From Medakamo hakoo (taxonomy: Eukaryota > Chlorophyta > Trebouxiophyceae > Coccomyxaceae): 64,000 nucleotides of DNA. Position 1 is the first letter of the stretch, and every line of letters begins with the position of its first letter. The translations under genes were made by a program, and so were the position numbers. The DNA lies in assembly GCA_026636295.1 (NCBI GenBank), contig CP089450.1:496001-560000 (forward strand). Reading direction: 5' to 3'. The notes under the pieces are model-generated. The model worked only from the letters and a program-made list of their open reading frames with translations, ran no database searches and was not told the origin of the DNA. This document shows, one piece after another, positions 1 to 64,000 of the stretch.

Positions 1-288
1 GCTGCCTGCTCTCCTCCCAGGCGCCGGGCCGGACAGGCAATGGCCTCTGTTCTCGGCCGCCCTCCCCACGCCACTCCCAGTGGTCTGCGTCCCGCCTCCC
101 GCCCGCGGCATGGCCGGGACGACACCTTCAACAGCAGCGAGGCGGATGGCCGAAATCCGCACTCCCCCGTCCCCGCCGCACCCCTTTTTGTCCGCCCGGC
201 CGCGCTTTATCTTCTCGAGCCGGCACCCTCACCCTCCCCACCCATCCCCCTCTCCCCACCACCCCCCTCCCTCGCCCAACCCTGCCAG
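1..288 (+). other. Intron (or intron plus undetected exon) of the RRM gene
   Basis: This stretch precedes the RRM exon and ends in a pyrimidine-rich tract with an AG acceptor at 287-288. No convincing coding exon or unique donor can be picked; a short exon between possible AG and GT/GC sites near the left edge cannot be excluded. Confidence 0.4.
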
Positions 289-881
289 GCAAGCGCTGCT
301 TCGTCGGCAACCTGGCCTGGCGCACGTCCTGGCAGGACCTGAAGGACGCCTTCCGCGGCGCGGGCACCGTCGTGTACGCCAACGTCATGCGCGACGACGC
401 CGGCCGGTCGAAAGGGTGGGGCATCGTCGAGTTTGCGGCGCCGGAGGAAGCGCTGGCCGCCATCGCGGCCCTGAACGGGTCGGAGCTGGCCGGCCGCAAG
501 CTGCTCGTGCGCGAGGACCGCGAGGACCGGGACGTCAAAGCCCACCACGCGGGCGGGGCGGAGGGCGAGCGCCGGGAGCGCCCGCCGCGCGAGCGCCGCC
601 CGCGCCCGCCGCGCGAGGAGCGGCCCGAAGCCTCGTCCGGCCTCCAGGTCGTCGTCCAGGGGCTGCCCTGGGCGTACACCGGCGACGACCTGCGCCCGCT
701 GTTCGCCGAGTTTGGCGAGATCACGGCCGCCGAAGTGGTCATGGGCCGGGACGGCCGGTCGCGCGGGTACGGGACCGTGCGCTTCGCCGACGGCGCGGGC
801 GCGGCCGCCGCGATCGCGGGCAAGCACGGCACCGACCTGGAAGGCCGCACGCTGACGGTGAAGATGGACCGGTACGCGTGA
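289..881 (+). CDS. Two-RRM RNA-binding protein (5' end missing)
   Basis: This is the last exon of a gene whose start lies further left; a C-rich acceptor ending in CCAG sits just before it. About 197 residues are visible. The first RRM has RNP2-like CFVGNLAW and RNP1-like KGWGIVEF. A linker rich in Arg, Pro and Glu follows, then a second RRM with VVVQGLPW and RGYGTVRF, ending at KMDRYA and a TGA. Tandem RRMs bind single-stranded RNA, so a role in mRNA processing or export (Gbp2/Hrb1-like) is plausible, but the subfamily cannot be fixed from this part. It converges on LHCB4. Confidence 0.85.
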
Positions 882-904
882 GAGGCACGCTGCTGTGCTG
901 CGAG

Positions 905-944
<40 letters not shown>

Positions 945-1516
945 TGTGAGCGTGCGTGCGTGTGAGCGTGCGTGCGTGTGAGTGAGCGTCTTGTCTCTCC
1001 CTGCCTGAGAAGATGAAAAGAAAACAGAGGCAGGCGCGGCGAGTGAGTGAGACGAGAGCGTGTGCGTGTTTTTTTTCGCCCGGTGGAACCAACCCGCAAA
1101 AGTCCTTCCTTTCTGTGGGGCAGTGAGAGGTGTGGGGAAGAGTTCCGGAGTGTTTGTGCGTGTGTTAAGGCCTGGTGTTTCGGTGCCCTTCCATCCTCCT
1201 TTGTTCGGTGCGTGGTCGGGGGGAAGGTTGAAAAAAACGGAGCCCGCCGCTCGGAGGGGAGCTTCTCTCTCTTTGGTCACACACATCACCCGCCCACACG
1301 CACACACACTCTCACGCACACGAAAGTCTCATAAAGCCGGGCGTGGCCGGTGGGGGAAGGGGGAGAGAGCGTTTCTCCGCCGCCACACCCCCAACGAAAC
1401 TCTCCCAGTCCATCCATCCATCCACTCTCTTGTGAAGGAGAGAAAACACACACCGCCGGCCGCGCCCGCCACTCGGGCCGCGAGCCGGCCGGCTTCTAAA
1501 GCCGGGCCGCTGCTCC
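882..1516. other. Convergent 3' region with GTGC/GTGA microsatellite
   Basis: This spacer lies between the 3' ends of the RRM gene and LHCB4. From about 900 to 985 it carries a run of GTGC units that decays into GTGTGA units. No open frame in it has recognisable protein features. It probably holds the 3' UTRs of both genes. Confidence 0.6.
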
Positions 1517-2713
1517 TCAGAAGGAGTCGGCGAACTTCTTGAGGGAGCCCAGCGCGCCCTCGCCCTGCGCCAGCTGCTGGACGCCAAAGCCCAGGCACGC
1601 GAGCATGGCCAACCGCCCGTGCTTGAGCTCGGCCTCCTTCAGGCGGAAGGCCTGGTCCGCGTCGCCGGACGCCAGGCCCAGCGGGTCGAAGACGCCGCCC
1701 GGGTAGCACCGCTTCTCCGGGTCGGTCTCGGCGTTGCGGTACAGCTCGGCGCCGCCGATCAGGATGGGGTTGATGTAAGCCAGCGCCGTCGCGGAGAACG
1801 GCAGGGACAGGCCCAGGTACGACGCCTTCTCCAGCTCGACGGCCGTCGCGTCCGCCCACGAGACGCCGGTGGCGCCCTCGGCGACCAGGACGCCCAGGGC
1901 GGCCAGCATGGCCCACCGGCCGTGGATGACCTCGTTCTCGCGGAAGCGGGCCAGGGAGAAGACGTCGTCGTACGGCTGGAGCGACGACGCCGAGTCGACC
2001 TTGCCCGCGCCGCCGGAGAAGGCGCCGACGATGCCGCCGGCCTTGTTGACGGCCTTGTTCTGGTCCAGGGAGTCGACGTCGTACTGCAGGTACTCCGTCG
2101 GCTTGGACAGGCCCAAGGGGTCGAAGCCGCGGTCACCCGGCAGGGAGCCGTCCAGCCTGGGTGGAGAGTGGGGAGGAGGGGAGGGTGAGGGTGAGGGGGA
2201 CACGAAAAAAAAGCTTGGGTGCTGGCGCGCTGTGAATTGGGTCTCTGTCCAAAGCCACGCCCCCCGACACCGAGGCTCACCAGTCCGGGCGGGTGGTGTT
2301 GGGCAGCCACAGGCCGGCTTCACCGGCTGTTAGGGGCGGGATGGGAGGGAGGGGAGGGAGTGAGGGCGGGAGGAGGGTGAGGCGGGCAGGCAGCCGCCCG
2401 CGGATAAGGGAGGGCGTGAGCGCAACCGATCGGGCGTGCGGGCGGGCGTCGGAGGTCGCCAGGCCTGGCCCTGCTTTCAAGGGAAGGGCGCAACATCCAG
2501 GCACGCTCTGCGGGATGAGTGGATGGCGCAGGACGACCCGGCATCGTCCGTGCGGCGGGCGCTCAGGCCCAGCACGCCGCGAGAGGGTGAGGCCGCGAAT
2601 GGTTTGCAAAACGCACCAGCGGACGCGCGCTTGGGGGCCGCGGCCTTCTTGGCCTTGGCGGCGGCGACGACGGACGCGCCGCGCGTGGAGACGGGGGCCT
2701 TGACGGAGAACAT
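1517..2713 (-). CDS. LHCB4: Chlorophyll a/b-binding protein CP29
   Basis: Minor antenna protein that binds chlorophyll and xanthophyll and links LHCII trimers to the photosystem II core in the thylakoid. Exons on the minus strand are 2713-2617, 2326-2281 and 2156-1517, giving 260 aa with all joins in frame. The start is MFSVKAPVSTRG, a transit-peptide-like N-terminus. Helix one has ENEVIHGRWAMLAALG and helix three has KEAELKHGRLAMLACLGFG, the Glu/Arg chlorophyll-ligand helices of the LHC fold. The pre-helix motif WLPNTTRPDWLDGSLPGD and the segment PEKRCYPGGVFDPLGLASG are diagnostic of Lhcb4 among LHC proteins. It is divergent from the starch branching enzyme. The donors are GTGCGT and GTGAGC. 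Confidence 0.95.
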
Positions 2714-3930
2714 TGGGGTGCTGGGAGGGAGGTCTGTGTGCGTGTGGGGCGGACGAGCGTGAGCGCGCGCGTTTTTCGTGGAGCATTGTTTCTCGCCTTT
2801 CGCGCCTCCGCGCAGGGCGACCGGGCCGAGTGTGCGGCTCGCCCGCCCCGCGCCTGGATAGGGCAGGGCGTGAGGCGGCCTGTCCGAGGAACGGACGGGA
2901 CGGAGACGAGGCTGAGAGGGTGCGGGCCGCGTTTTTTTGAAGCCTGGAAACCAGTTTCCAGCGCTGGCGGGCCCGGGCGCGGGTCGGGGGTGCGGAGCTG
3001 CGGCCGGGCGAAGCAGCCAGGCGAAGCCCTCTTCACGCCCTCCGCGCAGCGCCTTCGCCGCCCTCGTCCAGCCGCCCACCCACCGCGGCGGGTGGACTAG
3101 GGTGCGAGCTCCGCCAACGTGCGGGCCGCGTGATGGGAGTGGCCGGCGTTCAAGGCGCACCTGAGTTGACTGGCGCGGGTGAAGATAAAGGAGTGAGGCC
3201 GCGAAAGGGTCGCGGCTCCGCTCGCAGAACGCCGTAGGGTCTCGCGGCGCAAGGCAGAGCAGAGAGAAGGTGCGGCATGCTTTGGCCTCCCGTTTTCTTC
3301 CCGCCACGCCCGCGCCACGCGAGAATGCGGCCTCCCCGCCCACACGCCGGCATGGATGAGACCTTTGTGCCCACAGTGCGGGTGGCAGCGAGTCGCGCCG
3401 CGGCCTCGCCGCTCGCCGCCGTCGTTTTTTCACGGCCGCTGGCGCGCAAGCGGCTACGAGCGCCCCTCGCGCACCAGGCCCCGCGTTTGCGCGCCGCGTG
3501 GCCACGCCCGCCCCTCGCCACGCGCGCCGCCCACCGGGCTGGCAGCACCAGGCACCTGGCGTGCGTGCCAGGGTCGCGGCAGCGGCTGAGCACCAACCCC
3601 GCCGCCGCACCATGCCCGGCAACGGCGAGACATTTCCTTCGCCGCAGCCCCACCCTTCGTTGGGGGCGCGGTGTGGCTGTGCGGTCGCGTGGACCGCCTG
3701 GCCGGCGCGCGGGGCGCCGCCCAGCAGCAGGACGGGTGGTGGGCGACTGCGGTCACAGCCTTGTGCAAGCAACGGCTCTCTCACGCCCCGCCCCCCCTCT
3801 CCCCGCACCCGTTCCAATCCACACAGCTATCGCCCGTCGCTCGTCGGCGCGCGCACCCCCCCAACCTCTCCCCCCCCCCTCCCTCCTCCCGTTTTAGGGC
3901 GAGCCCCGCCGCGCCCGTCAACGCCAAGCC
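2714..3930. promoter_or_regulatory. Shared upstream region of LHCB4 and starch branching enzyme
   Basis: About 1.2 kb separates the two divergent start codons, among the longest spacers here. It should hold both promoters and 5' UTRs. A GATAAAG motif, resembling light-responsive I-box/GATA elements of plant LHC genes, lies near 3184. The several open frames are Arg/Pro/Ala-rich GC artefacts with no domain. I saw no clear TATA box. Confidence 0.45.
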
Positions 3931-6814
3931 ATGCCTCCCGCCCCGCTGCGCCTGCCGGGTGCCAGCAGCCGGGTGGCGGGCTCCGGTCCGGCCGCCTCGC
4001 CGGCCGGCCTTGCATTCCCGCGCCTGCCCGCGCGCGCCGCGCCGGCCGCGCCGCGCGCCGTGCCGCCCCGCGGCAGTGCTGCTGGCCCGGCCGGCGACGC
4101 GCCGAAATCGTCCACGGCCACGACGACGACGACTAAAGCGAAAGCTCCTCCTGCCGCTGTCACCCCCTCCACCCCTGCCGACCCGCTGGACGCCTGGTCG
4201 CCGATCGCGCAGCCGGCCGACCCGGCTGGCGGGCCCGCGCCCGACCCAAAGGGCGCCATCACCCCCCTGCCCGCCGGCGCGGACGGCACGGCCTGCCTGG
4301 CCACGGACCAGTCGCTCTGGTCGCACGCCGACCACTTCCGCCACCGGTGGAGCACCTACGCTGGCATCCGCGCCGCCATCGACGCCAACGAGGGCGGCCT
4401 GGACGCGTTTTCGCAGGGCTACAAAAAGTTTGGGTTCAACGCGGGGCTGGGCCCGGACGGCTCCACGCCCGGCACCTGGTACCGGGAGTGGGCGCCGGCC
4501 GCTAAAGCGCTGGCCCTCGTCGGCGACTTCAACGCCTGGTCCCCGTCCGACGCGCACTGGGCGGCCAAAGACGAGTTTGGGGTGTGGTCGCTCTTCCTGC
4601 CCGACGCGCCCGACGGCACGCCCGCCATCCCGCACGGCTCCCGCGTCAAAGCCCGCCTTGAGACCGGGTACGGCGAGTGGGTGGACCGCATCCCGGCCTG
4701 GATCAAGTGGGCCACGCAGGCGGACGGCGAGATCCAGTTCAACGGAATTCACTGGGCCCCGCCCAAGCGCGGCGCGCCGGGCCAGGTCCCGCCCGACGCG
4801 GACACGGCGTACACGTTCAAGTACCCGCGCCCGCCGCGCCCGCGGTCGCTGCGCATCTACGAGTGCCACGTCGGCATGTCGTCCGCCGACCCCAAGATCA
4901 ACTCGTACACCGAGTTCGCGCGGGACGTGCTGCCGCGCGTGCGTGCGCTGGGCTACAACGCGATCCAGATCATGGCGGTCCAAGAACACGCGTACTACGG
5001 GTCGTTTGGCTACCACGTCACCAACTTCTTCGCCGCGTCGTCGCGGTGTGGGACGCCCGAGGAACTGAAGGCCATGATTGACGAGGTGAGGCAGTGTGCC
5101 GCGGGCAATGGGAGGGGGGCCGGGTCGTCGCTGCTGCTTTCTTCTCCTTTCCATCCGCTCACCCACCCCGCCCCCGCCCCACCCCCCCGCCCCCGCCCCC
5201 ACTCTCCAGGCCCACCGCCTCGGCCTGACCGTCCTCATGGACATCGTCCACTCGCACGCCTCCAAAAACACGCAGGACGGCCTCAACATGTTTGACGGGT
5301 CCGACGCCCAGTACTTCCACGGCGGCGGGCGGGGCTACCACTGGATGTGGGACTCGCGCTGCTTCAACTACGGCAACTGGGAGACGCTGCGCTTCTTGCT
5401 GAGTAACGCCCGGTGGTGGATGGACGAATTCCGGTTCGACGGGTACCGGTTTGATGGGGTGACGTCCATGATGTACCACCACCACGGCCTGCAAATGGCG
5501 TTCACGGTGAGAGGGGTGGAGTGGAGTGGGACGGGGTGGGGTGGGGTGGGGTGGGGTGGGGGACAAAAACCTCCGTCCATCCATCCATCCATCCCTCCGT
5601 CTGTCACTCCCTTGGCCTCACGCCCACCCACGCACCCACCCACCCACCCACCCACCCCACCCCACCCCACCCACCCCACACACACACCCCAGGGCAACTA
5701 CGACGAATACTTTGGTCTGGCCACCGACGTGGAGGCCGTCGCCTACCTGATGCTCGTCAACGCGCTCGTCCACGACCTGTGGCCCGCGTCCGCCGTCACC
5801 ATCGGCGAGGACGTGTCCGGCATGCCCACCTTTTGCCGGCCCGTGGCCGAGGGCGGCGTCGGCTTCGACTACCGCCTGCAAATGGCCATCGCGGACAAGT
5901 GGATCGAGGTGCTGGCCATCCCGGACGAGGGGTGGGACATGGGCAACATCGTCCACACGCTGACCAACCGCCGGGCCGCGGAAGCGTGCGTCGCGTACGC
6001 GGAATCGCACGACCAGGCGTTGGTGGGCGACAAGACGATCGCGTTCTGGTTGATGGACGCGGCCATGTACGACGGCATGGCCCTGGACTCCGCCCCCAAC
6101 CCGGTCATCGACCGGGGCATCGCCCTGCACAAGATGATCCGCCTGCTCACCATGGCCCTGGGCGGCGAGTCGTACCTGACGTTCATGGGCAACGAGTGGG
6201 GCCACCCCGAGTGGGTCGACTTCCCGCGCGACGACTCGTACGACCCGTCGACGGGCGCGTTCGTCCCGGGCAACGGCGGCTCGCTCGACAAGTGCCGCCG
6301 CCGGTGGGACCTGGTCGACGCCGACTTCCTGAAGTACAAGTTCATGGGCGCCTTCGACCGGGCGATGTGCCACCTGGACAAGGCGTTCGGCTTCGTGGCC
6401 GCGCCGCACGAGTGGATCTCCCGCAAGGACGAGGGCGACAAACTGATCGTGGCCGAGCGCGGCGACCTGGTCTTCGTCTTCAACTTCCACCCGACCAACT
6501 CGTTCACGGACTACCGCGTCGGCGCGCCGGCGCCCGGCAAGTACAAGGTCGTCCTGTCGTCTGACGAGCCCGTCTTTGGCGGGTGGGGCAACGTGACCAA
6601 GGCGTCCGACACCGTTTTCGAGGCGATCGAAAACGCGCCGGGGTCTGGGCCGCTCGGGTACGACAACCGCCCGGCCTCCATGCCCGTGTACGCGCCGTCC
6701 CGCACCGTCGTCGTCTACGCGCCCGCAGACAGCGTGGACCCGACGGCCGATGAAAAGCCGGGCGGCATTCCGGGGTTGGGCGTGAAAGGCAACGGCCCGT
6801 ACTTTTCGTTTTGA
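3931..6814 (+). CDS. 1,4-alpha-glucan (starch) branching enzyme
   Basis: Cuts an alpha-1,4 glucan and rejoins the end by an alpha-1,6 bond, making the branches of starch. Exons are 3931-5085, 5210-5506 and 5693-6814 (857 aa, all joins in phase 0). The first ~60 residues are Ala/Pro/Arg-rich and look like a plastid transit peptide. A CBM48 module follows ([17 protein letters not shown]), then a GH13 barrel with the four conserved regions: [23 protein letters not shown] (nucleophile Asp), [10 protein letters not shown] (acid/base Glu) and AESHDQ. The C-terminal beta domain is complete. Length fits plant SBEs with an N-terminal extension. Intron 2 is built of GTGGG repeats followed by CCATC/CACCC repeats. 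Confidence 0.96.
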
Positions 6815-7082
6815 CGAGGTGAAAAAAAAATGGATGGTGGTTGGGTGGGTGGTGAGAGCGGGTGAGCGCGCACGAGTCTTTTTCTTCCATTTTCCTTTCT
6901 TTGGCCGGAGTGTGTGCGTGCGTCTTTCTTTTTTTCCTGGGTAGATCGCGTGGATTTGTTCGTTTTGGTTCCCCAGCGGTGTGCGTGCGTTTTTTCTTGG
7001 GCGGTGGTGGGAATGGATGGATGGGTGGTGCGGTGTGTGAAGAGACGCCGAGAAAAAAGCAGCCCACAATTTCTTCTTCTGT

Positions 7083-7711
7083 TTACACTGTCGCACGGTC
7101 CGTGGAGATGTACATGACTGAGAGGTGGAGTTGTTTGGGTGGGTGGGCGGGTGAGTGGATGGGGTGGCGGTGTTTTTTTTTTCCCCAGGCAACCAGCGGC
7201 GCGGTTTTGGTCCTCAAGACACACATGCCGGCGATGCCCTCCCATCCCCATCCACCTCAAAAACTCACCGTTGTTCCCACGGATGAAGGCGTCGCCGTAC
7301 TTGTTTTTCAACTGGCCGCCGACGTACTCCTGGATGTGGGTGGCGTGGAGTGAGTGAGGGAGCGGGGTTGTCAAGCGAGAGGGATCGGCGTTGCTTTGTC
7401 GACCCGCGCGCACCCCACACAACCCTTCTTACCTCCGTGTTCTCCAGGGCGATGTTCATGTAGCCATCCAGGCAGGCCAGCACGCCTGTTTATTGTGGGG
7501 AAAGGAGGGGGGCAGGGCGTGAGAACGGGAGCGAAAAACGTCGGCGGAGCGCTGGCGCATGCCCCTGCGTTTCCTGGCTTGGAAAAAAGCGCAACAACAA
7601 CACACCGCGGTAGTCGGCTCCAGAGTTCAGCCTGACGACGACGGGGCGGCCCTTGATGGCCTTTAAGAAATCCGCGGGCGTCCGCGTCCCAGGCGCGGCC
7701 GGCTCCGTCAT
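7083..7711 (-). CDS. LSM6: U6 snRNA-associated Sm-like protein LSm6
   Basis: Subunit of the LSm1-7 ring (cytoplasmic mRNA decapping and decay) and the LSm2-8 ring (U6 snRNA 3' end). Exons on the minus strand are 7711-7606, 7485-7433, 7329-7269 and 7117-7083, giving 84 aa. Sm motif 1 reads FLKAIKGRPVVVRLNSGADY with LDGYMNIALE, and Sm motif 2 is KYGDAFIRGNNVMYIST. The wording is that of LSm6, including IRGNNV. Donors are GTGTGT, GTAAGA and GTGAGT. The last coding exon is only 35 nt. It diverges from the reductase at 7785 with only 73 bp between the start codons. Confidence 0.95.
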
Positions 7712-7784
7712 TTTTTGTGTGCTGCGAAAAAGGAGAGCGGTCTGGCAACCCCTCCTCACACACGAGCGCAAAGCACGCAAAGAA

Positions 7785-8492
7785 ATGTCTCGAACCGCCC
7801 TCGTCTTTGGCGGCACGGGCGCGACGGGGTCAGCCCTGGTGCGCGAGCTCGCGGCACGCCCGGAGACCTGGTCCACCGTGCTCGTGCCCGTCCGCGGCGA
7901 GGCCGCACCGCCGGGCCTCGGCGTGCTCGGCCCGGCCGTGCGCGTCCTCCCGCGCACCGACTACGCCGACCTGGCCACGTCCTTGAAGGACGCCCCGCGC
8001 CCCGACGCCGCCTTCATTTGCCTGGGCACCACCCGCGCCGTCGCGGGGTCGGCCGACGCTTTCATTGCCGCCGACCTGACCGCGCCCGCCGCCGCCGCTC
8101 GCTTCGCAGCGGGCGCGGGCGCGGCCCACCTGTCGCTCGTGTCCGCGGCGGGCGCGGCCCGCGGCGGCGCGTGGGCGCCGCGCTCCCGCCTGCTGCACGG
8201 CCTGCTGTACCGTGCCGTGAAGGGCCAGGCGGAAGAAGCCGTCCTGGCCGCGGGCGCGCACTCCACCTCCGTCTTTCGCCCCGGGCTGCTGGAGCGCGGG
8301 CCCGCCTTCTCGTCCGGGCGCCTCCTGGAGCGGGCGGCGTCGGCGGTGCTGCCGGGCTTGCCGGTCGCCGACCTGGCGACGGCCATGGTCTTGGACGCTG
8401 AAGACGCGTTGCAAGCGGCGGGCCGGCGGGCGGGCGAGCGTGTGTTCAGCGACCGCGAGATCCGCAACCTCGCGGCTGGGGGTGGGGGTTGA
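7785..8492 (+). CDS. HTATIP2/TIP30-like NAD(P)-binding reductase
   Basis: Single-exon protein of 235 aa with an atypical short-chain dehydrogenase fold. The N-terminus ALVFGGTGATGSALVREL is the glycine-rich dinucleotide loop. FICLGTTRAVAGSADAF and VSAAGAARG follow, and YRAVKGQAEEAV supplies the YxxxK-like pair. TSVFRPGLLERG is the substrate-side segment typical of the TIP30/HTATIP2 group. The substrate is unknown. The ATG at 7785 is chosen because the upstream in-frame extension would overlap LSM6 exon 1. The 3' end converges on the thioredoxin-like gene. Confidence 0.85.
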   Translation: MSRTALVFGGTGATGSALVRELAARPETWSTVLVPVRGEAAPPGLGVLGPAVRVLPRTDYADLATSLKDAPRPDAAFICLGTTRAVAGSADAFIAADLTAPAAAARFAAGAGAAHLSLVSAAGAARGGAWAPRSRLLHGLLYRAVKGQAEEAVLAAGAHSTSVFRPGLLERGPAFSSGRLLERAASAVLPGLPVADLATAMVLDAEDALQAAGRRAGERVFSDREIRNLAAGGGG

Positions 8493-8704
8493 TGGGCAGC
8501 GGAGGAGGCGCCGCCCCCACGCCCACCCCGCCTGCTTCCCGTTTTAGAAGAAAACCAATTGTTTTTGTGTGTGTGTGTGTGTGTTGTTACAGGGAGGAAG
8601 GCTCGTTCGTTGTTGTTTGTTGAATGAACAGTTTTTCGTCAACCCGGGGGGGGGGGGACGGCAGCCCCACCGCGCCCCCTCGTCTCTCTCTCTCTCCCCC
8701 TCCT

Positions 8705-9607
8705 TCAACCCCGCCGCGCGCTCGGCGTCTCCCGAAAGACGACCTCATTCAACACCGCCCGCAGCTGGGAGCGGGCCCAGTCCCCGCCGCCGACGCCCCG
8801 GGCGTGCGCTTTGGCGGCCAGCGACCGGGAGTCGGGCGCGGCCAGGCGGCGCACGGACGCGCCGCCCGAAAAGAACAGGACGGTCGGCACCGCCCGCACC
8901 CGGTGGAGGCGGGCCAGGTCCGTCGCGTCGTCCCACGCGTCGCGGACGTCGTGCGCCGCGAAGAGGACGCCGGACCGCGCCGCGCCGGCCTCCGCGGCCA
9001 GCGCCCGCGCCTCGGCCAGCCAGGCCTTGCACGTGCCGCACGAACGGGAGTAGAACACGACGGCAATGATGGTGGCCGCGCCGGCCGCCGCGGCCAGGGC
9101 GTCTAGGTGAGCGGCCGACTTGACTTCGTGCAGGCGGGCCGGGTCCAGGGCGGCGGCGGGCGAGGAGCCGGGCCCCGGGCCGGCGGCGTCGCTGCCGCCG
9201 CCGCTGGCGGCCAGGGCCGCCAGCGCCGCCTCTTCCTCCGCCTGGCGCTTCCAGGCGGCTTCCAAGTGGGCGCGCCGGTCGATGTTGATGGCCCGCGGCG
9301 GGCGTGGAAGGGCGCGGGCGTGGTGGACGCGGCGTTGCTGTTGTGTGGGTGGAGGGAGGCGGGCGCGGCCGGCGGCGCGCTGCTGTGTGTGTGCGTGTCG
9401 TTGGTGAGGGGGGAGGAGGGTTGAGAGCGGAATGCGCAGCGTGGCGTGCCACGCGCGCTCGCTCGGGGCGCAGCGAAAAAAAACCCGGCTGCTGGGAGGG
9501 CCTAAAAAGGAGCGGCACCCTGGTGTGCGCGCGCCGGTCGAGCTGCCACACACCTGAAGCGGGCCGGCGCCGCGGGCGGGCGGCCGCACTCCGGGCAGGG
9601 AGGCCAT
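8705..9607 (-). CDS. Thioredoxin-like protein with CGTC site
   Basis: Predicted 228 aa from exons 9607-9554 and 9337-8705 (phase 0 join, GTGTGT donor). The N-terminus is Arg/Pro/Ala-rich and may target an organelle. A charged helix (INIDRRAHLEAAWKRQAEEE) precedes a thioredoxin fold with VVFYSRSCGTCKAW near residues 110-122 and the cis-Pro segment RVRAVPTVLFF. The active-site CGTC differs from CGPC of classical thioredoxins and recalls the atypical plastid ACHT/WCRKC types. Substrate is unknown. Exon 1 is short and less certain than exon 2. Confidence 0.78.
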   Translation of the reverse strand: MASLPGVRPPARGAGPLQVCGSSTGARTPGCRSFLGPPSSRVFFRCAPSERAWHATLRIPLSTLLPPHQRHAHTQQRAAGRARLPPPTQQQRRVHHARALPRPPRAINIDRRAHLEAAWKRQAEEEAALAALAASGGGSDAAGPGPGSSPAAALDPARLHEVKSAAHLDALAAAAGAATIIAVVFYSRSCGTCKAWLAEARALAAEAGAARSGVLFAAHDVRDAWDDATDLARLHRVRAVPTVLFFSGGASVRRLAAPDSRSLAAKAHARGVGGGDWARSQLRAVLNEVVFRETPSARRG

Positions 9608-9796
9608 GGCGCCGGGGTCGGAGCGCCGTGTGAAAAATGAATGCTTGTGAGAAAAACAAACTTGACGCGCACACTTCATGTTTCGGCCCCGCGGGCTCTC
9701 GCCCCCCTAAACACCCGTCCTCCCACGGCACTGGCACCCGTGGCAGGGGTAGGCGGGCACCGCCTACACAGTAACCACACGTGCGTGGCGACACAA

Positions 9797-10696
9797 ATGA
9801 CCAGCGCCGCGCTGGTGGGCGGCGGCGAACAAGCCGGCCCCTCGTCGCAACCCGTCCCGACGCCAGCGCAAGAGCCGGCCGACGGCCACGCCCTCCCCGC
9901 CCCAGGCTGTGGGCCCGGCGACGTCCGCCTCATCCCGGACTTTGTGGACGGCCGGGCGTCGGACGCTTTGCTGGCGGCGGTGTTGGGCCGCACGGAGGAC
10001 GGCGCCCCACCCTCTGTCTCCATCCCGACCACCCCAGGCTGGACGCACGCCGCGGGGCGGGCCGTCCGCTCGTACGGCGGCACGGTCGTGGGCGCAAGCC
10101 TGATTCCGGCTGCCTTGCCGGCGTGGGCGGCCAGCCTGTTTGACCGCCTGGTGGCCGACGCAGGGCTGGACTTTAGCGGCGGCGGCGGCGGCGGCGGTGG
10201 AGAGGCTGGAAAGGCAGGCGCGCCGCCGCCGCCCGCCCGCCCCAACCACGTCCTGGCCAACGCCTACCCCCGCGGCGCAGGCATCCTGCCGCACACGGAC
10301 GGTCCCGCGTACGCTCCACTGGCGGCGATTTTGTCGCTGGGGGACGACTCCCCCGGCGTGATGCGGTTTCACCGAGCGGCAGGCGAGGCCGCAGCCGCCT
10401 CCACCAGTCCCGCCTTTTCCGTTTTCTTGCCGCCGCGGTCGCTGCTGGTGTTTAGCGGGGACGCGTACAGCGCTCACTTGCACGGGCTGGACACGGACAC
10501 GGTGGCAGACGAGATTGATGGGAGCGTGCTGAACGCGGACGCGGCACGGGCGTGGGTCGCTGCGCGAGGCGGCGGCGGCGGGCGGCGCGCGCCGCCCGCC
10601 TCCGCCGCCACCACCACCATCCCGCGCGGGCCGTGTCGGGTGAGCCTGACGGTGCGGCGGGTGCTGCGGGTGAAGAAAGGGTTGTTGAGGCTGTAG
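9797..10696 (+). CDS. ALKBH6-like 2-oxoglutarate/Fe(II) dioxygenase
   Basis: Single-exon AlkB-family protein, 299 aa from the ATG at 9797. NHVLANAYPRGAGILPHTDG carries the HxD iron ligands (His about residue 166). The second His is in SAHLHGL (about residue 228). CRVSLTVRRVLRVKKG near the C-terminus carries the Arg that binds 2-oxoglutarate. The NHVLxNxY...PHxDGP wording fits ALKBH6 rather than the DNA-repair ALKBH2/3. A polyglycine tract and a second Gly/Ala-rich stretch are insertions. The start is uncertain: the frame is open to 9641, but that leaves almost no room for the thioredoxin-like promoter. Confidence 0.85.
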   Translation: MTSAALVGGGEQAGPSSQPVPTPAQEPADGHALPAPGCGPGDVRLIPDFVDGRASDALLAAVLGRTEDGAPPSVSIPTTPGWTHAAGRAVRSYGGTVVGASLIPAALPAWAASLFDRLVADAGLDFSGGGGGGGGEAGKAGAPPPPARPNHVLANAYPRGAGILPHTDGPAYAPLAAILSLGDDSPGVMRFHRAAGEAAAASTSPAFSVFLPPRSLLVFSGDAYSAHLHGLDTDTVADEIDGSVLNADAARAWVAARGGGGGRRAPPASAATTTIPRGPCRVSLTVRRVLRVKKGLLRL

Positions 10697-10795
10697 GGAT
10701 ATAGGAATAGGCGCGCGTCGGAATAGGGTCGTCCGTCCCCCTCTCTCTGTGTGCGAGGTCGAGCGCTCACCAGAGCGACCAAAAAAGAAAACGGC

Positions 10796-12889
10796 ATGCA
10801 CGCCCGCGCCCGGTCCGGTGCGGCCGCTTCCGGCACGGCACAAGCAAGCCCGCGAGCTGCAGTAGATTCTCGCAAATCCAGGCCCGCTGCAGCGCGACCG
10901 GACAAAGCGCGCCGGCGGGCCGACGGCGGCGGCGATGCGAGCCGCGCGCCCGCCGCCGCCAGCGCCCGTCGCCCGCCGCCGCGGCCGACGGCGCCCGGCC
11001 CGGCCGGCTCGCACGCCGCCTGGCGCCTCTTCGGCCTGGCCGTCCCCGTGCACGACGACCCCGGCAAGGACGACCACGCCACCGTCTGCCCTGCCCTGGC
11101 CACCGCCGCCGCCGCCCGCTTGGGCTGCCCTCCAGCCGACGCCCCGTCTGTCGGCGCCCGCCTGCTGGCCGACCACCCCTCCTCCCTCCGCGTCGTCCGC
11201 AAATCGTTCGACGCGCGCGGGCGGGGATGCTTTTCGTATGTTTTAGATGCGGACGCGGCCGCAGCCGCGGCGGCGGGCGCGACGCGCCGCCCCCGGCGCA
11301 AGGCCGGGTGGGTGGAGGCCGCGCCGCCGCCCGAGGACGCCGCGCAGTTGAGCTGGGCCCACCCGCCGCCGCCACCGCTGCCGCCGCCGCCGACGCACGG
11401 CCCGACACGCAACCCGGTCATCGTGGTGGGCGCCGGTCCTGCCGGCCTGTTTGCGGCGTTGCGCCTCGCCCACGCCGGCGTGCCGTCCATCCTGCTGGAG
11501 CGGGGCGCGCCCGTCGAGCAGCGCGGGCGGGACATCGGCCGCCTGGCCGCCCGCCGCATCCTGTCGCCCAGCTCCAACTATCTGTTCGGGGAGGGAGGGG
11601 CGGGGACGTGGAGTGACGGCAAGCTCACGACGCGCGTCGGCAAAAACGCGGAGCCGGTGCGGAGGGTCCTGGCCACGCTCGTGGCCCTGGGCGCGCCGGC
11701 CGCCATCCTGACGTCCGGCAAGCCGCACCTGGGCACGGACCGCCTGGTCCGCATCCTGCAGGCCATGCGCGCGGCCCTGGTCGGCGCGGGCGTCGACGTC
11801 CGCTTCAACACGACGGCCGTCGCCTTCCAGGCGGAGCACGGGCGGGTCGCGCGCGTGATCGTCGCGCCGTCCTCCGACCCGTCTGCCACGACGTCCCTGC
11901 GCGCGTCGGCCGTCGTCTTTGCGCCCGGCCACTCCGCCCGCGACACGTGGGCGGCCGCCGCGTCCGCCGGCGCGACCGTCGAGCCCAAGCCATTTGCCGT
12001 CGGGTTCAGGGTGGAACACCCGCAGTCCCTGATCGACGCCGTGCGCCTGGGGGAGCTGGCGTCGCGCGTGTGCAGGGGCAAGGGCCCCGTCCCAGTCGCT
12101 GACTACCGCCTGGCCTGCCAGGTCGCGGCGGAGGCGGGCGCCGCGGCGGCGTCGGCGGTGGAGGCGGCGGCGTCGGACCCGCCGCCGCCCCGCGGGGTGT
12201 ACAGCTTTTGCATGTGCCCGGGCGGCCAGATCGTCAACACGTCCACGACGCCGGACGAGCTGTGCATCAATGGCATGAGCTTCAGCCAGCGCGGGTCGCG
12301 CTGGGCGAATGCCGCGGTCGTCGTGGGCGTCGGGCCGGGCGACTGGGACTGGGGCGAGGGCGGGCGCGGCGGCGCCTCCATCCTCTCCAGTCACCCCGCC
12401 TTTGCGGGCGTCCGGTTTCAAAGGGCCGTGGAACGCGCCGCGGCGCTCGCAGGCGGGCGTGGCAGCCTGAAAGCGCCCGCCCAACGCGTGGTCGACTTCC
12501 TGGCGGGCACGTCCGCGTCCGCCGACCTGCCGCCGTCGTCATACCGCCTGGGCGTCACGCCCGCCGACCTGGGAGCCCTCTACCCGCCGCCCATCGTGGC
12601 CGCCCTGCGCGAAGGCCTGGGGAGATTTGAGTCCGACCTGCCAGGCTTCGCCAGCAGCCCGGCCGGCCTCCTGCACGGCGTGGAGACGCGGACGAGCGCG
12701 CCCGTGCGCTTTGTGCGGGGCGAGGCCGGCGGCGCCGGGTGGGGGGAGTCGCCCGGCCTGGCCGGTTTTTATCCCGCGGGCGAGGGGGCAGGGTACGCGG
12801 GCGGCATCGTCTCGGCGGCGGTGGATGGCGTGCGCGCCGCGGAGGGCGTGCTTGCGGCGTTGACGGGCGTGGAGGTTGGGGCGTGGTGA
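10796..12889 (+). CDS. FAD-dependent oxidoreductase, PDE327-like (COG2509)
   Basis: Intronless flavoprotein of 697 aa. The first ~70 residues are Ala/Arg/Ser-rich and suit a plastid transit peptide. A domain around WRLFGLAVPVHDD and SSLRVVRKSFDAR precedes the FAD-binding core, as in COG2509 proteins. The FAD motif is IVVGAGPAGLFAALRLAHAG, followed by GEGGAGTWSDGKLTTRVG and KPHLGTDRLVRIL. The middle carries CMCPGGQIVNTSTT and the end AGYAGGIVSAAVDGV. The Arabidopsis relative is PIGMENT DEFECTIVE 327; the reaction is not established. It starts 99 bp after the ALKBH6-like stop on the same strand. Confidence 0.88.
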   Translation: MHARARSGAAASGTAQASPRAAVDSRKSRPAAARPDKARRRADGGGDASRAPAAASARRPPPRPTAPGPAGSHAAWRLFGLAVPVHDDPGKDDHATVCPALATAAAARLGCPPADAPSVGARLLADHPSSLRVVRKSFDARGRGCFSYVLDADAAAAAAAGATRRPRRKAGWVEAAPPPEDAAQLSWAHPPPPPLPPPPTHGPTRNPVIVVGAGPAGLFAALRLAHAGVPSILLERGAPVEQRGRDIGRLAARRILSPSSNYLFGEGGAGTWSDGKLTTRVGKNAEPVRRVLATLVALGAPAAILTSGKPHLGTDRLVRILQAMRAALVGAGVDVRFNTTAVAFQAEHGRVARVIVAPSSDPSATTSLRASAVVFAPGHSARDTWAAAASAGATVEPKPFAVGFRVEHPQSLIDAVRLGELASRVCRGKGPVPVADYRLACQVAAEAGAAAASAVEAAASDPPPPRGVYSFCMCPGGQIVNTSTTPDELCINGMSFSQRGSRWANAAVVVGVGPGDWDWGEGGRGGASILSSHPAFAGVRFQRAVERAAALAGGRGSLKAPAQRVVDFLAGTSASADLPPSSYRLGVTPADLGALYPPPIVAALREGLGRFESDLPGFASSPAGLLHGVETRTSAPVRFVRGEAGGAGWGESPGLAGFYPAGEGAGYAGGIVSAAVDGVRAAEGVLAALTGVEVGAW

Positions 12890-13038
12890 GGGCGTGTGTG
12901 CCGTACAGGGCGGCGGTCTCTGTTGTATCTGGGAAACAAAAGCATGCACACTCACACATCAGGTACTCGCGCGCCCGGCCCCTGCGAAAGAAAAACACAC
13001 TCCCCGCCCTCACTCACACACACTCTCTCTCGCCCACC

Positions 13039-13689
13039 ATGGTCATGGACACGGGAGCCGACTTTTCCAAGCCGACCTACTGCACGGGCCCGCTCAAGGA
13101 CATGCAGGTGTGTGTGCAGGAGGGAGGCGAGGCGGCGGACGCGGCCCCGTGGCGGCGGACAATGAGGGGCCACCCTGCCGCACAAAAAACCGTCGCGCCG
13201 CGGGAGTGCGCCTGCCGTTGCGGGTGCCCATCTCCACAAGGCCGACGGGCAGGGACGCCTGCGCACCCGGGCAGCGCGACGGAAAGCTCAAGGCCAGCGT
13301 CCTTGCCCGGAGTGGGCGGCCCGTTGTGTCCGGCGCCACGATGCGCCGTCGCCGCACGCGCACGCGACCTCAACCACCCCCTCTCCCAACGCGCCTCCGC
13401 CGCCCGGCAGCGGAAGCACTCGCGCGCCCTCCAGCACGCGCGCGCCCGCGCCTCCTGGCGCGCCACCTCACCCGACCCGCACGCCCCACCCCCCCACCCC
13501 CAACAAAAAACAACGCAGGCCCGCCAGGCCGCCGTCCAGCGCGCCCAGGCCGCCCGCGGCTTCTCCTACCTGCTGGGGAAGTCCGACCGCCTGGTGTCCG
13601 TCGCCGGCCCGTCCGCGCTGCTTGGCATTGCGTTCTTCGCCCTGGCGACTGGGGCCGCCAACATGTACACGAAGCCGGGCAGCAACTAG
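13039..13689 (+). CDS. Cytochrome c oxidase subunit VIIa-like protein
   Basis: Small membrane protein of 79 aa encoded by exons 13039-13107 and 13519-13689 (phase 0 join, GTGTGT donor). The ATG sits in a strong CACCATGG context. The C-terminal half reads SYLLGKSDRLVSVAGPSALL, then one membrane helix and ANMYTKPG. This matches plant COX7a-like proteins, which have a YLKG-D-VTSVA run, one helix and an YNMSHG end. It would sit in the inner mitochondrial membrane in complex IV. The short length makes family assignment moderately rather than fully secure. It converges on the ubiquitin-like gene. Confidence 0.75.
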   Translation: MVMDTGADFSKPTYCTGPLKDMQVCVQEGGEAADAAPWRRTMRGHPAAQKTVAPRECACRCGCPSPQGRRAGTPAHPGSATESSRPASLPGVGGPLCPAPRCAVAARARDLNHPLSQRASAARQRKHSRALQHARARASWRATSPDPHAPPPHPQQKTTQARQAAVQRAQAARGFSYLLGKSDRLVSVAGPSALLGIAFFALATGAANMYTKPGSN

Positions 13690-13819
13690 AGAGGGTGGGC
13701 GGACGGGCGCTGTCCGCGCGCGTTTTTTTTGAGAGAAGCATGGAACATGGGTGGACGGGGGTGCGCGGGGGCCGAGCGCTGTCTTTCTGTAACAAAGCCC
13801 CTCAGGCCCCCCCTTTTCC

Positions 13820-14670
13820 CTAATCCCAGTACGGAGACGTCGGCGACGGCGGGCCCTCCAGGCGCGCCGACTCAATGGCGATGAGCGCTTGGCAACCCTG
13901 CGAGCGCGCCGGAAGGATGGAGGGAGACGGGGTGAGAGGTCGTGCGGCCCGACCCCCTCCACCCCACCCCACCCCACCCCATCCCTCCCTCCACATCTTA
14001 CCGGCGGCACGCCGCAGTCGGCCAGGCGGGCGCCGTCCGGGATGGCCCGCCCCGCATACACGAGCGTGTAATCGTCCGGGCCGGAGGGAGGGCGGCGCGG
14101 CGGCTGTGGAGGTGCGGCCGTGCTTCCACCCCCACCCCCACCAGCTGCCGCGCTGGAGGGCGCTTTCCCCAACCCGCCCGCCCACAGCGCGGCTTTCACC
14201 CGGGCCGCCGTCCAGTCTGGGAAGGCGGTGACCCTGTAGCGGACGCCCCGGCAGAAAAAGGCCTGAATACTTGGTGTATAGGTGAGCGCGCGCCGAGACG
14301 AAAAAATACGAAACAGGGCGGCAGTTACGAGGTCGCAACCCCCTCCATTTTCCCGCTCCGCCCCGCCCCATCCCCTCAACCCCTCACCATGTGGCTCATG
14401 TCCTTGCGCGGCGGCACGGTCGGCATGCCGTGGAAGGGAAAGTCCATGGTCGGCACTTCCTCAAAGACTTCGGCCTGGGTGGTGGTGTCGGGGGTGCGGA
14501 GCTCCCACCGTGAGGTGCCGTGTCCGCCCGGGGTGCGTGCGCCCGCTCTATGCCTCTCCAACGTCTCATACCTCTTTGTCCGGCGGGATGGCCACGCCCG
14601 CGTCGCAGTCCCAGGCGCCTTTGCCCATGAGGGCGTCGGACCCGCCGGCCAAAGAAGCTGCGTCCGCCAT
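13820..14670 (-). CDS. Ubiquitin-like domain protein
   Basis: Four exons on the minus strand, 14670-14572, 14474-14388, 14262-14002 and 13897-13820, all joined in phase 0, give 174 aa. The N-terminal half has MDFPFHGMPTVPPRKDMSHM. A beta-grasp fold follows with YRVTAFPDWTAARVKAALW, a Gly/Ala/Pro linker, and DDYTLVYAGRAIPDGARLAD ending in VPPGCQALIAIE. A similar plant family of ubiquitin-like proteins has YxLVYAGRxLxDxxxLxDCxVPPGCQ. There is no C-terminal GG, so it is probably not conjugated. Function is unknown. Confidence 0.82.
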
Positions 14671-14804
14671 TCTTTTGAAGGGACGATGGAGGAAGCGGAG
14701 TGGAGGAGGAGGTGTGCGCGACTGGGGTGTTTGGCGACCTGCCCCTCCATCCATCCCGTTTTTTTTTTTTCATCACATCCAGCGCGGCCCCGCCTCCCTC
14801 TCAA

Positions 14805-15881
14805 TCACTCAACCCACAGCACAGCCGTGTCGCCGTACGTGACACGAAAGGGATCCCATCCGCCCTGCACCAGCACACCCTTCCGTCCCGTGCCTTCGTC
14901 CACCACGGCCGCCGCAGCTGCCGCGTTGCGTGGTTTCGGAGCAGCACCGCTGGCCTGCAGCTCCATCCACTTTTCCGTCTCCTCGTCCCACCACCACACG
15001 CCGTCGTCGCGTGCCACCAGGCCCGCATCGCCGTAGTAAGACCCGGACCAGACGACCATGCCGCCCGGTAAGCCCGCGGCCACGTGCGAGCAGCGCGGCG
15101 CGGGCCAGGGCGCCGGCGGGCCGCCACCGGCTGGAGCGGGGCCGAGCCGCGACCACTGGCCCGCCGGGCTGCCGCGCGGGCCGAGGGTGAGGCGCCACAG
15201 GTCGTTGTCCATGCCGCCCCGCCTCGGCGCGCCGCCAAACAGGAGGAGGGTGGACGCGCCCCCGGGCCCGCCAGGCGTGGGAGGAGGGAGCGCAACCAGG
15301 GAGGCCAGGCCGCGCGAGGGCGGGACGCCGGCCACGGGGTCGGGCGCGCACGGCAGCTGCGCCAGGGTCGGGGACGCCGGGTCGGCCACGTCCAGGCACA
15401 GGACGGTCTCCCCGCACCGGTGCGTGACGATGATGACCCGGCCGTCTGGCAGGGCCGCGGCCGCGTGGCGCGAGGCGGGCGCGGGCAGGACCGCGCCCGG
15501 GTGGGCCGTCCAGGACGAGGACGCCAGGTCGACCGACCACACATCACTCAGAATGACGCCGCCATCGCCCTTGGTGCCCGGGTCCCAACCACCGACCAGC
15601 CAGGCCGTCGACCCGACGGTGGCTCCCGCGGCCGCGAGGCGCGGGGGCGGGCGCGGGCCGGACGATGCTGGGAGAGGGGCAACCTCCCCACTCAGCCGCA
15701 CCGTCCACGCTTCGTCCGTGGGCGAGCGCGCGGGCGGGGAGGAGGCGCCCTGGCTCTCGGTGTAGCCGCCAACGAGGAGGAAGCCGTCGTGGGTAGGGAG
15801 TGGCAGGGCCGTGCCGCCGGAGCGGGGCAGGAAGCCGGGCGGCGGCCGGGCCGCGGGCGTGTGCCAGGCCGCAGAGCGCAT
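14805..15881 (-). CDS. Kelch-repeat beta-propeller protein
   Basis: Intronless, 358 aa. About six kelch-type blades can be seen, each with a Gly-Gly and a downstream Trp: FLLVGGYTES, TAWLVGGWDPGTKGDG with DVWSVDL, DGRVIIVTHRCGETVLC, TLLLFGGAPRRGGMDNDLWR, GGMVVWSGSYYGDAG with GVWWWDEETEKW, and KGVLVQGGWDP. Kelch propellers are protein-interaction scaffolds; no F-box or BTB domain is attached, so the partner is unknown. The start at 15881 follows directly after a C-rich tract. The gene lies 134 bp downstream of the ubiquitin-like gene start, on the same strand. Confidence 0.85.
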   Translation of the reverse strand: MRSAAWHTPAARPPPGFLPRSGGTALPLPTHDGFLLVGGYTESQGASSPPARSPTDEAWTVRLSGEVAPLPASSGPRPPPRLAAAGATVGSTAWLVGGWDPGTKGDGGVILSDVWSVDLASSSWTAHPGAVLPAPASRHAAAALPDGRVIIVTHRCGETVLCLDVADPASPTLAQLPCAPDPVAGVPPSRGLASLVALPPPTPGGPGGASTLLLFGGAPRRGGMDNDLWRLTLGPRGSPAGQWSRLGPAPAGGGPPAPWPAPRCSHVAAGLPGGMVVWSGSYYGDAGLVARDDGVWWWDEETEKWMELQASGAAPKPRNAAAAAAVVDEGTGRKGVLVQGGWDPFRVTYGDTAVLWVE

Positions 15882-16272
15882 AGTCCTCGGCCTGTTGGGT
15901 GGGGGTGGGGGTGGGGGCGGGCGGCTGAGTTCACTGGGGTGGACCGGCGCATGGGGGGGGGGGGGGGGGGGGGGGTCGTGCGCGTTGTCTTTCCTTTCAC
16001 GGAGCACGACCAATCCGTGGCGGCTGAGGTGCTCCGTGACACTCACGTGCACGGTCAATTGCTGCCTGCGTCTCGTGTCGAGACAGGCGAGCAGCTGAAT
16101 GGAGCCTGGGAAGACGGGCGCACGGCCGCCCCCGCAAGGAAAAGAGGGGTGTCGTGCCGCGTGTTTTGCGACAGTGGGGCGAGGGGGACAGCCCAACACC
16201 TGAGAGGGCGAGACACCAACACAACCCTCCCCCTCTTCCCGTCCGTGCTGCCTCCCACACACGCTTGCCCTG
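15882..16272. other. Spacer with long G homopolymer
   Basis: This region joins the 3' end of the CobW gene to the 5' side of the kelch gene. It contains a G run of about 23 bases near 15953-15975, which is a C run on the strand of both genes. No coding exon was recognised. It likely holds the kelch promoter. Confidence 0.5.
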
Positions 16273-17810
16273 TCAAGCCGCCGCGCTCCCCGCCGGGTCT
16301 TTCGCCTCGGCCAGGCACTCGGCAAACCCCTCCCGCAACAGGTCCCCGTCCAGCTCCCGCCCGATGAAAACCATGCGGCTGACCCGCTCCTCCCCCGGGC
16401 CCCACGGCCGGCCCGGCTCGCCCGCGAACAGGGCGTGCACGCCCTGGAACACGTACCGGTTGGGGTAGCCGTCGATGGCCAGGATGCCCTTGAACCGGTA
16501 CAGGTCGTCCGCCCGGACTTCGATGAGCGCGCCCAGCCAGGCGTTGACCATGGCCAGGTCCATGTCGCCGGGGAGGGCCAGGGAGACGGAGGAGACGGAG
16601 TCGTCGTGGGCGTGCGCGTGGGCGTGCGAGTGGGCGTGCTCGTGCCCGTGCCCGTGCCCATGGTCGTGTCCGTGGTCGTGCTCGTGCCCGTGCTCGTGCT
16701 CGTGCCCGTGGCCGTGGTCGTGGCCGCACCCTCCCCCGCACACGTGGCCGGGCTCGCCGTGCGCGGGGTTGGCGGCCTCCGCGCCGCCACCCGGCGGCGG
16801 CGCTTCCAAGGCGTCCGCGATCCTCTCCAAATCATACCCGCCCACGCCCAGGACCCAGTCGGGCGAGACGGCCGCGCGCGTCGTGCGGATGAGCGGCGCC
16901 AGCGCATTCAGGGAGGACAGGCGGGCCGCCAGCGCGTCGGCGTCGGCGCCGGTCACCAGGTCGCACTTGTTCAGGACCAGGCGGTCGGCGTACGCAACTT
17001 GGGAGACGGCCTCGCCCGGGTCGCGGTCGGGCGACGCTTCACCCAGGTGCTGTGGCGCGTGGCGGGCGTCGACGAGCGTCACGACGCCGTCCAGGCGGAA
17101 GGACCGCGCGACCGCGTCGACCGACTGGAAGGTCTCGATGATGGGGGCGGGGTTGGCCAGGCCCGTCGTCTCCAGGATCAGGGCGTCGAACTCGTGCGCC
17201 CGGTCCGCCAGCGCGACCAGGGCGTCGATCAAGTCGCCGCGCACGGTGCAGCACAGGCAGCCGTTGGCCAGCGACACGATCGTTTCGGCGGTCGACGAGC
17301 TCGACGGATCGCTTTTGACCGCCACCAGTTCCGAGTCGATGTCGATTTCGCCGTACTCGTTCTCGATGATGGCCAGCCGTTTGCCGTGCGGCTGGGTGAG
17401 GAGGTGGTTGAGGAGCGTGGTTTTGCCGGAGCCCAGGAAGCCGGTGAGGACCTGGGAGTGTGGTGTTTTTGATGGGGTGGGTGGGAGGGTTGAGAGACGG
17501 ACGGGGGATGCGTGCCTGGAACCAAAAACGGGGCAGTGCCCCACTCAACACATCATCGCACCGTGACCGGGATGCGGGTATCGTCGGCCTGGACGTCAAT
17601 CACGTTGCTTGGTGAGGCGCGAAGGGCGGGGAGGCGGGTGCTGGGTGGCGGCGCGGGGCGATGGCGCTGGGGCGGGCCGGCCAGCGAGCGCGCCGCAGAA
17701 CGGGCGGCGGCCGCGTGTGTGGATGGTTGCGCCGGCCGGGCCGCGGCGTGGCGGGTGGTGCGTGCACGACCCGCTCCCTGAGCCGTGCCGCAGAGGGCGG
17801 GCGTCGCCAT
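16273..17810 (-). CDS. CobW/ZNG-type GTP-dependent metallochaperone (COG0523)
   Basis: G3E GTPase expected to insert zinc or another metal into client proteins. Exons 17810-17562 and 17451-16273 (phase 0 join, donor GTGCGA) give 475 aa. The first ~65 residues are Ala/Arg/Ser/Pro-rich, suiting a plastid transit peptide. Walker A is TGFLGSGKTTLLNHLL; ENEYGEIDID, the metal site GCLCCTVRGD (CxCC), ETTGLANPAP and the base motif NKCD follow. A His-rich loop of about 50 residues (roughly 319-368) alternates His with Gly, Asp, Glu and Ala and begins with CGGGCGHDHGHGH. The C-terminal CobW domain has RFKGILAIDGYPNRYVFQGV and the end is complete. Confidence 0.93.
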
Positions 17811-18008
17811 GGTTACGAGTTGGCGCCGTGCTTTTGTTTTCCTTCAGAGGTGTGTGCTTCGCTGGCAGAGCGGCGTTCGTCGGGAACGCGGCCCACGCGC
17901 GGCACTCGCCCCGGCCCGCGGCGCGACACCGCCGCGCACGCACCCCACCGTCCCGCGTGCTCGTTCACCTGAGACCGCGCCTGCCGCCGCGCCGCCGTGT
18001 CGGAAGCA

Positions 18009-18346
18009 ATGTTTTGCTGCTTCGGCTTCGGCAAGAAAAAGTGCGAGGCAAAGCAATGGCCGGCCCGTGCAACCACCCACCGAGACCTTCCAGCCCGCTG
18101 GGACCCTGTCGCGCAGACACTGACGCCGTCCCTCCTCCAAAAACAACGCACACAAAACACAGCCGCGCCCGCCCCGCCTCGCCCTGGCCGCCGCAGCCGT
18201 ACTCGTCGCCACCGACCACCAAGCCAGGCACAGGCCACCTGCCCGTCTCCTCCTCTTCACCGTCCGCTTCCCCGACCGGCAGGGTGCGCGGCGTCATGGA
18301 TGACGACGACTACGCCGCCCTGCTGCGGGCGACGGGGCGGCGGTGA
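18009..18346 (+). CDS. Possible small protein with N-terminal Cys cluster
   Basis: Not recognised. A frame-consistent model joins 18009-18040 to 18163-18346 through an intron with GTGCGA donor and CACAG acceptor, giving 71 aa. It starts MFCCFGFGKK, where adjacent cysteines could be lipid-modified. A Pro/Ser/Thr-rich stretch follows and it ends MDDDDYAALLRATGRR. The same splice-site style as its neighbours supports it, and it is divergent from the CobW gene with 198 bp between starts. It is too short for a family call and could be spurious. Its stop codon lies inside a 52-bp tandem duplication. Confidence 0.35.
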
Positions 18347-18417
18347 CTTTAGAAGAGAGGGGTCCGCTGCCCTGCTGCGGGCGACGGGGCGGCGGTGAAT
18401 GTAGAAGAGAGGGGTCG
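18317..18417. repeat. 52-bp tandem duplication
   Basis: Two near-identical copies of a unit that starts GCCCTGCTGCGGGCGACGGG and ends in AGAAGAGAGGGGTC lie side by side, offset by 52 bp. The first copy contains the end of the small gene at 18009; the second lies after it. Near-identity suggests a recent duplication. Confidence 0.8.
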
Positions 18418-18524
18418 GGTGTGGCGCCTATCATCATCTTTGTGCCTGGAGAGAAAGAGAGAGGGGGTTGAGCTTTTTTTTTTCTGTGTAGAACGCCGGC
18501 TTCATTCCGAAGAATTCCCTCGTC

Positions 18525-20587
18525 ATGCCGCCCACCCCACGGTCCCGCGCAGAAGCGGGCGCGGTGGTGGCGTCCTCCGTCCTCATCGCCGCCTCGCTGG
18601 CCGGGCTGGATGGTGCGAGAGGGAAGGGGGAGACAGGGCAATTTGCGAACGCGCGAAAACGAATGCCTCGTCTCACAAAAACTCCCACCAAAATACAACG
18701 CAGGCGGCCTCCTGGACGGCCTCCTGCTAGCCCTCCTGACGGCGGCCGCCCTGGCGGAAGATGCGGCGGGTGGAGGTGAGAAGAGGAGGGGGAGACAGCC
18801 TCCCGGCGCAGTCGTCGTCGCCTGTCTTTTCCAGCAGCCGTGCGCGCGCGCACCCACCCCGCCCTTTCTTATCCCCACACTCAACAGCCCCGCTGCCTCC
18901 GTACGCCACCCGCCCGTCCGCCTCCGAAGGCGTCGCCCTGGGCGCGCTCTCAGTCCCCTGGGCCCTGGCTGGATTGGCGGTGTGTGCGACCGATGGCGCC
19001 TATTGGCGCCTGCTGTTCCGGGCGGCCGTCGCGGCGGGCGGCGCCTGGCTCGCCCGCCTCGCGCTGGGGCGGGGCAGCAGCTCCGGGCCTCCGCCGCCGG
19101 CGACGGGTCCGCCGCCGGCGCCGGCCGGCGCCGTCACCCGGTCCGCCGCCGCGACAGGCTCGACCGCGTCCTTGGCCTTGGCCGCCATGGCGGACGGCCA
19201 GCCGGCTCGGCCGGGCGTGGCGGTGCGGCGGAGTGCGTCCGCCCGGTCGGTGGGTGAGGCGGGCAAGCACCCGCCGCCCCCACCCCGCCGCCCACCACCT
19301 CCGCCGCCGGCCGCCCTGCCACCCTCCACCGCCAGGGCCGCCCTCGCTACCGGCCTGGCCGTCTTTGCGGCCGGGTGCGCCGGCGGGCCGTCCGCCGTCG
19401 CGTGGGCGGCGGCCGCCGCGGCGTGCGCGGCGCTCCTCACGCACGCCGCGCTGGCCGGCGCGCCGCGCTCGTTCACGCTGGGCGAAGCGTCCGCCGTCGG
19501 CGCCTCCGCCGCCCTGACGGCCTGCGACGGCGTGCTGCGCCTCTACGCGGCCGTCGCGCCGCCGTCCAGCGCGGCCGCGGCCCTGTCGGCCGCGCTCCGT
19601 CCGCCCGCCCTGGCCTCCGCGGCCCGCTCTCCCGAGTCGGCGTTTGTCCAGGGCGTCGTCCTGGCCGCCGCCGCCGGCGCCGTGGCCGCCGCGCCCCTCG
19701 CGTCGGCGGCGCTGGACAGGCGAGACAGGCGAGCGGCTGGTCTGCTGTTGGTGTGTGCGGCCGGCGCCACGCCCGCCGTCTTGGCGGCGGGGCGGTGGGC
19801 GGTCCTTCACGCGGCCGGCACGCCCGCCCGCCGCGCCTTTGCCCTGTTCTGGGCCGCCCTCCTCGCGGGCGGCCTGCCCGCCATGCACGCCGCCTCGCAC
19901 GCGGCGGGCCTGCCCACGACCGTGCTGCGAAAGGGGTACCACGTCCTGGCCGCCCTGATTTTCGGGCCCGCCGCGCTGGCGGAGCCGGGCCTGCTGGCGG
20001 CGGGCGCGGCGGCCGCCGCCGCCGCGCTCGCCGGCGCCGAACTCGTCCGCGTCGCCGGGCGGCGGTCCACGGCGGCGGGCGCGGCCCTGCACGCCTTCAT
20101 GGCCCGGTTCTTGGACGGTCGGGATGCCGGGCCCGTCCTCGTCTCGCACTTTGCGCTCCTGGCCGGCGTGGCGGGCCCCGTGTGGTGCGCCGTGAGCGAG
20201 GCGGCGGCCGCGGCGGCGGGCGGCGGACGCGCCGCGCCGACCACCGCCCTCCTCGCTTTGACAGGCGTGGTGTCCTTGGGCGCCATGGACACGGCCGCGT
20301 CCGTGGTGGGGCGTGCTTTAGGCAGGCGACCCCTGTGGGGCGGACCCAAAACGGTGGAAGGCGCGGCGGCGGGCGCGGCGGCCGGGTGGTGCGCCTGGGC
20401 GGCCGCGCTGGCCGCGCTCGGCCGCCCGCGCGCGGCCTGGCCGCGCCTCTTCCTGCCGCTGGCCGCCGCCTCCGCCGCGACGGCGTGGTTGGAAGCGGCG
20501 ACCACCCAGCTGGACAATATTTTCTTGCCGCTGCACCACCTGGGGCTGGTGGGGGCGTTGGTGGGCGGGTGGGCGGGTCGGGCGTAG
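18525..20587 (+). CDS. Dolichol kinase
   Basis: CTP-dependent kinase of the ER membrane that makes dolichyl phosphate for N-glycosylation. Exons 18525-18612, 18704-18775 and 18888-20587 give 619 aa with many Ala/Leu-rich membrane helices. The C-terminal third has RKGYHVLAALIFGP, the CTP-site segment GAMDTAASVVGRALGRRPLW with GGPKTVEG, and TTQLDNIFLPLHHLGL. These match SEC59/DOLK/EVAN. The N-terminal two thirds are poorly conserved and contain a Pro/Ala-rich loop near residues 150-180. Donors are GTGCGA and GTGAGA. It converges on the FYR-domain gene. Confidence 0.88.
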
Positions 20588-20748
20588 ATTTTTTTCTTTC
20601 CATCCATTTTTTTCCACACACGCTCTCTCTGTCGCCCTTCCCCAGGCGCGCCCTCCCCCCAGGCGCGCCACGCCTCCGCCTCTCCCTCACGCCCGCACGC
20701 TCTGCCGTCGCCTTTGCTCCACGCGCTCCACCTCCTCCTCCGCCTCCC

Positions 20749-23700
20749 TCACTTGATGCGGTCGCGGAAGCGGTCGATGTTGGTGTGCGTCAGCAGCGTG
20801 CACTGCTCCCACGACAGCGGCTGCTTCGTGAACGGGCACTTGGGCTCCGGCCCGCTCAGCACGGCCTTCCACGTCGCCAGGCCCATGACGTGGCCCCAGG
20901 GCGAGATGGCCGGGCGGGAGACGGGTTCCAGGGTGATGGGGTCGATGAGGTGGGGGACGGGGTTGTCCCCGTCGAGCGCCGGCCCGCCGTGCTCGCCGCC
21001 CGACCCGTCGCCCGACCCGCCGTCCCCGCTCCCGTCCCGGGCCGCCGCGCGGGCGCGGTACCGCTCCGCCCGGGAGACGGCGCCCCACGCGTTAACGACG
21101 GCGGCTTCCGGGTCTTCTTCGTCCTCGCCGTCGTCGTCGGAGCGGAAGCCGGCGCGGCCGGACCGGGGCGGGCGGCCGCGAGGGCGCCCCGTCGGGCCGC
21201 GGCCGCGGCCGCCGCCGCCGCGGGGCGCACCGAAGCCGCCGCCGCCGCCGCCGTCGGACGAGTCGCCGGCGGTGGCGCGCTTGCGGCGGCGGCCACCACC
21301 ACCGCCTCCACCGCTGGCCCGGGGCGGCCGCGGCGGCCGCGGGCCGCGGCGCGCGCCCCGCGGCGCGCCAGACCCGCTGACCACCTGCGGCGGCGGCGGC
21401 AGGCCCGCCAGCACGGCCGCGGCCACGGCCTGGCGCTCGGCCTTGCCCGCCCAGTACTCACTGCAGCGGCGGGCCGGGTCCAGGGCTTCGATGGCGCCCG
21501 CAATCTCCGGCTGGCAAAAGCCAAAGTATTCGGGGCCCGCGATGGCGGTCTTGGGCGGGGGCGGCAAGTCGGCGCCGGCCGCGATTTGGTCTTGGATGAC
21601 GGCGTTGATGCGTTTCAGCACCGCCGACCAGCACCCCGTGCAGGACTTGGCGACGAGCGGCTCGTCCGGCCGGTCCGCGGCCGTGACGACAAACGTGGGC
21701 GCGGGCCAGTAGGCGCCGCCCCGCCCGACGACGGCGCACTCGTGCACCGTCAGCTGGTCGAGCGCGACGGAAGAGCGGAAGGACACGCGCGAGGTGAAGC
21801 CGTCCGGGAAGATGTAGCCCGCGTTGTGCCAGCCGGCGTCGGTGCGCAGGGTCCCGACGGACACCAGCTCGGCGTGCTTGGACGACTTCAGGCGCAGGCG
21901 GCCGCGGGCGGCCGCGGCGCCGCCGCCGCGGGCGATCGCGACGAGCGACCGGCCGCGCAGGGGGCGGGCCAGGGCGGACGGGTCGACGGGGACGCCGCCG
22001 CCGCCGCCCGACGCGGCGGCGGCGGCGTCGGCGAGCGCGTCAGTGCCGGCCGTCGTGGTGGGCGGGTCGGGCAGACGCGGGGCGGCGGACGCACCACCGC
22101 CACCGCCCTCCGCCGCGGGCGCGGCGCCAGGCGGGTCGGCCCCAGCCGTCGGCGGGCGGCGGCGGCGGGCGCCCGGCGGCCGCACGCGCGAGCCCGACCG
22201 CGCCTTTTTAGCTGGCGGCGGGGCCGGCTCGTCGGCTTCACCCGCGGGCGTGGGCGTCGTGATGGGTTGGGGCGGCGCGGCCAGTGGCGGCGGCGGGGGA
22301 GGCGGCGGCGCGGGCACGGGCGCGGCCGTGCCCGCTGCACCACCACCACCGCCCGCGCCCGCCGCCGCGGCTTCCAGCGCGGCCATGACCTCTTCGGGCG
22401 ACGCCTCCACCACCGTCCCATCCGGCAGGCACTTCATCAGCCGGTGCGGGATGGGTTCGGGCGGCGGCGGCGGCGGCGGCTTGCGGCCCCGCGCGCCAGC
22501 CGACCCGGCCCGGGGCGACCGCGCCTTCCGCACGGCCGGCACGGGCACGGGCGGGTTGAGTGTCCCCGTGGTGTCCGTGGCGTCGCCGCCGTCCTCTTCA
22601 CCACCACCACCACCGCCCGCCGACGACGCGGGCGTGGGGATGGCGGACGGGACGCCCCCCGCCGAGCGCGGGCGCGGGTGGCGCGCGCCGCCGCCGCCGC
22701 CGCCGGGCACCCAGGTGCCGTCGGCCGCCTTCACCCGGCCGCCGCGGAAGGCGCCGATGAACACGCCGTCGCCCAGGGACGTCAGCGGGGCCTTGGTCGT
22801 GCGCGGGCGGGCGGGCTGTAGGGGCAGGGCGATGGCGGGCGCGGGCGGGGCCGGCGCAGCAGCCGGCGCTGGCGCAGGCGGCGCGGCGCCGCCGGCCTCG
22901 GCCGCCTCTCCTCCCTCTTCTTCTTCCTCGCCGCCGCCCCCGCCGCCCGCCGCCCGCCGCGCGCTGGGCGGCCGGGCGATGCGCCCGCCCACGCCCGAGA
23001 CCTCGTCCGGTCCCAGCCCCGCCCGCACCCGGCGCACAAAGGCGTGGTCGCCCGACGCCAGCGCAGCGGCCGCTTCCGCCTCGTCCCCCTTGCACAGCTC
23101 CACCGCGCGCGCGGCTTCCGCCTCGGTCACCGAGGGACACACCGCCCGGACCTCGTCGATCTTGCGCACGCGTTCCTGGGCTTCGAAGGCGGCCAGCATG
23201 CGGCGCTGGAGGTCGACCTGCGAGTGTTTGGAGAGTGGGCGGCGGGGGCGGGAAAAGGGGTGAGAGGGGCCTCAACAGCCCGCTGCGAAGCGCGCCGACA
23301 GCTGCGAGTTTTTTTTTCGCCCGCGCGGATGGGTGTAGACGCGCTTGCTTGGCCCACTCCGCCCGGTAATGGGGACAGTAAACCATGGCGTGTCCAACCG
23401 TGGGCACGAAGCGTCCGCGGACTGCCGTTTCGGGGAAGCGGGCCGAGGAAAAAGACGCCCTTTTTGTCGCGTCGCGACACATTGAGCGCGCGCACGCACG
23501 CGAGAGAAAAAGAAGTTACGCACCCGCTGCTGGATGATGGCTTGTTCCGCTTCCGTCAGCGTGCGGCCTTCGGCCATGGACTTGAAGACGTCGTCCTTGC
23601 TGTGGTTGGGCGGGGCGGAGGGCGGACGGCGGCGTGAGAAAAAAGGGCGCGCGCAAACGAATGTGTCGTTTCCTGTGCGCAGCACAAAAAGGACGCACCG

Positions 23701-23826
23701 CTGCGTCTCGATGGCGCGGGCGCCGTGCTCGAACATTTCCTTGATGCTGCCGGGCGGGGGCGGACCGGCCGTGGTCCCGGCCGGCGCGCCGTCGCCCGAG
23801 TTTTCCTTGCCGGCGGGGTCCGGCAT
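20749..23826 (-). CDS. FYR-domain protein with C-terminal U-box-like domain
   Basis: Predicted 890 aa from exons 23826-23699, 23599-23524 and 23217-20749, both introns with GTGCGT donors. A helical N-terminus includes EGRTLTEAEQAIIQQR. A UBA/CUE-like segment follows (VTEAEAARAVELCKGDEAEA, about 95-120), then long Ala/Gly/Pro-rich linkers with basic patches. FYRN has VSVGTLRTDAGWHNAGYIFP and FYRC has GPEYFGFCQPEIAGAIEAL (about 515-660). The last 70 residues, IDPITLEPVSRPAISPWGHV and CPFTKQPLSWEQCTLLTHTN, resemble a U-box/modified RING. FYR domains occur in chromatin proteins (trithorax-type, JmjC, TBRG1). A chromatin-linked ubiquitin ligase is an inference. Confidence 0.82.
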
Positions 23827-23919
23827 CGCTCTGTTGCCTTGTGTTTTCCTCGTGCGCAACGGAGGAGTGAGGCAGACTCGCAACCGCTGCCTTTGCTTTG
23901 GACGCGCGCCGCCGCCTTC

Positions 23920-25659
23920 ATGGCCGCTCCGCACGTCTCACCTGCCTTTCGGCAGGGCGGCCGACCACTGGGCGTGGCCTTGAGGCGAGGCAGCGTGCCG
24001 GCCGTCCGCCCGGCGCCCTGTCGCCGCCGACGCGGCGCGCTCGCGCCTCCGCCTCTCGCCGCCGCGCTTGCGCCGACCAACCCGGCCACGACCTCGGCCG
24101 CCTTGGCCGCCCTGGCGTCCGCCGCCCTCGTCGTCGGCTCCGCGGCCTCACTGGTCACGTCCGGCACCCTCCCACCGTCCACGCCGGCCGTGCTGTCGAG
24201 CCTCGCCTTCAACTGCCTGGTCCCCGCCCTGCAGTTTACGGCCGTCGGCTCCACGATGGCACGCACGAGGCTCGGGCGCGGCGGCGGGGTGACCGCCCTG
24301 GCCGGCTGGTCGCTGGCCATCTTCCCGCTCGCAGCGCTCGTGTACGCAGCATGCGGCGCCGCCCTCGGCGCCATCGCCGGCGCCGCCGCCGACGGCAGTT
24401 TGAGCGGGAGGGCGACCGCCACCGCCCGCCGGCTGTGGGCCGCCGGCGGCGGCGTCGGCTGGCACGCCGTCCACCGCCCGTCGCGCGCCGCCGACGGCGC
24501 GGCAGCCGCGGTTGCAGCGGCAGCGGGCGCGCCCGCTGCGGCCGGGGCCCTGCGGCCGCAGCGGGCCGCGCGCGCGCCCGCCCTCCTGCGCTCCCGCGCG
24601 CCGCCCCGTCCGGCACCGGGCACGGCCGCCCTGGTCACGGCCATGGCCGCCTTTGGCAACGCCGTCACCCTGCCCACCTGCCTGCTGGGCGCGCTCCTCG
24701 TCCCGGGCAGCCCGGCCATGGAGGCCGCCATGGCGTACGTCGCCCTCTACGCGGCGGCCTGGTCGCCCCTGCTGTGGACGGGCGGCGTGGCGCTCGTGCG
24801 CACGGCCGCCCGGTCGGCGGCGGCGGGGGGTGGGGCGAGCGGCGGTGGCGCGGCTGCGGCCGCCGCCGACGCGGACGCGGTCCGCGCCCTGGCGGACGCG
24901 GCGACGGCGGGCGAGCTGGCCCTGGCGCGGGGCGGGGGGTGGGCCGGCGCGGCGGCCGTCCGCGCGAGCGCCGCCGCCCGCGCGTCCGCCCGGGCCCTGG
25001 CCGCGTCGCCGCCGCTGGCTGCCACGCTGGCCGGCCTGGTCCTCGGCGCCAGCCCCGCGGGCCCGGCCCTGTTCCTGGCGCCGGACGCGCCGTCGGCCGG
25101 GATCGGCCCGGGCCGTGGCCTGGAGCTGGCCGCGCTCGCGGCCGCCGCGCGCGCGGTCGTCGGCGCCGCCCGCCTGCTCGCGCCCGCCGCGCTGCCGGGC
25201 CAGCTGTTGGTGCTGGGCGCCTCGCTCGCGCCCCAGCAGCGGGAGGCACAGCGGCGAGCGCGAGCAGGCGGTCCCGACTCAGAGGATGAGGGGAGGCGCG
25301 GCCCGGGCGGAGGGCGCGGCCTGGCGCCGGCCCTGCTCGCAACCGCGGTCGGCCCGGAGCCGGCCGCGCTGGCCGCCGTCCTGGCCGTCCGGTGCGTCGC
25401 CTTGCCACTCATCGGCCTGGCCGCCCTGGCCGCCCTGCGGGCCGCGGGCCTGCCCGCGGCCCGCGACCCCCTCGCGGCGCTGGTGCTGGCGCTCCAAGCC
25501 TGCGTCCCGACCGCGCAGACGCTCGTCGTCATGGCGGGCGTGGACGGGGAGGCGGGCGTGGCGTCTCGCTTGGCGGGCCTGACGGTGCGGGCGTACGTGT
25601 GGGCGGCGGTGCCCATGAGCCTGTGCGCGATCGCCGCGGCCCGGTGGGTGGGCGTGTAG
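23920..25659 (+). CDS. PILS/auxin-efflux-carrier-like membrane transporter
   Basis: Intronless, 579 aa. The N-terminus is Arg/Ala/Pro-rich and may be a targeting peptide. Two blocks of membrane helices flank a central loop, the layout of the Mem_trans (PIN/PILS) family. Family-like segments are LSSLAFNCLVPALQFTAVGS in the N block, MAAFGNAVTLPTCLLGALLV where PILS proteins have a conserved Gly-Asn turn, and LALQACVPTAQTLVVMAGV near the end. PILS proteins act in the ER in plants; whether auxin is the substrate in an alga is unknown. The ATG at 23920 is 93 bp from the divergent FYR gene. Confidence 0.78.
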   Translation: MAAPHVSPAFRQGGRPLGVALRRGSVPAVRPAPCRRRRGALAPPPLAAALAPTNPATTSAALAALASAALVVGSAASLVTSGTLPPSTPAVLSSLAFNCLVPALQFTAVGSTMARTRLGRGGGVTALAGWSLAIFPLAALVYAACGAALGAIAGAAADGSLSGRATATARRLWAAGGGVGWHAVHRPSRAADGAAAAVAAAAGAPAAAGALRPQRAARAPALLRSRAPPRPAPGTAALVTAMAAFGNAVTLPTCLLGALLVPGSPAMEAAMAYVALYAAAWSPLLWTGGVALVRTAARSAAAGGGASGGGAAAAAADADAVRALADAATAGELALARGGGWAGAAAVRASAAARASARALAASPPLAATLAGLVLGASPAGPALFLAPDAPSAGIGPGRGLELAALAAAARAVVGAARLLAPAALPGQLLVLGASLAPQQREAQRRARAGGPDSEDEGRRGPGGGRGLAPALLATAVGPEPAALAAVLAVRCVALPLIGLAALAALRAAGLPAARDPLAALVLALQACVPTAQTLVVMAGVDGEAGVASRLAGLTVRAYVWAAVPMSLCAIAAARWVGV

Positions 25660-25730
25660 GGGAGGCGGGCGGGGGCGTGGAGAGTGTTTGCTCAGAACTG
25701 CTTTTCGTGTTTCACGCTTCTGCGCCCCGC

Positions 25731-26312
25731 ATGGCCCGCACGCGTGCCCAAGCCGCCCGGCCGAGGGCCTCACCCGTCCAACCCCTGCTGGCCGTGGCCG
25801 GCGGCCTGGCGGCGTCCAGTTGCTGTGCCATTCAACTTGCCGCCAATGCGTTGGGCTTTGCATGCCTCGGCTTCGCGGCGCTGGACCCGTACCGCCCGGC
25901 CGCTGCGGCGGCCACGGTGCTGGCCTTGGCGGTCACCCACAGATCCTGGAAGAGGACGGCCGGCGCGGTGGGCGTGGCGGCCGTGCTCGGCTGTTTGCCG
26001 GAAGTGGTGGAGCGGGTGGGCGGGGCGGGCGGCTTGGGTGCGGCGCTGCAAGCAGCACGGCACGGCCCCGCGCCCACTCCACCGCCCCTGACCTTGCACG
26101 TCGACGGCATCAAGTGCGCGGCGTGCGGGGAGCGGGCGCGCGCAGCGCTGGCGGGCCTGCCGGGCGTCGCGTCCGCGGCCGTGGACTGGAGGGCGGGTCG
26201 TGTGAGGATTGACGGCGGGCGTGGCCGCCGCCGCCCGGACCTGGCCGCCGTGGAAGCCGCGCTCAAAGAACAGGGCTTTGTCCTGCGGCAGGAGGGCGAC
26301 AGAGAACTGTAG
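25731..26312 (+). CDS. Membrane-anchored heavy-metal-associated (HMA) domain protein
   Basis: Intronless, 193 aa. The N-terminal half has membrane segments (PLLAVAGGLAASSCCAIQLA and AAATVLALAVTH), the first with a Cys-Cys pair as in mercuric-transport-like proteins. The C-terminal half is an HMA fold with the metal site GIKCAACGERARAALAGLPG (CxxC) and AAVEAALKEQGF. This layout suggests transfer of a soft metal such as copper at a membrane; metal and location are not shown. It starts 71 bp after the PILS-like stop and its end is 21 bp from the convergent NFKBIL1-like gene. Confidence 0.78.
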   Translation: MARTRAQAARPRASPVQPLLAVAGGLAASSCCAIQLAANALGFACLGFAALDPYRPAAAAATVLALAVTHRSWKRTAGAVGVAAVLGCLPEVVERVGGAGGLGAALQAARHGPAPTPPPLTLHVDGIKCAACGERARAALAGLPGVASAAVDWRAGRVRIDGGRGRRRPDLAAVEAALKEQGFVLRQEGDREL

Positions 26313-26333
26313 AGCACACGAAAAGAAAAAAAC

Positions 26334-26996
26334 TCACGCCGTGCGTCCTCCTCCTTCGGCCGCGGCGAGCTGGTCGGCCGCGGCCGCAACGAGCGCCGCG
26401 CCTCGTTCCAGCGCCGCCGCCCCCGCCTCGCTCGCACAGCCCTCCACTCCCAGCCTCGCGCCCAGCTTGTCCGGGTGGTACCGCCGGGCGAGCGTGCGCC
26501 AGGCGGCGCGCGGGCGGGTGGCGCCGGCGGTGGAAGCGGCTGTCAGCACACCCGCCCAGGCGACTGGGTGGTGGGCGCACGGCGGCCACGGCACGGCGTC
26601 CGGGGCGACTGGCGCGCCCGGGCAGGATTCTAGGGCGGACCATGCGGCCTCGTACGCCTGCCAGGCTGCAGGCGGCGCGGGCGGGCGCGCGCCGCCGCCC
26701 CGCCCGCCGACGCGTGACCAGGCCGGCGGGGCGGCCGCGTGTTCGCGCTGCCACGACGGCCCCTTCCGCCGTTGCTGCGCCGCCTGCCTGTGTTGTTTGG
26801 CCAGCAAAGCCGCGTCCACAGCAGCGGCAGCTCGGGCAGCCGCAGCGAGGTGGGCGGCGCCCGCCCGGTCGGCGGCCCGCCTGTCGTTTTTGGAGCAGCG
26901 TCGGTTAGAGGCGGGGCGTGGCGGCGCCGCCCTCCGTCCCGCGCCCGCCCTGTCTCACTCCTCCGCGCACTCTTCCTCGCTGTCGTAGCCGTCCAT
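26334..26996 (-). CDS. NFKBIL1-like protein with C-terminal J-like segment
   Basis: Exons 26996-26959 and 26880-26334 (GTGAGA donor) give 194 aa. The start MDGYDSEEE is acidic. A charged and Ala-rich helix with QHRQAAQQRRKGPSW follows, then YEAAWSALE, VPWPPC and WRTLARRYHPDKL. The order of a VPWP motif followed by an RYHPDK helix is that of the NF-kappa-B inhibitor-like 1 C-terminal region, a family conserved beyond animals and linked to mRNA processing. The HPD tripeptide also recalls J domains, but a full J domain is not seen. The frame is open a little upstream of the ATG, so an extra 5' exon is possible. Confidence 0.68.
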
Positions 26997-27353
26997 GCCA
27001 GCGAGGTCTCCCGCTCCCTCGTGCGGGGGGGGGGGGTGAGTGTGAGGCTGAAAAGGCACAAATGATGGATGGCAAAAACACAGCACTCTCAAACGCGGGG
27101 ACACTCTCTTTCAGCCCCATGCACCCCCCGCCCTCTCCAGCACAATCAGTTCTGTCTTTTCAGTTCCTCGCGCGCGCGCGCGCGCTTCAAACCACACGCA
27201 CAACCGCGCACACACGCAAAACAAGCACACACACAATGATGGACTCTGGGACAAGACAAGGGTAAGAGGACGACCAGACACACACGCGCGCGCGCAATGA
27301 AGGAAAACCCCTCCCAATGAAAAAAAAAACATCACCCCACACACACACTCGGA
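26997..27353. other. Spacer with CG/CA-rich simple repeats
   Basis: This lies between the AP2 gene's 3' end and the 5' side of the NFKBIL1-like gene. It holds a G run near 27027, CGCG repeats near 27171 and ACAC runs near 27220-27350. No exon is recognised apart from a possible 5' extension of the NFKBIL1-like frame near 27000. Confidence 0.45.
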
Positions 27354-28014
27354 TCAAATCGCCGCCCGGGCCGGCGCCGCACCTTTGCGCCGCTTGCGCC
27401 GGGCCGCGTCATCGGGCGAAGCCGGCACGGACGCCAGGCCCAGCGGGCTGGGGCTGGGCGGCGTGCTGGTGGCGGCCGTGGGGGCGGGCGTGGGGGTGCC
27501 GCGCCCGCCGGGCGGCCCGGGCGTCGCCGGCGGCAGCGGCCGCGGCCCCCCCGGCGACCCGCCCGGGCTGGTGCTGGGCCCGACCGGCCGGCCAGGGCTG
27601 GACCCGCCGCCGGGCGTGGCGGGCGTGGCCACGCCGCCGGACGAGGTCTCTACGGGCCAGCCGCGGCGGGCGGCCAGCGCGGCCTGGCGGCCCGTGGTGA
27701 CGCGGGCCCGCCCGTACCGGGCCGCCGCGTCAGCGGCAGGGTCGACGGCGGGGGCCATGGGTACAGAAGGCGCCGGGCTGGGCGGGCCGGACGCGCCGAC
27801 CGACGCTTTCGGCCGCGGCGCGCCCGGAGGCGGGCGGCGGGGCGACGCCGCGTCCGCCACCGCAAACAGGACGGACAGTGACGCGGGGCCGGCGGGCGTG
27901 GCGGGCGGGGAGGACGGCGCGCCATCCCCCGGCTTGCGCCGCTTGCCCGACCGGGACTTGGCGCCGGGCGGGCGGGCGGGCAGGCGCGGGGCCGGCGACG
28001 CGGGGAAGAGCAGC

Positions 28015-28046
<32 letters not shown>

Positions 28047-30013
28047 GTCGGCGGCCGCGGCGGACGCGCCGGACCGCCCCGACCCGGCGCGGGAAGGCGA
28101 CGCCAGCGGCGTGATGGACGGCGAGCCGCCCTGGCGCGGCGTGGCCGACCCGGCGGCGGCGGCGGCGGCGGCCGCCGCGCGCGCCGCGTCGCGCGCGCCG
28201 TCCCTGTCCATCGACGCCCGCAGCGCGCCCGCGCCCGCCATGGGCGCGTCCCGCGTGGGTTTGGGCGGCGCCCGCTCGGCGTGGGCCAGCAGCAGGGCGC
28301 CCGCCCCGCCCCCGCCCCCGCCCGCCGCCGCCTGGGCGGCGACCGGGCCCCACACGCCCGCCACGCCCGCCGGGGTGAAGCCCTTGGCCAGCAGAGCCAT
28401 GACGCGCTTGCGGGTCGCGTCCGCCCCCAGGCCCGCCACCAGGCGGGCCGGGCCCAGGGCCGCCAGCAACGGCACTTCGGCCGCGTAGTCAGAGACGGGG
28501 AAGTTGGTGATGACGCGGGACGCCGCGGACGCGGCGGCGGTGGCGGCGGCCGCGGCCGCGGTCGCGGCACTGGACGACGCGCCGCCGCCGCCGCCGCCGC
28601 CGCCCTCACCAGCCCGCGCCGACGCGGCGGCGGCGGCGGCGGCCACAGCTTCCGCCGCCGCCGCCGTCCCCTTGTTGATGGCCGCCCGGTCGTACGCGCG
28701 CGCCGCGTCCTCCTCCGTCCCGTAAAAGCCGAGGTGCACCTGTTTCCCCGCGACATTGATTTGGGAGTGCCACCTCCCCGTCTGTTTGAGCAGTGAGACG
28801 CCGCGGTGGCGGGAGGTTTGCGTGCCGGACTTGCGGGCGCGGGCGCGGAGCATGGCGACGAGTTGCGGGGTGGGCATGGCTGTGGTTTTGTTGGGGGGGG
28901 GGGGGTGCGAGTGGAGGGGGTGTGGGGTTGGCACATGCATGGAAAACAGGAGTGGGGGGAGGCGACAAGGTGTGTGTGTGTGTGTGTGTGTGTGTGGGCG
29001 TGCGCTTTTCCTCCCGCCCGTCCCGCCCACCCATCCCACAAAAAAAACTCACTCGTCAGCTCGGCCAGTTCTTCCGCATACTCGCCGAGTGGAAAATTGG
29101 TCTTGGCGTCGCGGCCGTGCTTGTTGATGGCGGCGCGGTCAAACGCGCGCGCGGCCGCGGCCTCGGTGTCGTGGTCGCCGAGCGACGTGGTTTTCCCGCC
29201 GGCGGAGATCTGTGGGGGGTCGATCGTTTTTTGCGTTGTTGGGTGCGAAAGGGTGCGTGTGAGGAGGGCAGTGCAGCCGGCGCAGAGGCAAAGAAGAAGG
29301 GAACGCTCCCGGGGCGTGATGAGGGGACTGTGGGGGCCGTGTGCAGCAACGCGGGGTGGGGGTGGGTCGCTCGCGCTCGCTGCTGTCAGTCGCGCGTGGG
29401 GGCAAAGCCCCGGCCGCGCCGGCCTCCAGCCGCCACTCGTCGTCCACACCCGCGTCCAAAATTGGCCGCGACAGGCCTCAGCCTTGCGCCAGGGCACGTG
29501 GCACGGACCGCGGGCGGTCGGCGCCGGCCGCAGGAGGAGGGGGTTTGGCCCCGCTCCGCGGCCGCCGTCGAGCGCAGCTAGCCGGAGCCCGGCTTTCTGG
29601 CTCCGCGGGCGTCCCAGGCCGCCCGCCTCACCCTCCCGACGCCCATCAATTCAAAGGCCATCATCCACCCTCTTCCATTCAAAGGGAGGTGGGCCGAGAG
29701 CCGGCGGCGCGGCGCGCGCGAATGCACGGCATTCTGTTCTATGCTGGGAGGCCGGGGTGATGCGAAGGGTTTCGTCCTTCCTTCCCCCGTCCCGGCCCGC
29801 ACCTGTGCCCGCCATCTACCCGACGGCCTGTAGTTTGATAGAGGAGAGTTTGAAGAAGCCGATGCGAGGGGTGTGGGCCAGCGATCGCGCGCGCACGCCC
29901 GTGCCGCGGCCCGGAGAGCCGGCGCTAGGAAGTCAAGACACGGAGGCACAACACACGCACCGAAACAGCGTCACGCCCCGGAAGTTGCTGGATTTCGGGG
30001 GTGCGCCAGCCAT
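27354..30013 (-). CDS. Double-AP2-domain transcription factor
   Basis: Exons 30013-29961, 29827-29803, 29209-29053 and 28879-27354 give 586 aa. AP2 domain 1 (residues 8-75) begins SSNFRGVTLFRPSGRWRAQ and continues ISAGGKTTSLGDHDTEAAAA and FDRAAINKHG; it is assembled from three exons, one only 25 nt. AP2 domain 2 (about 100-150) reads SRHRGVSLLKQTGRWHSQ with VHLGFYGTEEDAARAYDRAA. The remaining ~430 residues are Ala/Gly/Pro-rich with a basic patch (GAKSRSGKRRKPGDG) that may be a nuclear localisation signal. Two AP2 domains place it near the AINTEGUMENTA-type group, DNA-binding in the nucleus. Targets are unknown. Confidence 0.88.
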
Positions 30014-30330
30014 GGCGGACGGGTGTGCGAGGGTGTCGTGCGCGCTGGGTGTGGGCTTTGCCAGGTGTGTGCGGGCCTGGGCGGTGCGTGGCTTCGTCGG
30101 GGCCCCCTGCGCGGAGAACACCTATATAGCCCGCATGCCCTTGCCCCCCTCCTGTGTTGAGTCGCTCGCTCTCACTCTTCTTCCGCCGGGCGTCACGCAC
30201 CGCCTCCCACTCCCACCAGCTCAGCTCCGACAGCGCACACAGACATCGGCACCTCCCTGCGCCATCCACCGCCCTCGAAGGAGAAAAACTGGCCGCGAAC
30301 AAGAATTCCGGCCTCTCTCTCCCATCAAGC
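30014..30330. promoter_or_regulatory. Divergent promoter region with TATA box
   Basis: This spacer separates the AP2 gene and the small gene at 30331. CTATATAG at 30122-30129 is a palindromic TATA-like element, about 110 bp upstream of the AP2 ATG and about 200 bp upstream of the other ATG, so it could serve either. It is the clearest TATA-like site I saw in the window. Confidence 0.5.
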
Positions 30331-30555
30331 ATGCCCGACGACGCCCCGCCACCTCAACCCGACCCGCCGCTCTCGCCCAAGTCGCAGCGCCTCGCCGACG
30401 ACCTGGCCGCCTTTGAGCGCGCGTCCGGCCGTGGAGCCGACCCTGTGACGGGGTCCACGGACGGCCTGGTGGCCAACGCGCCCGCGGCCCCGCCGCAGGA
30501 AGGGGCGGCGCCGCACCCACCCCCGCCACCACCGCCACCAGCACAGACGGAATGA
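30331..30555 (+). CDS. Small Pro-rich protein of unknown function
   Basis: Not recognised. The first ATG in this frame opens a 74-residue protein starting MPDDAPPPQPDPPLSPKSQR, with a short amphipathic segment LADDLAAFERASGRG and DPVTGSTDGLVA, then a polyproline end. No signal or membrane segment is present. A TATA-like box lies about 200 bp upstream, and the position between a divergent and a convergent neighbour suits a real gene, but nothing proves translation. Confidence 0.4.
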   Translation: MPDDAPPPQPDPPLSPKSQRLADDLAAFERASGRGADPVTGSTDGLVANAPAAPPQEGAAPHPPPPPPPPAQTE

Positions 30556-30684
30556 TTGGGGGTGGGGGGGAGGAGGAGAGAGACAACGGCCGGGCGAGGT
30601 CTCGCCCCCGCCCCGCCGCCCCTCCCGGCCCGTGTGCAAGAGGCTCTCAGGACAACGGAAAATGAAAGGCTAACCCACAAAACA

Positions 30685-32820
30685 TCACTCCCACGCCGCC
30701 CCTCCACCCGCGCCCGCCGACCTTTTGACGAGCGCGGCGCGCAGGCGCCGCGCCCGCCGCGCGCCACCGCCACTGCCGCCGCGCTCGCCCTCCCCACCGT
30801 TCTCGCCCGGCCAGGCGGCGGGAATGGTGCCAGCCTCACGCCCGCCACCCGGCACGGGTCCCGCGGCCAAAGCCGCGGCGAGCAGCCCCGCCGCGCCCGC
30901 GCCCGCCCACGCGGCCCGCAACCGGCCACCGCTCCACGGCGCCCGCCCGCCCGCGGCGGCGGGGGCCAGGCTGGCCGCTTCGGCCAGGGCCAGGCCCAGC
31001 GGCCAGCCGGCGGCGGGGAGGGGGGCGGGCTGGTGAGGGCGACCGCCCCACCAGGCCCGCGCCCCGCGCCCCGCGCGCGCGCCCGCGCCCCCCCCCTCCG
31101 CCCCCGCCACCCGCACCTCCAACTCCCGGCCCGCCAGGCCGCGCAGCAGGGCCGCCACGTACGGCGCCCGGAAACAAAAGTACGGCGCGTCCGGTTCGGA
31201 GGCGACGGCCGACGGCGCGAGGGCCGACCAGGGCGTGGCGCAGTGGGCGGCGCCCGCCTCGTCCAGTGCGTCGGCCCACTCACTCGCGCTCGCAGACGCC
31301 GGCGGCGGCGGGGAGTGCGCCTCCGCCCGCGCCCCGGGCCCGCCCGCGGCGGACGAGAAGAAGAAGCGGTGGACGACGGAGAAGCCGGCGGTCGCGACGA
31401 ACGTCGTGCCACGCCGGGGCGGCGGGCGCAGCGCGGCCAGCGCGGGCGGGCGCGCGGCCGCCGGCGCGGGGGGCGCGGGCACCACGGTGCCAGGCGGCGG
31501 GTCGTCGCTGCCGTTGCGCGGCGGGGGCGTGCCCAGCGCGGCCGCAGCCACCTGGCGAGCCAAGGCCGCGCACGCCTCCCAGTCAAAGGGAGGCTGGGAG
31601 GCGGGCGGCGCAGCGCCGCCCTCGCTCCAGCCCGGGTGGGCGCACGGGTGGGCGGCGCCCCCGGCCCTCCCCCCCTTTCCCCCTTTCGCCAACGCCGCGC
31701 TCGCCGCCCACGCGTCGTCCAGGCCCGCGCCCGCGTACGACACCGTCGTCAGGACCGGTGGAGAGGCCGTGGACGACGACGGCGCGCCCGGCTCCGACTC
31801 GAAGGCGACGTCCAGGGACGAGCCGCCGAGGTCGAGCACGCCCAGTGGCGGCGGCGGGCGCGGGGGTGGGCTGCCGCCCGCCCCGCCCGCCCGCCACGGC
31901 CACGCCCAGCCCGCCCCCTGCTGCTGGGCTTGGAGCAAGCCGTGGCGCAGGGCCGCCCAGCCCAGGGACGCTTCCTGCGCGCCGGTCAGCACGGACGCCG
32001 GGCCGCCGCCGCCCGCGCCGCCGCCACCGCCCGGGGCAAAGCCGGCGGCCTCGAGGCTCGCCGCCGCGGCCGCCAGGACGCCGGCCCTCACGGCGGGTGG
32101 CGCCCGGCGCAGGCCGGCCGTGCCGCGGAGCAGGGCGACCGCGGCTCCCGGGCGGGCGCCGGGCGGCAGCGCGGCCGCGCCCGCGGCGAGGAGCGGGGCC
32201 AGGGCCGCCGCCACCGCGTCCGCGCCGCCGCCGCCGCCGCCGCCGCCGCTCCAGAACGCGTCCAGCCCGCCGGGGACTTCCACACGGTCGGGCGAGGCCG
32301 GGCCGTCCGGGCCCGGGCGGCGGCGCAGGGCGACGCCCGGCCCGGCCCGGCGGGGCAAGGGCGCGCGCACTCGGCCGGGCTTGAGCTCCCTCACGACGGG
32401 CGGGCCCGCGGCCAGCGAGACCGAATACGTGTGGACGCGCGTGCCCGACGAGCCTGCGTCCAGGACGAGGATGTAGGCGGGCAGGGGGGAGTGGAGGGCC
32501 GCGGTCAAGGCCAGGGCCAGGGCGGACTGGGGGATGTGTGTGTGGGGGTGGGGGTGTGGGGGTGGGGGTGGGGGTGTGTGTGTGGATGGGGGTGGAGTGA
32601 GGGGGCGGAGGAGGGAGTGAAGAGCCTTTTTGTGGGGGTGCGCCCCCCTTTGTCCCTCTCCGCAAAGCAAACGCACGACCAGCAAGGCGAGCGCCGCCCG
32701 GGCGCGGGACGTGGGCGAGAGCCACGGGCGCGGCGCGGCCGGTGAGGGCGGCGTGGGCGGGAGGGATGGCCCAGGGTGGTGGTCGGCCGCGGCTGGTTGT
32801 GCGGCCGTTGCGGCATCCAT
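30685..32820 (-). CDS. Apyrase (GDA1/CD39 nucleoside phosphatase)
   Basis: Hydrolyses nucleoside di- or triphosphates, usually in the Golgi lumen or outside the cell. Exons 32820-32677 and 32526-30685 (GTGCGT donor, phase 0) give 661 aa. The join creates a membrane anchor reading AALALLVSALALALTAAL. Apyrase conserved regions follow: VLDAGSSGTRVHTY, LLRGTAGLR, LTGAQEASLGWAALRHGL with the catalytic Glu, and GVLDLGGSSLDVAFE. The C-terminal half has low-complexity Gly/Ala/Pro insertions and a region with YFCFRAPYVAALL. A single N-terminal anchor suggests a type II membrane enzyme. It converges on the small gene at 30331. Confidence 0.9.
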   Translation of the reverse strand: MDAATAAQPAAADHHPGPSLPPTPPSPAAPRPWLSPTSRARAALALLVVRLLCGEGQRGAHPHKKALHSLLRPLTPPPSTHTPPPPPPHPHPHTHIPQSALALALTAALHSPLPAYILVLDAGSSGTRVHTYSVSLAAGPPVVRELKPGRVRAPLPRRAGPGVALRRRPGPDGPASPDRVEVPGGLDAFWSGGGGGGGGADAVAAALAPLLAAGAAALPPGARPGAAVALLRGTAGLRRAPPAVRAGVLAAAAASLEAAGFAPGGGGGAGGGGPASVLTGAQEASLGWAALRHGLLQAQQQGAGWAWPWRAGGAGGSPPPRPPPPLGVLDLGGSSLDVAFESEPGAPSSSTASPPVLTTVSYAGAGLDDAWAASAALAKGGKGGRAGGAAHPCAHPGWSEGGAAPPASQPPFDWEACAALARQVAAAALGTPPPRNGSDDPPPGTVVPAPPAPAAARPPALAALRPPPRRGTTFVATAGFSVVHRFFFSSAAGGPGARAEAHSPPPPASASASEWADALDEAGAAHCATPWSALAPSAVASEPDAPYFCFRAPYVAALLRGLAGRELEVRVAGAEGGGAGARAGRGARAWWGGRPHQPAPLPAAGWPLGLALAEAASLAPAAAGGRAPWSGGRLRAAWAGAGAAGLLAAALAAGPVPGGGREAGTIPAAWPGENGGEGERGGSGGGARRARRLRAALVKRSAGAGGGAAWE

Positions 32821-34019
32821 TGGGTCCGGCCGCCAGGTCACGCTCGCCCGGTAGGTAGGGTGAGTCGTGCGCTTCGCTCCACAGGGCAGAAAATGGCCGG
32901 ACGAGGGTCACGACGTGACAAGGGCCACGGACGTGCACCCTGGGAGCCAAAAAAAAACGAAAACACGCGCAACAGCCACTGCTTTTGGGCTGCGTGCGGG
33001 CCGTGGCAGGCCCGTCCACGCTCTAGGTACCGGCGCCTGAGAAAGCAGTGACACGATCTCCCTCTGTGGTGAGGGTTGGGCGAGAGACTGCCCGCAGCGC
33101 GCCCAGCGACGGCCCCGCTCTCTCTCTCTGCGCTCTTTCGCTCGCGCAGGGACGGACGGACCAATTGGAGACGGTCCGCCGCCTCCTCACACAGCCTCTC
33201 ACACCACCAATAAAAGAAGAAGAGACGCGCCACTTCAACAAGGGGCGATCTCCAAAACCTCAAGGTACGCGTGGATCGTGTGGACAGAGCATCTGCCCAC
33301 CCAGCCCCAAAGCGATTGGAGGCCGGTTTGGCGGCCGCACGGGCGTGTGCGGGCGCGGAAGGAGGAGGGACGGGCGCGGCCGCGTGCGGCGAGGCGCGTG
33401 CCGAGCCTCCTCGATTTCCGCTGGCCTCCCTCCCGCCCATTGGGCGCGTCACCCCGCCGGGTGACATGAAAGTGGCACAAGGGGTGATGCCGGCGCGGCA
33501 GACCGGGCGCACACCACCCCTGGCGCGCGCCAGGCGCCGGTGTCTGTGTGCGATAGCGCCAGTGGCTTTCGCCGCGTGCGGCGCCCCCCCGTGCCAATTC
33601 CAGCTCCCCGCAGCAACACACCCTACCGCCCGATCCGGTCCCGCTGCCGGCGCGGACGGTGGACACGATGCCGGTCCGGCGTCCCGCGCGGGCTGGAGTG
33701 GGGGTGAAGGCCCGCGCGTCCCTGGCCCGGCTCAGCCCTGTGCCGCGGGCGCGGCAAAGGCGCTGCCTGCACCGTCCGTTGCACCCAGCCGCGCCGCATG
33801 CCCGCGTCCAGGCGCCGGCAGGCGCCCACACCCTCGTCCGACCGGTCAAGGCCAGGACTTGACTCACTCTGGCCCCACACGCATCCACGATCCCACAGGT
33901 TGACGGTGTTTTAGGCCCGCACGGCCCTCAAAACGCCAGAGCCAGACAGCGCGCGCTGCCAACTTCTCTCCACCGCCGCACCACTCGTCCCACACACCTG
34001 AGGTCCGACTCCTCGCGCA
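32821..34019. promoter_or_regulatory. Long divergent spacer of apyrase and secreted acidic protein
   Basis: About 1.2 kb separates the two starts. A palindromic CCAATTGG lies at 33161-33168 and an A-rich CCAATAAAAG at 33207-33216. Open frames on both strands are Arg/Ala-rich without domains, and I do not call them. Upstream non-coding exons of either gene could lie here. Confidence 0.4.
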
Positions 34020-34526
34020 ATGGGTTTCGGCCGCTCCCTGTCCGCCGGCGCCCTGGCCGCCCTGGCGTTGGCCCCCTCGGCCACCAACGCCGTCATCTAC
34101 GGCCCGGAGACGCAGGTGCTGGCGGAACCCCTCACCCGCCGCCGCCTGTCGGCCGCGCTCCTGTCCGCCGCGCCGTCCGAGGCCGCGGCCCGGGACATGC
34201 TGCGCGCCGCGGAAGCCGCCCACGCCGGCGTCGCCGCCGCGTCCATCGACGTGGAAGCGTCCGAGACGTCCTTGCCCGCCGACCGGCGCCGGGCGCTCCT
34301 GGCGGACGCGGCCGCGGCGGTGAGCGAGGGCGGCGGCGCCGTCGCGCCCCACGCCGGCCACGACCGCCGCCTGCTCCAGTCCACGGACGCGCTGGGCGAG
34401 GATGAGGAGGAAGGCGACGAGGAGGGCGGCGAGGACGAGGAGGGCGAGGACGAGGAGGGCGGCGAGGACGAGGAGGGCGCGCGGCGGCGCCGCCGCATGG
34501 CCCGCCGCCTCCTGTCCAGCGCCTGA
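34020..34526 (+). CDS. Secreted acidic protein with repeated dibasic-LL motifs
   Basis: Not recognised as a family. The 168-residue product starts with a signal peptide (MGFGRSLSAGALAALALAPS, likely cut after TNA near residue 24). Arg pairs followed by Leu recur: TRRRLSAALL, DRRRALLADA, DRRLLQST and MARRLLSSA at the C-terminus. They resemble processing sites for a subtilisin-like protease of the secretory route. The C-terminal third is a highly acidic repeat of EDEEGGEDEEGE units directly followed by ARRRRR. It may be a processed precursor or a wall/vesicle protein; the function is unknown. Confidence 0.65.
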   Translation: MGFGRSLSAGALAALALAPSATNAVIYGPETQVLAEPLTRRRLSAALLSAAPSEAAARDMLRAAEAAHAGVAAASIDVEASETSLPADRRRALLADAAAAVSEGGGAVAPHAGHDRRLLQSTDALGEDEEEGDEEGGEDEEGEDEEGGEDEEGARRRRRMARRLLSSA

Positions 34527-34803
34527 TGAGACGAGTGGAATGAGGCGTGACTAAAAGAAAAAAGCAGAGAGTGGTTGGAGAGCGTCCTTTCCCCCCAAGC
34601 AGTGCGAAAAACCAAAACCCGCACGCTTCGGCGTTTTTTCTTCATACCCCGCCCCCTTTTTACGACGTAGATTCCCCCATGGATTGATGTCCCCCATTTC
34701 TAACGAGCTGATGTAAAAAAGAGAGACGAGCGCTTTTTTTGAGACGGAACAAACTAAGAAACACAGTCAACAGAAAAAAACTTCAACTCTCCCCAATCTC
34801 CCC

Positions 34804-37158
34804 TCACTCCCACGGCCGGGGCGGCGCCTCCGCGTCAGGCGTGGGCGACGGCGGCGGCGGCGACCGCGGCCGGCGCTGCCGAGGCGGGTCCGAGGCCGGC
34901 GCGGCGGCGGTGCCAGAGGGGCTGCCGAACCAGCGGGCGATCTGGAGCACGGGGTCCAAGCGCACGTCGCGCGCGTCGGCCGTCCCGCCCGACCCATCAT
35001 CCTCAACCCAGGCCGAGGGCGGCGTCAAGGGCGAGGAGACTTTGGTCGAGGGCTGGGAGCGAGGCGAGGGCGGCGGCGGAGGGGCGGACGGCTCGGGCGC
35101 GCCCCCGCCGCCCCCGCCCCCAAGCACCAGGCCGCCCCACCCGCGCCGCCCGCCGGGGAGGCCAGCCGCCAGCTCCGCCAGCCGGCTGTAGCTTGGCCGG
35201 GCCGGGTCGACCCCAATCAGGCTGGCCCCCCGCCCGTTGGGCCACAGGGCGTGCGTCTGCCAGGGCCCGCCCGCGGCGTGGAAGACGCGCAGGTCCAGGC
35301 CCCGCACGCGCACGCGCTGCACGACGAACGCGGGCGGGGAGAAGGCGCCCACCCAGGCTTCCGCCTCGCGCGCCGACCGCCCCAGGCCAAAGTCGGACAC
35401 CAGGTTGGCCCGGCCGGCCCCCGGCGCGGCGGGGTCGCCCCACTGCGGGTTGAAGACGAGCAGCGGGCGGGCGGGGGCCTCGGCCGCGAGCGCGCGCAGG
35501 CGGGGCACCGCCTCGGGCGTGGGCTGGAGCAGGGCGGCCAGGCGGTCGCCCACCCACTCGCACACCAGGTCGTCCCTGTCCACCCAGGCCATGGACAGGC
35601 GGCCCTTCAGGGCCGGGTGCGCCTTCACGGCCCGGAGCGTGGCCTCGGCCAGCGCGCGCGCGGCGGCAAAGCGCGCGGTCGCGCTCCCTTCCGCGCCCGG
35701 CACGCGCCCGCCCGCCGCGTCCTCCTCGTCCGGGAGCGGGAAGTCGACGCGCAGGAGCAGGCGGCCGTCTGCCTGCCAGGCGCGCAGGATGGCGTCGGCG
35801 GCGGCGGCGGCCATGGCCTCGCCCGTCAGCGGCAGCGGCGCGGCGAGCGCGGTCGGCGGCGGCGGGAAGTTTAGCCGGGCGGCCGTCGCGGGCGTGGCGC
35901 CGTTGATCTCCAGCAGCGCCGCATCGTGCGCGCGCGCCGCGTCTTCCTCATCCTCGAAGAAGCCGAGGAAGCGCACCCGCTGCGCCGCCGCGTCCCAGAC
36001 CTGGGCGCGCCAGACCGCGGGCGCGGGCGTGGCCGCCGCCGCGCCGCTGGCGGCCGCGACGGCCGCGGCCGCGGCGCCGCCGCCGCGGTCCGTGCGCAGG
36101 GACACGCCACGGAAGCGGGACGTGTTGCTGGACCGGGACGCGATGGGCGACGGCTTGGACGGCGCCAGCCCGACGGCGAGGGCCGCGGCCCGCCGCGCTT
36201 TGTGGGCCGCGCGCTCGGCCGCGGCCGCGTCCGGCTTGACTGGGCACCGCAGCCGGTTGTGCCCCCGCCCGCCGCACAGGCCGCACCGCCACACGCGGCC
36301 GGACCGGGGTTCGGACGCGGCCAGGCGGGAGGCGATGTCGACGAGGGCCGCGCGGTCGCGCTGCCTAGACGGGGTCGGCGGCGCGGCCGCGCGCGGTGGT
36401 GGGGGAGCGGTGGCCGAGGGCGCCGAGGTGGAGGGCCCGCCGCCCTCGCCGGCCGCCTCGTCTTCGTCGGACGACGAGGAGGAGGAGACTGGCTCTTCGG
36501 GCGGCACGACCACGCGCCGGCCACGCCGCCCAGAGCGCGCGGCGGCGAGGCTGTCGAGCAGTGCCGCGGGCGTTTCGGCAGAGGGCGGCGGGGCGGCCGT
36601 GCCGGGCGATGCCGCGGCGGCGGGCGGCGCGGCTGGACGGCGGGCCAGCCGTGGCGGTGGTGGAGACGTGTCGTGGTGCGGCCGGCTGGTGCCGGGCGGG
36701 ACCGCGGCGGGCGGGCGGGGCTGGCGAGTGGAGAGGGGGGGAGGTGGGATGGCCGGGGAGAGGGTGAGGTTTTGTGCCGGCCGCGAAAAAAAAAAATCGG
36801 CGGCCGGGCGGGGGCGGCAGCGGGCGGCCTGGGGTTTGTTCGCTTTCTCCGGGCGCACCGGTGGCTCAAGCGTGGGCCTGCACGGGAGGATGGGCGGTGC
36901 AGTGCCGTTCCAAGCCCGTGCGGCGGCGCGCGCGATTCGGGCGGGCGGGGCCGCGACACCGCCAAGCGGGGCCCCCCGACACCGGTCCGTCGGTGGGTCT
37001 CTTTTGGACGGCGAGTCGGTCGCGGCACGCGGGACTCGTACACGCACCTGCCGCTCAGCCGGTCGTGCGCCCGGTCGCCGCGGTGCCGCACTGGCCAGGC
37101 GCGCCGCCGGCCCGGCCGACGCAGCGGCCGCGGCGGGCAAGCGGTGCGGGCCCGCCAT
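34804..37158 (-). CDS. CCHC zinc knuckle - AP2 - DUF1995 fusion protein
   Basis: Predicted 675 aa from exons 37158-37048 and 36720-34804. The N-terminus (MAGPHRLPAAAAASAGPAAR) resembles a plastid transit peptide. A Ser/Asp/Glu-rich stretch follows. WRCGLCGGRGHNRLRC (about 179-194) is a CX2CX4HX4C zinc knuckle. An AP2 domain (about 235-312) starts SRFRGVSLR, carries an Ala-rich insert, and continues VWRAQVWDAAAQRVRFLGFF with EEDAARAHDAALLEING. The C-terminal DUF1995 (about 337-567) has LLLRVDFPLP, DRDDLVCEWVGDRLAALLQP, LVFNPQWGD, NLVSDFGLG and RPSYSRLAEL. DUF1995 is usually a stand-alone plastid domain (e.g. LPA3). The tail is disordered. The intron is 327 nt and stop-free, so retention would give 784 aa. 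Confidence 0.8.
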   Translation of the reverse strand: MAGPHRLPAAAAASAGPAARLASAAPRRPGARPAERQVRVRVPRAATDSPSKRDPPTDRCRGAPLGGVAAPPARIARAAARAWNGTAPPILPCRPTLEPPVRPEKANKPQAARCRPRPAADFFFSRPAQNLTLSPAIPPPPLSTRQPRPPAAVPPGTSRPHHDTSPPPPRLARRPAAPPAAAASPGTAAPPPSAETPAALLDSLAAARSGRRGRRVVVPPEEPVSSSSSSDEDEAAGEGGGPSTSAPSATAPPPPRAAAPPTPSRQRDRAALVDIASRLAASEPRSGRVWRCGLCGGRGHNRLRCPVKPDAAAAERAAHKARRAAALAVGLAPSKPSPIASRSSNTSRFRGVSLRTDRGGGAAAAAVAAASGAAAATPAPAVWRAQVWDAAAQRVRFLGFFEDEEDAARAHDAALLEINGATPATAARLNFPPPPTALAAPLPLTGEAMAAAAADAILRAWQADGRLLLRVDFPLPDEEDAAGGRVPGAEGSATARFAAARALAEATLRAVKAHPALKGRLSMAWVDRDDLVCEWVGDRLAALLQPTPEAVPRLRALAAEAPARPLLVFNPQWGDPAAPGAGRANLVSDFGLGRSAREAEAWVGAFSPPAFVVQRVRVRGLDLRVFHAAGGPWQTHALWPNGRGASLIGVDPARPSYSRLAELAAGLPGGRRGWGGLVLGGGGGGGAPEPSAPPPPPSPRSQPSTKVSSPLTPPSAWVEDDGSGGTADARDVRLDPVLQIARWFGSPSGTAAAPASDPPRQRRPRSPPPPSPTPDAEAPPRPWE

Positions 37159-37544
37159 TCGCGCGCTGCGGGCGAGCGAGCGCGGGGCGAGCCCCTGTCG
37201 GAGACGGACAGAGGCGTCCCTCCCCGCGGGCCGATCGGTGCTGTGACTGAGGCCTTGGCGCTCACGCGCGGAGCGTCGCGGCCGGGGTCATGGAAGGAGG
37301 TGGGCGCACACCCCGCTCGCAGAGAGAGGCTGTGAGGGTGCGCGTCGAGGCTCCTGTGTGAGACGGGGGGCGGTGTGGCGCGCCGCTCTTACATCCCGAG
37401 CACCGCGCCCCACGCCCACCCCCCTCTCTGTCCGCCCCAGCGGCTCTCTTGTCTTCCACTCTTTTCCTCCCACAAACAAAGGCTCAGCACAGGAGCGCGC
37501 CCCGCACGCACGCGACCCAGACGGCCCCCGCGCGCGCGCGCGCC
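37159..37544. other. Spacer between eS10 3' end and AP2-DUF1995 gene start
   Basis: This 386-bp stretch should hold the AP2-DUF1995 promoter and the eS10 3' UTR. It ends in an alternating CG run near 37530-37541. No coding exon was recognised. Confidence 0.4.
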
Positions 37545-38334
37545 TCACGACGGCGGCGCGCCGCCGCCACGGCCGAAGGACGGGCGGTACCCGGCGGGCG
37601 CGCCCTCCTTGCCCTCGCCGCCGCCGCCGCGGCCGAACCCGCCGCGCGGGCCGTCGCGGTAGCCGCCGCGGTCGCCGCCGCCGAAGCCGGACCCGCGCGG
37701 CGGGCGGTCGCCGCGCGGCTCGCGCTCGCCGCCGCGCTCCAGGGCGCGCGTCGACTTTTTCAGCGTGGCGGGGACAATCTCCGCCGGCAGGTTCAGCACC
37801 TCGCGCAGGTGTTCGATGCCCTCGTCCGTCAGGAACCAGTAGTAGTGGCGCCAGGCGAAGCGTTCCGTGACCAGTTCCTTGGACTTGAAGGACTGCATGA
37901 GCTTGATGACCTGGGGAATGGAGGGGGGGGGGGGGGGGGCGGCGGTGAGAAAAACATGGATGGAGAGGGAGGGGGCGGGTGCGGGCGAGGGGGGGAGAGG
38001 GATCGGTCCACCGTTCCTCCGCCTCCGCCCCCCACCCCACCCCCTCTTACCTGCAGGTTGGGCACGCCCGGGATCTCCGGGTGTTCGGCCAGGGTGAAGT
38101 CCTTCTCAGCGAACAGGACGCCCTCTGTTGTTTGTGGTGGGGTGGGCGTGGCGGGGCGGCGTGAGCACGGCGGGAGAGGGAGAGGGTGGGCCGCCGTTTT
38201 TTACGCGCGCAGCAATCAGGGGCGGGGCCACCGGCCGCACGCCACCCTTCCCCCCCTCGCCCCCACACCACCGCCCTCTTACCCTTGAACAGGTGCTTGT
38301 ACACGTCGCGGCGGTTCTTCTTGGGGATGAGCAT
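37545..38334 (-). CDS. RPS10: 40S ribosomal protein eS10
   Basis: Exons 38334-38283, 38124-38051 and 37910-37545 (both donors GTAAGA, the more standard plant type) give 163 aa. The sequence starts [20 protein letters not shown] and continues [40 protein letters not shown] and [20 protein letters not shown], the winged-helix body of eS10. The C-terminal tail is Arg/Gly-rich, as is normal for the family, and ends [13 protein letters not shown]. It acts in the small subunit head. It is divergent from the ribosome-biogenesis gene PPAN. Intron 2 goes from a G-rich 5' part to a C-rich 3' part. Confidence 0.97.
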
Positions 38335-38824
38335 GGCTGCTTGAGTTTTGTTGGTGTTCGGAGAACGAAAGAAACAACGAGTTGCTTTTGGGGGGGGGAG
38401 AACTCAAAAACGCGTCAGCTCTGGGCTAACTCTGTTGTGTTTTGGGGCGGGGAGGCCGTGGGCGAGCGTCAGAGGGATGGACCGCGGCGGTGGGAAGGGG
38501 CGGGAGAGGCGGAGAAGCGGCGGCAGCGCGGGCGGCAGCGTGTGCCCAGCGCGCCGCCGCCTCGCGCCTGGTTTGGCCCTTCCTCCCCCCTCGCGGCAAG
38601 GCCGCGCCGGGGGCCGAACCTCCGTCCAACCCCGCAGGACTCAAGCTCGGGCAGTGATTCAGGCCCTCGCATTGTCCACAGGCCCAACAACTGACCGTCT
38701 CCCGGGATTGTCGCAGGTTTTGTGAGAACAAAAGTGTGACGGGAGGGAGAGAGTCGCGGGGAGCGCCCGGCTGCGTGCCCACATTTCTTTTCCGCGCTCG
38801 CCGTCCACACGCAGCAACGATACG
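38335..38824. promoter_or_regulatory. Shared upstream region of RPS10 and PPAN genes
   Basis: 490 bp separate the two start codons. Both products serve ribosome production, so joint regulation from this spacer is plausible. I saw no TATA box or clear repeated element, only pyrimidine/purine-rich stretches. Confidence 0.45.
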
Positions 38825-40721
38825 ATGGCACGCACCAAGCGGGTGCGTCCGAGCCTCCTCTCACAGGCAGCTGTGTCCTCTGCGCTTGCACCACGCTGCC
38901 CTGAACGAGCAGCTGTGACCCCGGCCCGCTGCAGCACGGCGGAAAACTCAACGCGGCCGCCGCTCCTATTCTCACGCCGTTCCGCCGCCCCTCCCCACTC
39001 TCACACATCCACTCAGCGCAAGAAGCGGACTCACGTGGCCGACGGCCCGGAAGCGTCCAAGGGCCCCAAAACCTTTGTGTTTTGGCGCGGGCGGCACGGG
39101 GTGAGTGTCTGTCCGTGTTCTCTTTTCGCGTCTCCACACACGCATGCGCCCCAACCTAGCCGCCATCAAAAGCAAAACTCTCACCTCGGGGGCCCCGCCG
39201 TCAACGGCCATGGATGACACACACACAGCCCCTGATGAAGCCGCTGGAAGGCGACCTGCGCCGCATGATGTCGCCCAACACAGCGACGAGGCTGAAGGTG
39301 AGGGAGGGCGGGGAGGGCGGGGTGGCGTGCGGGCCCCCAGCAGGAGGTCGTCCCCCCCGTCCCCCACACGCCTCAACCCCCCCTCTCCCCCGGGCCATCC
39401 CATTTTTTTTCCATCCACCACACAGGAGTCCAAGCGCAACTCGCTCCGCGACTTTGTCGACTTGGCGGGGCCCCTGGGCGTCACCCACTTCTTCATCCTG
39501 ACCGCCACCAGCAGCGCGTCCTACCTCCGCGTCGCGCGCGCGCCCCGCGGGCCCACGCTCGCCCTGAAAATCGCCTCCTACGCGCTCATGCGGGACGTGC
39601 TGTCGTCCCAAGCCCGGCCGCGCGCGCCGCCGTCCGCCTGGGCCAGCCCGCCGCTGGTGGTGCTGCACAACTTTCCGTCGTCGTCTGGCGGCGCCAGCCC
39701 CCTGAGCGCCGGCGGCGCGCCCGCCCCCACGCCGGCCGTGGGCGGCGGCTCCCCCGACGCGGCCGCGGCGCTCGCGGCCGAACTCTTCCGGTCCGCCTTC
39801 CCGCCCATCGACGTGCGCACGGCGCGGCTGGCGTCCTGCAAACGTGTTGTGCTGCTGTCGTATGAAGGCGGGGGCAAGCTGAGCCTGCGCCACTACTCCA
39901 TCTCCGCCCGGCCCGCCGGCGTGTCGCCGGGCGTGCGCGCGCTGGTCGCGCGCCGCGCGCTCCCGCCCGGCGCGGGCGCCGCCGCGGACGTCGCCGACCT
40001 GCTGGCCGCCGGCTCGGAGTCCGAGGGCGAGCCCGACACCAAGGTCACGCTCGCGTCGCCCCTGGCCCGGGCGGGCGGCGCGGGCGGGGCCGCCCGCGTC
40101 CGCGTCCACGAGCTGGGGCCGCGCCTGGACTGCGAGCTCGTCAAGGCGGAAGCCGGCCTGTGCGGCGGGTCCGTCCTGTTCCACGCGCACGAGGCCCGGT
40201 CGGCGCGGGAGGTGGCGGCCGGCGAGGCGGCTGTCAAGGACGCGGAGCGGGCGCGGGCGGCCCGGCGGGCGGCGCAGGAGGCAAACGTGGCGCGGAAGCG
40301 GGCGGCGGCCGCGCGCGCGGGCGCGGACGCGGCCGCGGCGGCCAAGGGGGGCGGCGGGCGCGGCGGCGGCCCGCAGCGCAAAAAACAGTGGTGGGAGCTG
40401 GAAGCGGACGACGCGGAGGCGGCGGCCGCCAGGGCTGCGGCGGACGACGACGTGGCCGAGTACGAACGCCAGGTCGGCGAGGCGCCGGAGAGCACGGCCG
40501 GGCTGACCCGGGCGGGCGGCGGCCGTGGCGGGCGGGGCGGCGGCGGGCGGGGCGGCGGTGGGCGGGGCGGTGGGCGTGGCGGCGGCGGCCGCGGCCGTGG
40601 GCGTGGCCCTGCTCCTTCCGCTGCCGCCTCCCCGCCGCGCAAGCGGGCAGCGTCCGTGGGCGGCCGTGGCGGAGGAGGCCGCGGCCGGGGTGGTGGGGCG
40701 GCCAAGCGCGGGCGGACATGA
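38825..40721 (+). CDS. PPAN: Peter Pan/Ssf-type Brix-domain ribosome biogenesis factor
   Basis: Nucleolar factor for 27S pre-rRNA processing in 60S assembly. Exons 38825-38842 (18 nt), 39017-39100, 39229-39297 and 39426-40721, all phase 0, give 488 aa. The N-terminus MARTKRRKKRTHV precedes a Brix domain with PKTFVFWRGRHG, LEGDLRRMMSPNTATRLK, KRNSLRDFVDLAGPLGVTHF and PRGPTLALKIASYALMRDVL. The second half carries KLSLRHYSISARP and ELGPRLDCELVKAEAGLCGG. The last ~50 residues form a GAR tract of RGG/GGRG repeats, which is common in nucleolar RNA-binding proteins but less so in PPAN itself. Donors are GTGCGT, GTGAGT and GTGAGG. Confidence 0.93.
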
Positions 40722-40872
40722 AGAAAATGAACGAACACAAAAACACAGAGGGACGGGCAGCAGCAGGTTGTGGGCACACACTGAAAGAGCATTGTGGGCG
40801 CGGCAAAGAAGGGAAACACGACGCGCGTCCCCCCCGCCCCACACACGCACACACCACCCCTCCTCACTTTGC

Positions 40873-42246
40873 ATGCCCCTCTCGCCGCCGACTTCGTCCA
40901 CGCCCGCAACCCTGGACGGACCGGCCGCCCCGCCCGCCATGGCGGCGCCCAGCGCCAGCTCGACCGCGAACAACACGCCGCGCAATGCCCAGCCGCCGAC
41001 CGCCGTCGCCCTGGCGTCCGAGGGCGAGCTCAAGGCGGCGGCCATTCTGTTCGAGCAGATGACGGCACACGCGAGCAAGGTGAGACAAAGAGGGGGGCGT
41101 GTGGGCGGACGCGGGCCTTTTTTTTCCGTCCTTGTCCGCGCCCCCAACCCACACTCCTCAAACCATCTCTCCATCCCATCCGCACGCACCCACCGCGCGC
41201 CCGCCCCCCCCCAAAACAAAAACGGCTCACCCCCTCCTTTCTTGGTTCCCCGCCACCCCGCCGCGCCATCCATCCAGTCCGCCGCCGACCCGGACGCCGT
41301 CGCCGTCGCGCGCTTCCTGCGCACCACGCCCCTGTCCCGCTCCGTCGTCGGCGACTTGCTGGGCGAGCCCGCGCCGCGCGCGCTCGCCGTCCTGGACGCC
41401 TACGCCCGGTCCTTCCCCTGGGCGGGCGTGCCCTTTGAGGCCGGGCTGCGCTCCTTCCTGGAAGCCTTTCGCCTGCCGGGCGAAGCCCAGAAGATTTACA
41501 GGGTGCTGGACGCGTGGTCGCAAGCGTATTTTGACGCCAACAAGGCGGGAGGGGGAGGGGTTGGGGGTGGGGGAGGGGGAGACGGAGGCGGGGCGGGCGC
41601 GCCGGCGCCGACGACCGGTGGCACCTCGGCCACCCACCCGACGTTTGCGTCCGCCGACGCCGTCCACGTCCTGGCCTTCTCCGCCATCCTGCTCAACACG
41701 GACGCGCACACGGCGGCGGTGCGCCGCAAAATGAGCGCGCCCGAGTTCGTGGCCAACAACCGGGGCATCAACGGCGGGTCCGACCTGCCGGCGCCGTTCT
41801 TGGAGGGGCTGTACCAGTCGATTGTCGCCCGGCCCATCCGCGCGCCGCCGGGCGCGGGGCGGGAGCGGGAAAGCCCTGACGACGCGGCGGCCGTGGGCGG
41901 GCCGTCGCCCTCTGCCGGCGGCGGCGGCGGCGGCGGGTTCCTGGCGGCCGTCGGCGGCAACGGCCACCCACGTGACGCCCCCGCCCTGTCGTCCAGCCCC
42001 TCGGGCGGCCTGGCCCGCCTGGGTTCGCGCGCGCGGTCGCGGTCGGGGGCTGGCGGGTGGGGCGGCAGTGCGTCAGCGGCCGCCGCACCGGCGCCGCCGC
42101 CCTCGCCGCCCGGCGTCGGAGTCGGCCGGCCCTCCAGCGGCGGCGGTGGCTGGCTGCTGGCGGGTGGCGACCGCGACCGGGCCGGCCCGGCCCCGGCGCC
42201 CCGGCGGCGGCGCCCCTGGTGGGCGTGCTTGGGGCCGCCCGCATAA
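40873..42246 (+). CDS. Minimal Sec7-domain ARF guanine nucleotide exchange factor
   Basis: Exons 40873-41079 and 41278-42246 (phase 0, GTGAGA) give 391 aa. The Sec7 domain runs from about residue 50 to 250: AVAVARFLRTTPLSRSVVGD, FPWAGVPFEAGLRSFLEAFR, LPGEAQKIYRVLDAWSQAYF with the catalytic Glu at about 138, LAFSAILLNTDAHT and FVANNRGINGGSDLP. A Gly/Pro-rich insert of about 35 residues splits the domain after QAYFDANK. The C-terminal ~150 residues are low-complexity. No PH, DCB or HUS domain is visible, so it is much shorter than BIG, GBF and cytohesin proteins. It would activate ARF GTPases on membranes. It converges on P5CDH across an (AG)n tract. Confidence 0.88.
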   Translation: MPLSPPTSSTPATLDGPAAPPAMAAPSASSTANNTPRNAQPPTAVALASEGELKAAAILFEQMTAHASKVRQRGGRVGGRGPFFSVLVRAPNPHSSNHLSIPSARTHRAPAPPQNKNGSPPPFLVPRHPAAPSIQSAADPDAVAVARFLRTTPLSRSVVGDLLGEPAPRALAVLDAYARSFPWAGVPFEAGLRSFLEAFRLPGEAQKIYRVLDAWSQAYFDANKAGGGGVGGGGGGDGGGAGAPAPTTGGTSATHPTFASADAVHVLAFSAILLNTDAHTAAVRRKMSAPEFVANNRGINGGSDLPAPFLEGLYQSIVARPIRAPPGAGRERESPDDAAAVGGPSPSAGGGGGGGFLAAVGGNGHPRDAPALSSSPSGGLARLGSRARSRSGAGGWGGSASAAAAPAPPPSPPGVGVGRPSSGGGGWLLAGGDRDRAGPAPAPRRRRPWWACLGPPA

Positions 42247-42307
42247 TAGAGTGAGGGGGCGGGGGTGAGAGGCGCGCGCTCGCGTGGCGCGTGGCTGTGG
42301 GAGAGAC

Positions 42308-42308
<1 letters not shown>

Positions 42309-42352
<44 letters not shown>
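42309..42352. repeat. (AG)n microsatellite
   Basis: About 22 uninterrupted AG units lie between the convergent stops of the Sec7 and P5CDH genes. Confidence 0.95.
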
Positions 42353-42353
<1 letters not shown>

Positions 42354-42418
42354 CTGTTGTTTTTCCGTTCTGCTCCGTCCACCCCCACCCCACCCCACCC
42401 CCCGCCGCTCTCTCTTTC

Positions 42419-44435
42419 TTAGCTGGTCACCAGCGCCGCGCCATCCGTCGGCCACGGCCCGACATCGCTGATCACTTCCCGGTGGCACGACCACACCAGG
42501 CGGATGGCTTCCGGCGTGCCAATGCCCGCGCCGCGCGGGTCGCCCGCCGGCCCAAACCAGTGGTTTTGGGGCGCGCCCGTCGTGCGCGCGCGCGCGCCCG
42601 CATACGTCGTCCCGTTGACAGTGTGGCCCAACACGTGATTCACAAAGACCGGGTCGCGCGAGACGACGGCGGCCGTCAGGTGGGCGTCCATGCGCTCCAG
42701 GGCGGACAGCACGGACGGCAGGTCGCCGTCAGACCACGTGGTCAGGACTTGGACGGGGCCAAAGACTTCGGTGGTGACGAGCTCAAACGTGGCGTCGTCG
42801 GCCAGCGCGGCGAGCGGCACCCACACTGCCGTCGGCTGCAGCGCGCCGTACTGGGGCGGGATGGCGTGCGGGCCCGGCAGCGGTTTGCCGCCAAAGGCCA
42901 GGCGGGCGCCCGGGATGGCCAGGAGCCTGCGGGGTGTGTGCGGGTGGGGTGGGGAGGGGAGAGGGTGGGGGGGGTGAGAAGCAGGTGGAGGGGACTGGGA
43001 TGGGCGGGGCTTCTCTCCCGCCCGCGGCCGCGCGCCGCCCGCCGCCCCACCCACACGCACTTGTCCACGTGCGCCAGCATGCGGTCCGTGCTCCACGTCA
43101 GCACAGGCCCCACCGTCAGGTCCTCCAGCCGCCGGCCCGCCGCCCGGGCTGCCAGCGCGGCCTCAAACCCGGCGTCCGCCCACGACTCGTGCATGAACAG
43201 GATCGACTGGGCGGAACACTTCTGGCCCGAGCACGCGTACGCGTCCTGGTCCGCCACCCAGGCGGCGTGGGCCAGGTGCGCGCCGTCCGCCGGCCCGTCC
43301 GGGCCCAGCACCTTCCAGTCGAAGCCGGCGTCCTCCAGGAAGACGCGGCCGCCCAGGGCGGACGACAGGCGCTCCGCCACGGCGCGCGAGCCGGTGAAGA
43401 GCGTGGACCGGGCCTTGCCGTCGACGAGGGCGCGCTGGATGACGGCGCCGTCCACCGCGTGCAGCAGGTCTGCGTCGCCTTTGGGCGCGCCGCACGCGTG
43501 CAGCAGCCGCAGGAACTGTTCGAAAACAATCGCGACGCGCGCGTCGACGTGGATCAGTGGCCGGTTGCCCATGAACAGCGCGCCCATGGCCTGCAGGGCG
43601 GGGATCTCCAGGGGAAAGTTGAAGGGCGTCACCAGGCCGACGCCGCCGTAGGGCCACCGGTGGCCCGTCGACGCCTGGCCCGGGTGGTCGCCGGGGACGG
43701 TGAAGCCGCGTGCGGCAAAGCGCACGGCGTCGCCTGCGAAATTTTCCAAAAAGCGCCGCGTGACGGTGACTTCCGCGGCCGCTTGGGCCGTGGATTTGGG
43801 GGACGTCCGCTGGACGAGGCGCGTGAAAAAGGCGTGCGTGTCTGGCTGGGCCATGGCGGCCGCCGCCGCGGCGGTGACGGCGCCATACTGCACATACCGT
43901 TCGGGGCGCTTGAGCGGGTTGTGCAGCCCGGACTTGGGGACGGCCGCCAGGGCGCGCGCGAACGGCGCGACTTCCGACGCGGTCGTCGCTGGGACGGAGC
44001 ACATGGCCGCGCCCGTCAGCGGGTCCGGGATGGTGGCGCAGGAGGAGGGGAGGGTCCACGACCCGTCGACTGTGTGTTGTGAGGGGGGGGGGGTGAGGGG
44101 GCGGCGTGCGAGGGCGGCGTGCGCGCGCTGCGCGCGGGGAGCGACGAGAAAAAAAAAACGCCGCGCCCCACACCCCGCACATCGCCTCTCCATTCCTCAC
44201 CTAGGTTGTACGCCTGCCAGCCTTGACCATCCGGGTCCACCGTCGCCCAGTCGGCGAGGGCCGGCGGGACCGTGGAGGAGTAGAGGCGGGCGGGCCGGAC
44301 GGCGGACGCATGCATAGCAAACAGCAGAGTCGTGCCGGCCTTGCTCTGCGCGCCCGCCGCCGCGCCTGAGCCCGCCCACGTCGCGGCATCAGAGGCCAGG
44401 GCCCATGCCCGGCGCGCGGCGCAGGTGGCGCGCAT
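42419..44435 (-). CDS. Delta-1-pyrroline-5-carboxylate dehydrogenase (ALDH12)
   Basis: Oxidises P5C to glutamate in mitochondrial proline breakdown. Exons 44435-44201, 44069-43061 and 42926-42419 give 583 aa. The N-terminus MRATCAARRAWALASDAA suits a mitochondrial presequence. Plant ALDH12A1 wording is clear: NPLKRPERY, GLVTPFNFPLEIPALQAMGA, TLFTGSRAVAERL, LEDAGFDWKVLGPD, DQDAYACSGQKCSAQS with the catalytic Cys, GKPLPGPHAIP, TTEVFGPVQVLT and RTTGAPQNHWFGPAGDPRGA. The C-terminus is complete. Donors are GTGAGG and GTGCGT. It is divergent from the alcohol oxidase with 142 bp between starts. Confidence 0.95.
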
Positions 44436-44577
44436 TGGGTCGAGTGCGTCTTTACTCCTTGCCCGCCGACGGAAAAAGACAAAGCGGGGTGTGAGAGCGA
44501 AAACACGCCTGCCTCTCCACAGACCTGTTTTGTGAAAAAGCAAGACGAAAAAACACGACCACACAAACACACACGCC

Positions 44578-47500
44578 ATGGCTCAAGTCCACGAAGCCGC
44601 GGCCTCGCGGCCGAAACCCGACCCCATCGCCCGGTCCTGCGCGGCGCTGCTGTCCACGCTGTTCCCGCCCCTGCCGGACAAGGCGGCGGAAGCGCGCGCG
44701 GCGGGCGACGAGGCCAAGGCCAAGTTTTTCGAGGCTGACGCCGGGAGTGAGCCAGAAGCGGTCGCGCTGGTGAGTCGAGGGAGGGAGACAAGATGAGAGG
44801 GCGACGCCCTGGCGCATTGGGCGCGGTGGGAGGTGTGGCCGCCGGCGCACGGGCGGCTCGCCTCAATTCCCGCGCGCGCCGCCTGGCCAAGGGCCGTGGC
44901 GGGGTGCGCGGATTGGACATTGCGCCGCGCCCGGCGGCGGTGGAGGCGTGTTCCTCCCAGCCTGCCAATCCTGTCCGTGCCGCAAGGACGCGGGGGCGCC
45001 GCCTAGCTGTGGCATGGGGCGAAGAGGTGACCGCAAGGCCTGCGCGCGCCTTGTTTTTTTTCGCAAGGTGGGCCGCGGCCCAAGACCAGTGCGCGTCGCG
45101 CCCGGCTGCAACAGCCGCGACGGCAAAGGCGCCCCTCCCTTTGGTTGGCCGCAGCGTGCGGCCAATGCTGTCCTCCCCTCGCCTCCCTCCCTCGTCGGTC
45201 CCCAAGCTCGTGGATGCGCGGTGTGGACGGGCAGGGCGTGAGGACGAAAGGCGGTTGTTTCGCCCCTCGCGCGGCCGGAAGCGAGGAGGCTGTTCCGCCG
45301 CGCGCGCGGCCATGCCTCGCACCCACACCCCTGGCACGCCGCCCCCTCCACCTCCCACCTCCCCACCTCCTCGCAGATGGCCGACATCATCGCCAAACAA
45401 GTCCCGCTCCCCGACCGCACCGAGTTCTTCATGCTCATGCGCGCCCTGGACACCCGGGCCGGCACGGTGGCCCTGGGCGGCGCGGCCGGCCTCGTCAAAG
45501 GCCGGCCGCGCCCGTTCCGCAAGCTCCCGCTCGCGCAGCGCGAGGCCATCCTCAAAGGCTGGCAGGCGTCGCCCGTGCCGGACCTGGTCAAGGCGGCCAA
45601 AGGCATCAAGACCCTGGCTGGCCTGGCCCTCTTCCAATTCCTGAGCCCGGACGCCGGCGGCCGCAACCCGTACTGGGACGGCGCCGGCTACCCGGGCCCG
45701 CCGTCGGCCGCCGACCGCCCCAAGCCCGTCCCCGCCAAGCTGGCGTCGGAAGCCAAGCTGCTGCCGCGCATCGTCGACCTCATCAAGGCGGGTCCGATCG
45801 ATGCTGCGGCCGCCAAAGCGCTCTTTGTGGCCAAAGGCCTGGCCGTGTCGGACGGCGACAAGCCGGGCGACGTCGTGATTGACGCGGACGTGGTCGTCGT
45901 CGGCTCTGGCGCGGGAGGCGGCGTCGCGGCGGGCGTCCTCGCCACGGCCGGCCTCCGCACCATCGTGCTGGAGAAAGGCCAGTACTGGAAGGCGGCGGAC
46001 CTGCCGCTCACCGAGGTGCACGCCTTCCCCAACATGTACGAGCGGGCCGGCGTGTTTTCGACGCGTGACCTGTCCGTCAACGTGCTGGCGGGCGCGGGCG
46101 TCGGCGGCGGCACCCGCATCAACTGGTGCGCGTCCTTCCCCACGCCGGCCCACGTCCGCAAAGAGTGGGCCGAAAAGCACGGCCTGCCGGACATCGCCGG
46201 CCCGCGGTTTGACCGCGCGCTCGCGGCCGTGTGCGGCCGCGTCGGCGTGTCGACCGGCGTCGCCGCCCACTCCAACCACAACGCGTGCCTGGGCGCGGGC
46301 CTGGAAGCCCTGGGCGACCACCGGGGTGAGATCCCGCGCAACTGCGACAACGCGTCCGACTGCGGCATGTGCTGCCTGGGCTGCCCGTCCGGCGAGCGTG
46401 GCGACATGACGCACACGTTCCTGGCCGACGCGGCCGCCGCGGGCGCGACCATCATTTCCGGCGCGCACGCGGAACGTGTGCTGACCTCCAAAGCCGCTGC
46501 GGCGGATGGGCGCAAGGCCGGCGCGACCGGCGTGCTGGCGACCCCCATGCCGTCGCCCCTCATCCCCGAAACGTCCGTCAAAAAGCGGGAGGCCCGCGCC
46601 GGGTGGCGCCTGATCATCCGCGCGCCGCGCGTCGTCGTGGCCGCCGGCACCATGCACTCGCCCGCCCTGCTCCGCCGGTCCGGCATCACCTGCGGCGGGT
46701 GGGTCGGCCGCAACCTGCGCCTGCACCCGGCGACGATCGTGTACGGCCGCTTCCCGGCCGGCTTCAAGGCCCAGGGCACGCCCGCGAGCGCGGCCGTCCC
46801 TGGCGGCGCGGGCCGCCCGCCCGCCCCCGGCTCCACCGTCCGCATGTGGGAGGGCGCCATCATGTCGACCTTCACGAAACAGCACGCCGACTGGGACGGC
46901 AGTGGCTACGGCCCCATGCTCATGACGCCGTCCATGCACGTCGCCGGCTTTGCTGGTCTCGTCCCCTGGCAGGGCGGCGCCGCCTTCAAGGCCTTCATGG
47001 CCAACTACCCCGACTGGTCCTCCGTCCTGGTCATCACCCGGGACCGGGACTCGGGCCGCCTGTTCACGGACAGGTTTGGCCACCCGCGCTACAAGTACTG
47101 GGGGTCCAAATTTGACCGGGCGTCCATGACGACGGGCATCGTCCAAGCCGTGCGCGCTCTGGCGGCCGCGGGTGCGGTCGAAATCGGGTCGTTCATGTCC
47201 CTGCCCCACCTGGTGCTGGACCGCGACGGCGTGAGCGGCAAGCTGACGCCGGCCGGGCAGGCGGCCCTGGACGCGTACGTGTCGGCCATCGAAGCCGAGG
47301 GCGTGCGCAAAAACCGGACGGCCGTCATGTCCGCGCACCAGATGGGTACCGTGCGCCTGGGCGGCGACCCCAAACACTCGGCCGCCGACCCGGACGGCCA
47401 GCTGTGGCAGACGGCCGGCGTGTACATCGCCGACGGCTCGGCCTTCCCCACCTCGTCGGGCCTGAACCCCATGATGACGATCGAGGCGATCGGCTACATG

Positions 47501-47686
47501 GTGGCGGAGGGCATTGCGGGCAAGGCGGGCAAGGCCGTGGCGCCGCCGCGGGGCGCGATGCCGGCCGGCCAGTGCACCGCCATCCTGGAGTCGAGCTACG
47601 GCGGGGGTAAGAAGGCGGTGAAGCCGCCCGTGCCGGTGTGTTTTGAGGGGGGGGAGGGCGGGAAGAAAGCGGTGGCGACGGCGTGA
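44578..47686 (+). CDS. Long-chain fatty alcohol oxidase (FAO, GMC family)
   Basis: Flavoprotein that oxidises long-chain alcohols to aldehydes with release of H2O2 and is usually membrane-bound. Exons 44578-44769 and 45377-47686 (phase 0, GTGAGT donor) give 833 aa. The N-terminal region has LLSTLFPPLPDKAAEARA and FFMLMRALDTRAGTVAL, then GWQASPVPDLVKAAKGIKTL as in plant FAOs. The FAD loop is VVVVGSGAGGGVAAGVLATA (about 237-256). RINWCASFPTPAHVRKEWA, NCDNASDCGMCCLGCPSG and the active-site end SAHQMGTVRLGGDPKHS with GLNPMMTIEAIGYMVAEGI follow. The 607-bp intron is the longest assigned here and shows no other gene. Confidence 0.93.
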
Positions 47687-48067
47687 GTGTGCGGGTTGAG
47701 GGACGAGGCGAGGGTGGTGGGCGGGGTGGGGCGTGTGGCACCCACAACGTGAAGGGGGCAGGCGGGTGGAGGGTGGCGGGCGGGCGGACATGGAGTGCGT
47801 GACGGGCGCGCGCGCGCTCTCCAGGCGAGTGTTTTGGTTGGGGAAAACGAAAACGAGGGAGGGCGCACAGGTGTAACAAATTGTTCAAAAGCCCCGCCTC
47901 CAACACGCACGCACGGACTCGTAAAGAAAGGGGAAAGGGGTGCCGAAATGAATCAAAACAAGCTCTCACCAAACGAAAAAATGGGGGGTAGGGGGGTGTT
48001 GGCGAAAAAAGCCGCGCGCTCTCCACCCCCCCGCTCTCTCTCTTCTTCCTCCTCCACCCACACACAC
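47687..48067. other. Convergent 3' spacer of FAO and P450 genes
   Basis: 381 bp with no recognisable exon. G-rich sequence next to the FAO stop changes to A-rich and then C-rich sequence next to the P450 stop. It presumably holds both 3' UTRs. Confidence 0.5.
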
Positions 48068-50695
48068 TCACGCCGCAACCTCGACCACCGGCTTGGCTTG
48101 GGCGGCCCAGAACGCGTCCGCGGCCGCGACCGCGTCCGGCGGCAGCGCCGCCTCCGGGCTGCCGCGCGGCACGGCTTTCATGTTCATGCCGCCGTCGATG
48201 CCGAGCACCAGGGAGTACAGCTGGCGCGCGCGCACGCCTTCCGCTCCGCCCATCGACTCGTCCAGCGTGAAGCGGAAGCGCGGGAGGAGGGTGGCCATCG
48301 TCGTCACCAGGGACACCTTGGCCAGGGACTGGCCCACGCAGTTGCGCAGGCCCTCCGCGAACGGGAAGTAGCGTTTCGGGCGGGCGGTCGAGCCCAGCTC
48401 GCCCGCCAGGTCCGCGTCCGCGTCCTCGCCGCCCGCGCCGCCGGAGGCCGACCCGTCCAGGTCCATGCCCTCCGTCCAGCCCTCGTAAAACTCGGCGGGC
48501 ATGGCCAGGCGGTCGGCAAACTCGCACCCGGGCGTCAGCCAGCGCTCCGGCTTGAACGCCTCCGGCTCCTCCCAGTTGTGTTTGGCGTTTTGGATGGAGT
48601 GGTGGGGGACCCACAGCATGGTGCCCTTGGGAACTGCAAGGACGTGGTGTGTTGTTCGGCGTGGCGGGAGGGGGTGGAGGGTGAGAGGGAGGGGGTGGGG
48701 TGGGGGTGGTGCGGAGGGGGAGAAGGGAGGGGGTGGGGGAGGGGGCGGGGGGGTGGGGTGGAACCATCCACCCCCACACCCTGGGCCGCACGCACGCACA
48801 CCCCCCCACCCACCCCACCGCCCCACCACAGCCAGTGACACACTCACCAAACAGGCGCCCGCCCGCCAGCGACAGGTCCTGCTGGGCCACGCGCACCTGG
48901 CCCGCCGCGACGGGCGGGAACAGGCGCAGCACCTCCTTGATGACGGCCTGCAGGTAGACGAGCTTGGCCAGGTCGGCGTACTCCATGAGCCGCGGCGGCG
49001 GCGTGCCGGGCGGCGCGCCCTCGGGCGGCGCCAGGCCGTGCGCGCGCAGTTCCGCCAACACCTTGGCTTCGACGGCCGGGTGCTGGGACAGGAGGTAGAG
49101 CGTCCACGTCCCCGTGTGCCCCGTCGTGTCCGTGCCCGCGAAGAAGAGCGCCGTGATTTCGGGCAGCAGCTTGGCGTCCGTCAGGCCGGCGCCCGTGGCC
49201 GGGTCCTTCACCTTGAGGAGCAGGTCCGCAAACGACCCCTTGACGGGCGTGACGTCCTTGATGTGCTGCAGCAGCTCCGACTTGACGATCGTGCGCCAGC
49301 GCGTCATCAGGGCGTGGCCCGCGCGCACGGCCGCCTTCCAGTACTTCTTGTCGCGGTGCGGCTCGGCCATGCGGCGCTCGACCTCGTGCGTGCACTCCAG
49401 CATGGTGCGGACGTAGGAGCCCTTGTCGTCCGCGCCCGTGCCGGAGACGGACGCCTGCAGCGCGGCCAGCGCGCCCATCTCCTTCTGGAAGCCGACGCGG
49501 CCGATGACGTCCATCGACTCGCGCAGCAGCAGGTCGTCGACGTTGAGGGGCCGGGCCGGGCCCAGGGCGGTCAGGATGCCGGTCATGGCCGCGCACCGCT
49601 CCCGCACGTTGGCGAACGCGCCCTTCATGCACCCGGCGGAGAAGGCGGGCGCGACGCCCTTGCGCACCGCCTTCCAGTGCGCGTCCGTGTGGCCCGTCAG
49701 CAGGTTGGTCCCGCCCAGGAACTCGTCCAAGAAATGGTACTGGAACCGGAACTTGTCCAGCAGCTTGGAGCGGAGGACGTAGGTGGCCAGGGCCGGGTCA
49801 GTGATGACGACGGCCTGTGTGCGGGTGGGTGGGTGGGTGGGTGGGGGGTGTGGGGGGTGGGGGTGGGGAGGGACAGCCGCGCGCGCGCGAGCGAGCGTGT
49901 GCGGCTGGACGAATGAAAAGCGAGAGCGCAAGCCGCCCCTCCCGCCTCGACTCACGTGGAACTGCATGACCCGCATCTTGAAGACGGGGCCAAAGGCGTT
50001 GGCCATGGCGGTGACCCGGTGGTGCAGGTCCTTTTCCATGAGCATGGGCAGCATGCCGGTCAGGCCTGTGGATACAAATGAGCAGGAGAGGGGAGGAGGG
50101 GCGCGAGGGGTTTGAGGGGGTGCGGCGAGGAGCAGAGAGAGAGGGGCGCCGGCGCGGTCGCACGTGGAGCGACAGGGGGTTTCCGCGTCGTGTCCACACT
50201 CCGCGCCCTCCCATTCACCAAACCCACCATACTTGGGCCCGGGCAGGTGCTTCAGTGCGATGGACCGGCGGCGGATGAGGTACCATTGCCTGTTGATGGT
50301 GTGTGGGGGAGGGGAGCGGGGAGGAGGGCGTGAGCGAAACACGGCTAGACGCAGCGGGGGCATTGCCCGCGACATGCGACGGGGGCTCGCATCGACGAGG
50401 TTTCCACTGTTTTGTGGGGCTTTTTATGGCTACGCGCGTGTAGCTTGCATCTCAGACCATCGATCGGCGGGAGTGCAGGGGCGTGGGAGTGGGCAGAAGG
50501 CATCACCGCGGCGTGTCGGAGGCGAGGCCTGCGCGCGGCGCGAATGGGGGGCAAGTAGTCGCGAAAACACGCAAAAGGCAAAACGCACTGCGCGAACCAC
50601 GCCAGGAAGACGGCCACGCCCACAGCCGCTGCGTACGACAGCAGCTGCGACACGAGCAGGGAGGTAGAGGAAGCGGCGGCGACGGCGAACGCCAT
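48068..50695 (-). CDS. Cytochrome P450 monooxygenase
   Basis: Haem-thiolate enzyme, probably ER- or plastid-envelope-anchored. Exons 50695-50589, 50289-50228, 50065-49956, 49814-48848 and 48633-48068 give 603 aa. An N-terminal helix (LLSYAAAVGVAVFLAWFAQ) is followed by KHLPGPKYG. The I-helix is LFFAGTDTTGHTG (about residue 314), the K-helix is VIKEVLRLFPP with ExxR, FKPERW follows, and the haem loop is FPFAEGLRNCVGQSLAK with the axial Cys near residue 515. The clan and substrate cannot be set by eye; a Gly/Asp-rich insert between PERW and the haem loop is lineage-specific. Donors are GTGCGT, GTGGGT, GTGAGT and GTGAGT. Confidence 0.93.
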
Positions 50696-50920
50696 GGTGG
50701 TGTTTTGGTCTCTTGCACTCGCACGAGCTCGGTCGCGCGCCTTGGAAGATGTGAGGAGCAAACTCGCCCGAACTCGCGCTCCCCTGTTTCGTCGCCCCCA
50801 GACGCCCCCAGACCCACGACGCCCGGCCTCTCCTCTCTCCTCTCACGTCTCACGCCTCGCCTCGTCAAGAAAAAAGGGCTCCACTACACAGTCACCTCCA
50901 CTCCACCCCTCCCCCCTCTT

Positions 50921-52179
50921 TCAGTCCGCTTTGGGCGACGCCGCCGCCGCAAAACCAGCCCCTCCACCACCCACCACCCCGGCCCGCTCCAACATGCGCA
51001 ACAACCCGAATTTGGCCGCCACCACCTTGTCGATGAACCGGGCCGGCAGCCACATGGGCGCAAACCAGTTTTCCAGCCAGTTGGGCGTGACGACGCGCGT
51101 GGTGGGGCCGGACCGCGGACGCGCGGACAGGGACGCGAAGACCGCCCGACCGACCGCCTCGCACGGCAGGAACCAGGACGGGTTGGCCGCCTCCCGCTCC
51201 AGCATGCGGCGGGACTTGGCCATGGCCGCCTTGTAGTCCGTGTGGTCGTACTTGGACCAGTAGTCGTCGCCGCCGTGCAGGGACGCGTCCCAGATCTCGG
51301 ACGCGACGGGCCCGGGGCGGATCGCGACCGCGTCGATGCCGTAGGGCGTCAGCTCCCGGCGCAGGGCCTGGGTCAGGCCTTCCAGCGCGAATTTCGACGC
51401 GTTGTACGGCCCCATCCAGGGCAGGCCGTAGTTGCCGTAGATGGACGACATCATGACGACGCGGCCGGGCGGGCCGGGGCGCGTCCGGTCCGTGCCCAGC
51501 AACGGCAGGAAGGCCTGGGTCACGAGGACGGGCGCAATGGTGTTGACCTCCAGCTGGGCGCGCAGCGTGTCGGGCGCCACGAACGCGAGCGGGTGGGAGC
51601 CGGCATGCATGCCCGCGTTGTTGACCAGGCCCCACAGGCAGCGGGAGGGGCCCAGGGCCGCGCCGACGGCGCGTGCGGCGGCGGCGACGGCCGCGCCGTC
51701 GGTCACGTCAAAGATGAGGGGGGTGAAACGCGCCGGGCCGAGTTCTTTGGTGAGCTTCTCCGCGTCCGACGCCTTGCGGACAGACCCAAAGACGTGGCAG
51801 CCCTTGGACGCCAGGACCCGGGCGGTGGCGGCGCCGATGCCCTTGGAGACGCCGGTGATAACGACCGCGCGGTCGAGGCCGGCCCTCAGGGTTGCCGCCG
51901 GCCCGTCCGACGGCGCGGCGTGTTCGGCCAGCATCCATTCCTCTTCCTCGGCGGGGACGGACGGCGTGGTGGCTGGCGTGTGATGGGAGCATGGGTGTGG
52001 GTGAGAGCGTCCGAGAGATCGGGACGACGGCGGGGAGCTGGCTGGGGGGGTGGGGGGCGGGCCTCGTCTCTCCGCGCCGCGCGCGCGCGTGTTGCGGGGA
52101 CTGCGACGCGCCGTCAACACGTCGTGTCCGCCCCCGCACTCACCCGCCCTCAACTCCCACCCAACGCACGTGGAGCCAT
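50921..52179 (-). CDS. Short-chain dehydrogenase/reductase with 10-nt first exon
   Basis: The core is a 350-codon exon, 51972-50921, with a classical SDR fold: VVITGVSKGIGAATARVLAS, FDVTD, LVNNAGMHAG, MMSSIYGNYG and YNASKFALEGL (catalytic Ser, Tyr and Lys). The C-terminal part, VTPNWLENWFAPMWLPARFI, resembles membrane-associated SDRs acting on lipids or retinoid-like substrates. A 10-nt exon at 52179-52170 (ATG plus seven bases) joins in frame by a GTGCGT donor and CGCCAG acceptor to give 353 aa starting MAPPTTPSVPAEEEEW. If that exon is wrong, the first internal Met is MLAEHAAPS. The substrate is unknown. Confidence 0.83.
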
Positions 52180-52504
52180 GTCTGCAGGTGGGTGCGCACT
52201 CGTGCGTGCCAAGCAGAGGATTGAAGGCTGTTGTGTTGGTGGCGGGGCGAGAGGGCGGAATGAATGTCTAGTGGACCAAGCCGCATGCATTTGCGTTGGT
52301 GGGGGACGGGGGGGCGACGCCGGCCACGCCTGACCGCGCACACACCCGCGCCTGGCAGCCTAAACGCTGGAGACGCGGGCTAGGTGAGGAGGTGGCCTGG
52401 ATCGGGTGTGCGGCTTTCACCACCGGAGAAGCGCGCGTGCAACACGGACCTTGTGTCAACGGGGAAAAAAGCTTTCTGTTTTTCCACCACCACCAACCCC
52501 CTTC
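52180..52504. other. Spacer between LCB1 3' end and SDR start
   Basis: 325 bp with no recognisable exon. Both neighbours are on the minus strand, so it should contain the LCB1 3' UTR and the SDR promoter. Confidence 0.45.
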
Positions 52505-54785
52505 TCACCACCCGCCACCCAGACTCTGCTGGCTCTCCTGGCGCATCAGCCCCCCACTGGCGGGGCGGGGCGATGCAAAAGCGGCTTCTTCAGCTGCTTT
52601 CGCAGCCGGAGGCGACGCCAGCGGCGGCAGGCGTGGCGTCCCCCCGGCCCCACCGCCGCCGCCGCCGCAGCACCGCCGCGCGGCCGCGCGCACCGCGGCC
52701 GCCACCCGCCGCACGTCCGCCTCGGAATGCGCGGCCGACAGGGATAGGCGCAAAGAGGGGCCGGCGGCAGCGCCGTCCGTGCCGGGCGGCGGCTCCACCG
52801 CCGCGGCCAGCACGCCCCCGCGCTCCAGGCAGTCGGCCGCGAGCGCCTTGACGAGCAGTGCGGCCCGGCCGCGCGCCGACGGCGAGGCGACCGGCTCGCC
52901 GCCCACGACCGCCGGGCCGGGCGCCAGGTGCAGGGTCGGCGGGAACCACAGCGGCGCGGGCGGCGGAGGCGCCGCCGCCGCCACCAGCGTGGGCGACCGC
53001 GGCGGCGGCGGCGGCGGGGGCTCGCCGCCGGCCGTCGGGGGCGCTGGGCCGCCGGCCGGGCTGCCGCCGGCGCCCGCCCCGGCGACGACCCCCAACCCCG
53101 GCACGCCGCCATCGGCGGCCAGCAGCTCCCTCAGCATGCCCGCGTTCCGGGCCAGGGCCAGCCGGGCTTCCACGCCCTCGGCCGAGCTGAACCGGCGCAC
53201 GGCTTCCGTGGCGGCGACGGCCAAAAAGGGCGGCAGGGACGCGGAGAAACAGTAGCCCAGGCCGGACAGGCGCTGGTGGTCGACGACCTCGCGCGACGCG
53301 GCGCACCACCCGCCCGCGGAGCCGACGGCCGCGCCCAGGGAGCCCACAATGACGTCGGCGTCTCCAGGCGCTAGTCCCCAGTGCTCGCACGCGCCGCGCC
53401 CACACGCAGGGCCCAGCACGCCCGCCGCCAGCGACTCGTCCACCACCAGCCGGTACTTGAACTTTTTCTTCAGGGCCACAATCGCCGGCAGCGGGGCCAG
53501 GCCGCCCGTGTGCGTCGCCACGCCCTCCACGACGATGAACCGGCGGCACAGAGGGCGTTTGGCGGCGGCGTCCGCGGCCGCCAGCTTCGTCAGCACGCGT
53601 TCCAGGTCCGCCACGTCGCCGTGGCGGAAGGTAGCGACGCGCGCGCGCGAGAGCGCCGCGCCGTTGCGCAGCGCCCACGGCGCCGCGTCGTCCAGGACGA
53701 TGACGTCCTTGGCGGACGCAAAGGCGGGCAGGACGGACGGCATGGTCGCCAGGTCGTGCGAGTACACAATGGCTTCCTCCGTGCCCTGCCACGCCGCGAT
53801 GGCGGCCTCGAGGGCCAGGTGGACGTCGATCGTCCCGTAAAACCCGCGCGGGCCGCACGAGCCGACGCCGTACTTGGCGACCGCGCCCGCCGCGGCGGCG
53901 GCGATGGCCCTGTCCCCGGCCATGCCCAGGAAGTCCAGGCCGGCGGCGACGATGACTTTGCGGCCGGACGAGGCGAGCAGGGCGTGCGCGCCGCGGGAGG
54001 CCGGGATGGGGGTGAGCGCGGGCGCGTCGCCGCCGCAGGCTGCAGCGCGGGGCCGGCCGTCGGGCAGCGAGGACGGGACGAGGGGCTCGGGTTCCCACTC
54101 GTCACAGAGCGAGTCGATCTCGCCTTCCGTCAGGGGTGCGTCGGCCGGCCGCCCGCGCGGCGCGGCGGCGCGCTGGGCCAGGAGCCAGGCGACGGCGGCG
54201 GCGAGGCACGCCTCCAGCCCGATGCGCGCATTGGACTCCATGAACGCGGCCGGGTGCCACCGCCCGCCGGGGCGCACGGTGTCCCAGGCGTCCGCGGCCG
54301 TGGCGGTCAGCGCGCCGCGGGCGGCGGCCAGGCGGGAGGACAGGGACGGGGGCGGCGCCGGCCGGGACTGTTGTTGAGGTGGGAGGGCGGCGGCGGCGGT
54401 CGGGGGAGGTCAGGAGGCGCGCGCGTGGGTGGGGAGACAAGGAGGGTGGGAGACGGACGCGGTACGGGCGCCCGCACACCCGCTGCTGCCTCGGACACCG
54501 CCCCGTTGGAGTGCATGGGCCGTCACATGATCGGCGTGTGGCGGTGGGACGCCACCCCGCCCCCCCCCCCCCAAAACGACGCACCGCCCCGAACCAGGCC
54601 GCCGCCGCCGACGCAGCGGGCGGGCGGGTCGGCACGGACGCCGACGTGCCGGACGAGAGCCACGTTTTACCGGTGCTGCTGGCCTTGGCGCCCCACCACG
54701 TCGCGCCGGGCGTGGTCGCGGCTACGACGACACCGCACGCCAGGGCCAGGGCGGCAAGGAGGGCCAGCCGTGCGGCGCGCGCCAT
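52505..54785 (-). CDS. LCB1: Serine palmitoyltransferase subunit LCB1
   Basis: Non-catalytic partner of LCB2 in the first step of sphingolipid synthesis, in the ER membrane. Exons 54785-54585 and 54367-52505 (GTGCGT donor, phase 0) give 687 aa. An N-terminal hydrophobic helix (LALLAALALACGVVVAAT) and a second (IGLEACLAAAVAWLLAQ) precede EIDSLCDEWEPEPLVPSSLP. The alpha-oxoamine synthase fold shows YGVGSCGPRGFYGTIDVHLA, IVVEGVATHTGGLAPLPAIV and VVDESLAAGVLG. VIVGSLGAAVGSAGGWC stands where LCB2 has the PLP lysine, so the Lys is absent, as in LCB1. A Gly/Pro-rich insert precedes the C-terminus. It is divergent from exportin-1. Confidence 0.92.
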
Positions 54786-55096
54786 CGTTTTTTTCCGGGA
54801 AGGCGGTCCGATGCGAAGGCAACCGTTTTATGTGACCGCCCGGCCGCGGCTTGTCACGGCGCTTGGCGGCGGGCGTCCGAGCTCTCCCACGTGTACGGTA
54901 CGCAACGGGCGCGTCAGCTGGGTCGTGGACCAGCCGTGCAGCTGCGGCAAACGCAATGCAGCCGGCCGCCCTGGGCTCGCTGGTGGGGCTGCGGGCACCT
55001 CCACGTTTTCTTGTCTGTGCTCTTGCGCTCCCTGCGCTGCCTCACTCTTTTTTTCCTGCTTGGTTCGCCCCAAACAAAACACCCCCACAAAAGACC
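54786..55096. promoter_or_regulatory. Divergent promoter region of LCB1 and XPO1
   Basis: 311 bp between the two start codons with no coding exon recognised. No TATA box was seen. Confidence 0.4.
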
Positions 55097-58000
55097 ATGG
55101 GCGACGCGGCGGCGCGCCTCTTGGACTTCAGTCAGCCCCTGGACGTCGCCCTGCTGGACGCCACCGTCGCGGCGTTTTACGGTGCCGGCTCCAATGAGGA
55201 GGTGCGGTTTTTTTTCTGTTCGACGTCGTGGCGCATTGAGAGGAGAGGAAGCCAGCAGTGAAGGCGCGGCTCGGACAGCATGCACGCCCTGCGCGCCCCG
55301 TCTGATTGGGTGGCCAGGCGTCGGGTATCGACGCCCGGGTGGGCGGATGAACGCGTCAATGTGTCCTGCCCCGGCGTTTTTGCCGTTTCCACTCTCCTTT
55401 CCGACCCCGGCTGTCCGCCTTGTCGCGCCGGATGCCGCGCCCTTTCTCCCACGCGCCCCGCCGACCTTCCCACCCCCCTCAACTCACACAACAGCGCGCT
55501 GCGGCGGAGGCCGTCCTGAAGGCGGTGCAGGAGCACCCGCAGGCCTGGTCCCGGGTGGATGCCATCCTGGAGCGGTCCGGGTCGCAGCAGTCGAAATTTT
55601 TCGCGCTCCAGGTGCGTGTTGCGGGGGGGAGGGCGCAACCCTTCGACCCCACCCACACGCAGTGTGGAAACGCCCACAACACTCACGCACACCTCACCAC
55701 ACTCGACAACGGCAGATCCTGGAGGAGGTCATCAAGTACCGGTGGGCGACCTTACCGGAGGAGCAGCGCCTGGTGCGTTGACGGTGGCGGCCGTTGTGGG
55801 GGGGGGGGGCGAAGAAACACCCCGGCCGACCGTCCCCACATCCCATCCTGCTCATTGCTTTCCATCGTTCCATCCCCACACCTACACACCAAAGGGCGTC
55901 CGCAACTTTGTGTCCAACATGATCATCGCCCTGGCCAACGACCCGGCCGCCGCCAAGGCCCAGCGCGTCTTCCTGCACAAGCTGGACGCGGTGCTGGTCC
56001 ACATCCTCAAACAGGACTGGCCGGGGCGGTGGCCGAACTTCCTGCCCGAGCTGTGCGCGGCCTCGCGCACGTCGCCGTCCCTGTGCGAGAACTCCATGCG
56101 CATCCTGCGCCTCCTGTCCGAGGAAGTCTTTGACTTTGCGCGCGGCGAGCTGACGTCCTCCAAGACCCGGGACCTGAAGGCGTCGCTGAACACGCAGTTT
56201 GGGGAGGTGCACGCGCTGTGCATGTTTGCGCTGGCCGCGGGCGGCGGAGAGGCGGGCGCGCCGCCCACCCACCCGGGCCTGGTCCGCGCCACGCTCGACA
56301 CGCTGCACGCCTACCTGTCCTGGGTGCCCCTGGTCTATGTGTTTGAGTCCGACGTCGTCAACGCGCTCGTCCGCCTGTTCCCCGCGCCCGCGTTCCGGTC
56401 TCCCGCGCTGCGGTGCCTGACCGAGGTCGCCGCGCTCGCGGTCGGCCCCGAACACGACGCCGCGTTCGTCTCCCTCCTGACCGCCTTCATGCACGCCCTG
56501 GCCCCGCTCATCCCGCCGGGCACGGACGTCGCCGCCGCCTACGCGGCCGGCTCCGACGACGACAAGGAGTTTGTGCTGAACCTGGCGCTGTTCTTGACGA
56601 CGTTCCTGCGCGCGCACGGCCGCGCGCTCGAAGCCGACGCCGCGTGCAGGTCCGGCCCCCTGCTCGCCGCCCTGGACGTCCTGGCCTCCGCCTCCTTTGC
56701 GCCGGACGACGAAGTCTTCAAGGTCTGCCTGGACTACTGGCACGGCTTCGTCCCCGGCGTCTACGCCGCCGCGGCGGGCAACGCGGCCCTGGCTGGCGCG
56801 GCCGCGGCCGGCCCGCTCGCGGGCCAGGCGGCGCCGCAGGCCGCCGCCCCGCCCGGCGGCTTCGACGCCCCGTCGCACTACGCCTCCCTCCTCTCCCGCC
56901 TGCGCACCCTCATGATCGCGCGCATGGCCAAGCCCGAGGAGGTCATCGTCGTCGAGGACGAGGCGGGCAACGTCGTGCGGGAGGCCATGAAAGACACCGA
57001 CACGCTCGCGCGGTACAAGACGATGCACGAGACGCTCGTGTACCTGGCCCACCTGGACCACGAGGACACGGAGGCCCAGATGCAGGCCCGCCTGCGGGCG
57101 CAGGTGGGCGCGGGCGGGCCGGGCGGCGGGCCGGGCGGCGCGCCGGGCGGCGACGGCGGCGCGGCCGGCCGGTGGGGCGCCCTCAACGCGCTGTGCTGGG
57201 CCGTCGGGTCGATCGCGGGCGCGATGGCGGAGGACCAGGAAAACCGGTTCCTGGTGACCGTCATCCGGGACCTGCTCAACCTGTGCGAGGTGACGCGGGG
57301 CAAGGACAACAAGGCCGTCATCGCCGCCAACATCATGTACGTCGTCGGCCAGTACCCCCGCTTCCTGCGCAACCACTGGAAGTTCCTGAAGACGGTCGTG
57401 CACAAGCTGTTTGAGTTCATGCACGAACCCCACCCGGGCGTCCAGGACATGGCGTGCGAGACGTTCCTCAAGATTTGCGGCAAGTGCCGGCGCAAGTTTG
57501 TGGTGACGCAGCTGGGCGAGTCGGAACCGTTTGTGGCGGAGCTGTTGGCGGGCCTGGCGGACACGATCCGGGACTTGGAGGCGCACCAGGTGAGGAAGGA
57601 AGGGGATGGGGGATAGGGGGGGGATGGGGATGACCCGCCATCGGATGGGGCCGACCCGCCATCGGATGGCGGGTCGCGCGCGCGCGTCCCTCGTGTGCGT
57701 CTTTCGCGCTTTCTTTGACTCACCCCACCCCACCCCCTCCGCCCCAATTCCCCAGGTCCACATGTTTTACGAGGCGGTCGCCCTGATGATCGGCGCCGAC
57801 GCGGACGCGGAACGCCGGGCCGCGTACCTGGAGCGGCTGATGGCGCCGCCCAACGCGACGTGGGCGGGCGTGCTGTCCGACGCGGCGTCCGACCCGGCCG
57901 CCCTGACGTCGCACACCCACACCGCCCGGTCCGTCACCAACATCCTGGCGACCAACCTGGCCGTCGTCTCGGCCCTGGGCCCGCCGTACGCGCCGCAGAT

Positions 58001-59231
58001 GGCCCGCCTGTTCCCGGAGTTGATGGGCGTGTATGGCGCGTACAGCGGTGCCGTGTCGGCCGCCGTCCGCGCCGGCGGCCCGCACGCGGGCCGCACGTCC
58101 GCCGTCAAAGCCGCGCGGGGCGCCCAACGCGCCGCCCTCAAGCTCATCGAAGCGTTCGTGGAGGGCGCGGCAGACCCGGGCGACCTGGTCGGCCGCTACC
58201 TGCCCGCGATGGACGGGCCGGTGCTGGCGGACTACGCGGCCGCGCCGCCCGACGCCCGGGAGCCGGGCGTCCTGGGCCTGTACGCCGCCGCCATCACGCG
58301 CCTGGGCGGGGGTGGCGGCGGGCCGGGCGCGGCGGTCGGCGGGGCCGGCACCCCCGCCGCCGGCCCGACGCCCGGCCCGCCGTCCGCGGCCGCGGCCGAG
58401 CTCGTCCCCCGCGTGTTTGCCTCGGTCTTTGGGCCCACGCTCGCCATGATCACCGCCAACTTTGAGGACTACCCCGAGCACCGCCTGCAATTCTTCGGCC
58501 TGCTGCGGGCCGTCGCGGCCGCGGCCACGCCCGCCCTCTTCGCCCTGTCGGCCGACCAGCTGCGCCTCCTGGTCGACGCCGTGTGCTGGGCCGTGCGCAC
58601 GCCGGAACGCACGGTCGCCGACACGGGCCTGCACCTGCTGCTCGACCTGCTGTCCGCCTTCGAGGCGTCGCCGTACGCCGCGCCGTTTTACCAGGCGTAC
58701 CACGTCCGCCTGGTCACCGAGGTGCTGGCCGTCCTGACCGACACCTTCCACAAGCCCGGCTTCAAGCTGCACGCCCGCCTGTTGCACCACCTGATCGGCG
58801 TCGCCGACCCGGCGACGGGGTTGGCCGCACCGCTGTGGTCCGGGCCGGACGCCCTGGCGGCCGCCGGCCTGCCGCCCGACCCGCCCCCGCCCAACAACGC
58901 GGCGTTCTTGGCGGCGGCGCTGACGCGCCTCCTGTCCACCAACTTCCCCAACCTGTCGGCGGGGCAGGCGGAGGCGGCCGTCGCCGGCATGTTTGCGTCC
59001 CGCCCCGACTTTGGCGGCTTCAAGGAACACCTGCGCGACGTGCTGGTGCTGACGAAAGTCGTCGCGCCGTCCGACGCGGCGGACCTGGGCGGGGACGCGG
59101 CGGCGGCGGCCGCGGCGGCGTCGGCGGCGGCCATGGCCGCCATTCCGGGCATGGTGCACGAGGGCGCGGGGCGGCCGGCGGCCGCCGCGGCGGCCGTCAC
59201 TGGCGGGGAGGGCGGCGGCGGGATGGGGTGA
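55097..59231 (+). CDS. XPO1: Exportin-1 (CRM1)
   Basis: RanGTP-dependent nuclear export receptor for leucine-rich NES cargo. Exons 55097-55201, 55495-55611, 55716-55772, 55895-57589 and 57756-59231 give 1149 aa, a little longer than the usual ~1070 because of Gly/Ala-rich inserts. The importin-beta N-terminal region has SKFFALQILEEVIKYRWATL and the CRIME region PGRWPNFLPELCAASRTSPS. The NES-groove segment reads GSIAGAMAEDQENRFLVTVI, RDLLNLCEVTRGKDNKA and IMYVVGQYPRFLRNHWKFLK. Cys at about residue 557 corresponds to human Cys528, the leptomycin B target. The C-terminal HEAT repeats are complete. Donors are GTGCGG, GTGCGT, GTGCGT and GTGAGG. Confidence 0.97.
57632..57669. repeat. 17-bp direct repeat in exportin-1 intron 4
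   Basis: GACCCGCCATCGGATGG occurs at 57632 and again at 57653, and is followed by GCGGGTC, which is complementary to its start. The repeat lies inside intron 4 and may form a small hairpin. Confidence 0.8.
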
Positions 59232-60003
59232 ATGGACAGGGGGGGGGGGGGGGGACACACCGGAGGAGGAGAGAGACACCCCACAACACGCGCGCGCGGC
59301 ACACACACACCCTTTCTTTCTCACGCCTGCGCGGCCGCGGCTGACCCTGACTCTTTACACCCGACAACTTCTTTTTTTGACGGGGCGGCGGTGTTTTTTT
59401 TTCTCGTGGCGTGTGCGCTGGGTGGGAGACGGGCGCTGCCTCGTCCCACTCACGCGCCTACGCGGAGGAGAGACACACACACGCGCCCGACCCCCACACA
59501 ATCTGACCCCCTCCTTTTCCCCTCCCCATTTTGACACGCTGGCTGCCGCCACAAAGAGGCGGTGCAAGCGTCACACAGGGCGCAAACATGCTTGTTTTCC
59601 CTTTGCCTTCTTTTCCACACCTTTTTCAAAACCCTTCGACCTCTACCTCCTTTGTTAGAGTCAGACCAAAAAAGAGAGTTTCTTTCTCCACGCCCACTCT
59701 CCACTCCCTCTCTCCGAGATCCGGACGCAACGCGCAGACTCGGCGCGGCGCCTGGGAAGGGAGCGGGCGGGGGGAAAGCGAGGACAGCGCCCCCAGATCG
59801 CACGGGAATGAAAAAGCGGGGGATGGGGAGGGGGGGGAGCACACGCCGAGCGCACTTGCGGCACACTCCTCTCATCTCATCGGGTCAGAGTGGAGAGTCG
59901 TCGCTCTGTGCTTCTCTCTCTTCACAGCGGCGTATTGCCCACACACCGCCCGCACCCCACCACCATCACGACGTCCGCGGGCACCCTGTGGCCGGCTCCG
60001 GCC
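59232..60003. promoter_or_regulatory. Spacer between exportin-1 and bHLH gene
   Basis: 772 bp starting with a G homopolymer near 59240 and T-rich stretches near 59370-59400. The second half, from about 59560, is mixed-composition sequence and should contain the bHLH promoter and 5' UTR. Open frames here lack domains. Confidence 0.45.
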
Positions 60004-61269
60004 ATGGACGGCGGCGCCGGCGCTGGCGGCAGCGGCGAGCCGGGCGGCAGCGGCGTGCATGCGTCGACTGCGGCCGCAGCCGACGCGGCAGAATTCGCGG
60101 CGCTCTTCGACCTGGGCTTGCCGGGCGTCGACCTCCCGCCCGCTGTCCGCAAGCGGGCGCGTGCTGCCGAGGATGCGGCTTTGGAAGCGCACCTGGCGTT
60201 TGAGTGCGGGGCCGCCGCCCCGGGCGCGCACGCCCGCCCCGCGCCTGCCCCCTCGCCGCCGCCGCCCGGCCCGGCCGACGACGCCGACTCGGCCTTTGCC
60301 GCCGCGGCCCGGGCGATGGGCAAGATGTCCGCTTCAATGCTGCCGCCGGCAGTTTTGTTCCCTCCTGAAAGCAGCGTGCACGCGGCGGCGGCGGCGGCCG
60401 CGCCCGCGGCTGCCCGTGAACCGACGGGCAAAGCTCCAGCAGGCGGGCGGGGTCGGCGCGGCGGCGGCGGTGCCGCTGCCGCTGCCGCTGCCGCTGCCGC
60501 TGCTGCGCCCGCCTCTTCTTCAGGCGGCGGCGGCTCCGACGCCGCCGGCGGGACGACGACCGCGGGCGGCAGCAACGCGGCCCGGGCCAAGGCCAACCGA
60601 GAGCGGGCGCGGCGGGAGCGGCTGAACGATTTCGTGCGTTTTCTTTTTTTTTGTTCGCATGCCGCGCGCCAAACCTAGCCATGTTCGTGTTTCCAGGCGC
60701 ACTCTGCTCACGCGCACACACACACCCACTCAACACCAACACACCAGTTCAACGAGCTCGTGACCGCCATGGCGCCCTCCAACCCGCACGCCATGCTCCG
60801 CACCGACAAAACCTCCATCATTGCGGACGCCGTCCGCCTCATCACCGCCCTGCGCGCCGAGAATGGCCAGCTGCGCCAGCTGACCAAGTTTATGGAAGCC
60901 CGGCTGGCAGCCGCGGAGCGGGAGCGGGCGGAAGCGGTCATGGCCCTGGCGCTGGTGCGGCAGCAGGGCGGGGGTGGAGGCGCGGGCGGCGCGGCTCAAC
61001 CACCGCCGCCCGCGCCACACCCGCTGGCCGCGGGCGCGGGCCCGTCCTCCACGTCCGCCGCCGCGCCCGCCTACCCGACCGGCCCGCCGCCCGCGCCCTG
61101 GATGCTGGCGGCGGCCATGGGCGGTGGTGGGAGTGGTGGCGGCGCCATGCCGCCGCCGGCGCCGCACCACCTAGCCATGCCCCCGCCGCCCCAGGCGCAG
61201 CAGGCGCACGCGCCGCCGGCGGCCGACGACCAGTGGGGCGACGGCCGGCCGCGGCCGCCGGCGGCGTGA
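60004..61269 (+). CDS. bHLH transcription factor, group-IVc-like
   Basis: Exons 60004-60633 and 60748-61269 (phase 0, GTGCGT donor) give 383 aa. The bHLH domain straddles the join: ARAKANRERARRERLNDF, then FNELVTAMAPSNPHAMLRTD and KTSIIADAVRLITALRAENG, followed by a leucine-zipper-like helix QLRQLTKFMEARLAAAERER. The basic region with REx(R)RRERLND and the KTSII..A helix resemble plant group IVc factors (ILR3/bHLH104/bHLH121), which control iron homeostasis; that role is an inference. Flanks are Ala/Gly/Pro-rich low complexity. The nuclear DNA target would be an E-box-type site. Confidence 0.87.
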
Positions 61270-61390
61270 GTGAGTGGTCCCCGGCGTGCGCGTGAAGAGG
61301 GGGGGTGGGGCTCGTTTTGTCATTTGCTGCGCGTGCTTGCTGTTTTTTGTTCCGTCCTTTTTTTCTTTCAGCCTCGGCCACACCGTCCCC

Positions 61391-62428
61391 TCACCCCTGC
61401 CCGCCGCCCTCCACCGGCGGCGCCGCGCCGCGGGCCGTCGTCCCGCCGTCCACAACGACGTCCGCGCCCGTCGTGAAGCTCGCGCTCCCCGGCCCACACA
61501 GGAACAGGGCCGGGCCCACGAAATCGCCGGGCGTGCCCAGCCGGCCCGCGGGGATGAGGGCGACCGTGGCGGTCCGCCGCGACGCCTGCCCACGGAACAC
61601 CGGGTCCGTGAATGCCGTGTCCGTGGGGCCGGGCAGCAGGGCGTTGACGGCCACGCCGTCGCCCGCCCAGGCCAGGGCCAGGGATTTGGCCAGGGAGCGG
61701 ACGCCCGCTTTCGCGGCGCAGTATGACGCCTGCGACGCAAAGCCGAGCGCGCCCGCGATGGAGGACACCAGCAGCACGCGCCCGGCGCCGCTGGCGGCCA
61801 GGTGGGGGTGGGCGGCGCGCGCCGCCCGGAACGCCGAGCTCAGGTTTGCGCCGAGCGCAGCCTCCCAGGCGTCGTCCGGCGTGGCGTGCGGCGGCGTGGC
61901 GGCCGGGTCGAGCGCGCCCGCGGCCGCGACCAGGACGTCCAGGCGCCCGAACTTCGCGACGCACGCGTCGACGGCGGCCTGGATGTCGTCCGAGGCGCTC
62001 GCGTCGGCTGCGCACGTGAGCACGCCGTCCCGGCCGGAGGGCGAGGCTGCTGCAACGGCCGCGGCCGCGGTCGCCAAGCGGCCGGCGTCACAGTTGTCGA
62101 CCAGGCACACGCCCGCCGCGCCGGCGGACGCCAAAGCCGCGGCGATGGCGGAGCCGATGCCGCCCGCGCCGCCAGTGACGAGCGCGACGCGGCCGGCCTG
62201 GCCAAAGAGGTGGGAGAGGAGGGTGGTGGGCGGTGGTGGTGGTGGTGGTGGCGGGCGGCGAGGCGCGTCGCCGTCCTTTGCGGCGGCGCGCTTGGTCGCT
62301 TGTGCCGCCACGGCCCGGCGCAGCGGGACGGCAAACCCGGGCTTCCCAGGAGCGGAACAGACGCGGTGACACGCCGCACGCGCCAGGCCCAGCGTGTCGG
62401 GCCGGGCGCGTGCGAGGGACGGCCGCAT
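61391..62428 (-). CDS. Organelle-targeted short-chain dehydrogenase/reductase (FabG-like)
   Basis: Intronless, 345 aa. The first ~75 residues (MRPSLARARPDTLGLARAAC and a polyproline stretch) look like an organelle targeting peptide. A classical SDR follows: GRVALVTGGAGGIGSAIAAA, LDVLVAAAGALD where NNAG is usual, VSSIAGALGFASQASYCAAK with the catalytic Ser, Tyr and Lys, and PGPTDTAF. The C-terminus GADVVVDGGTT is typical of the FabG/3-oxoacyl-ACP-reductase-like group. A 3-oxoacyl reductase role is possible but not proven. An upstream in-frame Met (MIAFVFSLARF) is an alternative start. It diverges from the MRS2-like gene. Confidence 0.85.
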   Translation of the reverse strand: MRPSLARARPDTLGLARAACHRVCSAPGKPGFAVPLRRAVAAQATKRAAAKDGDAPRRPPPPPPPPPTTLLSHLFGQAGRVALVTGGAGGIGSAIAAALASAGAAGVCLVDNCDAGRLATAAAAVAAASPSGRDGVLTCAADASASDDIQAAVDACVAKFGRLDVLVAAAGALDPAATPPHATPDDAWEAALGANLSSAFRAARAAHPHLAASGAGRVLLVSSIAGALGFASQASYCAAKAGVRSLAKSLALAWAGDGVAVNALLPGPTDTAFTDPVFRGQASRRTATVALIPAGRLGTPGDFVGPALFLCGPGSASFTTGADVVVDGGTTARGAAPPVEGGGQG

Positions 62429-62576
62429 CTCTCTCTTTTCGGGGTGCTTGTGTGTGAAGAGAAAAGGACAAAAACGCGCGAGCGAAAAAACGAATGCTAT
62501 CATTGCAACTCTCCGCGAAAACGCCGCGCCCACGCTCTGCAGAGGCAACTGCCACGCCAGTCGCCGCCTGCAAACC

Positions 62577-64000
62577 ATGCAGGCCGTGGCCACTGCCCTC
62601 GTGCGGCGATGGCGCGGCAGCTGCGCCGTCCCCTCCGCGCTCCTCTCCCGGCCGGCCGCGACCCTGGCCTCCAGCCAACCCGCGCTGCCTTCGCCCTCCC
62701 TCTCGTCCCTGGTCGCCCGCGTCGCCGCGTCCTCCCCTGCCCCCGCCTCCTGCCCGGTCACGCAGTCAGTGGATTGGGAAGTCGTCCGCATCGATGCCAC
62801 CGGCCAGCCGTCCGCCGTCCGCGTGTCCGCGGCGTCTCTGGGCCTGGCCCCGCGCGACGCGGGCCTCTTCTCCCGCGGAGCCGGGGGCGCGGCCACCCTC
62901 GCCGCCGGCGTGCCGGGACGGCCAGACGCGGCGCCTGCCGTCCTCCCAGCTCAGCGCGCGACGCTCGTGTCCCGAATCGTCCGCGTGGGCGGCAGCGCGG
63001 CGGCGGCACCGCCCGGGGCGACGCCGCCCAGCCACCGCGGCCTCATTCTGCTGCGCACCGAAGCCGTCCGCGCGCTGATCGCGACGGACGAGGCCTTCAT
63101 CTTCCCGGCGCGGAGGGAAAGGGACACGGAGACGCTCCTGGAATCGGTGCGGGACGCGGTGCGCAGCGCGGCCGCCGCGGTGGGCGCGGCGCCGGCGACC
63201 GCGCCAGTGGACGGCGGCGCGGCACCCCCACCCCCACCCTCGTCTTCCTCCACCCGCCTGCCCTTTGAACTCGCGGTCTTAGAAGCATTGTTGGCAGAGA
63301 CAGTGCGCCAGTTTGAGCGGCGGCATCGCCAGTTGCGCTTGGTCGCGGACGGCGTGGCGGACGACGTGCGGCGGGCGTTGCGCGGCGGCAGCGGCAGGCG
63401 CAGCCTGCTGAGCACCGGCGGCGGCGGCGGCGGCGGCGGCGCGGACGAGGACGGTGGAGGCGGCAGCTCTTCCACCTCGACCGTCGGCTTCACGGCGGCA
63501 GCAGCCTCCATGTCCGGGCTGGACGCGGGCGCGGAAGTCGGCCGCCTCCTGCCCATCCAAATCGCGCTGCAGGAGGTGCGGCACGACGTGCGCGAAGCGG
63601 CGGCGGCCGTCGCGGAGGTCGCCGACTCGGACGCCCTCCTCTCCGCCATCTGCCTGTCCGACCACGACTACAGCGCCGGGCGCGACGGCGGCGGCGTCGG
63701 CGGCAAACGGGCGTCCCCACCGCCGCACGCCCACGTCGCCGCCGCGCTGCTGGAAGCGTACGAACGCCAGATCGAGACGGTCGCGTCCGCCGTGCGGGAG
63801 CTCGAGGAAAACACGCTGTCGCTGCAGGCGGCGCTGGCGATGGGCCTGGACGCCCACCGCAATTCCATCATGTTCCTCAACGCGACCATGACGATCTGTT
63901 CCCTGTCCGTGGCCGCCTGCGCCCTGCCCGCGACCTGGTTTGGGGCCAACCTGGCGTCAGGGCTGGAAGACACGGCCGGCGTGTTTTGGCCGCTCGTCGG
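62577..64000 (+). CDS. MRS2-like magnesium channel (3' end beyond window)
   Basis: One open frame runs from the ATG at 62577 off the right edge, giving at least 474 residues. The N-terminus MQAVATALVRRWRG is a likely mitochondrial presequence. WEVVRIDATG, HRGLILLRTEAVRALIATDE, LPFELAVLEALLAETVRQFE, LLPIQIALQEVRHDVREAAA and YERQIETVASAVRELEENTL are the CorA/MRS2 cytoplasmic or matrix domain and its long helix. LDAHRNSIMFLNATMTICSL opens membrane helix one. That helix ends WFGANLASGLED, so GAN stands where GMN is expected. Three low-complexity Ala/Gly/Pro inserts are lineage-specific. Confidence 0.88.
   Translation, partial: MQAVATALVRRWRGSCAVPSALLSRPAATLASSQPALPSPSLSSLVARVAASSPAPASCPVTQSVDWEVVRIDATGQPSAVRVSAASLGLAPRDAGLFSRGAGGAATLAAGVPGRPDAAPAVLPAQRATLVSRIVRVGGSAAAAPPGATPPSHRGLILLRTEAVRALIATDEAFIFPARRERDTETLLESVRDAVRSAAAAVGAAPATAPVDGGAAPPPPPSSSSTRLPFELAVLEALLAETVRQFERRHRQLRLVADGVADDVRRALRGGSGRRSLLSTGGGGGGGGADEDGGGGSSSTSTVGFTAAAASMSGLDAGAEVGRLLPIQIALQEVRHDVREAAAAVAEVADSDALLSAICLSDHDYSAGRDGGGVGGKRASPPPHAHVAAALLEAYERQIETVASAVRELEENTLSLQAALAMGLDAHRNSIMFLNATMTICSLSVAACALPATWFGANLASGLEDTAGVFWPLV

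Follow-up and report, generated by a model that had tools for sequence, protein, structure and literature searches.

Does a single gene of the green alga Medakamo hakoo join a zinc knuckle, an AP2-like fold and a complete DUF1995 domain in one protein, and what might such a protein do? A sequence-only reading of the locus proposed this fusion behind a plastid transit peptide; the domain order has stood and the transit peptide has not, so that the observation is confirmed in part and its interpretation supported in part. The window referred to throughout is the whole stretch analysed, 64,000 nucleotides of contig CP089450.1 (496,001-560,000), and positions are given within it unless a contig is named.

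The fused frame and its relatives

The minus strand of the window is stop-free from 37287 to 34804, an open frame of 827 amino acids that encodes the knuckle, the AP2-like domain and DUF1995 together, as had been proposed for one exon. The main exon (34804..36720, minus strand) has a GC3 of 0.93, is homologous to the database proteins P0001 to P0004, and extends from a proposed acceptor AG at 36722-36721 to a TGA stop at 34806-34804; its codon-position GC signal starts between about 36,650 and about 36,350. The M. hakoo genome has 72.7% GC and 16 chromosomes (PMC9871001). Open frames are little proof at this GC content, and long chance frames are frequent at the locus (56 stop-to-stop frames of at least 80 amino acids overlap 33000-39500), so independent signs of coding were sought. 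A small plus-strand frame at 34002-34526, with a signal-like start as judged by eye, a long Glu/Asp/Gly repeat and no Pfam match, is convergent with the 3' end of the fusion gene.

DUF1995 (PF09353) occupies 35176..35832 on the minus strand, residues 486-704 of the open frame, and its Pfam score of 64.3 bits against a curated cut-off of 26, over profile positions 1-196 of 197, makes it a full-length member of its family, as the earlier reading had it. The knuckle, CX2CX4HX4C (CGLCGGRGHNRLRC; 36244..36285, minus strand), keeps its C, C, H and C invariant in all five proteins and has the spacing of CCHC knuckles, and a family profile matches the zinc knuckles of TUT7 (E 2.7e-4). Pfam knuckle models score below their cut-offs, both in the window protein (zf-CCHC_6, 11 of 22 bits) and in the best homologue, P0003 (zf-CCHC_2, 23.2 of 27; zf-CCHC, 19.7 of 20.8). 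A Ser/Asp/Glu run (SSSSSSDEDEAAGEG) lies N-terminal to the knuckle in the window protein.

The middle domain (35863..36123, minus strand; SRFRGVS ... WRAQVWD ... RFLGFFEDEEDAARAHDAAL ... LNFP) was delimited by alignment, fold prediction and family profile. The predicted structure is of the AP2/ERF type, a three-stranded sheet packed on one helix. Pfam does not report AP2 (PF00847) in the window protein at E <= 1, the fusion gene is not among the 20 hits of a genome-wide AP2 scan, and the four homologues score 14.4, 17.2, 26.2 and 13.3 bits, all below the cut-off of 33.3. The alignment shows an Ala/Gly-rich stretch (36013..36093, minus strand) in which extra residues separate strand 1 from strand 2; this insert, of at least 20 residues, is present in three of the five members (the window protein, P0001 and P0002), and the domain is uninterrupted in P0003 and P0004. 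This loop is the likely reason why Pfam overlooks the domain in the window protein. On the Pfam scores we call the domain AP2-like, and the protein no canonical AP2/ERF factor. A Pfam check of all three proposed domains thus bears out DUF1995 and leaves AP2 and zf-CCHC below cut-off or unreported.

Some 10 residues link the AP2-like domain to DUF1995 in the window protein, and GC3 is 0.95-0.98 across the junction. The C-terminal motif RDVRLDPVLQIARW (34930..34971, minus strand), with R-D-V-R, D-P-V and A-R-W invariant in all five proteins, may, as judged by eye, correspond to the helix at the C-terminus of DUF1995 proteins in cyanobacteria; a helix predicted there (462-471) falls in a model region with pLDDT below 50.

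It is clear that the arrangement is conserved, since at least four database proteins share it: P0001 (64% identity over 79% of the query), P0002 (48% over 92%), P0003 (38% over 97%, with precomputed Pfam matches to AP2 and DUF1995) and P0004 (71% identical to P0003 over the region searched). All four carry, in one frame, the knuckle, the AP2-like domain, DUF1995 and a C-terminal RDVRxDPVxxxARW, and the proposed order, sought beyond this genome, is upheld in five of five proteins with that of the window. Five of five proteins share the four metal ligands, RGV in strand 1, WR-Q-WD in strand 2, a stretch DE--AARA-DAA whose AARA-DAA belongs to the helix, and LNFP; P0003 has two knuckles. The three homology searches scored the best 7,992-7,998 candidates by shared words, and as alanine-rich words probably fill those candidate lists the family may well exceed five members. 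No relative was found in the viral contigs searched or in genome contigs with L001, a sequence that we label LPA3-like, as query, and none of three proteins matched NCBIfam.

Ahead of its knuckle P0004 has a NUMOD3-like motif (PF07460; 17.1 bits and E 0.0053 in an 89-residue excerpt, below the cut-off of 20.4), which is absent from the Pfam results for the whole protein at E <= 10. NUMOD3 is otherwise known from homing endonucleases. Elsewhere in the algal nuclear genome a separate protein (L147, G000:C6:1157169) has a NUMOD3 motif above cut-off, at 27.1 bits, and another (L151, G000:C6:444781) one below it, at 15.2 bits, with several look-alike repeats by eye.

The M. hakoo genome, searched over 15,638,232 bases in 16 contigs, holds this order once as far as it was searched, in keeping with the earlier reading. 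At none of its 20 AP2 loci, each taken as about 3 kb, does the open frame that carries the domain also contain CX2CX4HX4C, and of 12 matches to the knuckle-AP2 stretch only the window gene covers the whole query; one partial match (C1:272516-272869, residues 9-130, E 0.002) has two internal stops. Among other AP2 genes, a minus-strand domain at 28671-28814 (37.6 bits, above cut-off) lies some 6 kb away from the fusion gene, in a 564-residue frame that contains no zinc knuckle, and a 1837-residue open frame (G000:C2:1176361-1178772) has an unusual arrangement of four AP2 matches in the genome scan and further matches to the knuckle-AP2 query.

The start of the gene

The sequence-only reading gave the gene a first exon (MAGPHRLP...AERQ; 37048..37158, minus strand) with donor GTGCGT, and a 327-base intron (36721..37047, minus strand; GTGCGT...CGCCAG) that has a T run and is itself stop-free in frame; the resulting 675-residue model translates cleanly. 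The upstream neighbour is a Plectin/S10-domain gene of eS10 type, whose frame ends at 37545, and near it lies a plus-strand Brix-domain frame of ribosome-biogenesis type (39105-40721, 85.7 bits). Between the stop of the upstream gene and the knuckle the only usable in-frame ATG is that of the proposed exon, at 37158; the remaining minus-strand ATGs from 37545 to the DUF1995 part open frames of 2, 10, 27 and 18 codons, stop included, and a further in-frame ATG, at 35814, is inside DUF1995.

The transit peptide itself did not survive as evidence. Exon 1 has a GC3 of 0.811, a value below that of every 37-codon window, taken with overlap, in 36579-34804 (555 windows, all at 0.838 or above); in the proposed intron GC by codon position is flat, at 0.73/0.71/0.74. 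In its opening 60 residues the spliced model has 2 acidic residues and 46 of A/R/P/S/T, a composition common in the DNA of the window, where 314 of 3857 stop-free six-frame 60-mers equal or exceed it. A leader may have a weaker codon bias, hence exon 1 is unproven rather than excluded. A short first exon that starts with the ATG at 37291 is another possibility; its frame runs to a GTGAGC, a candidate donor.

DUF1995 history and a possible plastid role

DUF1995 has six loci in the M. hakoo genome, and in one cyanobacterial phylum it occurs in 63 of 146 genomes, with one match in each, and is missing from the other 83. All 63 cyanobacterial open frames are of 211-321 amino acids, too short for the knuckle/AP2/DUF1995 fusion. 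An adenylate-kinase/DUF1995 fusion is known for a plant protein; such a fusion was considered here and rejected, as none of the five adenylate-kinase matches in the genome is near any of the six DUF1995 loci. Both results agree with the description of DUF1995 as a normally stand-alone domain. At 13 of 33 cyanobacterial loci no neighbouring frame was common to all; three (L135, L138 and L139) have a GDVHGHY frame, phosphoesterase-like by eye, downstream of DUF1995, and L138 and L139 also have in common an upstream frame that by eye is cysteine-desulfurase-like.

A tree of 19 DUF1995 domains (the five fusions, the five paralogues of M. hakoo and nine of 33 cyanobacterial rows) joins the fusions and L006 at 100/98; the split between L006 and the five fusions has a support of 83/88. 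The latter value does not firmly separate them: it is an open fork, and L006 may belong within the fusion group. The branches of L006 and L003 are long, P0001 and P0002 have odd composition, and the deeper joins are unsure. The simplest reading of the tree would be a single fusion event, then conservation; the odds given below for the function of the protein are independent of the 83/88 value. L006 (G000:C6:908996-909679), a stand-alone paralogue whose DUF1995 is the closest to that of the fusion, is a natural control for the contribution of the AP2 part.

To our knowledge DUF1995 has no known biochemical activity, and we know of no nuclear DUF1995 protein. In Chlamydomonas, mutants of LPA3 and Cre06.g281800 indicate that DUF1995 proteins are needed for PSII (PMC8448359), a source whose table of predicted locations gives 'O' (other) for LPA3 and 'C' for Cre06.g281800 and which records the retraction of the original Arabidopsis LPA3 report. 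LSAR4 links DUF1995 to photosynthesis (PMC9110296), diatom DUF1995 proteins are described as chloroplast-targeted (PMC7596299), and in Prototheca DUF1995 is reported absent (PMC11302234). OsEREBP1, a rice AP2/ERF protein, has been seen at plastid nucleoids (PMC4452794), so that the proposed restriction of AP2 domains to nuclear transcription is too narrow.

These photosynthetic links of DUF1995, together with the location of OsEREBP1, favour a plastid factor over a nuclear regulator or over a scaffold whose AP2 part is inactive, and we put at about one in two the probability that the fusion is a lineage-specific green-algal plastid nucleic-acid-binding photosynthesis factor. In such a protein a DUF1995 of photosystem-biogenesis type would have gained a nucleic-acid-binding front end of knuckle and AP2-like fold, which in one relative, P0004, may also include the NUMOD3-like motif. 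The protein would be imported into the plastid, where the knuckle and AP2 fold would anchor it on plastid DNA or transcripts at the nucleoid and DUF1995 would touch assembly intermediates or the thylakoid, so that a photosystem component would be expressed, or begin to be assembled, at a single place. Plastid import, nucleic-acid binding, coupling, place and partners are all features that we infer for the protein, and the plastid factor is weakened by the missing coding signal of exon 1, by the unremarkable composition of the leader, by the prediction of LPA3 itself as 'O', by the acidic run before the knuckle and by the apparent change of most ERF contact residues. A more specific form, in which one molecule couples an AP2/knuckle reader on plastid DNA or RNA to photosystem assembly through DUF1995, is tentative. 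If it were true, plastid gene expression would answer directly to assembly state, and were the protein located in both compartments the same molecule would report that state to the nucleus.

A nuclear transcription regulator, whose knuckle and AP2 domain would bind nuclear DNA and whose DUF1995, having left the plastid, would serve for oligomerisation or sensing, possibly with plastid-to-nucleus signalling, is an alternative to be taken seriously at clearly less than even odds. AP2 proteins are nuclear as a rule, the fold here is of that type, and the transit peptide is unsupported; the acidic Ser/Asp/Glu run before the knuckle looks, in our judgement, more nuclear, and an acidic stretch also precedes the NUMOD3-like motif of P0004. 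Against it, DUF1995 proteins in the literature drawn on here are photosynthetic, chloroplast-targeted or cyanobacterial, though one table gives LPA3 a predicted location of 'other'. It is unlikely that the AP2-like part has ceased to bind DNA and that the protein works as a scaffold through DUF1995, perhaps with RNA binding by the knuckle: the loop insert, together with changed contact residues, would have left a scaffold, and the insert in three of five members and the blindness of Pfam to the domain in the window protein would fit such decay, but RGV, WR-Q-WD, DE--AARA-DAA and LNFP are invariant throughout and P0003 and P0004 keep an uninterrupted AP2 domain. That two genes or transcripts have been read as one, their frames held open by a GC-rich genome in which chance frames abound, is highly improbable given the same single-frame fusion in four homologues, the high GC3 across the junction and the short linker.

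Comparison with known systems

The DNA-binding domains of AP2/ERF proteins (AtERF1, WRI1, TEM1) differ from the M. hakoo domain, which has a loop insert and escapes detection by Pfam, and the ERF residues that touch the GCC box seem largely changed in it. The CX2CX4HX4C of the fusion is like the CCHC knuckles of TUT7, which the family profile matches, and of nucleocapsids; what sets the fusion family apart is the number, a single copy in the window protein and a pair in P0003, and scores that stay under the Pfam cut-offs. Knuckles of the form GHNxRTCP occur in plant MYB proteins. OsEREBP1 offers a plastid AP2-type protein that likewise has no clear chloroplast signal, and the sections of its report used here mention neither DUF1995 nor a knuckle.

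Among open-licence PMC papers no described protein of knuckle/AP2/DUF1995 build was found, in agreement with the earlier reading, nor any pairing of NUMOD3 with AP2 or of Chlamydomonas LPA3 with adenylate kinase, nor any account of an AP2 domain and a zinc knuckle in green-algal chloroplasts; the main text of the M. hakoo genome paper (PMC9871001) has neither AP2 nor DUF1995, and in the sections used PMC8448359 mentions both and PMC7596299 DUF1995 only. The full-length domain of the fusion, with family motifs recognised by eye, is like those of Chlamydomonas LPA3/CPLD28 and LSAR4 (Cre06.g281800) and of cyanobacteria, but elsewhere in the sets tested DUF1995 stands alone, whereas in M. hakoo it is C-terminal to a knuckle and an AP2-like domain. 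This conserved fusion to nucleic-acid-binding modules hints at an action of this branch of DUF1995 proteins close to nucleic acids of the plastid (or the nucleus). It also provides a direct, testable handle on DUF1995 function, and the protein is a candidate for tying gene control to the state of the plastid. The parts are known; their conserved combination is, within the reach of these searches, new.
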